A stretch of 48,966 nucleotides of DNA from Alphaproteobacteria bacterium. GTDB lineage: Bacteria; Pseudomonadota; Alphaproteobacteria; UBA7985; JAUIBT01. Positions within the stretch are counted from its first letter, which is position 1. Each line of letters opens with the position of its first letter. The notes beneath the pieces were generated by a model. It was given only the letters and a program-made list of their open reading frames with translations. It was not told where the DNA came from and made no database searches. The stretch lies in the NCBI GenBank assembly GCA_030428565.1, contig JAUIDR010000023.1, positions 1-48,966 on the forward strand. Direction: 5' to 3'. The translations under genes were made by a program, and so were the position numbers. Positions 1-48,966 of the stretch are shown in pieces.

Positions 1-2
1 CG

Positions 3-104
3 GGCCTCTATTTCGGTACCGATAGCGATGCTCTGAAAGACGTGCTGCTCAATCATTGCCTGAAGGAGGGAGATAAGGCCTTCGCCTGCGCCAATGCCCG
101 CTGA
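3..104 (+). CDS. C-terminal fragment of an unidentified protein
   Basis: An open frame enters from the left edge and stops at TGA 102-104, giving a 33-residue tail that ends FACANAR and holds two cysteines (NHCLKEG and FACANAR). Codon third positions are GC-rich, as in the neighbours, which supports coding. The gene converges with the DUF3131 gene, whose stop lies 59 bp away. The fragment is too short to assign a family, and most of the gene lies outside the window. Confidence 0.45.
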   Translation, partial: GLYFGTDSDALKDVLLNHCLKEGDKAFACANAR

Positions 105-162
105 GCGCCAACACGAAGCCGTTTCACGGTTGCGGGCCTCACCCAGACAGGGCGCGGCCTCG

Positions 163-1497
163 CTAGAGCGGCGGCGGGCTTAGGATCGGGCCCTTGGCGA
201 TATAGTGCAAAGCCTCCAGGATCACGGCGTTGGTGTTGAGCGCCACCGCCTCATTGACGCTGGCGTCATCCTCGTAGAGCCCCGCCTGAAAGCCCTTGTC
301 GCTTTGCAGCTCCTCAACCGCGTCAAACAGGCGCTGGCCGTAGTCGGTGCGCAACAGAGCATACCAGGCCACCGACGCTTTGGCCGACACGCTGCGAACC
401 TCATTGACCACTTCATTGCCAGGCGAGAGCGCCGTAAAGGCCTCATCATCGACCAGCACGCTGTTGTAGGCGAAGAAGGGCGCGCGGGAGAGATGGTCCT
501 CGCTCATGGCGGTCAATTGCCCCGTCTGGCGAAAGCGGCGCTCCTGTACGCCATAGACCTGGCTGGCCAGATCGAGCATCTCGCTTCGCCAGCCAAACTC
601 CAGGGCCTCCAAGATGAAAGGTTCTGACGTGATGACCGAGGGCACCCCATGCGTGCGCTGCGTGCGCCGATCACCGGGCACCGGCATACCGAGCACTTCG
701 ATGCTGCGCTGCTTACCCGACACACGAAAGGCGGTGCTGGCGTCCATGCCCATCAACAAGGCCCCGCGCGCGGCGTACTGCTCGTAGCCCAAGCGGCCTT
801 CGGCCAGGCGCTCAATACGGCCATCTTCACGGCGGTGTCCGCCTTGAAAGCTGCCCTCGTTCAACACCTCTTCCAACGCCCAGGAGCGTTGTACAGCGAC
901 CACCTGCCCCGCCAGGTCCGGGAAGTTCTGCGCCACCGCGTGCAAACCAATCAGCGCGCGCATGACATCCAGCGCCGACCACCCCAGACCGCTGCGATCC
1001 TCGCGATTTTGATAGTCGGTCATGGCCAGGCTTTGTGCGTTATAGGCCTTGTTGGGCAAGATGCCCTGAAACAGCGTCAAACGCTCTAAACTGGCTAGAA
1101 TGAGCGTCAAGCGTTGTTCAGCTTCAGCGCGCGTCACCAGCCCAAGTCCTTCTGCGCTGACGATGGCCATGAGCTGGCTACCGATCTCCCACAAGGTAGT
1201 CGAAGGATAGTCGCTGACCGAATAGGCCAACCCCGTTTGCGGATCACTAAAGCGCTTGAAGTATCGCCAGGCGGTGGCCGCGTAGGCCTGCTCTTGTGCG
1301 TTGAGCGCTCTAAGCTCTATGCGGCGCGCGCGGCGCGGCAGGTCTGGATCGCTGACCTCGATAACTTGCGGGCCGCGCAACAAGCCCTGCCGTGCCTCCC
1401 AAGCGTCCAAATAAAGCGTCAAGGCCAAGGCCAGACTGAGCGCGACCAAAAAGACCAACCAACCGCGCAGGCGTAGCAAAAGCTCACCCAGCCTCAT
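163..1497 (-). CDS. DUF3131 domain protein, membrane-anchored, partner of a GT2 glycosyltransferase
   Basis: A 444-residue protein with one N-terminal hydrophobic segment (about residues 13-30) and then a long extracytoplasmic domain. The stretch around residues 79-107, YFKRF..TGL......DYPSTTLWEIG, matches what I know of DUF3131 (PF11329), a family often encoded beside cellulose-synthase-like glycosyltransferases. The start at 1497 was chosen because its ATG overlaps the TGA of the upstream glycosyltransferase as ATGA, implying translational coupling; longer in-frame starts would run inside that gene. An (alpha/alpha)6-barrel, glycosidase-like fold is a plausible inference. The activity is unknown; trimming or modifying the glucan made by the partner is the obvious hypothesis. 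Confidence 0.82.
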   Translation of the reverse strand: MRLGELLLRLRGWLVFLVALSLALALTLYLDAWEARQGLLRGPQVIEVSDPDLPRRARRIELRALNAQEQAYAATAWRYFKRFSDPQTGLAYSVSDYPSTTLWEIGSQLMAIVSAEGLGLVTRAEAEQRLTLILASLERLTLFQGILPNKAYNAQSLAMTDYQNREDRSGLGWSALDVMRALIGLHAVAQNFPDLAGQVVAVQRSWALEEVLNEGSFQGGHRREDGRIERLAEGRLGYEQYAARGALLMGMDASTAFRVSGKQRSIEVLGMPVPGDRRTQRTHGVPSVITSEPFILEALEFGWRSEMLDLASQVYGVQERRFRQTGQLTAMSEDHLSRAPFFAYNSVLVDDEAFTALSPGNEVVNEVRSVSAKASVAWYALLRTDYGQRLFDAVEELQSDKGFQAGLYEDDASVNEAVALNTNAVILEALHYIAKGPILSPPPL

Positions 1498-3362
1498 GAC
1501 CGCGCGCCCAATCGGCCAGAATAAGGCGTCGGTCGATGCGCCTCTTCTTGCGGTCGCCAGTAGGCCGCATAGAGCATCGGCAGCATGAGGGCGGCATTGG
1601 TGACAGCAAAGAAACTGACCAAGACCAGAGCCGACGGGCGATAGTCGATCCAACCCAGGATAAAAGCCGGCCAGGCTAGGGCTAGCGCCAGCACATTCGC
1701 CCCCACCACCAGCCAATTTGGCCAGACCAGCGCTGTAAACCCAGCCTCTTGGCGCTGCTTTGGCGTGACTTCAAAGCGGATGGGCTTGCGGCGGAGCACC
1801 CGCAGTAAGGCGCGCAGATGCAGAGCGAATAGTGAGACATTCCAAGCGCGTGCTTTCCAATCACCGATGCCGCCGCAAGCGACCAACAAGGCCAGTTCAG
1901 AAAACAGCACTGCGGGGGCAAAATACAAAAGGTAGATGCCGCCCAAGTTGGCGACTGGTGAGATACCGGTCAGCAAATAGACCACAGGTGCGAACAACAG
2001 CACCAAGGTATGTAGACAGCTCAGATAACCGAAGAAGGTCGAAAAATACATCAGCCGCTGCTTCAAACTGAGCCCCTTGGCGAACAGCACTCCGCGGTTC
2101 AAACAGATATCCAGCGAGCCGCCCGCGTATTTGAAAAGCTGGATAAAGCGACTGCCCAAATCCTGGGGAGAGAGCTGTTGCGACAGCACTCGGCTGTGCA
2201 GCACCGACTTCCAGGCCACAACCGGGTCCGCGTGCAGACGGATCGAGGTGAAGATATCTTCGGACACGTGGTAATTAAAGGCCGTGACCGCGCCCTTATG
2301 ATCGCGGGTGACGGTCTGGCGACACAAGGGGTTGCCCAAGTTTCTCATCAGGGCGGCGCGGCGATGGATCGAGCCCGCCCCGCAGCAAAATGAGGCCATC
2401 GCTCCGTTGCGCCGCTTTTGGATCACTTCAAAGAACAAGCGGTTATCGTTGACCATAGGATCACGCCCCAAGCGCACCGGCCCCCAGATCCAGGCCAAGG
2501 CCCGCGCCAACAGACCGCCCACCAGCGGCAAGCGGCGACGCAGCTCTAGGCCCAGCTCCCGCCCTTGGGGAATGTCATAGAACCAGTGCGGGGTCTGGAC
2601 CCAAGCCACCAAAGGATCGGCGAAATAGCCCAGGGTCTCTTCTAAAAACTCTGGCAACAAGCGGGTATCAGCATCGCATATCACGATGAAATCGCCTTGG
2701 GTCTGCCCCAGTGCATTCGACAGATTGCCCGCCTTATAGCCTTCATTCGTATTACGGCTGAGATAGGCGACACCCCAGCGCCTGGCCAAGTCGGCCATGT
2801 CCGCGCGCGCGCCATCATCCAAGATGTAGACGCGGCTGGTCACGCCCCTCGGCAAGCGCAAAGCCAAGGCGTCTTGCACACTGAGCGCCACAAGGTCCAG
2901 GTCTTCGTTCAAGGTGGTGATGTAGATATCAACGCAGGTCGCTTCGCCAGCGGCCTCGGCTCGGGGCTTGGCTCGCGATTTGAGCAGCGCCTCGGGCGGC
3001 GACCAATCCAGATCGCCATGATCCCAGAGTGCATAGAAGTAGACGAACAGCCCCAGCGCCGCCGAGGTCTCGGCGGCCACCAGCGGCAGCGCATACCACA
3101 GCGCCTCAAGGTTCAAGCTCTCGGTCCAGCGCCACCACAAATAACGTAGCATGAAAAAGGTCGAGAGCACCGCCAGTCCGTGCCAAAGCGTTTGCTGCCA
3201 GGCACTAAGGACCAGGGGCGTCGGCGGTCGCAGGGCCTCTTCTTTCCCTGCCAGCGGCGCAGGCAGCGCGCCCGCTGCCGTCAAGCCTGGCACCGCAAGA
3301 CCGGCTGTATCACCCAAACTGGGCTCTTCGTGAGGATCTAGGCGTGCGCGATCAGAGTCCAT
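1494..3362 (-). CDS. Cellulose-synthase-like family 2 glycosyltransferase (no PilZ domain)
   Basis: 622 residues. The order is a soluble N-terminus, two transmembrane helices (about 55-75 and 88-112), a GT2 catalytic domain, then five to six C-terminal helices. Processive GT2 residues are visible: D182-D183-G, DAD at 230-232 for nucleotide-sugar and metal, SED at 367-369 as the TED-like catalytic base, and a QDLGSRF segment at 400-406 where QxxRW normally sits. A KPIRFEVTPKQR segment follows the core as in BcsA, but there is no PilZ domain, so direct c-di-GMP control is not evident. It probably makes and exports a beta-glucan-like polymer. It overlaps the DUF3131 gene by 4 bp. The product sugar and linkage cannot be read from sequence. 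Confidence 0.85.
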   Translation of the reverse strand: MDSDRARLDPHEEPSLGDTAGLAVPGLTAAGALPAPLAGKEEALRPPTPLVLSAWQQTLWHGLAVLSTFFMLRYLWWRWTESLNLEALWYALPLVAAETSAALGLFVYFYALWDHGDLDWSPPEALLKSRAKPRAEAAGEATCVDIYITTLNEDLDLVALSVQDALALRLPRGVTSRVYILDDGARADMADLARRWGVAYLSRNTNEGYKAGNLSNALGQTQGDFIVICDADTRLLPEFLEETLGYFADPLVAWVQTPHWFYDIPQGRELGLELRRRLPLVGGLLARALAWIWGPVRLGRDPMVNDNRLFFEVIQKRRNGAMASFCCGAGSIHRRAALMRNLGNPLCRQTVTRDHKGAVTAFNYHVSEDIFTSIRLHADPVVAWKSVLHSRVLSQQLSPQDLGSRFIQLFKYAGGSLDICLNRGVLFAKGLSLKQRLMYFSTFFGYLSCLHTLVLLFAPVVYLLTGISPVANLGGIYLLYFAPAVLFSELALLVACGGIGDWKARAWNVSLFALHLRALLRVLRRKPIRFEVTPKQRQEAGFTALVWPNWLVVGANVLALALAWPAFILGWIDYRPSALVLVSFFAVTNAALMLPMLYAAYWRPQEEAHRPTPYSGRLGARS

Positions 3363-3395
3363 GATGCCAGGTCAAAGGGAAAAGGGCGCCCCAGC

Positions 3396-4802
3396 CTAAG
3401 CGTGAATGGCGCGTTTTTCCACCGCCAGGGCGGCTTCTTTCACCGCTTCTGACAGCGTGGGGTGGCCGTGGGTGGTGCGGGCAATATCCTCGCTGGCCCC
3501 GCCGAACTCAAGCACTGTCACCAGCTCTTGGATCAATTCCCCGGCATTGGGGCCGATGATATGCGCCCCCAACAGGCGGTCGGTTTTGGCATCGGTCAAC
3601 AGCTTCACAAAGCCATCGCTCAACCCCATCGCGCGCGCGCGCGAGTTGGCGCTGAAGGGGAACTGGCCAACTTTATACTCTTGGGCTGCCTCTTTCAGAT
3701 CTTCTTCGCCCTTGCCGACGGTGGCGACTTCGGGCCAGGTATAGATGATGCCCGGAATGGCGTCATAATTGATATGCGGCTTTTGCCCCACCATCATTTC
3801 GGCGCAAACAACGCCTTCTTCTTCGGCCTTATGCGCCAGCATAGCCCCGCGTACCACGTCGCCAATGGCAAAGATGGAAGGCACTGCTGTCTGGAATGCA
3901 TCGTTGATGGGCACTTGCCCGCGCTCGTTCAGCTCTAGACCCACGTTCTCTAGGCCCAAGCCTTGGGTGTAGGGCCGCCGCCCAATGGCGACCAACACAA
4001 TGTCAGCGTCCAACACCTGGCTATCGCCGCCCTTTGCCGGTTCAATGCTGACCTTCAGGCCTTGATCGCTCTTTTCGACGCCAGTAACTTTTTGGCCCAG
4101 CTTGAAAGAAAGGCCCTGCTTGGTCAGCGTGCGTTGCAGTTGCTTCGCGGTGCCCTTGTCCATGCCCGGCGTAATACGGTCCAAGTATTCAACGACAGTA
4201 ACCTCTGCGCCCAAGCGCGACCAGACCGAGCCCATCTCAAGGCCGATCACGCCCGCACCGATGACGATCATTTTGCCGGGAACCTGGCTTAGGCATAGCG
4301 CGCCGGTGGAAGAAACGATGCGCTCTTCGTCGATTTCAACGCCCGGCAAAGGCGTCACTTCGGAGCCCGTGGCGATCAAAATACGCTTGGCCTCCAGCGT
4401 CTGGCCGTCCAACTCGCCGCCGCTAATCGCGACTTGGTTAGCGCCCGTGATGCTGCCAGAGCCGACAATGTAATCGACCTTATTCTTCTTGAACAAGAAT
4501 TCGATGCCTTTGGTCAGGTCTTCAACCACCTTGTCTTTGCGCGCCATCATGGCCCCAAGATTGACGCTGGGCGTGCCGATCTCAATGCCGTGGCCTGCGA
4601 AATCATGCTTAGCGGTCTCAAACAATTCGGAAGAGTGCAACAGCGCTTTCGAGGGAATACAGCCAACGTTCAAGCATGTCCCACCCAAGGTGCCGCGCTT
4701 TTCCACACAGGCAACTTGCAGACCCAACTGGGCCGCGCGGATTGCGGCGACGTAGCCGCCCGGGCCACCACCGATTACGACAAGATCGTATTGCTTTGAC
4801 AT
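3396..4802 (-). CDS. lpdA: Dihydrolipoyl dehydrogenase (E3)
   Basis: 468 residues, the usual length. It reoxidises dihydrolipoamide in 2-oxoacid dehydrogenase and glycine-cleavage complexes, passing electrons through FAD to NAD+. Visible features are the FAD-binding GGGPGG at 11-16, the redox disulfide in GTCLNVGC (C43 and C48), a central NAD-binding GAGVIGLE motif, an AIGD FAD motif and the C-terminal HGHPTLSE holding the active-site His-Glu pair. The start at 4802 puts the conserved MSKQYDLVVIGG at the N-terminus and has a purine-rich GAGAAGAG Shine-Dalgarno. The frame stays open 73 codons further upstream but that extension looks like noise. No E1/E2 genes are adjacent, so which complex it serves is unknown. 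Confidence 0.95.
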   Translation of the reverse strand: MSKQYDLVVIGGGPGGYVAAIRAAQLGLQVACVEKRGTLGGTCLNVGCIPSKALLHSSELFETAKHDFAGHGIEIGTPSVNLGAMMARKDKVVEDLTKGIEFLFKKNKVDYIVGSGSITGANQVAISGGELDGQTLEAKRILIATGSEVTPLPGVEIDEERIVSSTGALCLSQVPGKMIVIGAGVIGLEMGSVWSRLGAEVTVVEYLDRITPGMDKGTAKQLQRTLTKQGLSFKLGQKVTGVEKSDQGLKVSIEPAKGGDSQVLDADIVLVAIGRRPYTQGLGLENVGLELNERGQVPINDAFQTAVPSIFAIGDVVRGAMLAHKAEEEGVVCAEMMVGQKPHINYDAIPGIIYTWPEVATVGKGEEDLKEAAQEYKVGQFPFSANSRARAMGLSDGFVKLLTDAKTDRLLGAHIIGPNAGELIQELVTVLEFGGASEDIARTTHGHPTLSEAVKEAALAVEKRAIHA

Positions 4803-5208
4803 GGGTTCTCTTCTCTTTTCGTCTTGGTTTGTTTGCGCTTGCCCACTGCTGTCTTGCGGGCCGCCGCTTGCATCGGCGCTTGGTATTCCTGGATCGGCTG
4901 GCTGATCGCCGCCGCTATCTGCGCGCTCTGGCTCAGCGGCCGGGCTCTTGTTCTGCGCAGATCGCCGCAAAAACGAAAAAGGCGCAAAGCCGCGCGGCAC
5001 CTTCGATCCGAACAATCTCACGCTTTGCTTGCTCCATGGTCGCGCTTCAGAATCGAGCGCAGTTTAGTGCGCTGAAGCCACAAGACAACGCCTTAGCCGC
5101 CCTGGGGTCAAATGGTATCACTTTGACGACCTGTCGGCGCCGGCTTGTTATGGGCCGGGCTGCTAGCAAGCTTAAAGCCCGCTGCAATCACCGAGTTCAA
5201 CCCTGGTC
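4803..5208. other. Intergenic region between the phosphodiesterase gene and lpdA
   Basis: About 400 bp without a gene I can support. Several frames stay open because of GC bias. A plus-strand frame at 4824-5075 would encode a short protein with one hydrophobic stretch and a very basic tail, but it would begin 22 bp from the divergent lpdA start and has no convincing ribosome site. The lpdA promoter should lie here; no clear -35/-10 pair was recognised. Confidence 0.4.
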
Positions 5209-5949
5209 TTACCGCTTGTCGTGCGCCAAAAGGTCAGCAAATGCCAAAGGATCGTCGGTGAAAATCCCCGACAAACCCGCCGCGAACAGATGGGCGGCGC
5301 GATGCGGATCGTTGAGCGTATAGGTGTAGACCTCCAGCCCGGCTTGCAGAAACTCTGGGATCTGGCCCGCCTGGAGCTGGCTTTGATCCAGGTGCAAGCT
5401 CTTGGCAGCCAGCGCACGTGCTTTGTCCTGCCAATCATCTTCGATGCCCTCATAGAGCAAACCGCGCGCGATATTCGGCAAGCGCCGCGCCATCAAGGCC
5501 AAAGCCTCGTGGTCAAACGAAGAAAATAGCCAAGGCCCGTCCAGAACAGCCCTTTCTTCCAAGACCGCTGCAGTGGCCTCGACCAGAGCTGCGCCGTTGT
5601 CATTGCTGGGTTTCAGCTCCAGATTGGCGCCCAGGCCCAGCGCGCCGCAAAGATCGATGACTTCGGCCAAAGTTGGGATACCCTGACCCGCAAAACGGGG
5701 GTCAAACCAGGCCCCCGCGTCGATCCCGGCTAGGTCTGCAAGGCACAGATCGGCCAAGGCGCCAGTGGCGTTGGTTGTGCGATCCAGCGTCTCATCGTGA
5801 ATAATGACCGGCGTTCCATCGCACAACAACGAGATGTCCAGCTCGACCCAACGACAGCCCGCTTCAGCCGCCCAACGAAAGGCAGCCAGTGTGTTTTCGG
5901 GCACCCATTTCGCGCCGCCTCGATGCGCGATAATTTTGCTCATCAGCAT
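5209..5949 (-). CDS. Glycerophosphodiester phosphodiesterase (UgpQ-like)
   Basis: 246 residues. It hydrolyses glycerophosphodiesters from phospholipid turnover to glycerol-3-phosphate and an alcohol. The GDPD TIM-barrel signatures are present: AHRGG at the N-terminus (catalytic His), PENT, ELDI with the metal-binding acidic pair, and IIHDETLDRTT with the second histidine, ending in YTLNDP and GIFTDDP. No signal peptide is visible, so it is cytoplasmic. The start at 5949 (MLMSK) was preferred to 5943 because GAGG lies 9 nt upstream of the first ATG. It is followed by lpdA after about 400 bp and is probably a separate unit. Confidence 0.9.
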   Translation of the reverse strand: MLMSKIIAHRGGAKWVPENTLAAFRWAAEAGCRWVELDISLLCDGTPVIIHDETLDRTTNATGALADLCLADLAGIDAGAWFDPRFAGQGIPTLAEVIDLCGALGLGANLELKPSNDNGAALVEATAAVLEERAVLDGPWLFSSFDHEALALMARRLPNIARGLLYEGIEDDWQDKARALAAKSLHLDQSQLQAGQIPEFLQAGLEVYTYTLNDPHRAAHLFAAGLSGIFTDDPLAFADLLAHDKR

Positions 5950-6054
5950 GATTTCAAACCTCACATTAGAGAATTGGTGCCGCGCAAGTGCGCCATTAGA
6001 GCCAAGCTCGCCTGCTCTCAAAGCACTATTCGCTGCCCTTAGCAGCTTTTGCCC

Positions 6055-6083
6055 TTGCACCCAAGCTTGCAAGCTTCCATGTT
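6055..6083 (+). promoter_or_regulatory. Possible promoter of the 6S RNA gene
   Basis: TTGCAC (6055-6060), 17 bp, CATGTT (6078-6083). Each hexamer matches the sigma70 consensus at three positions, but the spacing is ideal and the implied start near 6090 coincides with the 5' end of the predicted 6S RNA. Confidence 0.35.
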
Positions 6084-6090
6084 CAAGGGG

Positions 6091-6249
6091 CTGGGGGGTG
6101 CGTTAGGCCTATTTCGTCTCCGGGGCCGATACCGCATTCCTAGGGAGCTGTCCCTGTCAAGGCCGTGGTCTTGGTATAACGGCGCCCACCTGTCTAAGGG
6201 CAGGCCACGGGAAGACACCTTCGTGCCGACGGCCCACCTGGCATCCCTT
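6091..6249 (+). ncRNA. ssrS: 6S RNA (candidate)
   Basis: A region of about 157 nt with no coding signal that looks like 6S RNA, the promoter mimic that binds sigma70 RNA polymerase in stationary phase. The ends pair: GGGGTGC at 6095-6101 is fully complementary (one G-U) to GCATCCC at 6241-6247, and AGG/CCT continues the stem. Inside are a GCCGATAC motif and GGGAGCTG in the 5' half, and CCCACCTG, AGGGCAGG, then GCCGACGG in the 3' half, an order that resembles alphaproteobacterial 6S sequences as I remember them. The length is right for the group. The usual zapA and 5-formyl-THF cyclo-ligase neighbours are absent. A covariance-model search would be decisive. Confidence 0.68.
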
Positions 6250-6723
6250 TAAAGCTGGCAGCCCTTTAAAGCTAGCATCCCTGCAATGAAGCGGAAAATG
6301 GCGCGCTATCGGCTGATCTAGTTGCGCGCGCAGACCGATCTCGTGCGGCCCAGGATGCTCCAGTCCGGCCTAGGCCGCAAACTCTTTTCGTCCTTTGCCA
6401 AATCAAGACGCGCAAGCCACCAACCGGCAGCCCGTAAATCGCCTCGCGCTCGCTCAGCGACTCTGCGGCTATTGCCGATAGCTGCAATCTCTAGGACCGC
6501 TTTGCCTAAATGTTGCTCCGCCTGAGTTGCTTATTAAAGTTGTAACACTGCGGCGCTAGCCTCGCACAGATCAAATTGCTGTGCATATGTATCTGCGGGC
6601 ACCAAGAAAGCTTGGGTCAACCCTCACAACTTGTTAAATATTTGTCAGATCAAGAAGAAGCGGAAACCTCAAAACGCCGCAACACGAACCTCAATACTTA
6701 GAAATAAGAGTAAGAGAGCCATC
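6250..6723. other. Intergenic region after the 6S RNA
   Basis: About 470 bp with no supportable gene. At 6243-6286 a short direct repeat occurs (CCCTTTAAAGCTGGCA, then CCCTTTAAAGCTAGCA). From 6535 the sequence becomes more AT-rich and probably carries the promoter of the ThiE-like gene, but no clear hexamers were assigned. Confidence 0.35.
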
Positions 6724-7206
6724 ATGCAGGCCGAGAGCCCGCCGATCTACCTCGCCCTAAAGCCGGGACGCAACCTCATGCCTCGCTTGGAGGCGGCTTT
6801 TAACGACGAACCCGCTTCGGCGCTGCTCTGGCTCGGCGAGGCCAGCGACCCGTTGTTTGCTGCCATTCGCGATTACGCGCAAGAACGGGACTGCGCCGTT
6901 CTGATCCGCGATGCGGTGGATTGCGTCATTGAGTTGAATCTCGACGGTGTGCATTTGACCCGCACTCAAAACGTGGCGCAGGCGCGGGCAGCTCTGGGCG
7001 ATGACTATATCATCGGCGTGCGTGCCGAGGATCGACATAGCGCAATGACCAGTGCCGAAGACGGGGCGCATTACGTCATGTTTGCCCCCTTGGCCACGGG
7101 CGAGACCTTGGTTGTCGAGCTGGTGAGCTGGTGGCAGGAGATGATGGAAATCCCCTGCATTGGCAGCGAAGACCAACCTGGTGATTTCGTCCTCAAGCTG
7201 GTCTAG
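6724..7206 (+). CDS. ThiE/TenI-like protein, degenerate thiamine phosphate synthase fold
   Basis: 160 residues, shorter than true thiamine phosphate synthase (about 210). The central part, LNLDGVHLTRTQNVAQARAA followed by IIGV.AEDRHSAMTSAEDGAHYVMFAP, parallels the family's ADGVHLGQxD...IIGVSxH and GADYxxFGP stretches. The diphosphate-binding SxHxxxE region reads AEDRHSA, and the C-terminal glycine-rich phosphate loop is missing, so catalysis is doubtful. The start at 6724 has GAGAG upstream. Similar truncated TMP-synthase-superfamily proteins occur in alphaproteobacteria without known function. No thi genes are nearby. The fold assignment is fairly safe; the function is open. Confidence 0.65.
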   Translation: MQAESPPIYLALKPGRNLMPRLEAAFNDEPASALLWLGEASDPLFAAIRDYAQERDCAVLIRDAVDCVIELNLDGVHLTRTQNVAQARAALGDDYIIGVRAEDRHSAMTSAEDGAHYVMFAPLATGETLVVELVSWWQEMMEIPCIGSEDQPGDFVLKLV

Positions 7207-7216
7207 GGTCCGACAC

Positions 7217-7248
7217 GCGCCTTTCCACCAAGCGCCCTTCCACCAAGC
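7217..7248. repeat. Short direct repeat, two 15-bp units
   Basis: GCGCCTTTCCACCAA is followed directly by GCGCCCTTCCACCAA (one mismatch). It sits between convergent genes just after the ThiE-like stop. No function is proposed. Confidence 0.6.
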
Positions 7249-7414
7249 CTATGGCCATACACCGGACGGCGCAGACCGCTTCCTTCCCTCAGCACGGCGA
7301 AAAAGTAGGGGCTCAGAGCCCCCAACCGCAGTCATGGCTTGGCCGCGATTGCATAATAATCGCTCGTGCGCCTGCCGAACACGCTATGTGCTGGGCCCAG
7401 TAAGGGTCCAAGAA

Positions 7415-8485
7415 CTAGGCCGCAAAGTTTGTCACCACCGTCACGCCGACTTGCGGGGCTTGTCCGCCTCCGCCATCCATAGCGCGCAAAGCATTTTCCA
7501 CCTCAGACAGTCCAATGGTCTTTGCCACCAAACGGCTAGGGTCCAACCGGCCCGCTGAAATCATATCGAAAAGAGCCGGAAAGCCGCTCGCGGCCATGCC
7601 CCTGGTTCCGAACAGGCTAAGCTGGCGAGCGTAGACCAGATCCAAAAGCGGCAAACTCGGCTGGCTATGTGCCCCGGTTGGCATGCCGATTTGCACGTGG
7701 CGTCCCAGCTTACGCAGTCCATAAAGTGCGGCGTGAAAAGTCGCGGTAATGCCCAAGGCATCCACCGCCAAATGGGCACCCCCACCGCAGCAATCGCGGA
7801 TAGCCTGGCCCAGCTCCTCGGGGTTGGCAAAATCAGCCGCGTTCAGGCAGGCATTAGCCCCCAAGGTTTGCGCCAGCGCTAAGGCCTCGGGATTGACGTC
7901 AACGGCCAGAACCTGTGCCCCCAAAGCCGCCGCGATCATGATCGCCGACAGGCCGACGCCGCCACTGCCATGCACAGCGATCCATTCTCCCGGGCGCAGC
8001 TGACCGCGCTCAACGACCGCGCGATAGGCCGTCGTGACCCGGCAGCCCATACCGGCAGCGGTGGCAAAATCTAGCGCCTCGGGCAGCGCGACCAGGTTGA
8101 AGTCTGCAAAGGGCAGCGCCATGCGTTCGGCAAACGCGCCCCAGCCTGTAAAACCGATCACCGCTTGATGGTCACAAATCGTGGGCTCGGCGCGCCGACA
8201 GTCAGAACACGTCCCGCACCCCAGAACAAAGGGCGCGGTCACGCGGTCGCCCACTTTGAAAGCCCGCACGTCAGGGCCGACTTCCAAGACACGGCCAGCG
8301 AACTCGTGGCCCATAACATGGGGCAAGCGCACGTCGGGATCGCTGCCGACCCAAGCGTGGTGGTCCGAGCGGCAGACGCCGCAAGCCTCGACCCCCACCA
8401 CAACACCCGAACGAGGGCAGGCCGGATCGTCGACCTGCTCGACCGGCAAATTGCCCCGAAATTCTTTCATCACGAGCGCGCGCAT
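7415..8485 (-). CDS. Zinc-dependent alcohol dehydrogenase family protein
   Basis: 356 residues, a medium-chain NAD(P)-dependent dehydrogenase. Catalytic zinc ligands are C38 (in CGVCRSD), H60-E61 (in GHEFAG) and C148. The structural-zinc cluster is complete (C90, C93, C96, C104). The Rossmann motif GSGGVGLS lies at 173-180. The start at 8485 has a near-perfect GGAGG Shine-Dalgarno 5 nt upstream; a longer frame to 8518 lacks one. The substrate is not determinable; the overall pattern is that of primary or secondary alcohol dehydrogenases. It stands alone, convergent with the ThiE-like gene. Confidence 0.92.
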   Translation of the reverse strand: MRALVMKEFRGNLPVEQVDDPACPRSGVVVGVEACGVCRSDHHAWVGSDPDVRLPHVMGHEFAGRVLEVGPDVRAFKVGDRVTAPFVLGCGTCSDCRRAEPTICDHQAVIGFTGWGAFAERMALPFADFNLVALPEALDFATAAGMGCRVTTAYRAVVERGQLRPGEWIAVHGSGGVGLSAIMIAAALGAQVLAVDVNPEALALAQTLGANACLNAADFANPEELGQAIRDCCGGGAHLAVDALGITATFHAALYGLRKLGRHVQIGMPTGAHSQPSLPLLDLVYARQLSLFGTRGMAASGFPALFDMISAGRLDPSRLVAKTIGLSEVENALRAMDGGGGQAPQVGVTVVTNFAA

Positions 8486-8596
8486 AAACCCTCCGTCGGA
8501 GCCACTGGCATGATCCAACGGAGGGTAGAGGAAGTTACCCGCGTTTGGGAACCGAAATTCTGCGTGCCTGGGTTAGGAGCGCATAACGAGCGGCGC

Positions 8597-9688
8597 CTAG
8601 AGGCTTTGGATCAGGCTTCCTTCGGGCTCAAAGGCATGGAAGACAAAGGCAAAGGTGACCTCGTAGGCCGTGTCAACCAGCCCGTTTTCGGTCTTGCGCT
8701 GCACCAGCACGTTACCTACGTCATGACCTTCAGCGATGACCCGACTATCCAGGGCCGAGTTTTGCCCAGGCTCCCAGGTCAAGACCAAATCGGCAGTCTC
8801 AATGCGCCCGTTAGACTGTAGCAGCGGCAGCGCCCAAGCGGTGCCATCGACGCGCACAACGCGGGTCATGGGCGCAATCCCCGTCGGCAGCGGCCCCTTG
8901 AACAAGAAGGGGCGCCGGGCACTGTCATAGCCCACATAGGGGTTGGCACCGTAGGGGCGCAGGCCAGGATTGCTGGGCACCAAGACCTGACCATCGGGCG
9001 CACGTTTGGCGAAACGCTCAAAGCTCTCAAAGCGCGAGGGCAGAATACGCAGTTGCTCGCCAGCGCGCGTGCCGACGATGGCCTCGCCTGAAAACTGCTG
9101 CCACCAGGTCTCGGTCAAGCGATCGTACATTACCATGTCTGAATTGCGCAGCTTACCGCTGACACCAAAGCTGGTCTCTTGGCCGCCGACGCGCCGCTCA
9201 AAAACAATAGCTGTATTGCACAGCGGGCAATAGGTGACGGCCACCGGCACACCGCCAACGGTATCATTGGCGATCTCGTGCCACGTCAGAACCCGCAGCG
9301 GATAGGCTTTGGCCTCGCCGTTTATGGTGATCGACACCACCGGTTCGCTGGCTGCCAAGACCGAGCGCTGCTCGCCAACGCTCGCAAATTTTGGGCTGTC
9401 AATGGCCGGGATGCCATCGCGCGGCGGGCCTCCTGAAAGGATGTCACCAAAATCAACCAAGGTCTTTTCGAAGCCATTGAGCGGAAACTCGCGCTTCCAA
9501 GAAGCGGGCGCATCCTGGGCTTGAGCGTTTTGAATTGGGGCCATCAGCCCAAGGCCGCCCACGATCAGGGCGGCCAACACCGCCATCAGGCGAGAGACAA
9601 ATGCGGCCGCGGCCCCCGTCAAGACAGACGCCCAGCCACCCAAGCGAGGGACGCGATCCCCCCGATATGCGCGCTGTTGTTGTACCAT
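8597..9688 (-). CDS. DUF3179 domain-containing secreted protein
   Basis: 363 residues from the ATG at 9688. An N-terminal hydrophobic stretch (about 35-50) ending AQA-QD near residue 57 looks like a signal peptide, so the protein is likely periplasmic. The rest is classic DUF3179: YPLRVLTWHEI.NDTVGG, TYCPLCNTAIVFER with a CPLC pair, then SGKLRNSDMVMYDR and WWQQF. The biochemical function of the family is unknown; the CxxC could bind metal or be redox active. The ribosome site at 9688 is weak, so initiation at the ATG at 9586 (residue 35, directly before the hydrophobic core) is possible. Confidence 0.9.
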   Translation of the reverse strand: MVQQQRAYRGDRVPRLGGWASVLTGAAAAFVSRLMAVLAALIVGGLGLMAPIQNAQAQDAPASWKREFPLNGFEKTLVDFGDILSGGPPRDGIPAIDSPKFASVGEQRSVLAASEPVVSITINGEAKAYPLRVLTWHEIANDTVGGVPVAVTYCPLCNTAIVFERRVGGQETSFGVSGKLRNSDMVMYDRLTETWWQQFSGEAIVGTRAGEQLRILPSRFESFERFAKRAPDGQVLVPSNPGLRPYGANPYVGYDSARRPFLFKGPLPTGIAPMTRVVRVDGTAWALPLLQSNGRIETADLVLTWEPGQNSALDSRVIAEGHDVGNVLVQRKTENGLVDTAYEVTFAFVFHAFEPEGSLIQSL

Positions 9689-9783
9689 GGACAGAAGGTC
9701 GCAACTCTGTGCGATCCTGACAACTCACAAGCACGACGGCAGCGCGTGATCGGCAATGGCCTAGGCGGGCGGTGTCGGCGGGA

Positions 9784-9811
9784 CGGTGACGGCGGGGCGG
9801 TGACGGCGGGG
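9784..9811. repeat. Two-copy 14-bp GC-rich tandem repeat
   Basis: CGGTGACGGCGGGG occurs twice in a row in a very GC-rich patch upstream of the DUF3179 gene and the divergent hypothetical gene. It is probably slippage-derived. Confidence 0.7.
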
Positions 9812-9957
9812 CGATGCAGGAGTGACCAAGAACGATAGGAGGCGACCCGTCGCGCCAACTTGGCATGAAACTTGCTTCATTTTTGTAATGGCAGGTGTTA
9901 ACGGCGTGCAGCCCTGGCTGCGCGTAGAATTACACGCAAAATGCGAAAAGGACTGCA

Positions 9958-10545
9958 ATGCGCGTCGCTCGCTTGGCAAAATGGCTCTATATAACCGCTC
10001 GGCAGACCGCGACTTGTCGGCTGTGGGGCACGGTGGACCCTTGGCGTCGTCAGGCTACCGGATTATTTTGCGGTTTGTTTTGTGCGGGCCTGGTGTTGGT
10101 GCCCGGTGTGACGCAATCAAGTCGCGCTGAGACCAACACCGCGAGTACGCGCGGATTTTCTGACAGCACAATCGCGCCGAGTGACGCCAGCACCAACCTG
10201 GCGAGCGCTAGCCTGCCCAAGAGCTCCACCCTGCCCTTTTCCTCTGAAGCCGAGTTGCTGGAGCAATTGGGCCACGATTTTGCCCCCATCCAAGAGCTGT
10301 TCTTGAACATTGCGGTTGCGCAAGTCTGTGGCTTGCGCACCAAGCAAGTCGAGGCCGAATACCTGGCTAGGCGAGCACAGATTGCGCAAACCGAGGCCCT
10401 GGACTTCGACACGCTCAAAGCGCTTCGCTATTTGTCCTACGTCCAACTAGAGCGGCGTTTGCGGGCCGTCGAGCCAGCCCGTTTGCGCCCGTGGTGCAAA
10501 GAACAGCAATCTGATTTAAAAGAATTTTTCCAGCCTCAGCTATGA
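9958..10545 (+). CDS. Hypothetical secreted or membrane-anchored protein
   Basis: 195 residues. A basic N-terminus is followed by a hydrophobic segment (about 34-50, GLFCGLFCAGLVLVPGV) that reads as a signal peptide or anchor, then a Ser/Thr-rich linker to about residue 90 and an alpha-helical C-terminal domain. That domain has one cysteine in AVAQVCGLRT and another in RPWCKEQQ, possibly a disulfide in the periplasm. The start is ATG 9958 with AAAAGGA upstream. The family was not recognised. It is divergent from the DUF3179 gene and 230 bp ahead of the DUF502 gene. Confidence 0.72.
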   Translation: MRVARLAKWLYITARQTATCRLWGTVDPWRRQATGLFCGLFCAGLVLVPGVTQSSRAETNTASTRGFSDSTIAPSDASTNLASASLPKSSTLPFSSEAELLEQLGHDFAPIQELFLNIAVAQVCGLRTKQVEAEYLARRAQIAQTEALDFDTLKALRYLSYVQLERRLRAVEPARLRPWCKEQQSDLKEFFQPQL

Positions 10546-10774
10546 CGCCTCGCTTCCAATCAAAGGCAATGTGGGCCGCAGGAACCCCTTCCCAGATTGA
10601 GATAAGATCGCAACCAGGCGACGCCCCAACCCCACAAGCCAATGACGGGATCAACGACGCGGAATCGTTTTAGGGCTCGCAAGGCGAACCCTGTAACAGC
10701 TTAAAGATGAAAGCCCTTGTCGACAGGCGCAACTTGCCTAGTCTGCCCGCTGGCTTAATGTTCGGACTGCCTCC

Positions 10775-11851
10775 ATGAACCGCCTCAACCGCTATCTCAT
10801 TGCTGGCATCTTGATGGTCGCGCCCTTGGCGATCACCATCTATATCGGCTATCAAATCGTGATCCGTCTGGATGCCCAGATGCATCGCCTGCTGCCTGCG
10901 CCCTATGCCACGGTGCCAGGGCTTGGCTTTGTGGTGCTGATCGTGGCGCTGATCTTCATCGGCTTTATCACCACAGGGGTCATCGGCAAACTGATCAACC
11001 GCAGCATTGATCTGGCGCTACACCTAGTACCTGTGCCCATGGTGCGCAGCGTCTACGGAACCTTGCGCCAAATGTTGGAACAGATCTTTTCCTCCTCATC
11101 GTCCGCCTTTCGTGAGGTCGTGATGGTCGAATACCCTCGCAAAGGCGTCTTCGCGCTCGGCTTTTTGTCGGGCGAGGCCTACGAAGCCTGCCAAGTCGTT
11201 CATGGCATGCGGCTGTTCAATGTCTTTGTTCCGACGACGCCCAATCCCACTTCGGGCTTTTTATTGCTGATCCCCGAAAACGAGATCATTCGCACGAAGT
11301 TGAGCGTCGAAGAGGGCATCAAGCTGGTGGTCTCGTCCGGCATTGTCCACCCTGAGCCCGCCTCCGACCCCCAACAAGCGCAAAGCAACAGCGAGGCACT
11401 GGCAGGACAAGAGCGCCCCTTTACCTCAAGCGGTGAAGCCACGGCCCGCCTTGGCTCCAAACGGGTCAATGGCCGTCTGACGGTTGTATCGCCGCCACCT
11501 ACTAAGCAAGCGGTAGGCCAGCAATCCTCGGGAAACGCAAGGCCAGTCCCAAGCAAACCCTACCAGTCCGCCCCGAGCCCAGCTCTGCGCGGCAAAAAGG
11601 CCCGACTAAAAGCCGGTAATGGCCCCGACGTGATGGACGGCGCGACCGCGATCGAGCCGCAGAAAGCGCATGCTAGCCCCCATAGGGGCGCTCAGAAGGG
11701 CAGCCAAAAGAGCGCTCACCAAGACGCCCGCGCAGCAGCTCAAGTAAACGATCGAACTAGCGCCAAGGCGAGTTCCAAGGTAGGCGCCAAAACAAACCGG
11801 GGCCTTGCATCCGAAGAGGCAAAGCGGTCAAATGAGCCGCTAACATCTTAG
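10775..11851 (+). CDS. DUF502 family membrane protein with long basic tail
   Basis: 358 residues. The first 200 match DUF502: LNRYLIAGILMVAPLAITIY opens the first membrane helix, a second helix follows at about 48-70, then the conserved PMVRSVYGTLRQ and the VFVPTTPNPTSGFLLLIP motif. Function is unknown; related plant proteins (LCV/COV family) affect vascular patterning. Residues from about 205 to the end form a low-complexity tail rich in Ala, Ser, Lys and Gln that is absent from typical members (about 200-230 residues) and is probably disordered in the cytoplasm. No Shine-Dalgarno stands out before 10775. Confidence 0.9.
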   Translation: MNRLNRYLIAGILMVAPLAITIYIGYQIVIRLDAQMHRLLPAPYATVPGLGFVVLIVALIFIGFITTGVIGKLINRSIDLALHLVPVPMVRSVYGTLRQMLEQIFSSSSSAFREVVMVEYPRKGVFALGFLSGEAYEACQVVHGMRLFNVFVPTTPNPTSGFLLLIPENEIIRTKLSVEEGIKLVVSSGIVHPEPASDPQQAQSNSEALAGQERPFTSSGEATARLGSKRVNGRLTVVSPPPTKQAVGQQSSGNARPVPSKPYQSAPSPALRGKKARLKAGNGPDVMDGATAIEPQKAHASPHRGAQKGSQKSAHQDARAAAQVNDRTSAKASSKVGAKTNRGLASEEAKRSNEPLTS

Positions 11852-11906
11852 CGCCGCTCGCTAAGACCCGACCCCTGCTACAACATCCGATAAGAAGAGG
11901 GCCCCC

Positions 11907-12377
11907 ATGGCCGACACCAGTGCTGACATTCGTATCCTGCCTGGCGCACAGGCGTCGCTGGCAGACCGTCAGCAAATCATCGACGGCCTTGATTCGCCCC
12001 AAGCCGAACGGCCCAACCTCACCAGTTACGCTCTGGACGCAGAGCGCCTGGGCCAGGACGGCTGCTTGATCGCTTACGTCGGCCAGGCGCCGTGCGGCCT
12101 GTTGGTCACAACGCGCCTGGATCAAGGCCCCAATTGCGACGGCCTTTGGCTGGACGTGATGGCAGTGCTGCCCGATGCCCAGCGCTTGGGCGTCGCGCGC
12201 GCGCTGATGATGGGCCTACGCGATTGGGCCCGTGACAACGGTTGCGGTGGTATTGAGCTGCACGTTGACGACGACAACCGCCGCGCAATCGGCTTGTTTG
12301 AAGCCATGGGATTTCACACCCAAAGTCGATTTATGCGGCTGGAGACCGGCCCGAATACCGCCTCTGGGATGACCTGA
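11907..12377 (+). CDS. GNAT family N-acetyltransferase
   Basis: 156 residues. The acetyl-CoA binding motif A is clear: LDVMAVLPDAQRLGVARALM (a Q-x-x-G-x-A pyrophosphate loop), followed by motif B residues ELHVDDDNRRAIGLFEAMGF near the C-terminus. The ATG at 11907 has AAGAAGAGGG upstream. The substrate is unknown. It follows the DUF502 gene by 55 bp and could be co-transcribed. Confidence 0.88.
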   Translation: MADTSADIRILPGAQASLADRQQIIDGLDSPQAERPNLTSYALDAERLGQDGCLIAYVGQAPCGLLVTTRLDQGPNCDGLWLDVMAVLPDAQRLGVARALMMGLRDWARDNGCGGIELHVDDDNRRAIGLFEAMGFHTQSRFMRLETGPNTASGMT

Positions 12378-12681
12378 CCCCCCCCGGTGTAGAAACGCAA
12401 AGGCCAAACCGGGAGACGATGAGGTGTAACGACGCCTCCCCCCCGAATTCGTCCCCGAACTCGTCCCTCCCACTCATCCCCGCAATTCTTGGCTTTTACC
12501 CCGACTTATCCCCATCTCAGCGTCATAGCAGGCGCTGAACCCAGCCGCTGCAGCCCAAGGTCGTAGGCGGTTTCCCCGCGTTGGTAATTGGGCTTTCCTT
12601 TGCCGCCAAACTTCGCCAAGCATGCAGCCAGTCTCTCGCAACTCCTAACCCGCCACCCCTACAAGGCCACCTGCCCCGCCC
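12378..12681. other. Leader region of dnaB
   Basis: About 300 bp rich in C on the plus strand, with runs of C and several TCCCC motifs. No gene or tRNA was found. The dnaB promoter should be here. The rpsF-rpsR-rplI genes that often precede dnaB are absent. Confidence 0.4.
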
Positions 12682-14148
12682 ATGGACGACATGCCCCCTT
12701 CGGCCCCGCCGCTCTCCCCCAAACCACGCGAATTGCCCCGCAATATCGAGGTGGAGCAGGCTTTCCTGGGCGCCATCATGGCCGACAATCGCATTTTGGT
12801 CGATCTGGAGATCACGCTGCAGCCAGAGCTGTTCTTCGAACCCGCCCATCAGCGCATTTTTGCTGCCATTCGAACGGTGGTCGAAAAGGGTGCCAATGCC
12901 GACGCTGTGACCCTGGCGCACTGGTTTCAAGACGATCCCATCCTTGAAGCGGTGGGCGGGCCGGGCTACCTCGCTGAGCTGCAAGGCGCCCACATCTCGA
13001 TCATCAACACCGCCGAATACGCCGCCATTATCTATGAGCTATCGCGGCGGCGTGAGCTGATTGCTTTGGGCGAAGAGCTGGTCAATGAGACCTTCGATGC
13101 GGACATGGAGACCAGCGCCACTTCCCTCATCGAGCGTACCGAATCGCAGCTCTTCAGTCTGGCAGAGCAAGGCAGCACCCGGTCGGGCTTTCAGCACATT
13201 GGCGAGGCCGTCAAGCTGGCCACCGATACCGCCCTTGCCGCCTCGGAATCGAGCGATGGTCTAGCGGGTCTGTCGTCGGGCTTCAGCCTGCTGGATTCGA
13301 AACTTGGCGGCCTACACCCCTCAGACTTGCTGATCGTCGCCGCGCGCCCCTCTATGGGCAAGACCGTCTTTGCCTGTAACATCGCCATGAATGCTGCGCG
13401 CGATCACGGGGCGCACGTCGCTTTCTTCTCGCTGGAGATGAGCGCCGAGCAGCTCGCCATGCGTCTGCTGTCAGATCAAGCCAGTCTGAACGCCGAAGAC
13501 ATCCGCAAAGGCAATTTGGGACAACCCGAGTTCGACCGCTTGTTTGAGGCCCAGTCAGTTCTTGAGAAGTCGCAACTCCACTTCGATGATACCCCCGCGA
13601 TCACGGTGGGCGCCCTGCGCACGCGCGCGCGCCGCCTTATGCGCCAGACCGGCAAGCTAGATTTGATCGTGGTCGACTACCTTCAGCTCATGTCGGGTGG
13701 CGGACGGTCTGATAACCGCGTTCAGGAGATTTCAGAGATTTCGCGCGGCCTAAAGGCGGTGGCCAAAGAACTGCAAGTCCCGGTCATCGCCCTATCCCAG
13801 CTCAGCCGCGCGGTGGAGCAGCGCGAGGACAAGAAACCCCAGCTATCAGATCTGCGCGAATCGGGATCGATCGAGCAGGACGCCGACGTTGTCATGTTCT
13901 TGTATCGCGAACAATACTATCTGGAACGCTCGGAGCCCATCCGCAAACCCGAAGAGAGCCCCGAAAAATTTGCCGAACGCCGCTCAGCTTGGGAACAACG
14001 CTGCGAGGAGGTGTGGGGCAAAGGCACGGTCATCATCGGCAAGCAGCGCCACGGCCCGACCGGCTCGCTGGACCTGGCTTTCCACGGCGAGTACTCGCGC
14101 TTTACCGATTTGGCGCGCGACGATTACCTGCCCGAACAACGCGGCTAG
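12682..14148 (+). CDS. dnaB: Replicative DNA helicase
   Basis: 488 residues, normal length. It is the hexameric helicase of the replication fork. The N-terminal DnaB domain (about 18-120, starting LPRNIEVEQAFLGAI) binds primase, and the C-terminal RecA-like domain carries Walker A ARPSMGKT (221-228), Walker B DLIVVDYLQL (327-336), an ALSQLSR sensor motif and the DLRESGSIEQDADVV arginine-finger region. The ATG at 12682 lacks a strong Shine-Dalgarno. No intein is present. The next genes are cvpA and purF rather than the alr and radA seen after dnaB in many relatives. Confidence 0.97.
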   Translation: MDDMPPSAPPLSPKPRELPRNIEVEQAFLGAIMADNRILVDLEITLQPELFFEPAHQRIFAAIRTVVEKGANADAVTLAHWFQDDPILEAVGGPGYLAELQGAHISIINTAEYAAIIYELSRRRELIALGEELVNETFDADMETSATSLIERTESQLFSLAEQGSTRSGFQHIGEAVKLATDTALAASESSDGLAGLSSGFSLLDSKLGGLHPSDLLIVAARPSMGKTVFACNIAMNAARDHGAHVAFFSLEMSAEQLAMRLLSDQASLNAEDIRKGNLGQPEFDRLFEAQSVLEKSQLHFDDTPAITVGALRTRARRLMRQTGKLDLIVVDYLQLMSGGGRSDNRVQEISEISRGLKAVAKELQVPVIALSQLSRAVEQREDKKPQLSDLRESGSIEQDADVVMFLYREQYYLERSEPIRKPEESPEKFAERRSAWEQRCEEVWGKGTVIIGKQRHGPTGSLDLAFHGEYSRFTDLARDDYLPEQRG

Positions 14149-14476
14149 CTGGCCTGGCCTTGGCCCTTGAACGGCGACAAGTCTGGGGACGAGTTGGGGC
14201 AAAAATAGGAGCGCGTTGCGGGCGGATCGGATGCGGACCAAGAACCAGGCAGACGGGCCGGGGCCCGGCAAGATGGGCGCGCTCTGGGGCCTCAAGGCTT
14301 GGCGCGCGACAGAAGAATCCCTTGGCTCGCTGGCCAAGGCCGCCTATACCCTTAAGACAGCGCGACTGGCGGACAGACCCGCGATCAGCCAGACGCAAAA
14401 CGCCCAGACGCACGACGCCCAGATGCACGACGCGGTGAGGCGATCGCGACAGCACAGGATTAAAGGCCCGCTAGGT
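14149..14476. other. Gap between dnaB and cvpA
   Basis: About 330 bp. The cvpA frame stays open upstream to a TTG at 14216, but this extension (Gln/Arg/His-rich, no conserved motif, no ribosome site) is not convincing. A two-copy 15-bp repeat (CGCCCAGACGCACGA, then CGCCCAGATGCACGA) lies at about 14401-14431. Confidence 0.45.
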
Positions 14477-15310
14477 ATGGACGGCTTTACAATTGGCGAC
14501 CTGATCATTTTGCTCATTTTGTGCTCTTCAGCACTCTGGGGCTTTTTCCGGGGCTTGGCTCGCGAAGCCATGGACGTCTTCACTTGGGCCGCTGCTGCGG
14601 CCGGTGCAGTCTACTTCAAAGATCAAGTCATGCCCTACGTAGCGCGCTGGGTCGGCGACCCCATTGCGGCGCAAATCCTGTCGTTCTTGGTCTTGTTCGT
14701 CTTGTTGCTGATTTTGATTTCGCTGGTCACGACACCGCTGATGAAAATCTTCCGCTTCAAGTCGCTGAAAGCCATCAATCGGCTGTTGGGGCTGGTCTAC
14801 GGCTTAGCCAGAGGCTTTTTGATTTGCGCGGTCTTGTGGATGGCCTACATCATGGCCCAACAGCCCAAGACCATAGACGCGATTATCGGATCTCGCTTGG
14901 GGCCAACAATCCATCAATCGGCCTGGATCGTTCACGGCTTAGCGGCCAGCGTCGCCCGACAAGCCCAGCTGGATCGAAACGGCAATATCAATGAGCTTCT
15001 GGACACCGCCGCCAGCTTTTTAAGCGATGTCGATACGGTCTATAAACAAGGCCGCTTGCCCGGCAGCCCTGGCTTGTCAACGCCCAATCTGCCGGCGCCC
15101 GCGCCAAGCGCCCCGTCTAGTGCGCCTTCCTTCTCTACGCCCAGCCCTAAGCCGCGGCCGACAACGCCCTTGCTTTCTGCCCAGCTTCAGCCCATGACTG
15201 CCAGCCCGGACACGCCTCATCCGCACACGCCTCATCCGCGAACGAGTCACACGCGAATGACCCAAGGCTTCAATTCAAGTGCAGCCACGGCTGGCACGCG
15301 ATACGCCTAA
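14477..15310 (+). CDS. cvpA: CvpA family membrane protein
   Basis: 277 residues. The first 160 form the CvpA domain with about four membrane helices: GDLIILLILCSSALWGFFRG, then DVFTWAAAAAGAVYF, a long hydrophobic FLVLFVLLLILISLVTT, and RLLGLVYGLARGFLICAVLW. CvpA is linked to colicin V production, envelope stress tolerance and bile resistance, and is often next to purF, as here. The C-terminal 100 residues are a Pro/Ser/Thr-rich tail that includes TPHPHTPHP repeats, probably disordered. The start at ATG 14477 puts the conserved MDGFTIGDL at the N-terminus. Confidence 0.88.
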   Translation: MDGFTIGDLIILLILCSSALWGFFRGLAREAMDVFTWAAAAAGAVYFKDQVMPYVARWVGDPIAAQILSFLVLFVLLLILISLVTTPLMKIFRFKSLKAINRLLGLVYGLARGFLICAVLWMAYIMAQQPKTIDAIIGSRLGPTIHQSAWIVHGLAASVARQAQLDRNGNINELLDTAASFLSDVDTVYKQGRLPGSPGLSTPNLPAPAPSAPSSAPSFSTPSPKPRPTTPLLSAQLQPMTASPDTPHPHTPHPRTSHTRMTQGFNSSAATAGTRYA

Positions 15311-15367
15311 TCTAACCCCGCTCACCCTGCCCCTTCTCACCCTCCCAAATCAAGGCAGCTTGCGAGA

Positions 15368-16810
15368 ATGACCGCATTCCCTTCGCACCCCTTTGACTTC
15401 AATGCCGTCCAAAACGAGGACGACGACCACTTCCACGAAGAATGTGGGGTCTTTGGCATCTTCAATCAGCCGCAGGCCGCCGAATATGCGGTTCTGGGCC
15501 TACACGCTCTCCAGCATCGCGGCCAAGAAGCCGCCGGCATCACCACCTCCGACGGACAGCGTTTTTTTGCTCATAGAGCGCGCGGGCTAGTAGGGGACAC
15601 CTTCTCTGACCCACGCGTCATGCAGACCCTCAAGGGTCATGCTGCCATCGGCCATAACCGCTATGCCACCACAGGCGAAGCCGCCGCGCACAACATCCAG
15701 CCTCTGTTCGCTGAGCTGGACACGGGCGGCCTATCCTTGGCCCACAATGGCAACCTGACCAACGCCGCCTTCTTGCGCGAACGCCTCATTAAGGACGGCT
15801 CGATCTTCCAATCCTCGACGGATACGGAAGTCATCATGCACCTGATCGCCCGCTCCTTGCGTTCGCACCGCGAGGATCGCTTGATCGACGCCCTATCGCA
15901 AATCGAGGGCGCCTATTCTATCGTGGCCTTGACCAACCGCGCTCTGGTCGGTGTGCGTGACCCGCTGGGCATTCGCCCGCTGGTGCTGGGTAAGCTGGGG
16001 GACGCGCATATTCTGGCCTCCGAGACCTGCGCCCTGGACATTATTGGCGCCGATTTCGTGCGCGATGTTGAGCCCGGCGAGCTGGTCATTATCAACGAGC
16101 ACGGGCTTGAGAGCCGTCGTCCGTTTGCCGCTCAGCGTGCGCGACCTTGCGTCTTCGAATACCTGTATTTCGCGCGCCCAGACTCGGCTTGGCACGGCCA
16201 CAACGTCTATGATGTGCGCAAGCAAGTCGGCGAAGAGCTGGCCCGCGAGCATCCCGCCGAAGCCGATGTCGTGGTGCCGGTGCCCGATTCCGGCGTCCCA
16301 GCCGCGATTGGCTACGCGCAAGCAGCGAACTTACCCTTTGATCTGGGCATCATCCGCAATCACTATGTTGGCCGAACCTTCATCGAGCCCACCCAGCAAA
16401 TCCGCCACCTCGGCGTCAAGCTAAAGCACAACGCCAACCGGCGCCAATTGGACGGCAAGCGCGTGATTTTGGTCGACGATTCCATTGTTCGTGGCACCAC
16501 CTCCACCAAAATTGTTGAGATGGTGCGCGCGGCGGGTGCCAGCCACGTCCACATGCGCATCGCGGCACCGCCGACCGCTCACCCCTGCTTCTACGGGATC
16601 GACACGCCCGAGCAGGAGCAGCTGCTCGCCCACAAGTACGACGTTAAAGCCATGGCTAAACACATTGGCGTGGACTCCTTGGGCTTCATTTCGATGGACG
16701 GTCTCTATCGCGCCTTGGGCCACGCAGGTCGCGATAAGGATCAACCCCACTTTTGCGACGCTTGTTTTACCGGCGATTATCCAACAGTATTGACCGACAA
16801 GGATCGCTAA
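15368..16810 (+). CDS. purF: Amidophosphoribosyltransferase, Fe-S type
   Basis: 480 residues. It catalyses the first committed step of purine synthesis, PRPP plus glutamine to phosphoribosylamine. The Ntn glutaminase starts at C26 (HEECGVFGIF) after a propeptide, which would be removed to expose the cysteine. HALQHRGQEAAGI and GHNRYATTG follow. The PRPP-binding loop is VILVDDSIVRGTT. Cysteines in RPCVFEYLYF, HPCFYGID and the C-terminal FCDACFTGDYP correspond to the [4Fe-4S] ligands of the Bacillus-type enzyme. It leads the purF-DUF2937-SDR string. Confidence 0.96.
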   Translation: MTAFPSHPFDFNAVQNEDDDHFHEECGVFGIFNQPQAAEYAVLGLHALQHRGQEAAGITTSDGQRFFAHRARGLVGDTFSDPRVMQTLKGHAAIGHNRYATTGEAAAHNIQPLFAELDTGGLSLAHNGNLTNAAFLRERLIKDGSIFQSSTDTEVIMHLIARSLRSHREDRLIDALSQIEGAYSIVALTNRALVGVRDPLGIRPLVLGKLGDAHILASETCALDIIGADFVRDVEPGELVIINEHGLESRRPFAAQRARPCVFEYLYFARPDSAWHGHNVYDVRKQVGEELAREHPAEADVVVPVPDSGVPAAIGYAQAANLPFDLGIIRNHYVGRTFIEPTQQIRHLGVKLKHNANRRQLDGKRVILVDDSIVRGTTSTKIVEMVRAAGASHVHMRIAAPPTAHPCFYGIDTPEQEQLLAHKYDVKAMAKHIGVDSLGFISMDGLYRALGHAGRDKDQPHFCDACFTGDYPTVLTDKDR

Positions 16811-16865
16811 CCATCCGTTTACCAACCCGCGCCTTGGTTCATCGCAAACACAGGAGGCCTTCGCT

Positions 16866-17390
16866 ATGTTCGACCGCATGCTGACAGTCGCCATTGGCGG
16901 CACGGGAGCCCTGGCCGCGACCCAGTTCCCCGCTTACTACCTGCAATACAAGCAGCGATTAGGCGGCTTTGCGAGCAAGGCGCAGGACAATGCGCAAAAC
17001 CACCTAGACAATGCCGTAGCCAAAGGCGTCGATATCCAAACCTACGCCGAACAGTTGCGCGAGGCGGGCTTTACCGATCAAGCCGAGACGGTATTGCGAC
17101 AGGTTGCAAGCGCCGAAAACTTGGCCCAGCAATATGGTCTGGTGTCGAATGCTACTTGGTTTGAACAGCCCGTCATCTTGGCGCGGGTCTTTTCATCGCG
17201 GATTGGCCAGGACGCCTGGCAGGACATGAGCTGGGCCTTGCCGCTCAACGCGACCGGCTTTGTCTATGCCTTTTTCGGCACCCTAATTGCGCTCCTGGCG
17301 TGGAGCCTTTTGCAGCACATCCCGCGCTGGATTGCCCGCGCGCACCATTGGCTGCGTTCATTGATGATGATGCAAGTGAGTCGCTTTTAA
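16866..17390 (+). CDS. DUF2937 family protein
   Basis: 174 residues. FDRMLTVAIGGTGALAATQFPAYYLQY is followed by QRLGGF, then a helical region rich in Gln/Ala, and a C-terminal hydrophobic helix (about 133-153). This matches DUF2937, usually encoded near purF and an SDR gene in alphaproteobacteria. The Shine-Dalgarno AGGAGG lies 9 nt before the ATG at 16866. Its stop overlaps the start of the next gene by one base (TAATG). Function is unknown; it is probably membrane associated. Confidence 0.78.
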   Translation: MFDRMLTVAIGGTGALAATQFPAYYLQYKQRLGGFASKAQDNAQNHLDNAVAKGVDIQTYAEQLREAGFTDQAETVLRQVASAENLAQQYGLVSNATWFEQPVILARVFSSRIGQDAWQDMSWALPLNATGFVYAFFGTLIALLAWSLLQHIPRWIARAHHWLRSLMMMQVSRF

Positions 17391-18124
17391 TGCTTGATTT
17401 TAAGGATAAGACCGCCCTGGTTACTGGGGCCTCGCGTGGCCTGGGACAGGCCGTCGCCGTGGCACTGGGGGCCGCCGGTGCCAAGGTCATCGCCTTGGCG
17501 CGCACCCAAGGCGGCTTGGAGCAGACCGACGATTTAATCCGCGCCGCTGGCGGCCAAGCGCCGACATTAATGCAAGTGGATTTGCAGGAGCTAGAGCCGC
17601 TTGCCCACATTTCGAATGCCTTGTTGGATCGCTTTGGCGGGCTGGATATTCTGGTCAGCGCCGCGGGCTATTTGGGCCAACTCATGCCCATGGGGCAGAG
17701 CGATTTCAAGGTGATTGAACGCGCCATGACGGTCAATTACGCCGCCAATATGATGCTGATTCAATCGCTAAACCCTTTGCTGCGCCAGTCCTCGGCTGGC
17801 CGCGCGGTCTTTGTCACCTGTGAGCAAGGCGAGGTGGTACAGCCCTTCTGGGGCGGCTATGCTGCCAGTAAGGCCGCACTCAATATGGCGGTCAAAACCT
17901 ACGCCAGCGAAGTCACCAATTCAGACTTGCGCGTCAACCTTTATGATCCGGGACCAATGCCGACCGAGCTTCGCAAGGCGGCCATGCCCGGCGAGGACCG
18001 CAGCCGCCTGCCAGAGCTTGGCCCCGTGGCCCACGATCTGTTGCGTTTGTGCCACGCGAGCTGTGAGACCCAAGGCATGCTGCATCGCTACGGCGAAGCG
18101 GGCAGCGGATATGGCGGCCTTTAG
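17390..18124 (+). CDS. Short-chain dehydrogenase/reductase family protein
   Basis: 244 residues. The start at 17390 shares a base with the preceding stop (TAATG), so the two are translationally coupled. The NAD(P)-binding TGASRGLG motif lies near the N-terminus, then NYAAN (where NNAG-like motifs sit) and the catalytic YAASK. Thirteen residues before that tyrosine, where the catalytic serine normally lies, the sequence has cysteine (FVTCEQGE). The family is clear; activity and substrate are uncertain. The purF-DUF2937-SDR association suggests a conserved operon. Confidence 0.88.
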   Translation: MLDFKDKTALVTGASRGLGQAVAVALGAAGAKVIALARTQGGLEQTDDLIRAAGGQAPTLMQVDLQELEPLAHISNALLDRFGGLDILVSAAGYLGQLMPMGQSDFKVIERAMTVNYAANMMLIQSLNPLLRQSSAGRAVFVTCEQGEVVQPFWGGYAASKAALNMAVKTYASEVTNSDLRVNLYDPGPMPTELRKAAMPGEDRSRLPELGPVAHDLLRLCHASCETQGMLHRYGEAGSGYGGL

Positions 18125-18251
18125 TCTCAAGACCTTTTGTCTAGTTTTGTGCGCTAATTTGTGGTCAGTTGCAGACCAAGTCACGGGATAGAACCTGCGG
18201 TCGTGTCCCATGCCTCGCCGCCTCTTGAACCCAGTTCTATGGAAGCAAACG

Positions 18252-18719
18252 ATGAAAATCAGCCTTAAAATCAATGGCCAAGACCTTACAGCCGAGGTCG
18301 CGCCCACCACGCTGCTGGTCGATTTCCTGCGCAGCGATCAGGGCCTCACCGGAACCCACTTAGGCTGCGACACCTCCCAGTGCGGCGCCTGCATGGTCCT
18401 GGTCAACGGCGATGCAGTGAAGTCCTGCACCTTGTTGGCCGTACAGCTAGATGGCGCGGAAGTGACCACCATCGAAGGCCTCAGCGACGGCGAAACCTTG
18501 AGCCCGGTACAAGAGGCTTTTCGCGAGGCTCACGGTCTACAGTGCGGTTTTTGTACGCCGGGCATGGTGGTGTCCGTGACCGACTTGTTGGCCAAAAACC
18601 CCAACCCCAGTGAGAGCGAAATCCGCCATTGGCTGGAGGGCAACATCTGCCGATGTACCGGCTATCAGAACATCGTGAAAGCCGCCCAGATGGCCGCTGA
18701 AAAGCAGCAAGCCGCCTAA
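18252..18719 (+). CDS. (2Fe-2S)-binding subunit, xanthine dehydrogenase/CO dehydrogenase small-subunit family
   Basis: 155 residues. Two [2Fe-2S] clusters are indicated: a plant-type ferredoxin set [12 protein letters not shown]...SCT, and the alpha-helical set QCGFCTPGM...ICRCTGY. The protein transfers electrons from a molybdenum large subunit to FAD. The start at 18252 has GGAAG upstream and matches the usual N-terminus (MKISLKING). It sits 34 bp ahead of the FAD subunit. No molybdopterin large subunit gene is adjacent, although its usual place is in the same operon. Confidence 0.92.
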
Positions 18720-18753
18720 TCCGGCAAGCGCCGCGAACGCCAGAGAGAACCTC

Positions 18754-19551
18754 ATGTACGAATTCGACTACGTAAGACCTACGACCCTTCAAGAAGCTCA
18801 AGACCTGGTCGGCGAAGACAAAAAGCTGTTGGCTGGCGGTCAGACCTATATGCCCACCTTGCGCCAACGCTTGGCCATGCCTGAGCTGCTGATCGACCTC
18901 AACGCCATCCCCGTGCTGCACGGCATTTGCGAGGCTGATGATCGTATCTCCATTGGTGCCATGACCCGCCATGCAGAAGTTGCAAGCGATGGACTGGTGC
19001 GCAGCAAGATTCCTGGCCTGGCGAGCATGGCAGGTGGTATCGGCGATCCGGCGGTCCGCCATCGCGGAACTTTGGGAGGATCGCTGGCCAACAACGATCC
19101 TTCGGCCTGCTATCCAGCGGCGGTTTTGGCGCTCAACGCGGTGGTCCACACCAGTAAGCGCAGTATCGAAGCCAAGGATTTCTTCCAAGGCCTGTTCACG
19201 ACGGCGCTGGACGAAGATGAAATCATTAGCCACGTCACCTTTCCGAGCGTGCCCTGCGCCTACCTGAAATTCAAGCAGCCAGCCTCGGGCTTTGCCCTAG
19301 CAGGCGTGTTCGCTTGCAAGCTGGACGATGGCTTCCGTTTGGCCGTCACCGGTGCAGGCCAAGAAGGCGTCTTCCGTTGGCAGCAAGCCGAAGCGGCTCT
19401 GAACAATGATGCCAGCTTTGGCGATTTCAAAAGCTTGGCTCTGGAGCCAGACATGATCGAAGACGTGCATGCCGACGCCGATTATCGCAGTAACCTTGTG
19501 CGGGTCGCTGCGGGCCGTGTGGTGGCACAACTGCGCGAACAGCTCGCCTAG
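18754..19551 (+). CDS. FAD-binding subunit, CO/xanthine dehydrogenase medium-subunit family
   Basis: 265 residues. The FAD-binding motifs of the CoxM family are visible: [13 protein letters not shown] at about 30-42, and the [22 protein letters not shown] stretch at about 106-127, followed by the CoxM C-terminal domain. With the preceding Fe-S subunit it would form the electron-transfer half of a molybdenum hydroxylase. GAGAGAACCTC precedes the ATG. The next gene is a lyase, not the expected large subunit. Confidence 0.9.
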
Positions 19552-19566
19552 GGCCGTCGTTACACC

Positions 19567-20901
19567 ATGACTTCGGCGCTGTCGTCCAGCTATCTATCTG
19601 CCCTGTTCACCGATGACAAAGTGGCTGACCTGCTGTCAGACCGCTTCATGGTGCGCGCCCTATTGATCGTTGAAGGATGCCTGGCCGATGCACAGGGCCA
19701 GCTGGACCTAATCCCAGCCGAAGCCGCCGCGCGTATCAGCCTGACCGCCCGCGCGCTGCCGATCGAGCCTGCCGTGCTGGCGGGCGGCGTGCTGCGCGAT
19801 GGCCATCCGGTGCAAGCCCTGGTCGATATTCTGCGCGAAGGCTTACCGCCCGAAGCCGCCGGCTGGCTGCATTTTGGCCTCAGTGCGCAAGATGTCATGG
19901 ACGCGGCGCAACTGTTACAAGTGCGCAGCCTGATGCAGGTCTATGAACAGCGCCTGGACAGCCTTTTGGCACGCCTAGCCGAGCTGATGCGTCGATACCG
20001 CGATGCACCTCAGGTGGTGCGCCGAGCCGGTCGGATCGGCGGAATTCAGACCTTTGGCTACAAAGTTGCCGGTTGGCGCGCTCCCCTGCTGCGCCAAAAA
20101 CAGCGCTTGGCTGCGCTGCGCCCGCAGCTCTTGAGCCTTGCCGTTGGCGGCTTGGACGGCACCCAAGCCAGCCTTGGCCCTCAGGCCGCCGCGCTCAATG
20201 CCAAGCTTGCCGAACTTCTGAAATTAGAGCCAGGCACCATGCCTGCGCACAATCAGCGGGACGGTTGGGCCGAACTCGCGTCTTGGCTCAGCCTTACCAG
20301 CGGTCTAATCGGCAAAATGGCACAAGACATCGCTCAATTGAGCGCGCCCGAAATCGCGGAGTTGTCCGAAGCCAGCGCGGGTGGCCTTGCCAGCTTGGGC
20401 AGCCTCGCTCCTACCCAGCGCGGCGCGCCGACGCTCAGCCACAGTCTGATCGCTCTGGCGCGACACAGCGCCGGACAACTACCAGCCTGCCATGAAGCCC
20501 TGCTCTGCGAACAAGAAGGCGGGGCGGCGAATTGGCGGTTGGAGTGGCTAGCGCTACCAGTTTTGTTGCAGACCTGCGGGGCCAGCTTGGGCCTGGCGGA
20601 TCGCTTGATCGCCACCCTGCAGATTGACGAAAAGGCGATGGCCAAGCGGGTAGCCGAACAGGGCGATCTGTTACTGGCCGATCATTACGCCCTGGCGATG
20701 AGCGCTCATCTGCCGCTGCCGCAAGCGCAAGTGGTGGTACAGCAAGCCGCCGCACAGGCCGCCGATGAAGGCCGGGCCTTGCACGAGGCCCTGGCTAAAG
20801 CCAGCCTGTTGCCGCTCGATTGGGCCGCCCTAGCGCAAGAGCAGCCCTGGCGCAGCGCCTGCCAAGCCCTAATCGATCGCGCTTTGGAACAAGACGACTA
20901 G
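19567..20901 (+). CDS. Fumarase/aspartase superfamily lyase, PcaB-like (3-carboxy-cis,cis-muconate cycloisomerase-like)
   Basis: 444 residues, mostly helical. The N-terminal SSYLSALFTDDKVADLLSD and FGLSAQDVMDAA segments match the PcaB/adenylosuccinate-lyase superfamily. The signature loop GSSxMPxKxNP reads GSLAPTQRGAP: the lysine and asparagine are gone and only one serine remains, so standard catalysis is doubtful. The gene starts 15 bp after the FAD subunit stop and is likely in the same transcript. It may be a diverged enzyme acting on the product of the hydroxylase, or a non-catalytic relative. No other protocatechuate-pathway genes are nearby. Confidence 0.72.
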   Translation: MTSALSSSYLSALFTDDKVADLLSDRFMVRALLIVEGCLADAQGQLDLIPAEAAARISLTARALPIEPAVLAGGVLRDGHPVQALVDILREGLPPEAAGWLHFGLSAQDVMDAAQLLQVRSLMQVYEQRLDSLLARLAELMRRYRDAPQVVRRAGRIGGIQTFGYKVAGWRAPLLRQKQRLAALRPQLLSLAVGGLDGTQASLGPQAAALNAKLAELLKLEPGTMPAHNQRDGWAELASWLSLTSGLIGKMAQDIAQLSAPEIAELSEASAGGLASLGSLAPTQRGAPTLSHSLIALARHSAGQLPACHEALLCEQEGGAANWRLEWLALPVLLQTCGASLGLADRLIATLQIDEKAMAKRVAEQGDLLLADHYALAMSAHLPLPQAQVVVQQAAAQAADEGRALHEALAKASLLPLDWAALAQEQPWRSACQALIDRALEQDD

Positions 20902-20929
20902 GCCGAAGCAGCCCCGAGCGTTTGCTACA

Positions 20930-21025
20930 GGGCTTTGGGGCCTCTGGGCTTTCAGGCCTCTGGGCTTTCAGGCCACTAGACTTTCAGGCCACTAGACTTT
21001 CGGGCAACAGGGCTTTCGGGCCACA
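20930..21025. repeat. Tandem repeat, six copies of a 16-bp unit
   Basis: Units of the form GGGCTTTCAGGCCACT start at 20930, 20946, 20962, 20978, 20994 and 21010. Neighbouring copies differ by 0-4 bases; units 1-3 and 6 begin GGG, while units 4 and 5 begin AGA. The array lies between the convergent lyase and DoxX genes. A 16-bp period does not preserve a reading frame, so it is non-coding. Its length is likely variable between strains. Confidence 0.93.
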
Positions 21026-21073
21026 GCGCCGCCTGGACTACAAGACCATTCGAGCCACATGGCTCGCGCCGCG

Positions 21074-21517
21074 CTATTCTTCGGGATTGGGGCCGCGAAG
21101 CGCCAACAGCAACATAGCGCCAGCGATGCTGATATCCTTCAAGAACATGGTCATTTCCAGCTCTTGCTGCGCGGCATCAGCCACGCCCCAGAAGTTGTGA
21201 TAGAAAATGGCCGTCGCCAGAGCGAAAACAAACAAGACCAACCCCGCCAAGCGCGATAGAATTTCCGGGCGCGCGACGATAATCAGCAGGCCACCGACGA
21301 CCTCAAGTACAACGACACCGATCGCAAGATACAAGCCCATATCAGCGGTCACCAAAGGCAGAACGATCGGCGTTGTCTCGGTAATGGCATCGGCGGTGGC
21401 ATTCAGGCCGTAGAGCGCCTGTTGCTGAAACTCTGGCAGGTTCAAAGCGTGCATGATGCCGGTCACAACGAACACCGCCCCCATTAGCAAACGCGCTACA
21501 AACAAAATCAGCCCCAT
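21074..21517 (-). CDS. DoxX family membrane protein
   Basis: 147 residues with four membrane helices: LILFVARLLMGAVFVVTGIMHA, YLAIGVVVLEVVGGLLIIV, AGLVLFVFALATAIFYHNFW and ISIAGAMLLLAL. The RxxxGxxFxxxGxxH pattern in helix 1 and the HNFW segment after helix 3 are typical of DoxX. Members are linked to thiosulfate:quinone reductase, redox homeostasis or unknown roles. AAGGAG lies 7 nt upstream of the ATG. It is downstream of glcG on the same strand, 155 bp away. Confidence 0.88.
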   Translation of the reverse strand: MGLILFVARLLMGAVFVVTGIMHALNLPEFQQQALYGLNATADAITETTPIVLPLVTADMGLYLAIGVVVLEVVGGLLIIVARPEILSRLAGLVLFVFALATAIFYHNFWGVADAAQQELEMTMFLKDISIAGAMLLLALRGPNPEE

Positions 21518-21672
21518 TTCATGCTCCTTCGTCAGAACTGCATTCGGGTCATGTTAGGCGCAAACCAGCCCCACTTGCGAGTCTGTCGCGGGGAAAAACG
21601 CAAAACTACGCACAAACACCGGACTAATGCGCCTTTGCAGACGCTTTTTGGGTAAAGTCTGCTGGTCTGGGC

Positions 21673-22095
21673 TCAACCTTGAGCCAAAAAATGGTCGATC
21701 CCGCCCTGGGCAACCACCATATCCTGCTGCGGACTGCCCGCCGAGACACCGATTCCCCCCACGACCGCGCCCTCGACTTCGATGGGCAGCCCGCCGCCAA
21801 CAGAGGAAAGACGCCCGCCAACCTCGGTATGGATGCCGAAGACCAGGTTTCCAGGTACGTTGGCCGCGTTGTATTCGTGGGTCGCCTTTTTGGCGGCGGC
21901 CGCGGTGAAGGCCTTGTCTTGCGCGATGGTGATTGAACTAACCTTGCTGGCGTCCATGCGGTCAAAGGCGATCAGATTGCCGCTCTCATCGACAATCGCG
22001 ATGCACATGGCTAGCCCCATGGACTCAGCCGTCGCGCGGGCGCCCGCGAGCAGGATGTGGGCATCACGCAAATCCAAGCGTTTGATTGTAAGCAT
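21673..22095 (-). CDS. glcG: GlcG/HbpS family protein (DUF336)
   Basis: 140 residues covering the whole DUF336 (PF03928) domain: VDESGNLIAFDRMD, KAFTAAAAKK, then GGLPIEVEGAVVGGIGVSAG and a C-terminal QDMVVAQGGI. HbpS relatives bind haem; GlcG in Escherichia coli lies in the glycolate operon beside malate synthase G, and the same pairing appears here, divergent from glcB. The precise role is unknown. GGAGAACCCT precedes the ATG. Confidence 0.88.
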   Translation of the reverse strand: MLTIKRLDLRDAHILLAGARATAESMGLAMCIAIVDESGNLIAFDRMDASKVSSITIAQDKAFTAAAAKKATHEYNAANVPGNLVFGIHTEVGGRLSSVGGGLPIEVEGAVVGGIGVSAGSPQQDMVVAQGGIDHFLAQG

Positions 22096-22177
22096 AGGGT
22101 TCTCCGGTCAGATCTGCGGCTTTATCCATTGAAATTTGTCGGTCCGCAGGCATTAGTGGCGGTTAATCTGGGCCCTG

Positions 22178-22193
22178 TTGTCGGTACCGACAA
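22178..22193. promoter_or_regulatory. Perfect 16-bp palindrome, candidate operator between glcG and glcB
   Basis: TTGTCGGTACCGACAA is a perfect dyad in the 250-bp divergent region. GntR/FadR-type repressors, which include GlcC of the glycolate operon, bind dyads with TTGT/ACAA arms, so an operator for a glycolate-responsive regulator is plausible. No regulator gene is in the window. Confidence 0.5.
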
Positions 22194-22223
22194 GCCCAAA
22201 ATCGCCGCGTTCGAGCCTGTGAG

Positions 22224-22239
22224 CGCGGGTCAACCCGCG
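22224..22239. promoter_or_regulatory. Inverted repeat in the glcG-glcB divergent region
   Basis: CGCGGGT-CA-ACCCGCG: perfect 7-bp arms with a 2-bp centre. It is a second candidate operator, 46 bp from the first palindrome and about 107 bp upstream of the glcB start. A 2-nt loop is too tight for an RNA hairpin unless outer pairs open, so a protein-binding site is the better reading. Confidence 0.4.
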
Positions 22240-22345
22240 ACGGCTTGCCTCTACCACAGAGCGGAATGCCAGTTGCTTGCAGACAAGGATATGCCTAAGC
22301 ACAGGACAGCCCCAAGAAAACAATTGAATGTGTCGGAGATCCCCC

Positions 22346-24502
22346 ATGAACGAACGTACAACCGTCGGCAGTTTGCAGGTCGCACAAAGCCTCTATAACT
22401 TTGTAAACAAAGAGGTTTTGCCAGGAACGGGGATCGATGCCGACGCGCTGTGGCAAGGCATCAATGAATTGATGACCGAAATGGCACCGCGCAATCGTGA
22501 GCTGTTGGCCAAGCGCCAGACCATCCAGGAGCAGATCGACGCCTGGCACAAAGAGCGCCAAGGCCAGGCCATCGACATGGAAGCCTACCAGGCATTTTTG
22601 CGCGAAATCGGCTACCTGCTGCCTGAAGGCGAGGACTTTGCCGTTGAGACCAGCAATGTCGATGATGAAATCGCCACCATCGCCGGCCCGCAGTTGGTCG
22701 TGCCCATCATGAACGCGCGCTATGCCCTTAATGCTGCAAACGCGCGCTGGGGCAGCCTGTATGACGCGCTGTATGGCACCGACGCGGTCAGCGAAGACGA
22801 GGGCGCAGAGATCGGCACCAGCTATAACCCAGCACGCGGTGCCAAGGTGGTCGCTTGGGCCAAAGCCATGCTGGATGACGTGGCCCCCTTGGCAAACGGC
22901 TCTTGGGCCGATGTCAGCGGCCTGCGCGTTGAAGATGGTCAACTGCAGAGCGACAAAGGCGGCCTAAAAGACCCCGTGCAATTCGCCGGTTACTACGGCG
23001 CGGAAGATGCGCCCGGCGGCCTGCTTCTAAAAAACAACAACCTGCATATCGGCCTGAAGATTGACGCCGAGCATCCGGTCGGCAAGGACGATCCGGCCAA
23101 CATAGCCGATCTGGTCATTGAATCAGCCATCTCGACCATCATGGACTGCGAGGATTCCGTCGCGGCCGTTGACGCCGAAGACAAAATCCTGGCCTATCGC
23201 AACTGGCTTGGTCTGATGAAGGGCGACTTGTCGTCTAAGATCAAAAAGGGCGGCAAGGACATGATCCGCCGCCTAGCCGCTGACGCCAAATTCAAGACTC
23301 CAACCGGCGATGAATTGATCCTGCAAGGCCGCTCACTGATGTTGGTGCGTAACGTCGGCCACCTCATGACCAACCCCGCCATTCTGGACGCCGACGGCAA
23401 CGAGCTGGGCGAAGGCTTGCTGGATGCCATCTTCACCGTATTGATCGCTATGCACGACTTGAAAAAGTCCAACGGCCCGCGCAATTCGCGCCAGGGTTCG
23501 GTCTACGTGGTGAAGCCCAAAATGCACGGCCCCGAAGAAGTGGCCTTCACCGATGCCATTTTCACCAAGGTCGAAGCCATCTTGGGTCTGCCCGCCAACA
23601 CGGTCAAAATCGGCATCATGGATGAAGAACGCCGCACCACCGTCAATTTGAAGGAATGCATCCGCGCTGCCAAAGCGCGAGTGGCCTTTATCAACACCGG
23701 CTTTTTGGATCGCACCGGCGATGAAATCCATACCTCGATGGAAGCCGGCCCCATGATCCGCAAGGCCGACATGAAGACCCAGCCCTGGATCGCAGCCTAT
23801 GAGGGTTGGAACGTCGATATTGGTCTGGCTTGCGGCCTGCGCGGTAAGGCACAGATCGGCAAAGGCATGTGGGCCATGCCCGACTTGATGGCCGCCATGC
23901 TGGAACAGAAGATCGGACACCCCAAAGCAGGCGCAAACTGCGCATGGGTGCCCTCGCCGACCGCCGCTACGCTGCACGCTACCCACTACCACCGCGTCAA
24001 TGTCCAGGACGTACAGAGCGAACTCGCAGGCCGCGAGCGCGCAAAATTGAGCGATATTCTAACCGTGCCGCTGCACAGCGGGGAGAACTGGTCGGATGAG
24101 GAAATCACCGCCGAGCTGGAAAACAACGCGCAAGGAATCTTGGGCTACGTAGTTCGCTGGATCGACGCTGGGGTCGGTTGTTCGAAAGTGCCAGACATCA
24201 ATAACGTCGGCCTGATGGAAGACAGAGCGACCTGCCGCATCTCTTCCCAACACATGGCCAACTGGCTGCACCACGGCGTCGTCAGCCACGATCAAGTCAT
24301 GGACGTGATGAAGCGCATGGCCGAGGTGGTCGATGGTCAAAACGCCGGCGATGCCAGCTATCAGAACATGGCCCCGGATTTCGACGGCGTGGCCTTCAAG
24401 GCCGCGTGCGATCTGGTGTTTGAAGGCCGCGAGCAGCCCTCAGGCTACACTGAGCCCGTCTTGCACCGCCGCCGCTTGGAAAAGAAGGCTGAGGCGGCCT
24501 AG
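22346..24502 (+). CDS. glcB: Malate synthase G
   Basis: 718 residues, the size of the monomeric G isoform (about 720). It condenses glyoxylate with acetyl-CoA to malate. Visible hallmarks are the [15 protein letters not shown] stretch with metal-binding acidic residues, the [14 protein letters not shown] segment, [14 protein letters not shown] with catalytic Glu/Arg, [18 protein letters not shown] and the C-terminal [17 protein letters not shown] with the catalytic base. The start at 22346 has GGAG upstream (the upstream in-frame TTG is not needed). It is divergent from glcG and ends at a strong terminator. No isocitrate lyase gene is in the window. Confidence 0.97.
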
Positions 24503-24540
24503 TCTGGGCAGCATAGTCTGGGCTTAGTAGCCAAATGAAT

Positions 24541-24574
24541 AAAAAGGGGAGCCCGGCCAGCGGCTCCCCTTTTT
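24541..24574. terminator. Bidirectional intrinsic terminator
   Basis: Stem GGGGAGCC (24546-24553) with GGCTCCCC (24562-24569) and an 8-nt loop, flanked by five A on one side and five T on the other, so it works in both directions. It serves glcB on the plus strand and the convergent DUF1508 gene on the minus strand. Confidence 0.92.
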
Positions 24575-24583
24575 CTTATGGCT
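24549..24583 (+). repeat. Copy A of a 35-bp imperfect direct repeat
   Basis: Begins GAGCCCGGC and ends TTTTTCTTATGGCT; it matches 25057-25091 at 31 of 35 positions. This copy holds part of the terminator and the stop region of the DUF1508 gene. The two copies are 508 bp apart and bracket the DUF1508 gene and the AT-rich stretch. Confidence 0.8.
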
Positions 24584-24770
24584 AGCTCGGCGTGCAGGTC
24601 ATACCGTTACGCCGGGCATTGGCGATGCAGTCAGACCTATTGACGTAGCCTTCATTGGCAGAACCAACTATCTGACCGTTTCTTGCAGTTCGCCGCCACC
24701 GCCACTCGCCGGCCCTGTCCTTGTAGATTTCCCAAGTGTCACCTTGGGCGTCTTTGCATGATTCACTCAT
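24582..24770 (-). CDS. Small DUF1508 (YegP-like) domain protein
   Basis: 62 residues. The core WEIYKDRAGEWRWRRTARNGQIVGS followed by EGYVNRSDC matches the DUF1508 repeat unit (FEIYKDKxGEWRWRLKAxNGxIIASSxEGYxxKxDC). One repeat is present where YegP has two. The ATG at 24770 with GGAG about 10 nt upstream is preferred over an in-frame TTG at 24785. Function is unknown in the family. It lies between direct repeats and beside an AT-rich stretch unlike the surrounding DNA, hinting at acquisition or duplication. Confidence 0.8.
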   Translation of the reverse strand: MSESCKDAQGDTWEIYKDRAGEWRWRRTARNGQIVGSANEGYVNRSDCIANARRNGMTCTPS

Positions 24771-25056
24771 GTGTTCGATCTCCAAATTTTCAGAAAGGGT
24801 GAGGCGCGCACCACACTAAACATAGGTATGTTGAGAGATCGATATTTCAAGGCAACAAGGCGATTTATCTCGTAATATTTTATTTATTTACAGTATTACA
24901 TATTTATGCAGTTTTGATGGCGAGGCACACGGCGTTTTGACTTACTTTTGTTCGTATTTTGATCTATTTTGTTTCTTCTTCTGATATGACAACATAGGCA
25001 AGCGCGGCCAACTTGCACTACGCCATTGCATCAAGCCGAGAAACCGATAATCAAAC
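24771..25056. other. AT-rich intergenic stretch
   Basis: About 285 bp, markedly richer in A and T than the rest of the window, especially 24830-25000, which has several TATTTA and TTTTGT motifs. It probably holds the DUF1508 promoter (minus strand). No coding frame is supported. The composition suggests foreign origin or a strongly regulated promoter region. Confidence 0.55.
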
Positions 25057-25091
25057 GAGCCCGGCAAACAGCTCTCCTTTTTCTTATGGCT
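25057..25091 (+). repeat. Copy B of the 35-bp imperfect direct repeat
   Basis: Matches 24549-24583 with four substitutions. The hairpin is degraded in this copy (GAGCCCGGC...AGCTCTCC), so it is probably no longer a good terminator. Weak similarity continues for some bases after it, so it may be the decayed 3' end of a second DUF1508-type gene. Confidence 0.8.
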
Positions 25092-25160
25092 GTGCTGGCG
25101 CGGCCACTTGTGGCAAACTGCGCCCCTAACAATGTACTTCTGTATTGCCGACCGCTGCCT

Positions 25161-25742
25161 ATGACCGCTGCCAATCCCGAGCTACAAAGCTTTTTCGATA
25201 AACCCGACTGGCAAGCCGAAGCGCTGGCCCTGCGCGCCATAGCTCTGGGCGGCGGGCTAAGCGAAGAACGCAAATGGGGCCAGCCATGTTATACCAGAGA
25301 CGGCAATAATATCGTTATTTTGCAACGTCTTAAAGCACGAATTGGCTTTGCATTTTTCCGAGGCGCGCTGCTCAACGACCCGCATGGTCTGTTGGAGTTC
25401 CCGGGCGAAAATTCGCGCATTGGCAAGCGTGTCATGTTTAGCGATTGCCAGGCGATATTGCAGGCCAAACCCGCACTGTTGGATTTCATCAAGCAAGCGC
25501 AACACCTTGCCGAGACCGGGCAGAAAGTCGAAGGCAAGGCCCCGATTGAACTGCCAGAAGAACTGCGCCAGCGCCTGGATGAAGACGCTGATCTGGCCAC
25601 GGCCTTTGCGGCGCTCACGCCCGGCCGCCAACGCGCCTATTGCCTAGTGATCGGCGGAGCAAAGCAAGCAGCGACCCGCCGAGCGCGCATCGACAAACAC
25701 TATGCCCGCATCCTGGAGGGCAAAGGCCCCAACGACCGCTAG
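25161..25742 (+). CDS. YdeI/OmpD-associated family protein (DUF1801-containing)
   Basis: 193 residues. The N-terminal DUF1801 domain has LRAIALGGGLSEERKWGQPCYT and then RIGFAFFRGALLNDP, closely following YdeI-type proteins; the C-terminal helical part ends with LTPGRQRAYCLVIGGAKQAATRRARI, the typical R..YC..I..AK...TR.RRI pattern. The start at ATG 25161 gives the usual family N-terminus, although its ribosome site is weak; upstream in-frame starts would translate repeat copy B. The role is not established; the fold resembles iron-chaperone/frataxin-like proteins. Confidence 0.85.
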   Translation: MTAANPELQSFFDKPDWQAEALALRAIALGGGLSEERKWGQPCYTRDGNNIVILQRLKARIGFAFFRGALLNDPHGLLEFPGENSRIGKRVMFSDCQAILQAKPALLDFIKQAQHLAETGQKVEGKAPIELPEELRQRLDEDADLATAFAALTPGRQRAYCLVIGGAKQAATRRARIDKHYARILEGKGPNDR

Positions 25743-26054
25743 GGCTGCAAGGGTTATGTGTTGATTTGCATGCCCTTTCGGTTTGAGTCTTTTTACTAAC
25801 CACAAACAAGAAACATCACAACGATATACAAGGCACCCAAACTTGCATGTAGGGCTGCACCACGCCAGGGGGCGGTCCCGCGCGCTTCGAGCTTTACGAG
25901 GCGCGTGCCCTCCAGGACTGGCGGGCGCGACCCAAACGCCAGCGCCTTTTCGTTTGCCATCGAAGGCGGGACTTTGAGCATAAATGCTCGCTTCAATATA
26001 ACCCTGCTAACGCTTCCGACGCATGACCGTTGCTTGCCGAACTGCGCGGCGCTT
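25743..26054. other. Intergenic region with several potential hairpins
   Basis: About 310 bp between the YdeI-like and Ldh2-type genes. CGCGCTTCG (25881-25889) pairs with CGAGGCGCG (25897-25905), and CTGGCG (25918-25923) pairs with CGCCAG (25937-25942), followed by CGCCTTTT, which could be a weak plus-strand terminator. GAGCATAAATGCTC forms a small dyad at 25976-25989. The frame at 25796-25996 on the minus strand has no family signal. A structured RNA is possible but unproven. Confidence 0.4.
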
Positions 26055-27086
26055 CTAAACTAGCGCCTGCAACTGCGCCCAAGTTGTATCATCGACCGGG
26101 ATGCCGTTCGCCAAGCGTTCGGCGCGGGTGGTGCGCTCCTTATCGCCCGCCACGATGACCGGCACCTGCGGGTCGCTGGGCTCAATGCCGCGCACATAGG
26201 ACAGGGTCGCGTCGATCTCCTGCTTGGCCCAGGGCAGGTCCACCAGCTCGGCCGGGTCCACCACCAGCGTGAACATGGAGTTGACGATGCCGCCCATGTG
26301 TTTGTCATTGCCGGGATCGGCGATGGTGCCGTGACCCGACATGACCCCGCCCAGCATCTCGCACATCAGCGCCAGGCCCGAGCCCTTGTGCTCGCCCGTC
26401 GGGGCCAACGCACCATGCGGTTCTTCCCAAATCACCGCCGGATCATCGCTCGGGTGGCCCTCATGGTCGACAACGGTACCAAAGGCCACCTTCTTGCCCG
26501 CGTTATAGGCCACCCGCGTCTTGCCATAGGCGATGTGCGAGGTGGCCATATCCAGCAAGGTCATGGGCTGCTTGTCGGTGCCGGGAATAGCAATGCAGAC
26601 CGGATTGGTGACAAAGGCAGGCTTACGACCTCCCCAAGGCACAACGGCGGGGGCCAGATCGGTCACATTGACGAAATGGATTGAGATCAGGCCCGCGTTG
26701 GCCGCTTGCTCGCCATAGCTGCCAATGCGCGCAATATGGTGCGCGTTGCGGATCGTCATCAGACAGAGGCCCAGATCTTTTGCCCGCTCGATGGCCTCTT
26801 GCATGGCCTGGCGCGCCGCAACCTGCCCATAGCCTCGATGCGCGTCGAATTGCAGAATAGAGCCGCGATCTTTGATCTTCTCAACTGCTGTGTTGGGGCG
26901 CAGTGCATTGCACGCAACCGCGGTGGCATAGGTCGGCAACAGCCCGACACCGTGGCTATCGTGGCCCGCCAAATTGGCGTTGACCAAGTGTTCGGCGACG
27001 ATACGTGCCTCGTCTTCCTCTGAGCCAAGGCGGCGGATAATGTCAAAGGCGAGCTGCCAGAGCTGCGGCTGGGGTACGGTGGGCAT
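26055..27086 (-). CDS. Ldh2 family malate/L-lactate-type dehydrogenase
   Basis: 343 residues. Ldh2 (PF02615) proteins are NAD(P)-dependent oxidoreductases acting on malate, lactate, ureidoglycolate, sulfolactate or similar 2-hydroxyacids; they lack a Rossmann fold. Visible motifs are NLAGHDSHGVGLLPTY with the catalytic His, RNAHHIARIGSYGEQAA, and LAPTGEHKGSGLALMCEMLGG. The start at 27086 was chosen for AGGA 5 nt upstream; ATG 27101 has no ribosome site. The substrate cannot be inferred. Confidence 0.92.
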   Translation of the reverse strand: MPTVPQPQLWQLAFDIIRRLGSEEDEARIVAEHLVNANLAGHDSHGVGLLPTYATAVACNALRPNTAVEKIKDRGSILQFDAHRGYGQVAARQAMQEAIERAKDLGLCLMTIRNAHHIARIGSYGEQAANAGLISIHFVNVTDLAPAVVPWGGRKPAFVTNPVCIAIPGTDKQPMTLLDMATSHIAYGKTRVAYNAGKKVAFGTVVDHEGHPSDDPAVIWEEPHGALAPTGEHKGSGLALMCEMLGGVMSGHGTIADPGNDKHMGGIVNSMFTLVVDPAELVDLPWAKQEIDATLSYVRGIEPSDPQVPVIVAGDKERTTRAERLANGIPVDDTTWAQLQALV

Positions 27087-27282
27087 AGCGTCCTGTTGCA
27101 TCTGAAGGTGGATTGGCCAGGTTCCGGCCTGGCCCTTGGCATGCGGCCAACAAGAGGCCTTGGCAAGGACCGCAAGAATGCCACATGTTAAGGATAGCGC
27201 AATGGCACAAGCGTCGCGCCGGACCAGCGCGGCAGCCATATGCGGGCCAACACGCAGCACATTAAAGGACACAAGCAAAGGC

Positions 27283-28422
27283 ATGAGAGGCTATTCCATC
27301 GCCATCAAAGGCAGCCTGTCGGCGGTTGACGCCCAAGACTGGGACGCCTTGGCGCTCGGTGACGATGACAACCCCTTCGTCAGCTATGCCTTCTTGCAAG
27401 CCTTGGAGGAAGCCGGCTGCGTGGTCCCCGAGACGGGCTGGCAGCCTCAGCATGTCTTGCTCTATGACGATAAAGAACGCCTGGTCGGAGCCTGCCCGCT
27501 CTATGCCAAGTACCACTCTTACGGCGAATACATTTTCGATCACGGTTGGGCCGATGCCTTTGAGCGTGCGGGCGGCCACTATTACCCCAAGCTGTTATCG
27601 GCGGTGCCCTTTACGCCCGCCACTGGCCCGCGCCTATTATGCCAGAGCCTAGAGGCCCAACGCGCCCTTTTGCAGGGTCTGCGCCAAATCACAGAGCGCG
27701 CTGAAGTCTCCTCGCTGCATCTCAATTTTCTGCCTCGGCCAAGCGAGGCCCTGTTAGAGGGCTCGGATTTCTTGCTGCGCAAGAGCATGCAATTTCACTG
27801 GCAAAATCAGGGTTATAGCCGTTTTGATGACTTCTTGGGCGCCCTGTCGTCTCGCAAACGCAAGGCCATTAAGAAAGAGCGGCAAGCGGTCGCCGAGTCC
27901 GGCCTAACTCTACGCCGTTTGACCGGTGATGACCTGAAAGCCGAGCATTGGGATGCATTTTTCGCCTTTTATATGGACACCAGCGAGCGCAAGTGGGGGC
28001 AGGCCTACTTGAATCGAGATTTCTTCGAGCTGCTGCATCAGCGCCTGCGCGATAGGGTCATGCTGGTCTTGGCTTATGATGGGGCCGAGGTTGTGGCGGG
28101 CGCGCTCAACCTTTTCAGCCGCAGCCGCCTGTTCGGGCGCAATTGGGGCTGCCTGGAGCGAGCCAAATTTCTGCACTTTGAAGCTTGCTATTACCAGGCC
28201 ATTGAGCACGCGATCGAACACAAGTTGGATTGGGTCGAAGCGGGCGCGCAAGGCCAGCATAAGCTTCAACGCGGCTACCTACCGCGCGAAACTTATTCCT
28301 TGCACTGGCTCTCGCACCCGCAATTTCACGAGGCCATCGCGCGCTACCTGGAGGCAGAGCGCGCGGGCGTCGAGGCCGAAATCGCGGAGATGATGCTCAG
28401 CAGCCCCTTCAAGGCCTGCTAA
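27283..28422 (+). CDS. FemAB-like N-acyltransferase (DUF482)
   Basis: 379 residues. It matches PF04339, a GNAT-superfamily group annotated as peptidoglycan biosynthesis or FemAB-like: NPFVSYAFLQALEEAGCV, then LYAKYHSYGEYIFDHGWA, VPFTPATGPRLL, SSRKRKAIKKER and the closing WVEAGAQGQHKLQRGYLPRETYSLHW. It probably transfers an acyl or aminoacyl group; the natural substrate is unknown. The start at 27283 gives the usual N-terminus. The ATG lies about 200 bp from the divergent Ldh2 start. Confidence 0.88.
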   Translation: MRGYSIAIKGSLSAVDAQDWDALALGDDDNPFVSYAFLQALEEAGCVVPETGWQPQHVLLYDDKERLVGACPLYAKYHSYGEYIFDHGWADAFERAGGHYYPKLLSAVPFTPATGPRLLCQSLEAQRALLQGLRQITERAEVSSLHLNFLPRPSEALLEGSDFLLRKSMQFHWQNQGYSRFDDFLGALSSRKRKAIKKERQAVAESGLTLRRLTGDDLKAEHWDAFFAFYMDTSERKWGQAYLNRDFFELLHQRLRDRVMLVLAYDGAEVVAGALNLFSRSRLFGRNWGCLERAKFLHFEACYYQAIEHAIEHKLDWVEAGAQGQHKLQRGYLPRETYSLHWLSHPQFHEAIARYLEAERAGVEAEIAEMMLSSPFKAC

Positions 28423-28449
28423 GCGAGCCGCAACCGCCGCCTGCTTTGC

Positions 28450-29187
28450 CTACTGATCAATGGCAAAAATGACCTGGACCGAGACCTGAAAGTTGTTCTC
28501 GCCCGCTGCAATCGGCACGGGCGCTGCTTCCGGTGCCATAGCGGCCATGGCCACCTTAGCCATGGGGCGCGGCACGCTCGGGCTGGCTTCTGATATCTCC
28601 AGGATTTTGCCCAACCCGACACCCGCAGCCTCAGCCAAGGTCTGGGCTTTGGTGATGGCATCCGCAACGGCAGCGCGCCGCGCTTTGACCAAGGCCTGCG
28701 AGGGATCGCTGTTGGTAAAGCGGATCTGCCCATCGCGGTTCACGCCCAGGCTCACAGCTTGATCCAAGACCGCACCGACACGCGCCAAATCACGCACGCG
28801 CACCGTCAGGCTGTTGACAACGCTATAGCCTACCAACACGGGCGGTTGCGGCTCTTCACCAGGCATCGAGCGCGGATAGATCCAACGCGGCTGGATAGAA
28901 AAATTGCTGGTTTGCAAGTCTTTGTCGGCAACGCCTTGGGCCCGCATAGCCTCCAACACGGCTTGCATGGCTTGGCTGTTTGCATCCAGAGCCGCACGAG
29001 CCGTTTTAGCCTCGCGCTCAACGGTCAAGCTCAGCATGGCCTGGTCGGGGGCTTGCCGGGCGGTGCCAAGGCCCGAGACAACGATGCGTGGGGCTTGGTC
29101 TTCGGCGGCCGCGAGGCTGGCGGCCAGAGCCGGGAACAACGATAGCAGAACAAGGGCGAGGCGAAGTGGCGCGAGAATACCAGCCAT
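28450..29187 (-). CDS. SIMPL domain periplasmic protein (DUF541)
   Basis: 245 residues with a signal peptide (hydrophobic core LALVLLSLFPALAASL, cleavage probably after SLAAA near residue 28). The domain runs from IVVSGLGTARQAPDQAMLSLTV through SNFSIQPRWIYP and SLTVRVRDLARVGAVLDQAV to the C-terminal FQVSVQVIFAI, the SIMPL/BP26 pattern. Relatives form ring-like periplasmic oligomers of unclear role (BP26 is a Brucella antigen). AAAGG lies 8 nt before the ATG. It converges with the acyltransferase gene. Confidence 0.9.
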   Translation of the reverse strand: MAGILAPLRLALVLLSLFPALAASLAAAEDQAPRIVVSGLGTARQAPDQAMLSLTVEREAKTARAALDANSQAMQAVLEAMRAQGVADKDLQTSNFSIQPRWIYPRSMPGEEPQPPVLVGYSVVNSLTVRVRDLARVGAVLDQAVSLGVNRDGQIRFTNSDPSQALVKARRAAVADAITKAQTLAEAAGVGLGKILEISEASPSVPRPMAKVAMAAMAPEAAPVPIAAGENNFQVSVQVIFAIDQ

Positions 29188-29353
29188 AGCAAAAACCTTT
29201 CTTTGGATGTTGTTGCCACCAGCCTAGCCCAGCGTGGTGCAAGTTCCGAGCAAGAATTGGCGCACTGGCGCGGCATGCCATTCGGGCTCGCGCCCCGCCA
29301 CCTGGCGCAATACCGCACGAAGTGTTAAGCTAAGGTCTTTGGGGGAAAGGCCT

Positions 29354-30151
29354 ATGTCTGATCCAGCGCGCTTTGCGGACCGCTATGAAACCACCTTGGT
29401 TCCGGTCATCTTCACGCCTTGGGCTCAAGAGATGTTGGCGCGAACGGCCCCTCACGATGGCCTGCGCATTCTCGATTTGGCCTGTGGTACAGGTATCGTC
29501 ACCACAAGCCTTGCCGCCTCGGGCGCCAAACCCGCCCACATCACCGCTTTGGACCACAACGCGGACATGCTGTCGGTCGCACAGGCAAAGGCCAAAGCGC
29601 TGGGCATAGAAGCCGACTGGCGGCAAGCGGACGCGGCGGCTCTGCCTCTTGATGAGGCCAGCATCGACCTGGCGATCTGCCAACAGGCCCTGCAATTCTT
29701 CCCCGACAAGCCCGCTGCCCTGGCCGAGCTAAAGCGCGTCATGGCGCCGGGCGGGCGCGTGGCCTTTTGCGTCCAGCGCGAGCTTGCGGTCAATCCCATG
29801 CTAAACGCGCAAGCCACCGCGCTTGATCGCCACGTCGGCACCGCCGCGGGCGACGCCGTGCGCGCGATTTGCTCGCTGCACGACCCCGCCTTGCTCTATG
29901 ATCTGTTCGCAGACGCAGGTTTTGAGAATGTCACGGTTGAGAGCGTCAGTCTGGCGCTGAGCCACCCTGACGGGCGCGCGTTTGCAGCCGGTGCGATGGG
30001 CGGCATGCATACGGGCGATAAGCTCAGCCCCATTACCGACGCAGACCGCCAGCGCTGCTTTGACGACTTTCTTACAGAGCTGGGGGACTGCTTCGATGGC
30101 CAGGCCATCGCCTTTCCCCACGTCTCGCACGTCATCACGGCACAGGCCTAG
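29354..30151 (+). CDS. Class I SAM-dependent methyltransferase (UbiE-like)
   Basis: 265 residues. The SAM-binding motif I is LRILDLACGTGIVT, motif II ITALDHNADML, and motif III DLAICQQALQFFPD; together with LKRVMAPGGRVAF this is the UbiE/COQ5-type Methyltransf_11 layout. The C-terminal part is family specific. The start at 29354 has GGAAAGG just upstream. The substrate is not inferable; true UbiE normally sits with ubiB, which is absent here. Confidence 0.88.
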   Translation: MSDPARFADRYETTLVPVIFTPWAQEMLARTAPHDGLRILDLACGTGIVTTSLAASGAKPAHITALDHNADMLSVAQAKAKALGIEADWRQADAAALPLDEASIDLAICQQALQFFPDKPAALAELKRVMAPGGRVAFCVQRELAVNPMLNAQATALDRHVGTAAGDAVRAICSLHDPALLYDLFADAGFENVTVESVSLALSHPDGRAFAAGAMGGMHTGDKLSPITDADRQRCFDDFLTELGDCFDGQAIAFPHVSHVITAQA

Positions 30152-30321
30152 GCGACGGGATTGGGACGCGAGCGCTTGTTCAAATCTCCATTGAAGATCA
30201 TGCATCGAAACTGCACCAAAGCTTGTGATTCTTGTCACACCGGTCATTCAAGCTCAGCAGAATGAAGCCAAGGCATAAAACCTGGCGAGCGACGCCTCAC
30301 CTTTAACCGCCGAGCGATGAT

Positions 30322-30597
30322 ATGAGCCCAAGAACCGCAAAACGCCGCGGCCTGCGCTGGTGGCAACTCACGCTTCTGGCGCTTGTCGCCGTAGTCATCT
30401 TCTTTTGGAATGACATAAATCTGTTCCTCGAAGAGGATGCCTGTTTGGACAGCGGCAGCATATGGGTCCATGAAACAGGCGTTTGCGTTGGTGATACGCG
30501 CGAGTCTTGCGAGGCCAATGCCCCCTATGCGTTTTGGCACGAAGATTACAGCTTCTGCGTCTTGAGCCGAAACCGCCCCTACCTTAACGACGACTAG
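30322..30597 (+). CDS. Small hypothetical membrane protein with cysteine-rich outer domain
   Basis: 91 residues. A basic N-terminus (SPRTAKRRGLRWW) is followed by one membrane helix (QLTLLALVAVVIFFW), so the C-terminal part should face the periplasm. That part has four cysteines in EEDACLDSGSIW, TGVCVGD, RESCEAN and FCVL, fitting two disulfides; the xxACLDxGGxW...xxVC pattern recurs in small proteobacterial envelope proteins as I remember them. No function is known. Its stop abuts the 110-bp repeat element. Confidence 0.7.
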   Translation: MSPRTAKRRGLRWWQLTLLALVAVVIFFWNDINLFLEEDACLDSGSIWVHETGVCVGDTRESCEANAPYAFWHEDYSFCVLSRNRPYLNDD

Positions 30598-30707
30598 GCT
30601 AGAGCGTCGGGCGCTGGTGTAACAACAGCCCATCTGCTCTAGCTGACTGATTTCTAACGCAAGTCCATGCTCGCGCGTGTGGCCACCCGTTCGCGGTTTG
30701 CGCTAGG
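30598..30707 (+). repeat. Dispersed 110-bp element, copy 1
   Basis: Aligns without gaps to 35061-35170 with 20 mismatches (about 82% identity). GCTAGAGC (30598-30605) is a perfect inverted match of GCTCTAGC (30636-30643), and CGCAAG pairs with TTTGCG near the 3' side, so it can fold into two hairpins. It lies exactly between convergent genes: it starts one base after a stop codon and ends 21 bp before the ABC-F stop. Confidence 0.88.
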
Positions 30708-30728
30708 ATCACAATTTCTAAGCCGCCG

Positions 30729-32570
30729 CTAGGCTCCCTCGCGTTTTTCCTCAAGGGCCAGCCAGTCTTCTTCCAGGGCCTCTAGGGCTGCGCGCGCCGC
30801 ATCCAGATCTTTGGTGATCTGGCCGAACTTGTCCGGCTGCTTGGTGTAAAGATCAGGGGCCGACAGCGCCGCTTCCAGCTCGGCGATCTCGTCGGTCTTG
30901 GCCTCGATCATGTCGGGCAGCTTGTTCAGTCGAATTTGTTCGGCGTAGGTCAGTTTCTTTGTAGGCTTGGGCTTAGCCGATGACGCCGCAGAACCACCAC
31001 TCTTTTCGGCGGCCTTCTTCGCTGTCTTGTCGCCGGTCTTGGTGCCTTTTGCGGCCTTTTCTTGCCCCTGCGAAAGGCCACGCAGATGGATCGCATCGCT
31101 GTAGCCGCCGGGGTATTCTTGCGCCCCGCCCTGGCCATCCAGCAGGATCGTAGAGGTCACAATGCGATCGACGAAATCACGGTCGTGGCTGACCAGAATC
31201 AGCGTCCCGTCATAATCGCTCAGCACCTCCTGCAGCAGGTCCAGCGTCTCCATGTCCAGATCGTTGGTCGGTTCGTCCAGTACCAGCAAATTTGTCGGCG
31301 AGGCCAGGGCTTTGGCCAACAACAGTCGGTTGCGCTCGCCGCCCGACAGAGCGCCTACCGGCGCGCGCGCTTGAGCCTCGCTGAACAAAAAATCGCGCAT
31401 ATAAGAGACGACATGACGGGGCTGGCCGCGCACCAAAATTTGATCCCCGCCCATATCTGCCAGGGAATCCCAAATGCTGCGATCAGGTTGCAGCGCGCTG
31501 CGGCGTTGGTCAATAACGGTCGGCGTTAGATTGGTGCCGCGGGTGATGGTGCCGCTATCGGGTTCCAGCTCCCCAATCAGCATTTTGACTAGCGTAGACT
31601 TGCCCGCACCATTCGGGCCGATAATGCCGACGCGATCCCCACGCATGACGCGCAGAGAAAAGTCCTTGATCAGAACGCGATCGCCATAGGCCTTGGAGAT
31701 GTTTTTTGCTTCGATGACGCGCTTGCCGGATGCTTCGCCGCTGTCAGCGCGGGTCGAGACGAGGCCTTGATTTTGCACCACTTGGCGCCGCTCGTCACGC
31801 AAGGCATAGAGGCGGCGCAAGCGGCCTTGGTTACGTGTTCGCCGGGCAGAGATGCCTTGCACCGACCAGACCGTTTCTTCCTTAATCAGCTTGTCCAGTT
31901 TGCGCAGGCGCTCGCTCTCTTCGGCGGCCAATTGTTCGGCCCAGGCATCGAAATGCTCAAAGCCCTTTTCTAGGCGTTGCACTTGGCCGCGATCCAACCA
32001 AAACACCCCGTTCGACAGCGCTCGCAGAAAGGCCCGGTCGTGCGAAATCATCACGATAGCGGCTCGGCTAGAGCGCAATTCTTCTTCCAGCCAAGCGATG
32101 GTATCAATGTCCATGTGGTTGGTGGGCTCGTCCAGCAGCAGCAGATCGGGTTCAGGCATCAAGGTATAGGCGACAGCGGCGCGGCGGGCTTCGCCGCCCG
32201 ACAGGCCGACGGTGGCCTGATCGGGGTCCAGCTTGACCGCGCTCAGCAAGATGTCAGCGCGATAGGCCAAATGCTGCTCGTCTTCGTGCAAGCCGCTCAA
32301 CACATAGTCGCGCAGCGTCGCAAAGGCCGTCAGGTCGGGTTCTTGCGGCAGGTAGGCGGCACGGATGCCAGGCTGCAAGAACACCTCACCGCCGTCCGCT
32401 TCTTTCAGGCCCGCCATAATTTGCAACAAAGTAGACTTGCCCGAGCCGTTGCGCCCGACAAGCACCCAGCGCTCGCGCGCGCCCACTTTCAGCGTCACAT
32501 CGCGAAACAGCGTCTCAGCGCCGAGGGTGAGCTTGACATTGGTTAGCGAGAGAATCGGCGGTTGAGCCAT
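30729..32570 (-). CDS. uup: ABC-F family ATPase (Uup-like)
   Basis: 613 residues with two ABC domains and no membrane segments. Domain 1 has Walker A GRNGSGKST, signature LSGGE and Walker B LLLLDEPTNHMD; domain 2 has GPNGAGKST, LSGGERNR and LLVLDEPTNDLD. A charged linker with ISARRTRNQGRLRRL joins them. A C-terminal Lys/Ala-rich segment leads to a coiled-coil (KLPDMIEAKTDEIAELEAAL...), typical of Uup, which binds DNA or ribosomes. ABC-F proteins act on the ribosome; Uup is linked to transposon excision and ribosome maintenance. AAGGTAAGGC precedes the ATG. Confidence 0.93.
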   Translation of the reverse strand: MAQPPILSLTNVKLTLGAETLFRDVTLKVGARERWVLVGRNGSGKSTLLQIMAGLKEADGGEVFLQPGIRAAYLPQEPDLTAFATLRDYVLSGLHEDEQHLAYRADILLSAVKLDPDQATVGLSGGEARRAAVAYTLMPEPDLLLLDEPTNHMDIDTIAWLEEELRSSRAAIVMISHDRAFLRALSNGVFWLDRGQVQRLEKGFEHFDAWAEQLAAEESERLRKLDKLIKEETVWSVQGISARRTRNQGRLRRLYALRDERRQVVQNQGLVSTRADSGEASGKRVIEAKNISKAYGDRVLIKDFSLRVMRGDRVGIIGPNGAGKSTLVKMLIGELEPDSGTITRGTNLTPTVIDQRRSALQPDRSIWDSLADMGGDQILVRGQPRHVVSYMRDFLFSEAQARAPVGALSGGERNRLLLAKALASPTNLLVLDEPTNDLDMETLDLLQEVLSDYDGTLILVSHDRDFVDRIVTSTILLDGQGGAQEYPGGYSDAIHLRGLSQGQEKAAKGTKTGDKTAKKAAEKSGGSAASSAKPKPTKKLTYAEQIRLNKLPDMIEAKTDEIAELEAALSAPDLYTKQPDKFGQITKDLDAARAALEALEEDWLALEEKREGA

Positions 32571-32980
32571 GCCTTACCTTTTTATTGGGAACTCGCCGAG
32601 GCGACGACTTCGGCGCATCACGGCCAATCCGCTTGCACCATGTGCCTTGAATAAGCGCTTACTGTCCAAATGCAAGGATCGCGCACTGCAAGATGTTCGC
32701 AACCCCGACCCAAGATTGCGTAGTAGGCCCTAGCTTGCCACCCGCGCCTGAAGGGCTTATTCTTTCATTTATAGGCGATGCAGTTAAGACCGCGCCTTGT
32801 AAGCCTTTGCATGATCCCTGCACAAGGACGTCGCATAATGCCGGTCTAGCAAGCGCGCATCGGCGCTGGTGGCTTGGGCTTGCTTCGTCCACAGAACCAC
32901 AACGCGCCGTCATGGAACGTTGCGCCGCCCCGCTTTCTTTGCTCTGCTTAGAGCATTCGCTTCATCCAAGGAGAGCCCTC
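32571..32980. other. Upstream region between uup and the OmpA-like gene
   Basis: About 410 bp between divergent genes. The OmpA-like frame stays open back to 32693 but the extension is implausible, since a lipoprotein signal starts at 32981. An AT-rich patch at 32758-32775 (TTATTCTTTCATTTATAG) could hold a promoter. No RNA gene was recognised. Confidence 0.4.
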
Positions 32981-33676
32981 ATGGCCAAAGCCCTGAAATC
33001 CCCGCACTTTGAGAACCGCCGCTGGCGTCTGTTCCACCGCGCGAGCTTGGTTGCGCCCCTGGCAGCCGTGGCCTTATTGACCGCCTGTGTTCAGAACCCA
33101 GACGGTAGCTATTCGCCGACCAAGGCCGGTGTCGGTGCAGGCCTGGGCGCTCTGGGCGGCGCGCTTGTGGGTGGCACCGTCACGAAATCGACCACCGGTG
33201 CGGTGGTTGGCGGCGTCGCGGGCGCGGCCATCGGTGGAGCCATCGGCAACCAACTGGATAAGCAAGCCCAAGAGTTGCAGACCTCCATGGCTGGCACCGG
33301 CGTGCAGGTGCAACGTCAGCCGGACCGTATTCAGCTCATTTTCCCCGGCGATGTGACCTTTGCCACCAATTCGGCAGACATCCAGCCGCAGTTTTACGGG
33401 ACCTTGAGCAACCTAGCGGCCTCGTTGCAGCAGTACCCGAACAGCTCGGTCTACGTCATCGGCCACACCGACACCGTGGGCTCGTATGACTACAACCTGC
33501 AGCTTTCGCAGTTGCGCGCCAATTCGGTTGGCCGCTATCTGGCGAACATGGGTGTGCCCTACCAGCGGATCTACACCGCCGGGCGCTCCTATTCAGAGCC
33601 CAAAGCGAGCAACAATACGCCGACCGGTCGCGCTATCAACCGCCGCGTTGAGATCGAGATCATTCCGCACAGCTAG
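32981..33676 (+). CDS. OmpA-like outer-membrane lipoprotein with glycine zipper
   Basis: 231 residues. A lipoprotein signal ends with the lipobox LTAC (C36). Residues about 48-85 are a glycine-zipper membrane segment (GVGAGLGALGGALVGG..., then VVGGVAGAAIGGAIG), as in YiaD/Pal-like proteins. The C-terminal OmpA domain (about 115-231) binds peptidoglycan: VTFATNSADIQP, VIGHTDTVGSYDYN, LSQLRANSV and the closing NRRVEIEI. AAGGAG lies 8 nt upstream of the ATG. It ties the outer membrane to the wall. The flavoprotein gene starts 8 bp after its stop. Confidence 0.93.
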   Translation: MAKALKSPHFENRRWRLFHRASLVAPLAAVALLTACVQNPDGSYSPTKAGVGAGLGALGGALVGGTVTKSTTGAVVGGVAGAAIGGAIGNQLDKQAQELQTSMAGTGVQVQRQPDRIQLIFPGDVTFATNSADIQPQFYGTLSNLAASLQQYPNSSVYVIGHTDTVGSYDYNLQLSQLRANSVGRYLANMGVPYQRIYTAGRSYSEPKASNNTPTGRAINRRVEIEIIPHS

Positions 33677-33684
33677 TCCTAGCC

Positions 33685-34962
33685 GTGCCGGATAGCAGCC
33701 TGTCCCAGGACGGCCCGCCAACCGAGTGCCTGGACTGTCTTGTGGTGGGCGCGGGGCCGGCTGGCTTGATGGCAGCCGAACAGGTCGCCAAAGCGGGTTT
33801 TCGTATGGGACTGTTCGAGGCGCGCCCCAACTTGGGCCGCAAACTGTTGCTCGCTGGGCGCTCGGGCCTGAACCTGACGCACAGTGAGCCGCTAGCGGCG
33901 CTCAAGGCCCGCTACATGCCAGCCAAAAGCGCGGCCTTGAGCGCCTGCCTCGAGGCTTTTAGCCCACAAGACCTTTGCAGCTTTAGCCAAGATCTAGGCG
34001 AGCCCACCATGATCGGCTCCAGCGGGCGCATATTCCCCAAATCTTGGCACGCGACCGGCTTCTTGCGCGCTTGGCTGAAGCGGTTAGATGCTCTGGGGCT
34101 GCGCGCCTTTACGCGCCACCGATTGACCGGCATCGAACAAGCGCGAGAAGCTGGCGCTAGATGGCACGTCGCCTTCGACACACCAACTGGTCCGCAACAC
34201 TTCGAAGCCAAGGCCGTAATCCTGGCCTTGGGCGGGGCCTCCTGGCCGCGCGTCGGTTCATCGGGCGAGTGGGTGGCGGTCACACAAGCGCTCGGCTGCC
34301 AGCACGCGCCTTTTTGGCCCGCCAACTGTGGCCTTGTTCGCGATTGGAGCCCTTATTTTCAGGAGCGTTTTGCAGGCGGCTACTGGAAGGGTCTGCGTCT
34401 AAGATTGCTCGATCTAGAGGGCGTTTGCCTCGTCGGTCCCAGCGAAGGCGATGTCAGCCTCACCAAGACCGGCCTTGAGAGCGGCGCGATCTATCCCCTC
34501 TCAGTCCACGCAAGCCAGCCCTGCATTTTGGAAATCGACTTCAAGCCCCAGACGGATCGGGGCCCGCTGGCTCAACAGATTGCCAAGCTGCGCCCGCGTG
34601 CCAGCCTGGCCAAACGCGCGGCGGCGCTCAAGCTCCCGGCTAGTTTCGTACCGCTGCTCAAAGAAGTGCCGCAAGATAGCCCCGACTTGCTGGATTGGAT
34701 CAAAGCGTTTCGCTTGCCCATTTCAGGAAACGCAGGGCTTGAGCGCGCTATCTCAACCCGTGGCGGCCTAGCGCTGAGTGAGCTTGACGACAGCCTTCAA
34801 ATCACGCGCGCGCCTGGCATTTGGGCGGCGGGTGAAATGCTGGCGTGGGATGCCCCGACCGGGGGCTATCTGCTTCAGGCCTGCTTTAGCCAGGGCTTTG
34901 TCGCAGGGCGAGCCGCGAGCCGATGGCTCTCGGAACAACCGGCAAGCGCCCAAGCGACCTAG
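33685..34962 (+). CDS. HI0933/YhiN-type NAD(P)/FAD-dependent oxidoreductase (TIGR03862-like)
   Basis: 425 residues. The FAD-binding VVGAGPAGLMAAEQVA is near the N-terminus, followed by GRKLLLAGRSGLNLTHSEP, typical of HI0933-like flavoproteins. The middle and end have ALGGASWPRVGSSG, then STRGGLALSEL, and GIWAAGEMLAWDAPTGGYLLQACFSQG, matching the TIGR03862 subgroup. Substrate and role are unknown; the BaiN relative acts on bile acids. The start is GTG 33685, chosen because it lies 8 bp after the previous stop and gives a normal length. Confidence 0.88.
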   Translation: MPDSSLSQDGPPTECLDCLVVGAGPAGLMAAEQVAKAGFRMGLFEARPNLGRKLLLAGRSGLNLTHSEPLAALKARYMPAKSAALSACLEAFSPQDLCSFSQDLGEPTMIGSSGRIFPKSWHATGFLRAWLKRLDALGLRAFTRHRLTGIEQAREAGARWHVAFDTPTGPQHFEAKAVILALGGASWPRVGSSGEWVAVTQALGCQHAPFWPANCGLVRDWSPYFQERFAGGYWKGLRLRLLDLEGVCLVGPSEGDVSLTKTGLESGAIYPLSVHASQPCILEIDFKPQTDRGPLAQQIAKLRPRASLAKRAAALKLPASFVPLLKEVPQDSPDLLDWIKAFRLPISGNAGLERAISTRGGLALSELDDSLQITRAPGIWAAGEMLAWDAPTGGYLLQACFSQGFVAGRAASRWLSEQPASAQAT

Positions 34963-35060
34963 CGCAAAGCCCATGCTCTTGGGTTCAACTTCAGGGGCGA
35001 TTTTGCGGCACAAACTATTACATAGCGCGAATTAAGCGAGAACCATCGCGTGAAATACGC

Positions 35061-35170
35061 GCGAGAACGTTGGGCGCCGGTATTGCAACAGCCCATCCGC
35101 TCTAGCTAACTGAATTCAAACGCAAGTCCATGCTCACTTGTGTTGTCACTTGCTCGCGGCTTGCGCTAGG
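35061..35170 (+). repeat. Dispersed 110-bp element, copy 2
   Basis: Gapless match of 30598-30707 (90 of 110 positions). The second hairpin is kept and improved (CGCAAG with CTTGCG), while the first inverted repeat is partly lost (GCGAGAAC against GCTCTAGC). Again it lies between the 3' ends of convergent genes; its last 5 bases cover the stop of the SnoaL-like gene. Confidence 0.88.
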
Positions 35171-35600
35171 GAGCAGCCAATTGTTGCTTCAGACTATCCA
35201 GGTCACCCAAAACCCACAAACGAGCAATCGCGAGCTTAGGCCCTTCTTGTTCTGATAGGGCGACGGTATCCATCTCAAAGAAGGCGGCCCCAGACCAGCT
35301 TAGATACCGGTCAGTCGATGCGACCCCAAGCAGGGGCCCTTGCTGGCGTCCACCAAACCGCATGCGTGCTGCAACGCGCTGATCTTGGCTCACCATATCC
35401 AGGATGTCACATCGATAGTCTGCCAAGGCTGCGTGAACGCCCCGCATATAGTTCAAAAAGCCATCGACGCCAATTTTCTCGGGGCCCAGCGAGCCACGGA
35501 AACGAAAATCAGGACTTAGGATGTCCCAGGCGACCGAGTCATCAGCTTGGTTCCATAGCTGGTGATAGAAGCGCTGTACCAAGGCCTCTGCATGGTTCAT
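35166..35600 (-). CDS. SnoaL-like / NTF2-fold protein
   Basis: 144 residues. The pattern AEALVQRFYHQLWNQAD.....DILSPDFRFRGSLGPEKIGVDGFLNYMRGVHAALADYRCDI followed by a beta-rich half (RVAARMRFGGRQQG) is that of SnoaL-like polyketide cyclase/ester cyclase family members with a cone-shaped NTF2 fold. The family has varied or no enzymatic roles. The start at 35600 was preferred to 35606 because AGGGGG would sit directly against the first ATG but 6 nt from the second. Confidence 0.8.
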   Translation of the reverse strand: MNHAEALVQRFYHQLWNQADDSVAWDILSPDFRFRGSLGPEKIGVDGFLNYMRGVHAALADYRCDILDMVSQDQRVAARMRFGGRQQGPLLGVASTDRYLSWSGAAFFEMDTVALSEQEGPKLAIARLWVLGDLDSLKQQLAAP

Positions 35601-35661
35601 GCCCATCCCCCTAATGGCCTGTTAGGCCGCTCGCAACCAAATAAAAGGCCGACGTCCCAAC

Positions 35662-35826
35662 CTAATTCGAGGCGTCGCGGCGCTCGTCTTCATCGTCGAA
35701 TAGGATGCGTTGAGCGGCGCCGTCCAAATCCTCATATTGGCCGTTCTTGAGGCTCCACAAAAAGGCAGCCAGCCCGAGCCCACCCAAGAACAGGGCGATG
35801 GGAACCAGGATAAGCAAACCATTCAT
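35662..35826 (-). CDS. ccoS: cbb3 oxidase assembly protein CcoS
   Basis: 54 residues: one membrane helix (LLILVPIALFLGGLGLAAFLW), then the family hallmark SLKNGQYEDLDGAAQRILFDDED. CcoS/FixS is needed for cofactor insertion into cbb3 cytochrome oxidase. The ATG at 35826 has AAAGGAGG 8 nt upstream; a nearby ATG at 35822 is in another frame. It is the last gene of ccoGHIS, 42 bp after ccoI. Confidence 0.95.
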   Translation of the reverse strand: MNGLLILVPIALFLGGLGLAAFLWSLKNGQYEDLDGAAQRILFDDEDERRDASN

Positions 35827-35868
35827 AACCGCGCCTCCTTTAGGCCTTTTCGCGCACTAGCCATTAGC

Positions 35869-38331
35869 TCACGCCGCCTTGCCACTGCCAAACCAAGCCC
35901 CGTTCGGCGCGTTCGACTTACGCTCGCTAGGCCTGGGTAGCGCGGGCAATGGCCGGGCTTGATCCAGATCGACCGGCGAAAACGAGCGCGGCAAACCGGC
36001 TTTCATCCAGTTCAAGCGCATGGCATTCGCCACTACCACAATAGAAGACCCGGACATGGCGATGGCCGCAATCAGAGGCGTCACGAAGCCCAAGACCGCC
36101 AGCGGCACCGCGATCATATTATACAAAACCGCGATGGCAAAATTCTGCTGCACCACGCGACGGGTCTTGCGGGCCAGATCAATCGTAAAGGGCAGCGCCG
36201 CCAGGCTTTGACGGGTCAAGACAACATCCGCCGCTGCGCGCCCTACATCGCTGGCCGCCGCCGCTGCGATAGAGGCATGGCCCTGCGCCAGAGCGGGTGC
36301 GTCGTTCAGACCGTCGCCGACCATTAAGACCCGGTGGCCTTGCTGACTGAGCGCTGCCACAGCATCCAGTTTGTCCGATGGGCTGACCTGAGCCCTCCAA
36401 GCGCCGACCTTGAGCGCCTGCGCGACCTGGCGAACAGCAAAGTCCTGATCACCCGATAAGATTTGAGGCGCAAATCCGCGGTTCTGCAACCAAGCGACGC
36501 CGGCTGCGGCGCCCTCTTGCAAGTCTTGATCAAGCTGATAGGCGCTATACCCCTGCCCTTCTTGGGCAAAGGCGAGCTGGATGCGCGCAAAATCGGCAGA
36601 CTGCGCCAGGCGTGGACACAGCTCAGCCACCCAAGCCGGGCGCCCCAAACGCAAGCGCTGGCCCTGCCATTGGGCTTTAATGCCCAAGCCGGGTTCTTCG
36701 CGCAAATCGTCCAGCTTTGGTAAGTCTTTCTTGTCTCCGTCTTTGGGCTGGAGGCAGCGTTGCAAGGCCTTGGAAGCCGGATGGCTTGAACCTTCCACCA
36801 TGGCCAGCATCAAGGCGCGTTGAGCAGCCTCCTCGCTGATGGGGAAGGCCAACGGATCGGCTTTGGTCAATGTGCCGGTCTTATCCAAGATAACCCGATC
36901 CGCTTCAGCCAAGCGCTCAATCGCTGAGCCGTCCTTGACCATAACGCCGTTACGAAACAGGCGCGCCGAGGCCACCACTTGCGCCACGGGCACAGCTAGG
37001 CCCAGCGCACAAGGGCAGGTGATAATCAGCACCGCGATGGCGACATATAGGGCCTGGTACCAATCGCCTTGGGTGGCGACTAGCCAGCCCAAAAAGGCCA
37101 AGGCCGCAAGCAGATGCACGGCGGGCGCATAGATGCGCGCGGCACGATCGGCCAAACGCACATAGGGGCCCTTGCCCTTTTCTGCGGCTTCCATCATGGC
37201 CATGATTTCAGCCATGAACGAGGTCTGGGCGCTGCTCTCTGCCTCGACATCCAAGGTGCCGTTCAGTACCAGCACGCCCGCTTGCAGGCTCTGGCCCTGT
37301 GTAGCAGCGACCGGCGCGCTTTCTCCGGTCACAATGGACAGATCCAGATCGCTCGCCCCGCCAAGCACCCGCGCATCAACCGGCAGACGATCGCCCGCAC
37401 GCACGCGCAGCCGCTGGCCGGGCTGGACCTCATCGACCTGCACAACGCTGACCTGGCCATCTTCACCCAGCAGCCGCGCCGTTCGCGCCGCCATGCGTGA
37501 GAGCGTCGAGACCGCGCTCAAGGCGCGCCTGCGCATCAGGTGATCCAGGTAGCGCCCGATCAACAAGAAGAACATGAGACTAAGCGCGGCGTCGAAATAA
37601 GCGTGCTCGCCGCCGGTTAGGGCTTCATAGAGGCTAAGCCCCAGCGCCAACAAGATCGCCAAGCTGATTGGCACATCCATATTGAGCTGACGCTTCGATA
37701 GGGCGCGCCAGGCTGAAGCGAAAAAGATGCGCCCCGAGACCGCCGATGACGGGATGGCAATCAGCCCAGAAATCAGGTGAAAGAGCTGGTTGGTAGCAGG
37801 GTCTGTGCCCGCCCAGTTGGCCACCGACATGAGCATAACGTTGGAGGCGGCAAAACCCGCCACCCCTAGCGCGATCAAAAGGTTGCGCCCTTCGCGGTCC
37901 TTGCCGTCGTCCGCAGCGCTCAAATCCAAAGGCTGGGCTTCAAAACCCAGCGCCTCAATAGCCGATTGCAGGGTCACGGCGGCAAGCGTTGACGGTCGCC
38001 ATATCACCCGCACCCGTTTCAGCGACAGGTTTGCGCGCGCGCTGTCGACACCCTCCAGGCCGCCAAGGCCCCGCTCGAGGGTCTGGATGCACGAAGCGCA
38101 GTGCATGCTGGGCACCAGAAAATCGATCTGCCACTGCGCGTTGTTATCGTCTCCAGAATCGATTTTAGGATCGACTTTCGAATTCTGGCCGCCGGCCTCC
38201 TTGGGATCCAGCTTGCGGGCCTGGGCCATCAGCGCCTGATTGTGCTCCTGGCTCAAGGCGTCCAAAGCCCGATCCGGCGCGCTCAGGGCCTCCAGCTCTA
38301 GGCCGCTGGGTTTGAGGGCACAGCAGCTCAT
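35869..38331 (-). CDS. ccoI: Copper-exporting-type P1B ATPase for cbb3 oxidase assembly
   Basis: 820 residues. It delivers copper for the CuB centre of cbb3 oxidase (FixI/CcoI). Order: Cys-containing N-terminus (MSCCAL), heavy-metal domain with SMHCASCIQTL at about 75-85, eight membrane helices, actuator motif TGES, CPC in IITCPCALGLAVP (metal-binding helix), phosphorylation site DKTGTLT, a P/N-domain SSHPASKAL motif, and hinge MVGDGLNDAPAL. It overlaps ccoH by 4 bp (ATGA). The long N-terminus before the metal domain and the CASC rather than GMxCxxC context are typical of CcoI. Confidence 0.95.
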   Translation of the reverse strand: MSCCALKPSGLELEALSAPDRALDALSQEHNQALMAQARKLDPKEAGGQNSKVDPKIDSGDDNNAQWQIDFLVPSMHCASCIQTLERGLGGLEGVDSARANLSLKRVRVIWRPSTLAAVTLQSAIEALGFEAQPLDLSAADDGKDREGRNLLIALGVAGFAASNVMLMSVANWAGTDPATNQLFHLISGLIAIPSSAVSGRIFFASAWRALSKRQLNMDVPISLAILLALGLSLYEALTGGEHAYFDAALSLMFFLLIGRYLDHLMRRRALSAVSTLSRMAARTARLLGEDGQVSVVQVDEVQPGQRLRVRAGDRLPVDARVLGGASDLDLSIVTGESAPVAATQGQSLQAGVLVLNGTLDVEAESSAQTSFMAEIMAMMEAAEKGKGPYVRLADRAARIYAPAVHLLAALAFLGWLVATQGDWYQALYVAIAVLIITCPCALGLAVPVAQVVASARLFRNGVMVKDGSAIERLAEADRVILDKTGTLTKADPLAFPISEEAAQRALMLAMVEGSSHPASKALQRCLQPKDGDKKDLPKLDDLREEPGLGIKAQWQGQRLRLGRPAWVAELCPRLAQSADFARIQLAFAQEGQGYSAYQLDQDLQEGAAAGVAWLQNRGFAPQILSGDQDFAVRQVAQALKVGAWRAQVSPSDKLDAVAALSQQGHRVLMVGDGLNDAPALAQGHASIAAAAASDVGRAAADVVLTRQSLAALPFTIDLARKTRRVVQQNFAIAVLYNMIAVPLAVLGFVTPLIAAIAMSGSSIVVVANAMRLNWMKAGLPRSFSPVDLDQARPLPALPRPSERKSNAPNGAWFGSGKAA

Positions 38332-38861
38332 TGCAACACGCCAACCCCATTTTCACGCACAAACAGCCGTAAATCGCGACGGTACATTTGCCCGTCGTCG
38401 CTGGTCGCTTCGATGGCGATCGCCCAAAGACCGGGCTCCAGAACCTGAGCGCTGGCCAGATCACCCGACGCGTCGGGCGTCAAAACCAAGGTCATGTCCG
38501 ACTGTTCGTTAGCCGGGCGCCCAATTTTGGCCGTGGCGGCTTGGAAGGCCTGGCGTTGGCCTTGGTCGTCAAAAACATTGAACCGCATGGTGCCAGCTTG
38601 ATAGCCAAAATCGCTATGCCAGTTGAGCGCCGCTTGCGCACGCGCCTCGGCCAGCTTTTCATTGAAGACCTGGCCTTCAACATAGGCCGATTTGACGACC
38701 AAGCCGGTCCAATTACGGTTCGCCAACACCGCCATAAACACATTCACAGCGATGATGATCGAGAAGAAAGTCAGAACCAGCACCAAGACCCAACGCGCCA
38801 TGCGGCGGTTTTCGGCTGCAAGTTCGGTGTCCAAAATGCGGGACTCGCGGACCTGTGACAT
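38328..38861 (-). CDS. ccoH: FixH/CcoH family cbb3 oxidase assembly protein
   Basis: 177 residues. One N-terminal membrane helix (WVLVLVLTFFSIIIAVNVFMAVLA) followed by NRNWTGLVVKSAYVEGQVFNEKL, the FixH signature, and a periplasmic beta-rich domain. It works with CcoI and remains associated with the oxidase. AAGGAAGGA precedes the ATG. Its stop overlaps the ccoI start (ATGA), so translation is coupled; it begins 21 bp after ccoG. Confidence 0.94.
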   Translation of the reverse strand: MSQVRESRILDTELAAENRRMARWVLVLVLTFFSIIIAVNVFMAVLANRNWTGLVVKSAYVEGQVFNEKLAEARAQAALNWHSDFGYQAGTMRFNVFDDQGQRQAFQAATAKIGRPANEQSDMTLVLTPDASGDLASAQVLEPGLWAIAIEATSDDGQMYRRDLRLFVRENGVGVLQ

Positions 38862-38882
38862 GAGGCAATCCTTCCTTGAAGC

Positions 38883-40658
38883 TTAAGGGTTGGGGCGTTC
38901 AAATTTTGCGGCTTCCAGGGTCAGCTCATCGCTGCCCGCATCCTTCAGCACAAAGTTGAAGTTGTTGGGCGCCGTCGCTGCCGCCTGCTTATCCAAGCGC
39001 AAGTGCAGGTCAAAGGTCGCCACTTCATCGGCCCGCACCTCAAGCACCAGGCTGGGCGACCAGTTTGGATCTTGCCCGCCACTTAGCAAAGGCGAATAAA
39101 GCTCGGCGCCTTCGAGCCCCTCGACCAACAGCTCGAACTGGCGCGGCGAGGCTAGCATGTTGGCTACCTTGACCTCATAGCCATTTCGGATCGAGCCATC
39201 CGACAGCTTGACAAACAGCGGATTGCGATCGTGGTTAACGTTGAGATCCAGGCGATCACGGGTCATCAGCGCCCCCAAAAGCCCCAGGCCGATCGCAGCA
39301 TAAACCGCGATGTAAATCAGGGTCCGCAAACGGAAGAAGCTGGCAAGTGTGGTGTGGCTGAGTTTATCGCTGAGGCCGCCCGCTGCGTCGCGAACATTGC
39401 TTGGCACAAGGTTCGACAAATCCCAGCCGTGCCCTTTGTCGTCGTCCTTGATCGGCGTCGCCCCGGCCAGCAGCATATTGGAATTATAGGATTCCAGCGT
39501 GGCGTAGCTAATCAACCCGCGCGGTTGCCCCAACTTGTCCATGATACCGTTACACGCATCAATGCAGAGCGCACAGGTGATGCACTCGAGTTGCAGGCCA
39601 TCGCGGATGTCGATGCCTTGTGGGCAGACCGCCACACAGGCGTTGCAGTCCACGCAATCTCCCAGGGTGTTGGCTTCAGCGCGCTTACGGTGTTTGCCGC
39701 GCGGTTCTCCGCGCCAGTCGTTGTAGGTGACGATCAGCGATTTATCGTCCAGCATAGCCGCTTGAATACGCGGCCAGGGGCACATGTAGGTACAGACCTG
39801 CTCGCGCATCAGTCCACCCAGCGAGTAGGTGGTGCCGGTCAAGACAGCAATGGTGCCGTAAGCCGCCCAGGCGGCCTGCCCGGTGACCAGATCGGCTGCC
39901 AATTGCGGCGCATCGGCGAAATAGAAGACCCAGGCACCGCCGGTCGCCACAGAAATCGCCAGCCAAATTGCGTGCTTGATGACCTTTTTGCTGACCTTCG
40001 AGGCCACCCAAGGCGCCTTGTCTAGTTTAATGCGAGCATTACGGTCGCCTTCGATGAAGCGCTCGATGACCAAAAACAGATCGACCCAGACCGTTTGTGG
40101 GCAAGTATAGCCGCACCAAGCGCGCCCCGCGATCGATGTCACCAAAAACAGTCCGATGCCAGCCATGACCAGCATGCCCGCGACGAAGAAGAATTCCTGG
40201 GGCCAAATTTCGATGGAGAAAAAGAAAAAGCGGCGATTAACCAGATCCACCAGTACAGCCTGGTCGGGCGCATAAGAGCCCCGGTCAAAGCGAAGCCAGG
40301 GCGTGATGTAATAGATGCCCAAGGTTAGGGCCATGACCCACCACTTGAGATTTCTATAAAAGCCCTGGACCCGGCGCGGATAGATTTTTTCGCGCGGGGC
40401 ATAGAGTGGCATCTCGTGCGGCGGCTCACCGGGAATGCCGGTTGGCCGCTTTGGGGGCTTTGAGGGCTTGGGCACCTGAGCTTCTTGGGGCGCCTGAGCT
40501 TCTTGCGGTGCCTGGGGCTTGTTGTGCACGGGCTCGGGGCCGTCAGCAACACCCCCGCCTTCTGCAGGTGACTGCGCCTTGGTATCGGTTGCAGCGTCGC
40601 CGGGGGACGCCGCGCTATCGTCCGCGGAAGACTGCGGGTTTGTTCGAAACTCTGACAA
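38883..40658 (-). CDS. ccoG: CcoG (RdxB/FixG) ferredoxin-like membrane protein
   Basis: 591 residues; the family is usually about 470-520. It reduces Cu(II) to Cu(I) for cbb3 assembly. Features: membrane helices, GRAWCGYTCPQTVWVDLF, two [4Fe-4S] motifs CVDCNACVAVCPQG and CITCALCIDACN, and a C-terminal Ig-like periplasmic domain. The start is TTG 40658, with AGGAG 7 nt upstream; the first in-frame ATG would fall after the N-terminal extension. That extension (about 75 residues) is Pro/Ala/Gln-rich with an in-frame 18-bp repeat (units at 40471, 40489, 40507) encoding a PQEAQ-type repeat, likely disordered. It is first of ccoGHIS. Confidence 0.94.
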   Translation of the reverse strand: MSEFRTNPQSSADDSAASPGDAATDTKAQSPAEGGGVADGPEPVHNKPQAPQEAQAPQEAQVPKPSKPPKRPTGIPGEPPHEMPLYAPREKIYPRRVQGFYRNLKWWVMALTLGIYYITPWLRFDRGSYAPDQAVLVDLVNRRFFFFSIEIWPQEFFFVAGMLVMAGIGLFLVTSIAGRAWCGYTCPQTVWVDLFLVIERFIEGDRNARIKLDKAPWVASKVSKKVIKHAIWLAISVATGGAWVFYFADAPQLAADLVTGQAAWAAYGTIAVLTGTTYSLGGLMREQVCTYMCPWPRIQAAMLDDKSLIVTYNDWRGEPRGKHRKRAEANTLGDCVDCNACVAVCPQGIDIRDGLQLECITCALCIDACNGIMDKLGQPRGLISYATLESYNSNMLLAGATPIKDDDKGHGWDLSNLVPSNVRDAAGGLSDKLSHTTLASFFRLRTLIYIAVYAAIGLGLLGALMTRDRLDLNVNHDRNPLFVKLSDGSIRNGYEVKVANMLASPRQFELLVEGLEGAELYSPLLSGGQDPNWSPSLVLEVRADEVATFDLHLRLDKQAAATAPNNFNFVLKDAGSDELTLEAAKFERPNP

Positions 40659-40738
40659 GGCAAAGCTCCTTGAGTTGCCCCTGTTTGCACCGCGCGATGG
40701 AGAGAGGGTACGGCGTCACAGGTGGCGAATTAACAGGG

Positions 40739-40764
40739 AAAAGCGCCCCCATTGCAGGGGGCGC
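40739..40764 (-). terminator. Strong GC-rich hairpin with short T-run between ccoP and ccoG
   Basis: On the minus strand, GCGCCCCC (40764-40757) pairs with GGGGGCGC (40750-40743) across a 6-nt loop and is followed by TTTT. It lies in the 134-bp gap after ccoP. With only four T it may act as a partial terminator or as an mRNA 3'-end stabiliser, setting oxidase subunits above the assembly proteins. Confidence 0.75.
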
Positions 40765-40792
40765 CTTGAGGAGGAAGGGACAAGCCCATTTC

Positions 40793-41665
40793 TTATTGGC
40801 CGCCGCCCAGTCCGTGGACGTAGACAGCCAATTGCTTGACAGCCAGGCTGCCAAGACGAGGCTCCCAGGCGGGCATAACGCCGTGCTTGGGTAGGTTGAC
40901 TTGGGCCACAATGTCGGCCTTGCTGCCGCCATAGAGCCATAGCGCATCGTTCAATGCAGGCGCACCAGCGACAGGATCACCTTGGCCGTCATTGCCGTGA
41001 CAAGCCGAGCATTCATCTTCAAAGATGGTCTGGCCTTGATCCGCAGCGGCGCTGTCGTGGGGTTGACCAGACAGCTTGAGAACGAATTCGGCAACCTGGT
41101 TGATTTGTGCGCCATCTAAGAACTCGTCGCGTCCAAAGGCGGGCATTTCACCAAAGCGGGTGTCGTCGTCCTCTTCAGCACGCACGCCATGGGCAATGGT
41201 GTCGAGGATGATCTCCAGCTCACCGCCCCAAATCCAATCATCGTCATTGAGGTTAGGATAGCCGGGACCGCCTTGCGCACCCGAGCCGTGACACTGAGAG
41301 CAGTTCACCTTGAACAAAGACTCGCCCCCTGCAACCGCAAAACGCAGCATGTCAGGATCCTGGCGGATCTCGTCCAGGCTCGCCGCCTCCAGCTTGGCAT
41401 ACATGCCATCACGCTGTTGGGCGACCGCGGCCAGCTCTTCTTGCAGCTTACCACGATTGGTCTCGCCCGACAGACCTGGCGTGTTGCCATTCAGCAATGG
41501 AATGGCCGGAAACCAGACCATATAGCCGATGGAAAAGGCGATGGTGGCGTAGAAGATCCACAGCCACCAACGCGGCAACGGGTTGTTCAGTTCTTTGATG
41601 CCGTCCCACTCATGGCCCGTGGTCTCGACACCGGATAGTTCGTCGATTTGACGTTCATCACTCAT
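40793..41665 (-). CDS. ccoP: cbb3-type cytochrome c oxidase diheme subunit III
   Basis: 290 residues. A membrane helix at about 33-53 (WWLWIFYATIAFSIGYMVWF), then two cytochrome c domains with haem sites CSQCH (C122, C125, H126) and CSACH (C219, C222, H223). It passes electrons from the cytochrome bc1 pool to CcoO and CcoN. The start at 41665 (MSDERQ) has AAGGA 8 nt upstream; ATG 41674 would sit on top of that site. It overlaps ccoQ by 8 bp. Confidence 0.96.
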   Translation of the reverse strand: MSDERQIDELSGVETTGHEWDGIKELNNPLPRWWLWIFYATIAFSIGYMVWFPAIPLLNGNTPGLSGETNRGKLQEELAAVAQQRDGMYAKLEAASLDEIRQDPDMLRFAVAGGESLFKVNCSQCHGSGAQGGPGYPNLNDDDWIWGGELEIILDTIAHGVRAEEDDDTRFGEMPAFGRDEFLDGAQINQVAEFVLKLSGQPHDSAAADQGQTIFEDECSACHGNDGQGDPVAGAPALNDALWLYGGSKADIVAQVNLPKHGVMPAWEPRLGSLAVKQLAVYVHGLGGGQ

Positions 41666-41819
41666 GGTGGTCATCCTTCTTCAGAGGAATTTGGGCGGCT
41701 TCGTCGAACTGTTGTTGGCGTCCTGGCCACAGCGTTAGCACGACCACTCCAACAAAAAAGACGAACAAGAACAACAATCCCCAGCTATCTGCAAATTGTC
41801 TTAGGAAGTCATAAGTCAT
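41658..41819 (-). CDS. ccoQ: cbb3 oxidase subunit CcoQ
   Basis: 53 residues: MTYDFLRQFADSW, one helix (LLFLFVFFVGVVVLTLW), then PGRQQQFDEAAQIPLKKDD, the usual RP(G)xxxxxxEAAxIPFxDD tail. CcoQ stabilises the oxidase complex. It starts 9 bp after ccoO and overlaps the ccoP start by 8 bp, so translation is coupled. Confidence 0.95.
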   Translation of the reverse strand: MTYDFLRQFADSWGLLFLFVFFVGVVVLTLWPGRQQQFDEAAQIPLKKDDHHE

Positions 41820-41828
41820 CGTGGCCTC

Positions 41829-42560
41829 CTATCGCAGGTTTTCGGTTTCGTTGTACAAGTCGAAATCGACCAGTGTTCCAAGCATTTGCAAATAAGCAAC
41901 CAGCGCATCCATCTCTGAAATCATGTCAGGATTTCCATCAAAGTTGCGAACACTTGCTTTTGCGTACCGTTCTTGGAAAGCATCGTAGTCGGAATCGGGG
42001 TCGACCTGGGTCTCCAAGTCAGCCATTGCGTTTGCAATCATGTCCTCGCTGTAGGGCACGCCCACGACCGCATTGGCCTTCAGGTGGCCAGCGATATCGG
42101 CGTAGTGCAACTCGGTTTTGGCCAAGAAGCTGTAGGAGGGCATGATGCTCTCGGGCACGACGTCGCTGGGCTCGATCAGGTGTTGGGTGTGCCATTCATC
42201 TGAATAGCGGCCGCCCACACGCGCCAAGTCCGGCCCAGTCCGCTTAGAGCCCCACTGGAAGGGGTGGTCAAACATGCTCTCTGCTGCCAGCGAGTAGTGA
42301 CCGTAGCGCTCCACCTCATCGCGGAAAGGACGGATCATCTGCGAGTGGCAAACATAGCAGCCTTCGCGGATGTAGATATTACGTCCAGCCAGCTCCAAGG
42401 GGGTGTAGGGCCGCATGCCCTCCACCTTTTCAATGGTGTTCTTCAAGAAGAACAGAGGGACAATCTCGACGATGCCGCCGATTGTGACCACCAGCAAGGA
42501 GACGACCAGCAACAGAGTTGCGCGGCGTTCCAAGATTTTGTGCTTATCAATAAAAGCCAT
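41829..42560 (-). CDS. ccoO: cbb3-type cytochrome c oxidase monoheme subunit II
   Basis: 243 residues. An N-terminal membrane anchor ([23 protein letters not shown]) is followed by a periplasmic cytochrome c domain with CYVCH (C68, C71, H72) in [26 protein letters not shown], and the distal Met region [10 protein letters not shown]. The ATG at 42560 has AAAGGA 8 nt upstream and follows ccoN by 12 bp. Confidence 0.97.
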
Positions 42561-42572
42561 GAGACAAATCCT

Positions 42573-44276
42573 TTATGCGATCGCCGCGTTGCCAGCTCCA
42601 GCACCCGCTACCGGGGCTGCGCTTGCATCGGTCTGTTGAGTAGAGCCACCGTCTTCTTGTTGATCCCAGGCACCGCCTCGAATTGTCATGAAGACGTTGA
42701 AAGCCATGAGCAAACCACCCAACAGGTAGAGCAGGCCGCCGACCATGCGCATGACATACTCAGGATGCAGCGCAGACACGGTGTCGATGAAGCTGTTCAC
42801 CAAGAAGCCTTGCGGATCGTATTCACGCCACATCAGACCTTGAGTGATGCCCGCGACCCACATAACCGCAGCGTAGATTACGATGCCGATGGTGGCCAGC
42901 CACAGGTGCCAGTTGACCAAACGCATGGAGTAAAGACGTGAGCGGTTCCAAAGCCGGGGGGTCAAGAAGTAGATCACGCCAAAGGAGATCATGCCGACCC
43001 AACCCAGAGCGCCTGAGTGTACGTGGCCAATGGTCCAGTCGGTATAGTGCGACAGGGAGTTGACGGACTTGATGGACATGACCGGGCCTTCGAAGGTGGA
43101 CATGCCGTAGAAAGCGATGGACAAGACGAACATGCGCAAAATGGGATCGGTGCGCAGCTTGTGCCAAGCGCCAGAAAGGGTCATGAGGCCGTTAATCATG
43201 CCGCCCCAAGAGGGCATCCACAACATGATGGAGAAGACCATACCCAAGGTCTGCGCCCAATCCGGCAATGCGGTGTAGTGCAGGTGGTGTGGGCCAGCCC
43301 AGATGTAGAGGAAGATCAGTGCCCAGAAGTGGATGATCGACAGGCGGTAGGAGTAGACAGGGCGATTGGCCTGCTTGGGCACGAAGTAGTACATCATGCC
43401 AAGAAAACCCGCTGTCAGGAAGAAGCCCACGGCGTTGTGCCCATACCACCACTGAACCAACGCATCTTGGACGCCCGCAAAGGCCGAATAGGACTTGATG
43501 CCCACGAAGGACACGGGAACGGCTAAGTTGTTGACCACGTGCAACATGGCCACCGTGACGATGAAGGCCAGATAGAACCAGTTGGCGACATAGATGTGCG
43601 GTTCTTTACGCTTGAACAAAGTGCCCAAGAAGACCAGCAGATAAGCCACCCAAACGATTGTGATCCAAAGATCGACGTACCACTCGGGCTCGGCGTATTC
43701 ACGCCCCTGGGTGATGCCCAAGATATAGCCGGTCGCCGCCAAAACGATAAAGAACTGATAGCCCCAGAAAACGAACCAAGGCAGAATACCGCCGAACAGC
43801 CGCGCGCCAGTGGTGCGCTGAACGACGTAAAAGCTGCTCATAATCAGCGCGTTACCGCCAAAGGCGAAAATCACCGCTGAGGTGTGCAACGGGCGCAGGC
43901 GACCAAAATTCAGCCAAGGCTCAATATTGAACTGCGGCCAGGCCAATTGCAGCGCGACCACCACGCCGACCAAAAGGCCCACGACGCCCCAGAAGGCCGT
44001 CGCCACCACGCCATAGCGAACCACGGTGTCGCTGTATTTTTCATTGACCCACAAAGGCGTGTTCTTTTTGGCAACGCCCTGCCAGCCCGATTTGGCTAAC
44101 GTGTCATTGCTCATTTCCTTTGCGGTGCCGCGAACGGCGAAGACCAGTGCCAAAACCAGCACCGCCCCGACCAACACGGCTTGTTGTACCAACAGGGGAT
44201 CGCTACTTCTAGCGACCGCCCCAAGCGCAAGGACCGCCAGTGCAGCGATCACAAGTGTTAAGAAGCCTGACTTCAC
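42573..44276 (-). CDS. ccoN: cbb3-type cytochrome c oxidase catalytic subunit I
   Basis: 567 residues from GTG 44276. Conserved haem and CuB regions are present: [59 protein letters not shown] and [12 protein letters not shown]. The protein reduces O2 with high affinity and pumps protons. GTG 44276 was selected because AAAGG lies 8 nt upstream; a TTG at 44336 would add 20 residues, and ATG 44114 has its Shine-Dalgarno too close. The N-terminus (about 70 residues) adds two membrane helices, as in some alphaproteobacterial CcoN. It is the first gene of ccoNOQP. Confidence 0.95.
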
Positions 44277-44405
44277 GCGCCTAACCTTTCTGTTCTCATT
44301 GAAACCGTGTGCGCTCTTGCTTGCGCTTCCAGCCAAACGTTAACTGTCCCGTTTATTTTTCGGGATCCGCAGGCTAAAACCGCGCAAAGCGCCAGGTTTC
44401 CCGAC

Positions 44406-44447
44406 AGACTAGTTACTCTGCCGGGGGCCAGAATTGATGTAAGTCAA
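44406..44447 (-). promoter_or_regulatory. FNR/FixK box and -10 of the ccoN promoter
   Basis: TTGAT-GTAA-GTCAA (44434-44447) differs from the TTGAT-N4-ATCAA consensus by one base. On the minus strand 22 bp separate it from TAGTCT (44411-44406), a candidate -10. This places the box centre 41.5 bp before a start near 44399, the class II activator position. The same box-22 bp-TAGTCT layout precedes hemN. Confidence 0.82.
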
Positions 44448-44473
44448 GCGCCCCATCCGCATGAATGCGATAG

Positions 44474-44520
44474 TTGTCGCAGTATAAATGCTGAGTGATT
44501 ATTTTGTCGCAGCATAAATA
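44474..44520. repeat. Pair of 17-bp direct repeats upstream of ccoN
   Basis: TTGTCGCAGTATAAATG (44474-44490) and TTGTCGCAGCATAAATA (44504-44520) match at 15 of 17 positions and are spaced 30 bp apart, close to three helical turns. They lie between the regulator gene terminator and the ccoN FNR box, so they could bind a second regulator on one face of the helix. Confidence 0.7.
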
Positions 44521-44529
44521 CGCAAATAA

Positions 44530-44567
44530 AATACAAAACAAAACCGGCTGCATATATTTGCAGCCGG
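44530..44567 (-). terminator. Intrinsic terminator of the FNR/FixK-family gene
   Basis: CCGGCTGCA (44544-44552) pairs perfectly with TGCAGCCGG (44559-44567) around a 6-nt loop. On the minus strand the stem is followed by TTTTGTTTTGTATTTTA, a good U-rich tail. It separates the regulator from ccoN. Confidence 0.92.
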
Positions 44568-44668
44568 CTTCAAGTTGTTCACAACAAATTAAAATATCAA
44601 ATAATCATTACTTCAAATTCGCATCAGAAATTTCACATTTTACGCAAGAACAGTGCCGCAGCTTGGCG

Positions 44669-45502
44669 CTACGCATTTGCCAGACCTTCAAAGAATTCTA
44701 GATCGGTCAGCCGCAAAGACTTGCCGCGTTGCTCTTCCAAACGACCATCTTTGCGCCACTGAGAAAGTTGACGCGACACTGTTTCTAAGGTCAGGCCGGT
44801 GAAGTCTGCGACTTGCTGACGCGAAGGAATAAAGCGAACCACCGCCCGCTCCATGTCCGGGCCGCTGGTTGCCCGCTCGCCGTCCTCGGCGCTACCGGCG
44901 ATCTTTGCCACCAGGTGCAACAAGAAGCGCGCCAGGCGCTGTTCTGCAGTCAGACGACCCAGCATAAAGATATGATCCCGGTCGTTGCGCGCCCGCTCTT
45001 GCGCAGCGCCGAAAAGAAACGGCAGCATGGCAGGCGAACGCTGGAGCTCCGAGAGCGTAACGACCCGTACCACGGCGTCATTGGCCGCTTCGGCGCTATG
45101 ATCGTAAACACCGGCAAACGTGAGGTCTGCGGGCTCCTTAGTGCCAACAATTTCAAGAACTTGCTCGCGGCCATCGCTGGTGAAGCGCTTGAGCAAGACG
45201 ACACCGGACTCGACAATATAGATGCGCTCAATGGCATCGCCTTGTTGGTAAAGGAATTCGCCGCGCTGCAATCGCTTGGTGCTGCCCACATGACGCCAGT
45301 CCAGCGATTCGCAAGCCTCAGCCTGCGCGGTATCGGAGGCGTCGATGGCCCGCTCTAGCGTGGGGATTGACTTCACGGATCGTTCCCGGCGCCTTGGCTG
45401 CGCCGCGCCATCGTAGGCAACGGGGTCGAAACCGCCGACCAAAGAGTCATGCACCAGCTCTCTTGAGTCGTTTAAAGAAGTGGCATCAAAATAGTCGCTC
45501 AC
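44669..45502 (-). CDS. Crp/Fnr family transcriptional regulator, FixK-like
   Basis: 277 residues from GTG 45502 (AGGA about 10 nt upstream). An unusual 50-residue N-terminal extension precedes the cyclic-nucleotide-type beta-barrel (RGEFLYQQGDAIERIYIVESGVVLL), dimer helix and helix-turn-helix SRQQVADFTGLTLETVSRQL (about 226-246). The ETVSR recognition helix is the FNR/FixK type that reads TTGAT-N4-ATCAA. Only one cysteine (C64) exists, so no [4Fe-4S] cluster can form as in FNR or FnrL. It probably activates ccoN and hemN; the oxygen signal may come from elsewhere. Confidence 0.9.
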   Translation of the reverse strand: MSDYFDATSLNDSRELVHDSLVGGFDPVAYDGAAQPRRRERSVKSIPTLERAIDASDTAQAEACESLDWRHVGSTKRLQRGEFLYQQGDAIERIYIVESGVVLLKRFTSDGREQVLEIVGTKEPADLTFAGVYDHSAEAANDAVVRVVTLSELQRSPAMLPFLFGAAQERARNDRDHIFMLGRLTAEQRLARFLLHLVAKIAGSAEDGERATSGPDMERAVVRFIPSRQQVADFTGLTLETVSRQLSQWRKDGRLEEQRGKSLRLTDLEFFEGLANA

Positions 45503-45724
45503 GTTCCTATGTCCTGTCAGGTTTGGCCCGGCGTTGAACCGCGCATTTCAGCGCCGCCCACAACAAGGCAAGTTGCTTCAAGCGACCCAATCAGCGTGCT
45601 CGCGATCCGAAATTGACCGATAGAACCTTGGTCACTTTCAGCCTCGCTGACCCGTCCGACTGGACCTTATTCACCGACAAGAACCGCTTGGTCCGAAAGG
45701 GAAAACCGCCCCTTTTACAGTCGA

Positions 45725-45738
45725 TTGATTTATCTCAA
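45725..45738. promoter_or_regulatory. FNR/FixK box between the regulator gene and the Usp gene
   Basis: TTGAT-TTAT-CTCAA differs from the consensus at one position. It lies 223 bp upstream of the regulator start and 282 bp upstream of the Usp start in a 517-bp divergent region, so it may serve either or both. Neither side has a TAGTCT at the 22-bp spacing. Confidence 0.65.
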
Positions 45739-45876
45739 AGTCTCACAAGACGACCCCAGGAGATAGACGCGCAACTACGGTAGGGTACTTCTACGCGCTT
45801 TGTGAAAATTATCATTATTTATCAGATACCTACATTTGCATCACGCAAAAGTGCGACGCCTAAAATCCCCCTGTGC

Positions 45877-45938
45877 GAATGGCAGAATTACGCCGACGTA
45901 GTAGTGCGAATAGTGCGTTGTGCGCAGAATTGCCATTC
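45877..45938. repeat. Inverted repeat in the Usp leader
   Basis: GAATGGCA-g-AATT (45877-45889) is complementary to AATTGCCATTC (45928-45938) apart from one bulged base, enclosing about 38 bp that contain several GTGCG motifs. It ends about 80 bp before the Usp start. It could be a leader RNA stem or a spread-out operator. An additional dyad TTTGC-N5-GCAAA lies at 45835-45849. Confidence 0.6.
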
Positions 45939-46019
45939 TAATGGGTATGGGACGCAACCAAACGCGCCATCGTGAAACGCAAAGGTTTCTCGCCAACCCG
46001 CCTAGCTTAGGAGATCAGC

Positions 46020-46871
46020 ATGGCCCGCATCACGGTTCTTTCGCCACTATTCGACACCAGCCAAGTCGAGGCGACCTTGTGCAAAATTGCAGAGGCCTTT
46101 GATGGTCAGGAAATCCACCTGATTGGCCTGTATGTAAAAGACATCATGGATTACAGCTTGGGCTATGCAGGCTACTCGACCCACGGCTATGCTTTCCCGG
46201 CCGATGTAATCGAAAACCTGTCCGAGCAGTCCAAGGAAGCCACCGCCAAAGTCAAGGCGGCCTTTGAAGCCTGCAGCCTGCCCCACACCATCGTTAAAGA
46301 GTGGCGGGCAGTCACCGGCAACGCCTTCGATCATATCTCTGCCCAGGCGCTCTACGCTGACCTGACGGTTTTGCCCTCACAGCCCAACATGGACCACGCT
46401 TTTTACGACGAGCTGTTGGCCCTGCACGTCTCAGACCAGGCGCCGACGCCCGTTCTGTTGCTACCGCTGGAAGCCAAAATCCAGCCCATCTTCTCTAAGC
46501 CCGTCCTGGCTTGGAAGGAGAGCCCGGAAGCCGCCAGAGCCGCCCGCGCTTTGATACGACTGATGCCCAAGGGCGGGTCCATCGACGTGGCCTTCGCCTA
46601 CAACCAGTTTAATGACGAAGGCATCAGCCAGCCAAGCGCCGCTGACATGAGCGCTTACTTGGCGCGCCAAGGCTATCAAGTCACCGATTCCCTCGTCCAC
46701 ACAGCTCAGTCCACCATCGGCCAAGCTCTGGTCGAACACGCAAACGATAAGGACGCCAGTCTCATCGTAGCGGGCGGCTATGGCCGTCGGCGCTGGGTGG
46801 AAGTGGTATTCGGCGGGGTCACTCAAACCCTGGTGGGCCAAGACCAGATCCCCGTACTTCTCGCAAGATAG
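46020..46871 (+). CDS. Tandem universal stress protein (UspA family)
   Basis: 283 residues forming two Usp domains. The C-terminal one (about 160-283) is better conserved: KPVLAWKESPEAARAARALIRLM, ASLIVAGGYGRRRWVEVVFGGVTQTLV, with an ATP-binding-like G-x2-G-x9-G(S/T) pattern altered to GGYGRRRWVEVVFGGVT. The N-terminal domain is degenerate. Usp proteins with two domains are common near anaerobic or microaerobic loci. AGGAG lies upstream of ATG 46020. It is divergent from the FixK-like gene. Confidence 0.9.
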   Translation: MARITVLSPLFDTSQVEATLCKIAEAFDGQEIHLIGLYVKDIMDYSLGYAGYSTHGYAFPADVIENLSEQSKEATAKVKAAFEACSLPHTIVKEWRAVTGNAFDHISAQALYADLTVLPSQPNMDHAFYDELLALHVSDQAPTPVLLLPLEAKIQPIFSKPVLAWKESPEAARAARALIRLMPKGGSIDVAFAYNQFNDEGISQPSAADMSAYLARQGYQVTDSLVHTAQSTIGQALVEHANDKDASLIVAGGYGRRRWVEVVFGGVTQTLVGQDQIPVLLAR

Positions 46872-46881
46872 GGCGGCGCCC

Positions 46882-46967
46882 TTTGACATAGCGCGCGCCG
46901 CTCTCGAAAGGCTGGGCCTCCCCTCCGCCTACTCAGCCGAGCCTTTCCCTCCCAGTGCTATGTCAAA
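46882..46967. repeat. MITE-like inverted-repeat element or long hairpin after the Usp gene
   Basis: TTTGACATAGC (46882-46892) is a perfect 11-bp inverted match of GCTATGTCAAA (46957-46967). Inside, GAAAGGCT (46906-46913) pairs with AGCCTTTC (46940-46947). Total length is 86 bp. There is no T-run after the stem on either strand, so it is not a typical terminator. No target duplication is obvious. The rest of the gap to the Hsp20 gene (to 47284) holds no recognisable gene. Confidence 0.75.
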
Positions 46968-47284
46968 ATTGGTTTGAAAGAACCTCTCACTCTCAGCCAT
47001 CCGTTCGCTCAATCCCAACCGTGACGGACTTTCTGGGGCGGGCTCGTAATGTTCGCGCCCCACCGCTTGAGCTTTGCCTGGGGCAATCGCGCCCTCGTTC
47101 AAGCTAGAGCGTTTAGCCAACCCGCACGAGCCCGCACCCCTTTCTCGTCTCAACGTAAGTCTCAAGCCTCTCAACAAAAACAAGAATCGCCAAATCCTCT
47201 CACCCTAACGCCCCGCGTCGCCGATCGAGCAACCTCTTCTCTCTTCTCTCTCCGCGCTTGACCGACGCATTCAGGAGCACTGTC

Positions 47285-47827
47285 ATGTCTCTCAATCCCT
47301 GGTACCGTAAACAGACCACCCCCAGCCTCTCAACCGGCTCTGCTGCCATCCCCGTGCACCACGAAGGACTTGGCGTCGGCGCCCTAGCCCGCGAACCTTT
47401 GGCCGCCATACAAAACGGCATGAACCGTTGGATGGGCCGGTTGTTCGGACTTGAACCTGATATTGATGTGGAAAATAGTATGCTGTCCCACTTTGCTGCC
47501 CCCTTGGTCGATGTCATCGAAGGCGAGAAGGGTTACACCGTCTCCGCCGAACTCCCCGCCATGAAGCCCGAAGACCTGAACGTCAGCGTTCAAGGCGACC
47601 GCTTGGTCATTCGCGGCGAAAAAAAAAGCGAAAAGTCTGAGCGCAATGACGACGATGTGGTGATCCGCTCCGAGCGCTATTTCGGGGTCGTACAGCGCAG
47701 CTTGAACCTGCCTCACGACGCTGATTTGGACGCCATTTCTGCCGACTTTAGCGATGGCGTGCTGTTGCTCACCATCCCCAAGCGGCAGGGTGCCAACAAA
47801 AACAGTCGCCAGATTCCGATTGCCTAG
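47285..47827 (+). CDS. Small heat-shock protein, Hsp20/alpha-crystallin family
   Basis: 180 residues. The alpha-crystallin domain runs from VDVIEGEKGYTVSAELPAMKPEDLNVSVQGDRLVIRGEKK to the C-terminal DGVLLLTIPK; the terminal IPI (QIPIA) is the I-x-I oligomerisation motif. It is an ATP-independent holdase chaperone. AGGAG lies 8 nt before ATG 47285; a longer in-frame start has no ribosome site. No heat-shock sigma32 promoter or ROSE thermometer was recognised upstream. The gene ends at a strong terminator. Confidence 0.95.
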   Translation: MSLNPWYRKQTTPSLSTGSAAIPVHHEGLGVGALAREPLAAIQNGMNRWMGRLFGLEPDIDVENSMLSHFAAPLVDVIEGEKGYTVSAELPAMKPEDLNVSVQGDRLVIRGEKKSEKSERNDDDVVIRSERYFGVVQRSLNLPHDADLDAISADFSDGVLLLTIPKRQGANKNSRQIPIA

Positions 47828-47938
47828 CTGGGTCGATGCCAGCCCGCGAGGCAAAGCGCGCCAGCGTCGCCAGCATCGCAGGCGATCTTTACCCCTCAGC
47901 GCCACCCACCGTCCCAATTTCTCCTCCTGCCTCAACTT

Positions 47939-47984
47939 GCATGGGGGTGCCCACTTTAAGCACTCCCATGCCCCCTTTTTTTTT
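47939..47984 (+). terminator. Intrinsic terminator after the Hsp20 gene
   Basis: GCATGGGGGTGC (47939-47950) pairs with GCACTCCCATGC (47960-47971), one G-T wobble, followed by CCCC and a run of nine T (47976-47984). It is 110 bp after the hsp20 stop. Confidence 0.93.
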
Positions 47985-47999
47985 CAGCGTGAGGCTCCG

Positions 48000-48044
48000 G
48001 CGAAGTTGGACCCTGCGAAGTTGAACCCTGCGAAGTTGGACCCG
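48000..48044. repeat. Tandem repeat, three copies of a 15-bp unit
   Basis: GCGAAGTTGGACCCT (48000-48014), GCGAAGTTGAACCCT (48015-48029) and GCGAAGTTGGACCCG (48030-48044). It lies just upstream of the hemN FNR box and after the hsp20 terminator. Non-coding in my reading. Confidence 0.9.
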
Positions 48045-48053
48045 GCGCTAAGC

Positions 48054-48095
48054 TTGACCGAGATCAAAGAGCCAAAATGCCGCCTTTGCTAGTCT
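48054..48095 (+). promoter_or_regulatory. FNR/FixK box and -10 of the hemN promoter
   Basis: TTGAC-CGAG-ATCAA (48054-48067) has one mismatch to the consensus. After 22 bp comes TAGTCT (48090-48095), giving a start near 48102, about 100 nt before the hemN ATG. The spacing and hexamer are identical to the ccoN promoter. Confidence 0.82.
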
Positions 48096-48201
48096 GAAGG
48101 CCGGGCAGGTTCGCAAAAAAACAGAGCGGCCATCGCTTCGGTAGAATTCGCCGCCCCATTCAGTATTGCCAATCAGGACGCAGACAGGACGCAGAGCCAC
48201 C

Positions 48202-48966
48202 ATGCCCCAAGCCCGCAGCGAGGCCGACTTCATCCATGAGGCGGTGCCGCGTTACACCAGCTACCCTCCGGCGACCGAATTTCAGGCGGCCTTCGACCCG
48301 CGCTCACACGCAGCGTGGCTGGCGGCGGTTCCAGCGGGCCAAGCCCTGTCGCTCTACATCCATATTCCCTACTGCGATCGCCTTTGTTGGTTCTGTGGCT
48401 GTTCGACCAAGCAGACCAAGCGTTATGAGCCGGTTGCAGCCTATCTTAAGGTCTTACACCGCGAGATCGCTCTGGTCGCTGAGCAGCTGGGCCAACGCCA
48501 CAGTTTAGCGCGCCTCCACTTGGGCGGCGGTTCTCCCAGTTTGCTGAAGGCCGAGGATATGGCCGACTTGCGCCACGTCCTCGACCGCCACTTTGATCTT
48601 GATGGAGACTGCGAAGTCAGCGTTGAACTGGATCCGGTCGACATGACGCCCGAGACCTACGAGGGGCTGGCCGCACTCGGTTTGACGCGCGCGAGCTTGG
48701 GCGTCCAGGACTTCGATCCCCTGGTGCAGACCACGATCAATCGTCCGCAGAGCTTTGAAGAGACCAAAGCGGTCATCGACCGCCTGCGCGCACGTGGGAT
48801 CACCTCGATCAACATCGACGCGCTCTACGGACTGCCGCACCAAACGCCCGAGCGCTTTGCTGCGACCTTGGAGCAAATCATCTCACTGGCGCCCAATCGC
48901 ATTGCTCTGTTCGGCTATGCCCATGTGCCTTGGGTGAAAAAGCACCAACGCCTGATCCCTGAAGAG
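48202..48966 (+). CDS. hemN: Oxygen-independent coproporphyrinogen III oxidase (partial)
   Basis: The first 255 residues are present and the frame is open at the right edge (full length about 450). A radical-SAM enzyme that converts coproporphyrinogen III to protoporphyrinogen IX without oxygen. The [4Fe-4S] motif is YCDRLCWFCGC (CxxxCxxC plus the extra Cys of HemN), preceded by YTSYPPATEF and LSLYIHIP, and followed by LHLGGGSPSLL (SAM-binding GGGxP-like) and VSVELDPVDMT. It supplies haem for the cbb3 oxidase under low oxygen and carries its own FNR-type promoter. Start ATG 48202. Confidence 0.95.
   Translation, partial: MPQARSEADFIHEAVPRYTSYPPATEFQAAFDPRSHAAWLAAVPAGQALSLYIHIPYCDRLCWFCGCSTKQTKRYEPVAAYLKVLHREIALVAEQLGQRHSLARLHLGGGSPSLLKAEDMADLRHVLDRHFDLDGDCEVSVELDPVDMTPETYEGLAALGLTRASLGVQDFDPLVQTTINRPQSFEETKAVIDRLRARGITSINIDALYGLPHQTPERFAATLEQIISLAPNRIALFGYAHVPWVKKHQRLIPEE

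Follow-up and report, generated by a model that had tools for sequence, protein, structure and literature searches.

Genes and promoters of the locus

The window, that is the whole stretch of 48,966 nt analysed, carries ccoN, a gene for a Crp/Fnr regulator and hemN; usp and hsp20 genes also sit between the ccoN and hemN promoters (Table 1). hemN continues on contig C37, which overlaps the window by 127 bp, and is followed there by fixL and fixJ. These two assignments are based on a PAS-histidine kinase and a receiver-LuxR-type regulator in one locus, with FixL and FixJ as the best named matches; the NCBIfam models gave 278.8 bits for FixL (cut-off 850) and 163.7 bits for FixJ (cut-off 255). 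The true start of ccoN is probably the GTG at 44276, 123 nt past the predicted transcript start, and the ccoN frame of the congener G001 begins at the corresponding GTG.

Table 1. Position and basis of the features of the ccoN-hemN locus
Feature	Position	Strand	Basis
ccoN, cbb3 oxidase subunit I	42573..44336	-	TIGR00780 above cut-off
ccoN -10 element, TAGTCT	44406..44411	-	N22 downstream of box; same place TAGTGT in G001, TAGTCT in G002
FixK/FNR box of ccoN, TTGACTTACATCAA	44434..44447	-	motif scan; retained in G001 and G002
FixK-like Crp/Fnr regulator, 277 aa	44669..45502	-	Pfam, NCBIfam, structure match, cysteines
Third box, TTGATTTATCTCAA, in the fixK-usp interval	45725..45738		motif scan; conserved in three species
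Conserved block beside third box	45764..45795		no change in its first 24 nt across three species
Universal stress protein gene (usp)	46020..46871	+	Pfam Usp
FixK/FNR box of hemN, TTGACCGAGATCAA	48054..48067	+	motif scan; retained in G001 and G002
hemN -10 element, TAGTCT	48090..48095	+	N22 downstream of box; same place TAGCCT in G001, TAGCGT in G002
hemN, cut by contig end	48202..48966	+	TIGR00538 partial, 262.5 bits (cut-off 324.95)

An earlier note on this DNA had described, at ccoN and hemN on opposite strands, a one-mismatch FNR/FixK box followed by 22 bp and the hexamer TAGTCT; this is exact on the sequence, with ccoN on the minus strand, hemN on the plus strand and each box one mismatch away from TTGAT-N4-ATCAA. 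Four such one-mismatch sites are present in the window against 0.83 expected, a number reached in 1 of 100 shuffles. Arithmetic from the positions of the boxes and -10 elements agrees with that note in centring the boxes at -41.5 and in predicting transcript starts at about 44399 (ccoN) and about 48102 (hemN). Both promoters have the class II layout, in which the activator box precedes the -10 element and has its centre near -41.5, and are predicted to be ordinary members of this already known promoter type.

Spacing and letters of the -10 element

The N22 spacing is unchanged at ccoN and hemN in three congeneric species, which are close relatives and not independent samples. Additionally, in a comparison set of 66 non-redundant alphaproteobacterial ccoN promoters, A stands at the second -10 position at the N22 offset in 54, versus a mean of 16 % A in the flanking columns. 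Neither TAGTCT nor the looser TAnnnT was found at N22 in any of these 66 other ccoN promoters; thus, the -10 element of this genus differs from theirs. TTTGC precedes the hemN -10 element in all three species.

The scan for TTGAY-N4-RTCAA-N22-TAGTCT proposed in the earlier note returned two matches in the 3.52-Mb genome, at ccoN and hemN only, and none in the reversed control. Without the hexamer, the strict box occurs at 23 sites (reversed control, 2); read in both directions, only those of ccoN and hemN have TAGTCT at N22. By local composition 0.0096 occurrences of TAGTCT at N22 would be expected in the 46 oriented boxes, for a hexamer chosen post hoc; the fairer figure, for any hexamer shared by two promoters at a fixed offset, is 2.6e-4. 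Among pairs of real ccoN promoters, 5 of 2145 (0.23 %) share a hexamer at N22, with counts of 1 to 11 of 2145 at six other offsets tried. Given TAnnnT at both promoters, chance agreement of the remaining three letters is 1.6 %. The shared position is thus far beyond chance, and the shared letters only modestly so. Across the three congeners, the composite of box, N22 and TAnnnT was found at 12 sites versus 4 in the reversed control; ten of the 12 belong to ccoN, hemN or the receiver gene described below. Apart from those at the three genes, the genome under study has two composite sites, at C27:16129 and C37:20933.

The shared hexamer could be read as a specific signature, left by a dedicated -10 element or sigma factor or by recent promoter copying. 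The hexamers are indeed identical, at the same offset and unique in the genome, and a common hexamer is seen in about 0.2 % of pairs of unrelated promoters. Likewise, in 289 genomes of the class the N22 composite occurs at 10 sites, 3 of them in this genus, against 1 at N25 and 1 in the reversed control; from this excess TAGTCT appears usable as a -10 element elsewhere too. However, the letters at both promoters of G001 and at hemN of G002 differ while the spacing is constant, the two promoters have dissimilar 22-nt spacers, and the hexamer is missing at N22 from the 66 other ccoN promoters. A signature is therefore improbable, and the TAGTCT identity put forward earlier does not hold as one. 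The idea of a -10 element or sigma factor dedicated to ccoN and hemN was rejected on the unconserved letters. The exact identity is best taken as a one-species coincidence within a -10 element of the TAG-Y-S-T type. That two promoters of a genome agree in their -10 letters does not in itself make a signature; what is conserved is the spacing.

The regulator and the proposed circuit

Oxygen-sensing FNR has an N-terminal cysteine cluster plus one further cysteine for its Fe-S cluster. The regulator in the window lacks this cluster: each of the three orthologous regulators compared has one cysteine, at residues 64, 211 and 76. Its ETVSR recognition helix aligns with those of FixK2 and FNR, and its best solved structure match is FixK2 (4i2o). 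It combines an FNR-type recognition helix with the absence of Fe-S cysteines, the features by which FixK is recognized in PMC7713065. The term 'FixK-like' is used because the NCBIfam FixK model NF050806, a Caulobacter-type equivalog, gave 77.5 bits and its cut-off of 300 was not reached. Of the earlier designation 'FNR/FixK', the FixK half is retained for this gene beside fixLJ, and the Fe-S FNR half falls with the single cysteine of shifting place.

A true 4Fe-4S FNR encoded elsewhere might instead use the boxes, with the neighbouring regulator incidental. FNR and FixK boxes are described as indistinguishable by sequence in PMC4999443, and the same promoters in Sphingopyxis granuli answer to regulators with Fe-S cysteines according to PMC7713065. 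A second Crp/Fnr protein of the genome, C95, also carries four cysteines. Against this, PF00027 matches just three proteins in a genome that is 99.2 % complete, namely the window regulator, C95 and a 900-aa frame on C92. The cysteines of C95 (78, 108, 110 and 111 of the open frame) form no N-terminal cluster, and its helix is SHEAVYR, not of the E--SR type. An FNR acting from elsewhere is accordingly very unlikely. As the regulator itself, an Fe-S FNR was rejected on the absent cysteine cluster together with this survey of the Crp/Fnr proteins.

The box alone is weak evidence, because 21 of the 23 strict boxes are not those of ccoN and hemN, and 17 of these 21 fall within ORFs of at least 80 aa. 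Strict boxes outside such ORFs precede genes for a GntR-type regulator, a fatty-acid hydroxylase and an ammonium transporter; at N22 from these boxes TAnnnT is absent. That the matches at ccoN and hemN are likewise functionless chance occurrences has next to no probability, however, as three species keep the position and spacing at both promoters, and ccoN keeps them throughout the class.

The ccoN and hemN sites are thus very probably class II promoters of a FixK-type activator, with a FixL-FixJ-FixK cascade as the best explanation. At low oxygen, FixL would phosphorylate FixJ, and FixJ-P would turn on fixK. A cofactor-free FixK dimer would then occupy the box centred at -41.5 and contact RNA polymerase on the TAnnnT -10 element 22 bp downstream, with the cbb3 oxidase (ccoNOP) and oxygen-independent heme synthesis (hemN) expected to rise together. 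Oxygen input is probably via FixL/FixJ, by analogy with homologous circuits, from which the activation, start sites and oxygen response of ccoN and hemN are also inferred. In an uncharacterised alphaproteobacterial lineage, a FixK-like regulator without an Fe-S cluster would then act at ccoN and hemN through the usual class II layout, and FixLJ is indicated as the candidate oxygen sensor of this lineage.

Further sites of the module and related circuits

A third conserved box, at 45725-45738, is absent from the earlier note. No TAnnnT stands at N22 from it in either direction: the hexamers in the three species are TCCCTT, CGGCCT and ACCCTG towards fixK, and AGATAG, AGATAG and CGGTAG towards usp. 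On these hexamers, the box was rejected as a class II activation site for fixK or usp. On the minus strand of the neighbouring conserved block, GTAGTTGCGC agrees at 8 of 10 positions with the FixJ site consensus GTAGTTTCCC quoted in PMC4999443, and the block is a candidate FixJ site.

A fourth site, again a class II promoter, lies upstream of a FixT-like receiver gene. FixT is a single-receiver protein that inhibits FixL autophosphorylation. The protein encoded here consists of a single receiver domain, with one cysteine near the C-terminus, and its gene is located beside fixJ and behind a FixK-type promoter. The earlier proposal of a coherent local regulon is upheld in that box, spacing and gene order of the ccoN-regulator-hemN module are retained in both congeners within contig reach; it was incomplete in missing the fixK-usp box and the receiver gene. 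As predicted from sequence, the module is larger: it takes in the third box and a receiver gene that has a class II promoter of its own.

The receiver gene has a conserved, partly structured leader of 280 nt, at 23560-23840 of contig C37, kept in all four known copies from three species. It comprises a long hairpin, whose loop carries a C-run, and a U-run, with an invariant 34-nt G-rich element after them. An Rfam search at a loose threshold gave chance-level matches only and no Rfam family. The leader is known from this genus only; a model search outside the genus gave a single weak match (G074, 24.6 bits, E 0.004). Outside the genus, 12 of 385 genomes have a homologue of the receiver protein (E 1e-12). 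A box with one mismatch or none is absent from 11 of the 12 fetched loci; at the remaining locus (L186) it falls inside the match itself. In PMC2245857, fixT is named beside a small-RNA candidate, which is a fixK3 pseudogene repeat. The leader is the sole unusual item among the findings. Tentatively, it may be a cis-acting RNA (attenuator or ligand-binding) or may release a FixK-induced small RNA, and so form an RNA checkpoint in a FixT-like feedback loop. Should the leader RNA act, a classic oxygen circuit would gain a new point of control.

The promoters resemble those of Fnr/FnrN in S. granuli TFA, where PMC7713065 places boxes at -41.5 (ccoN), -42.5 (hemN2) and -41.5 (uspA) from identified start sites and assigns the promoters to class II. 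Both S. granuli regulators have the four Fe-S cysteines, whereas here the cluster is absent and the regulator is encoded beside fixLJ. In contrast to the uspA box, the box near usp is off the class II distance from TAnnnT. The FixLJ-FixK2 system of Bradyrhizobium diazoefficiens contains the best solved match of the window regulator, FixK2. In PMC9104804, FixK2 is a Crp/Fnr regulator without known cofactor that targets fixNOQP, its gene being induced by FixLJ and auto-repressed; FixK2 has a redox cysteine, C183, where the window regulator has Ser. According to PMC4999443, cco, hemN, fixLJ and fixK itself carry predicted FixK sites in Caulobacterales. The Caulobacter FixLJ-FixK-FixT circuit, as presented in PMC7078487 and PMC4999443, similarly places fixK, a single-receiver gene, heme genes and a high-affinity oxidase under common control. 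The four-cysteine motif of Caulobacter FixT is missing from the receiver protein here, the likeness to FixT lying in domain and gene context, and, unlike in the Caulobacter circuit, the receiver gene is preceded by a long conserved leader.

The ccoN and hemN promoters

The window, contig C2, belongs to a genome (G000) of 3.52 Mb in 114 contigs, 99.2 % complete, which searches place among the Alphaproteobacteria. Read directly, the sequence bears out exactly the earlier description of an FNR/FixK box, 22 nt (N22) and TAGTCT at both ccoN and hemN. The arithmetic is also right: a box centre at −41.5 and predicted transcript starts at 44399 (ccoN) and 48102 (hemN) follow from the box and hexamer coordinates. 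The predicted leaders are 100 nt for hemN and 123 nt for ccoN, the latter given a start at GTG 44276; this is probably the ccoN start codon, because the ccoN frame of a congener, G001, starts at that GTG.

Features of the promoters, the fixK–usp interval and the receiver gene leader
Feature	Position	Strand	Remarks
ccoN box TTGACTTACATCAA	44447..44434	minus	upstream of ccoN
ccoN TAGTCT	44411..44406	minus	22 nt past box
hemN box TTGACCGAGATCAA	48054-48067	plus	upstream of hemN
hemN TAGTCT	48090-48095	plus	22 nt past box
Third FixK-type box TTGATTTATCTCAA	45725-45738		between fixK and usp; kept in three species
Conserved block	45764-45795		adjoins third box; first 24 nt invariant in three species
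Conserved leader, 280 nt (G000)	L167:6561-6841 = C37:23560-23840	minus	between FixK-type promoter and FixT-like receiver gene

Two congeners were compared, G001 (86 % complete) and G002 (99 %). Both share the gene order ccoN, fixK, usp, hemN, fixL within reach of their contigs. The class II reading proposed for both promoters is upheld, with a spacing of 22 at all six ccoN and hemN promoters of the three species. In G000, G001 and G002, respectively, the hexamers are TAGTCT, TAGTGT and TAGTCT at ccoN and TAGTCT, TAGCCT and TAGCGT at hemN; the latter are all directly preceded by TTTGC, similar to an extended −10. The shared TAGTCT does not survive as a signature, since its letters differ at both G001 genes and at G002 hemN and it stands at N22 in none of 66 other ccoN promoters. 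Judged by the three-species alignment, the constrained unit is the box, 22 nt and a −10 of TAG-Y-S-T type, within which the exact match in G000 is a coincidence.

The genome scan that the earlier note had proposed for the composite TTGAY-N4-RTCAA-N22-TAGTCT returned two sites in G000, those of ccoN and hemN, and none with the reversed control. The box pattern TTGAY-N4-RTCAA has 23 sites in G000 (reversed control, 2), and TAGTCT at N22 is absent from all the others. Across 289 genomes of the class, a draw including G002 and not G001, the composite occurs at 10 sites in 9 genomes (reversed pattern, 1 match; N25 in place of N22, 1 site), and only G000 has two. Of 2145 pairwise comparisons between real ccoN promoters, 5 show the same hexamer at N22 in both; at six other offsets the count is 1 to 11. 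The shared hexamer position is strongly non-random, the shared letters only modestly so.

The relaxed pattern TTGA-N6-TCAA-N22-TAnnnT matches 12 times across the three genomes, against 4 matches for the reversed control. The 12 sites are three at ccoN, three at hemN, four at receiver genes and two others in G000. These two, with weaker boxes, lie at C37:20933-20974 (minus) and C27:16129-16170 (plus). Strict boxes outside ORFs also occur at C58:46193, C15:23567 and C40:4693, neighbouring ammonium transporter, GntR-type regulator and fatty-acid hydroxylase genes; none of the three has TAnnnT at N22.

The regulator and the fixK–usp interval

The best solved-structure match of the 277 aa Crp/Fnr protein between ccoN and hemN is FixK2 (4i2o, E 3e-13). 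In that alignment the ETVSR helix is common to both proteins, and a Ser occupies the place of FixK2 C183, as counted by hand. Each orthologue in the three species has one cysteine (residues 64, 211 and 76), which rules out an FNR Fe-S cluster. The ‘FNR/FixK’ of the earlier note narrows to FixK-like. That name reflects a score of 77.5 bits against the NCBIfam FixK model, whose cut-off is 300. A PF00027 search of G000 found three proteins: this regulator, a 900-aa frame on contig C92, and a Crp/Fnr protein on C95 with four cysteines, no N-terminal cluster and the helix SHEAVYR.

Contig C37 overlaps the window end by 127 bp and carries the remainder of hemN, then fixL and fixJ; the single in-frame stop of the FixL match falls, by its coordinates, ahead of a 399-aa ORF. 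The regulator is FixK-like, in what looks like a FixLJ circuit. By analogy with homologous circuits, as described in excerpts of PMC4999443, PMC7078487, PMC9104804 and PMC13327599, FixL would sense the oxygen state, FixJ would activate fixK, and FixK would activate cco and hemN.

The third box was not in the earlier note. It has no TAnnnT at N22 in either direction and so does not share the class II layout of ccoN and hemN; autoregulation of fixK through it is a guess. The adjoining block holds a candidate FixJ site, GTAGTTGCGC, which agrees with the FixJ consensus GTAGTTTCCC (PMC4999443, excerpt) at 8 of 10 positions. A second strongly conserved stretch, at about 45883-45920 and nearer usp, reads AATTACGCCG..GTA.TAGTGCGAAT.GTGC in the three-species alignment.

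The receiver gene and its leader RNA

Contig C37 also carries a perfect box, N22 and TATGTT before a gene for a 128-aa single-receiver protein, likewise not in the earlier note. Receiver genes with such a promoter number one in G000, two in G001 and one in G002; they were picked by the box-N22-TAnnnT pattern itself and are no independent test of it.

The leader is kept in all four copies from the three species, as a long hairpin with a C-run loop and a U-run, followed by a G-rich stretch of 34 nt that is invariant. Its first 111–118 nt fold better than shuffles in every copy (z −2.7, −4.0, −7.7 and −3.7). Folded whole, the G002 copy is better than shuffles (z −5.0) and the G000 copy no better (z −0.5; 28 of 100 shuffles as good). 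With the four sequences, 96.1 % of cells are paired versus 38 to 47 % in slid versions, a comparison biased in favour of the structure, which was derived from the same alignment. Changes on both sides affect 6 of 32 pairs (matched by 41 of 500 shuffles) and 8 cells (4 of 500), and the covariation score is reached by 2 of 500; a set of four sequences is too small to establish covariation firmly.

Rfam gives no match at gathering scores and, for the G000 and G002 copies, only chance-level ones below. A covariance model matches in G000, G001 (twice) and G002. It picks up nothing in 8 further genomes of the order, and among 385 class genomes it adds one weak match (G074); by these searches no convincing match appears outside the genus. 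A limited literature search gave no apparent report of it. The leader is possibly a new RNA element within the FixK regulon.

A 6S RNA (RF00013) lies in the window at 6085-6248, plus strand (52.2 bits; gathering score 46.4).

Comparison with ccoN promoters across the class

The analysis covered the best 80 loci of at least 588 ccoN relatives. Allowing no more than one mismatch, a box is present within 900 nt upstream of the match at 70 of these 80; among the other ten, locus L090 offers only 14 nt upstream. Within 450 nt a box is present at 68 of the best 80 loci, or 66 once near-identical ones are removed. The second hexamer position at N22 is A in 54 of these 66 promoters (flanking columns, mean 16 % A), and neither TAGTCT nor TAnnnT stands at N22 in any of them. 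The layout is thus general class II, and the −10 letters of the genus differ from the general ones. The promoter pair is an ordinary new case of a well-known promoter type. In Sphingopyxis granuli TFA, boxes are centred at −41.5 (ccoN), −42.5 (hemN2) and −41.5 (uspA), according to an excerpt of PMC7713065.
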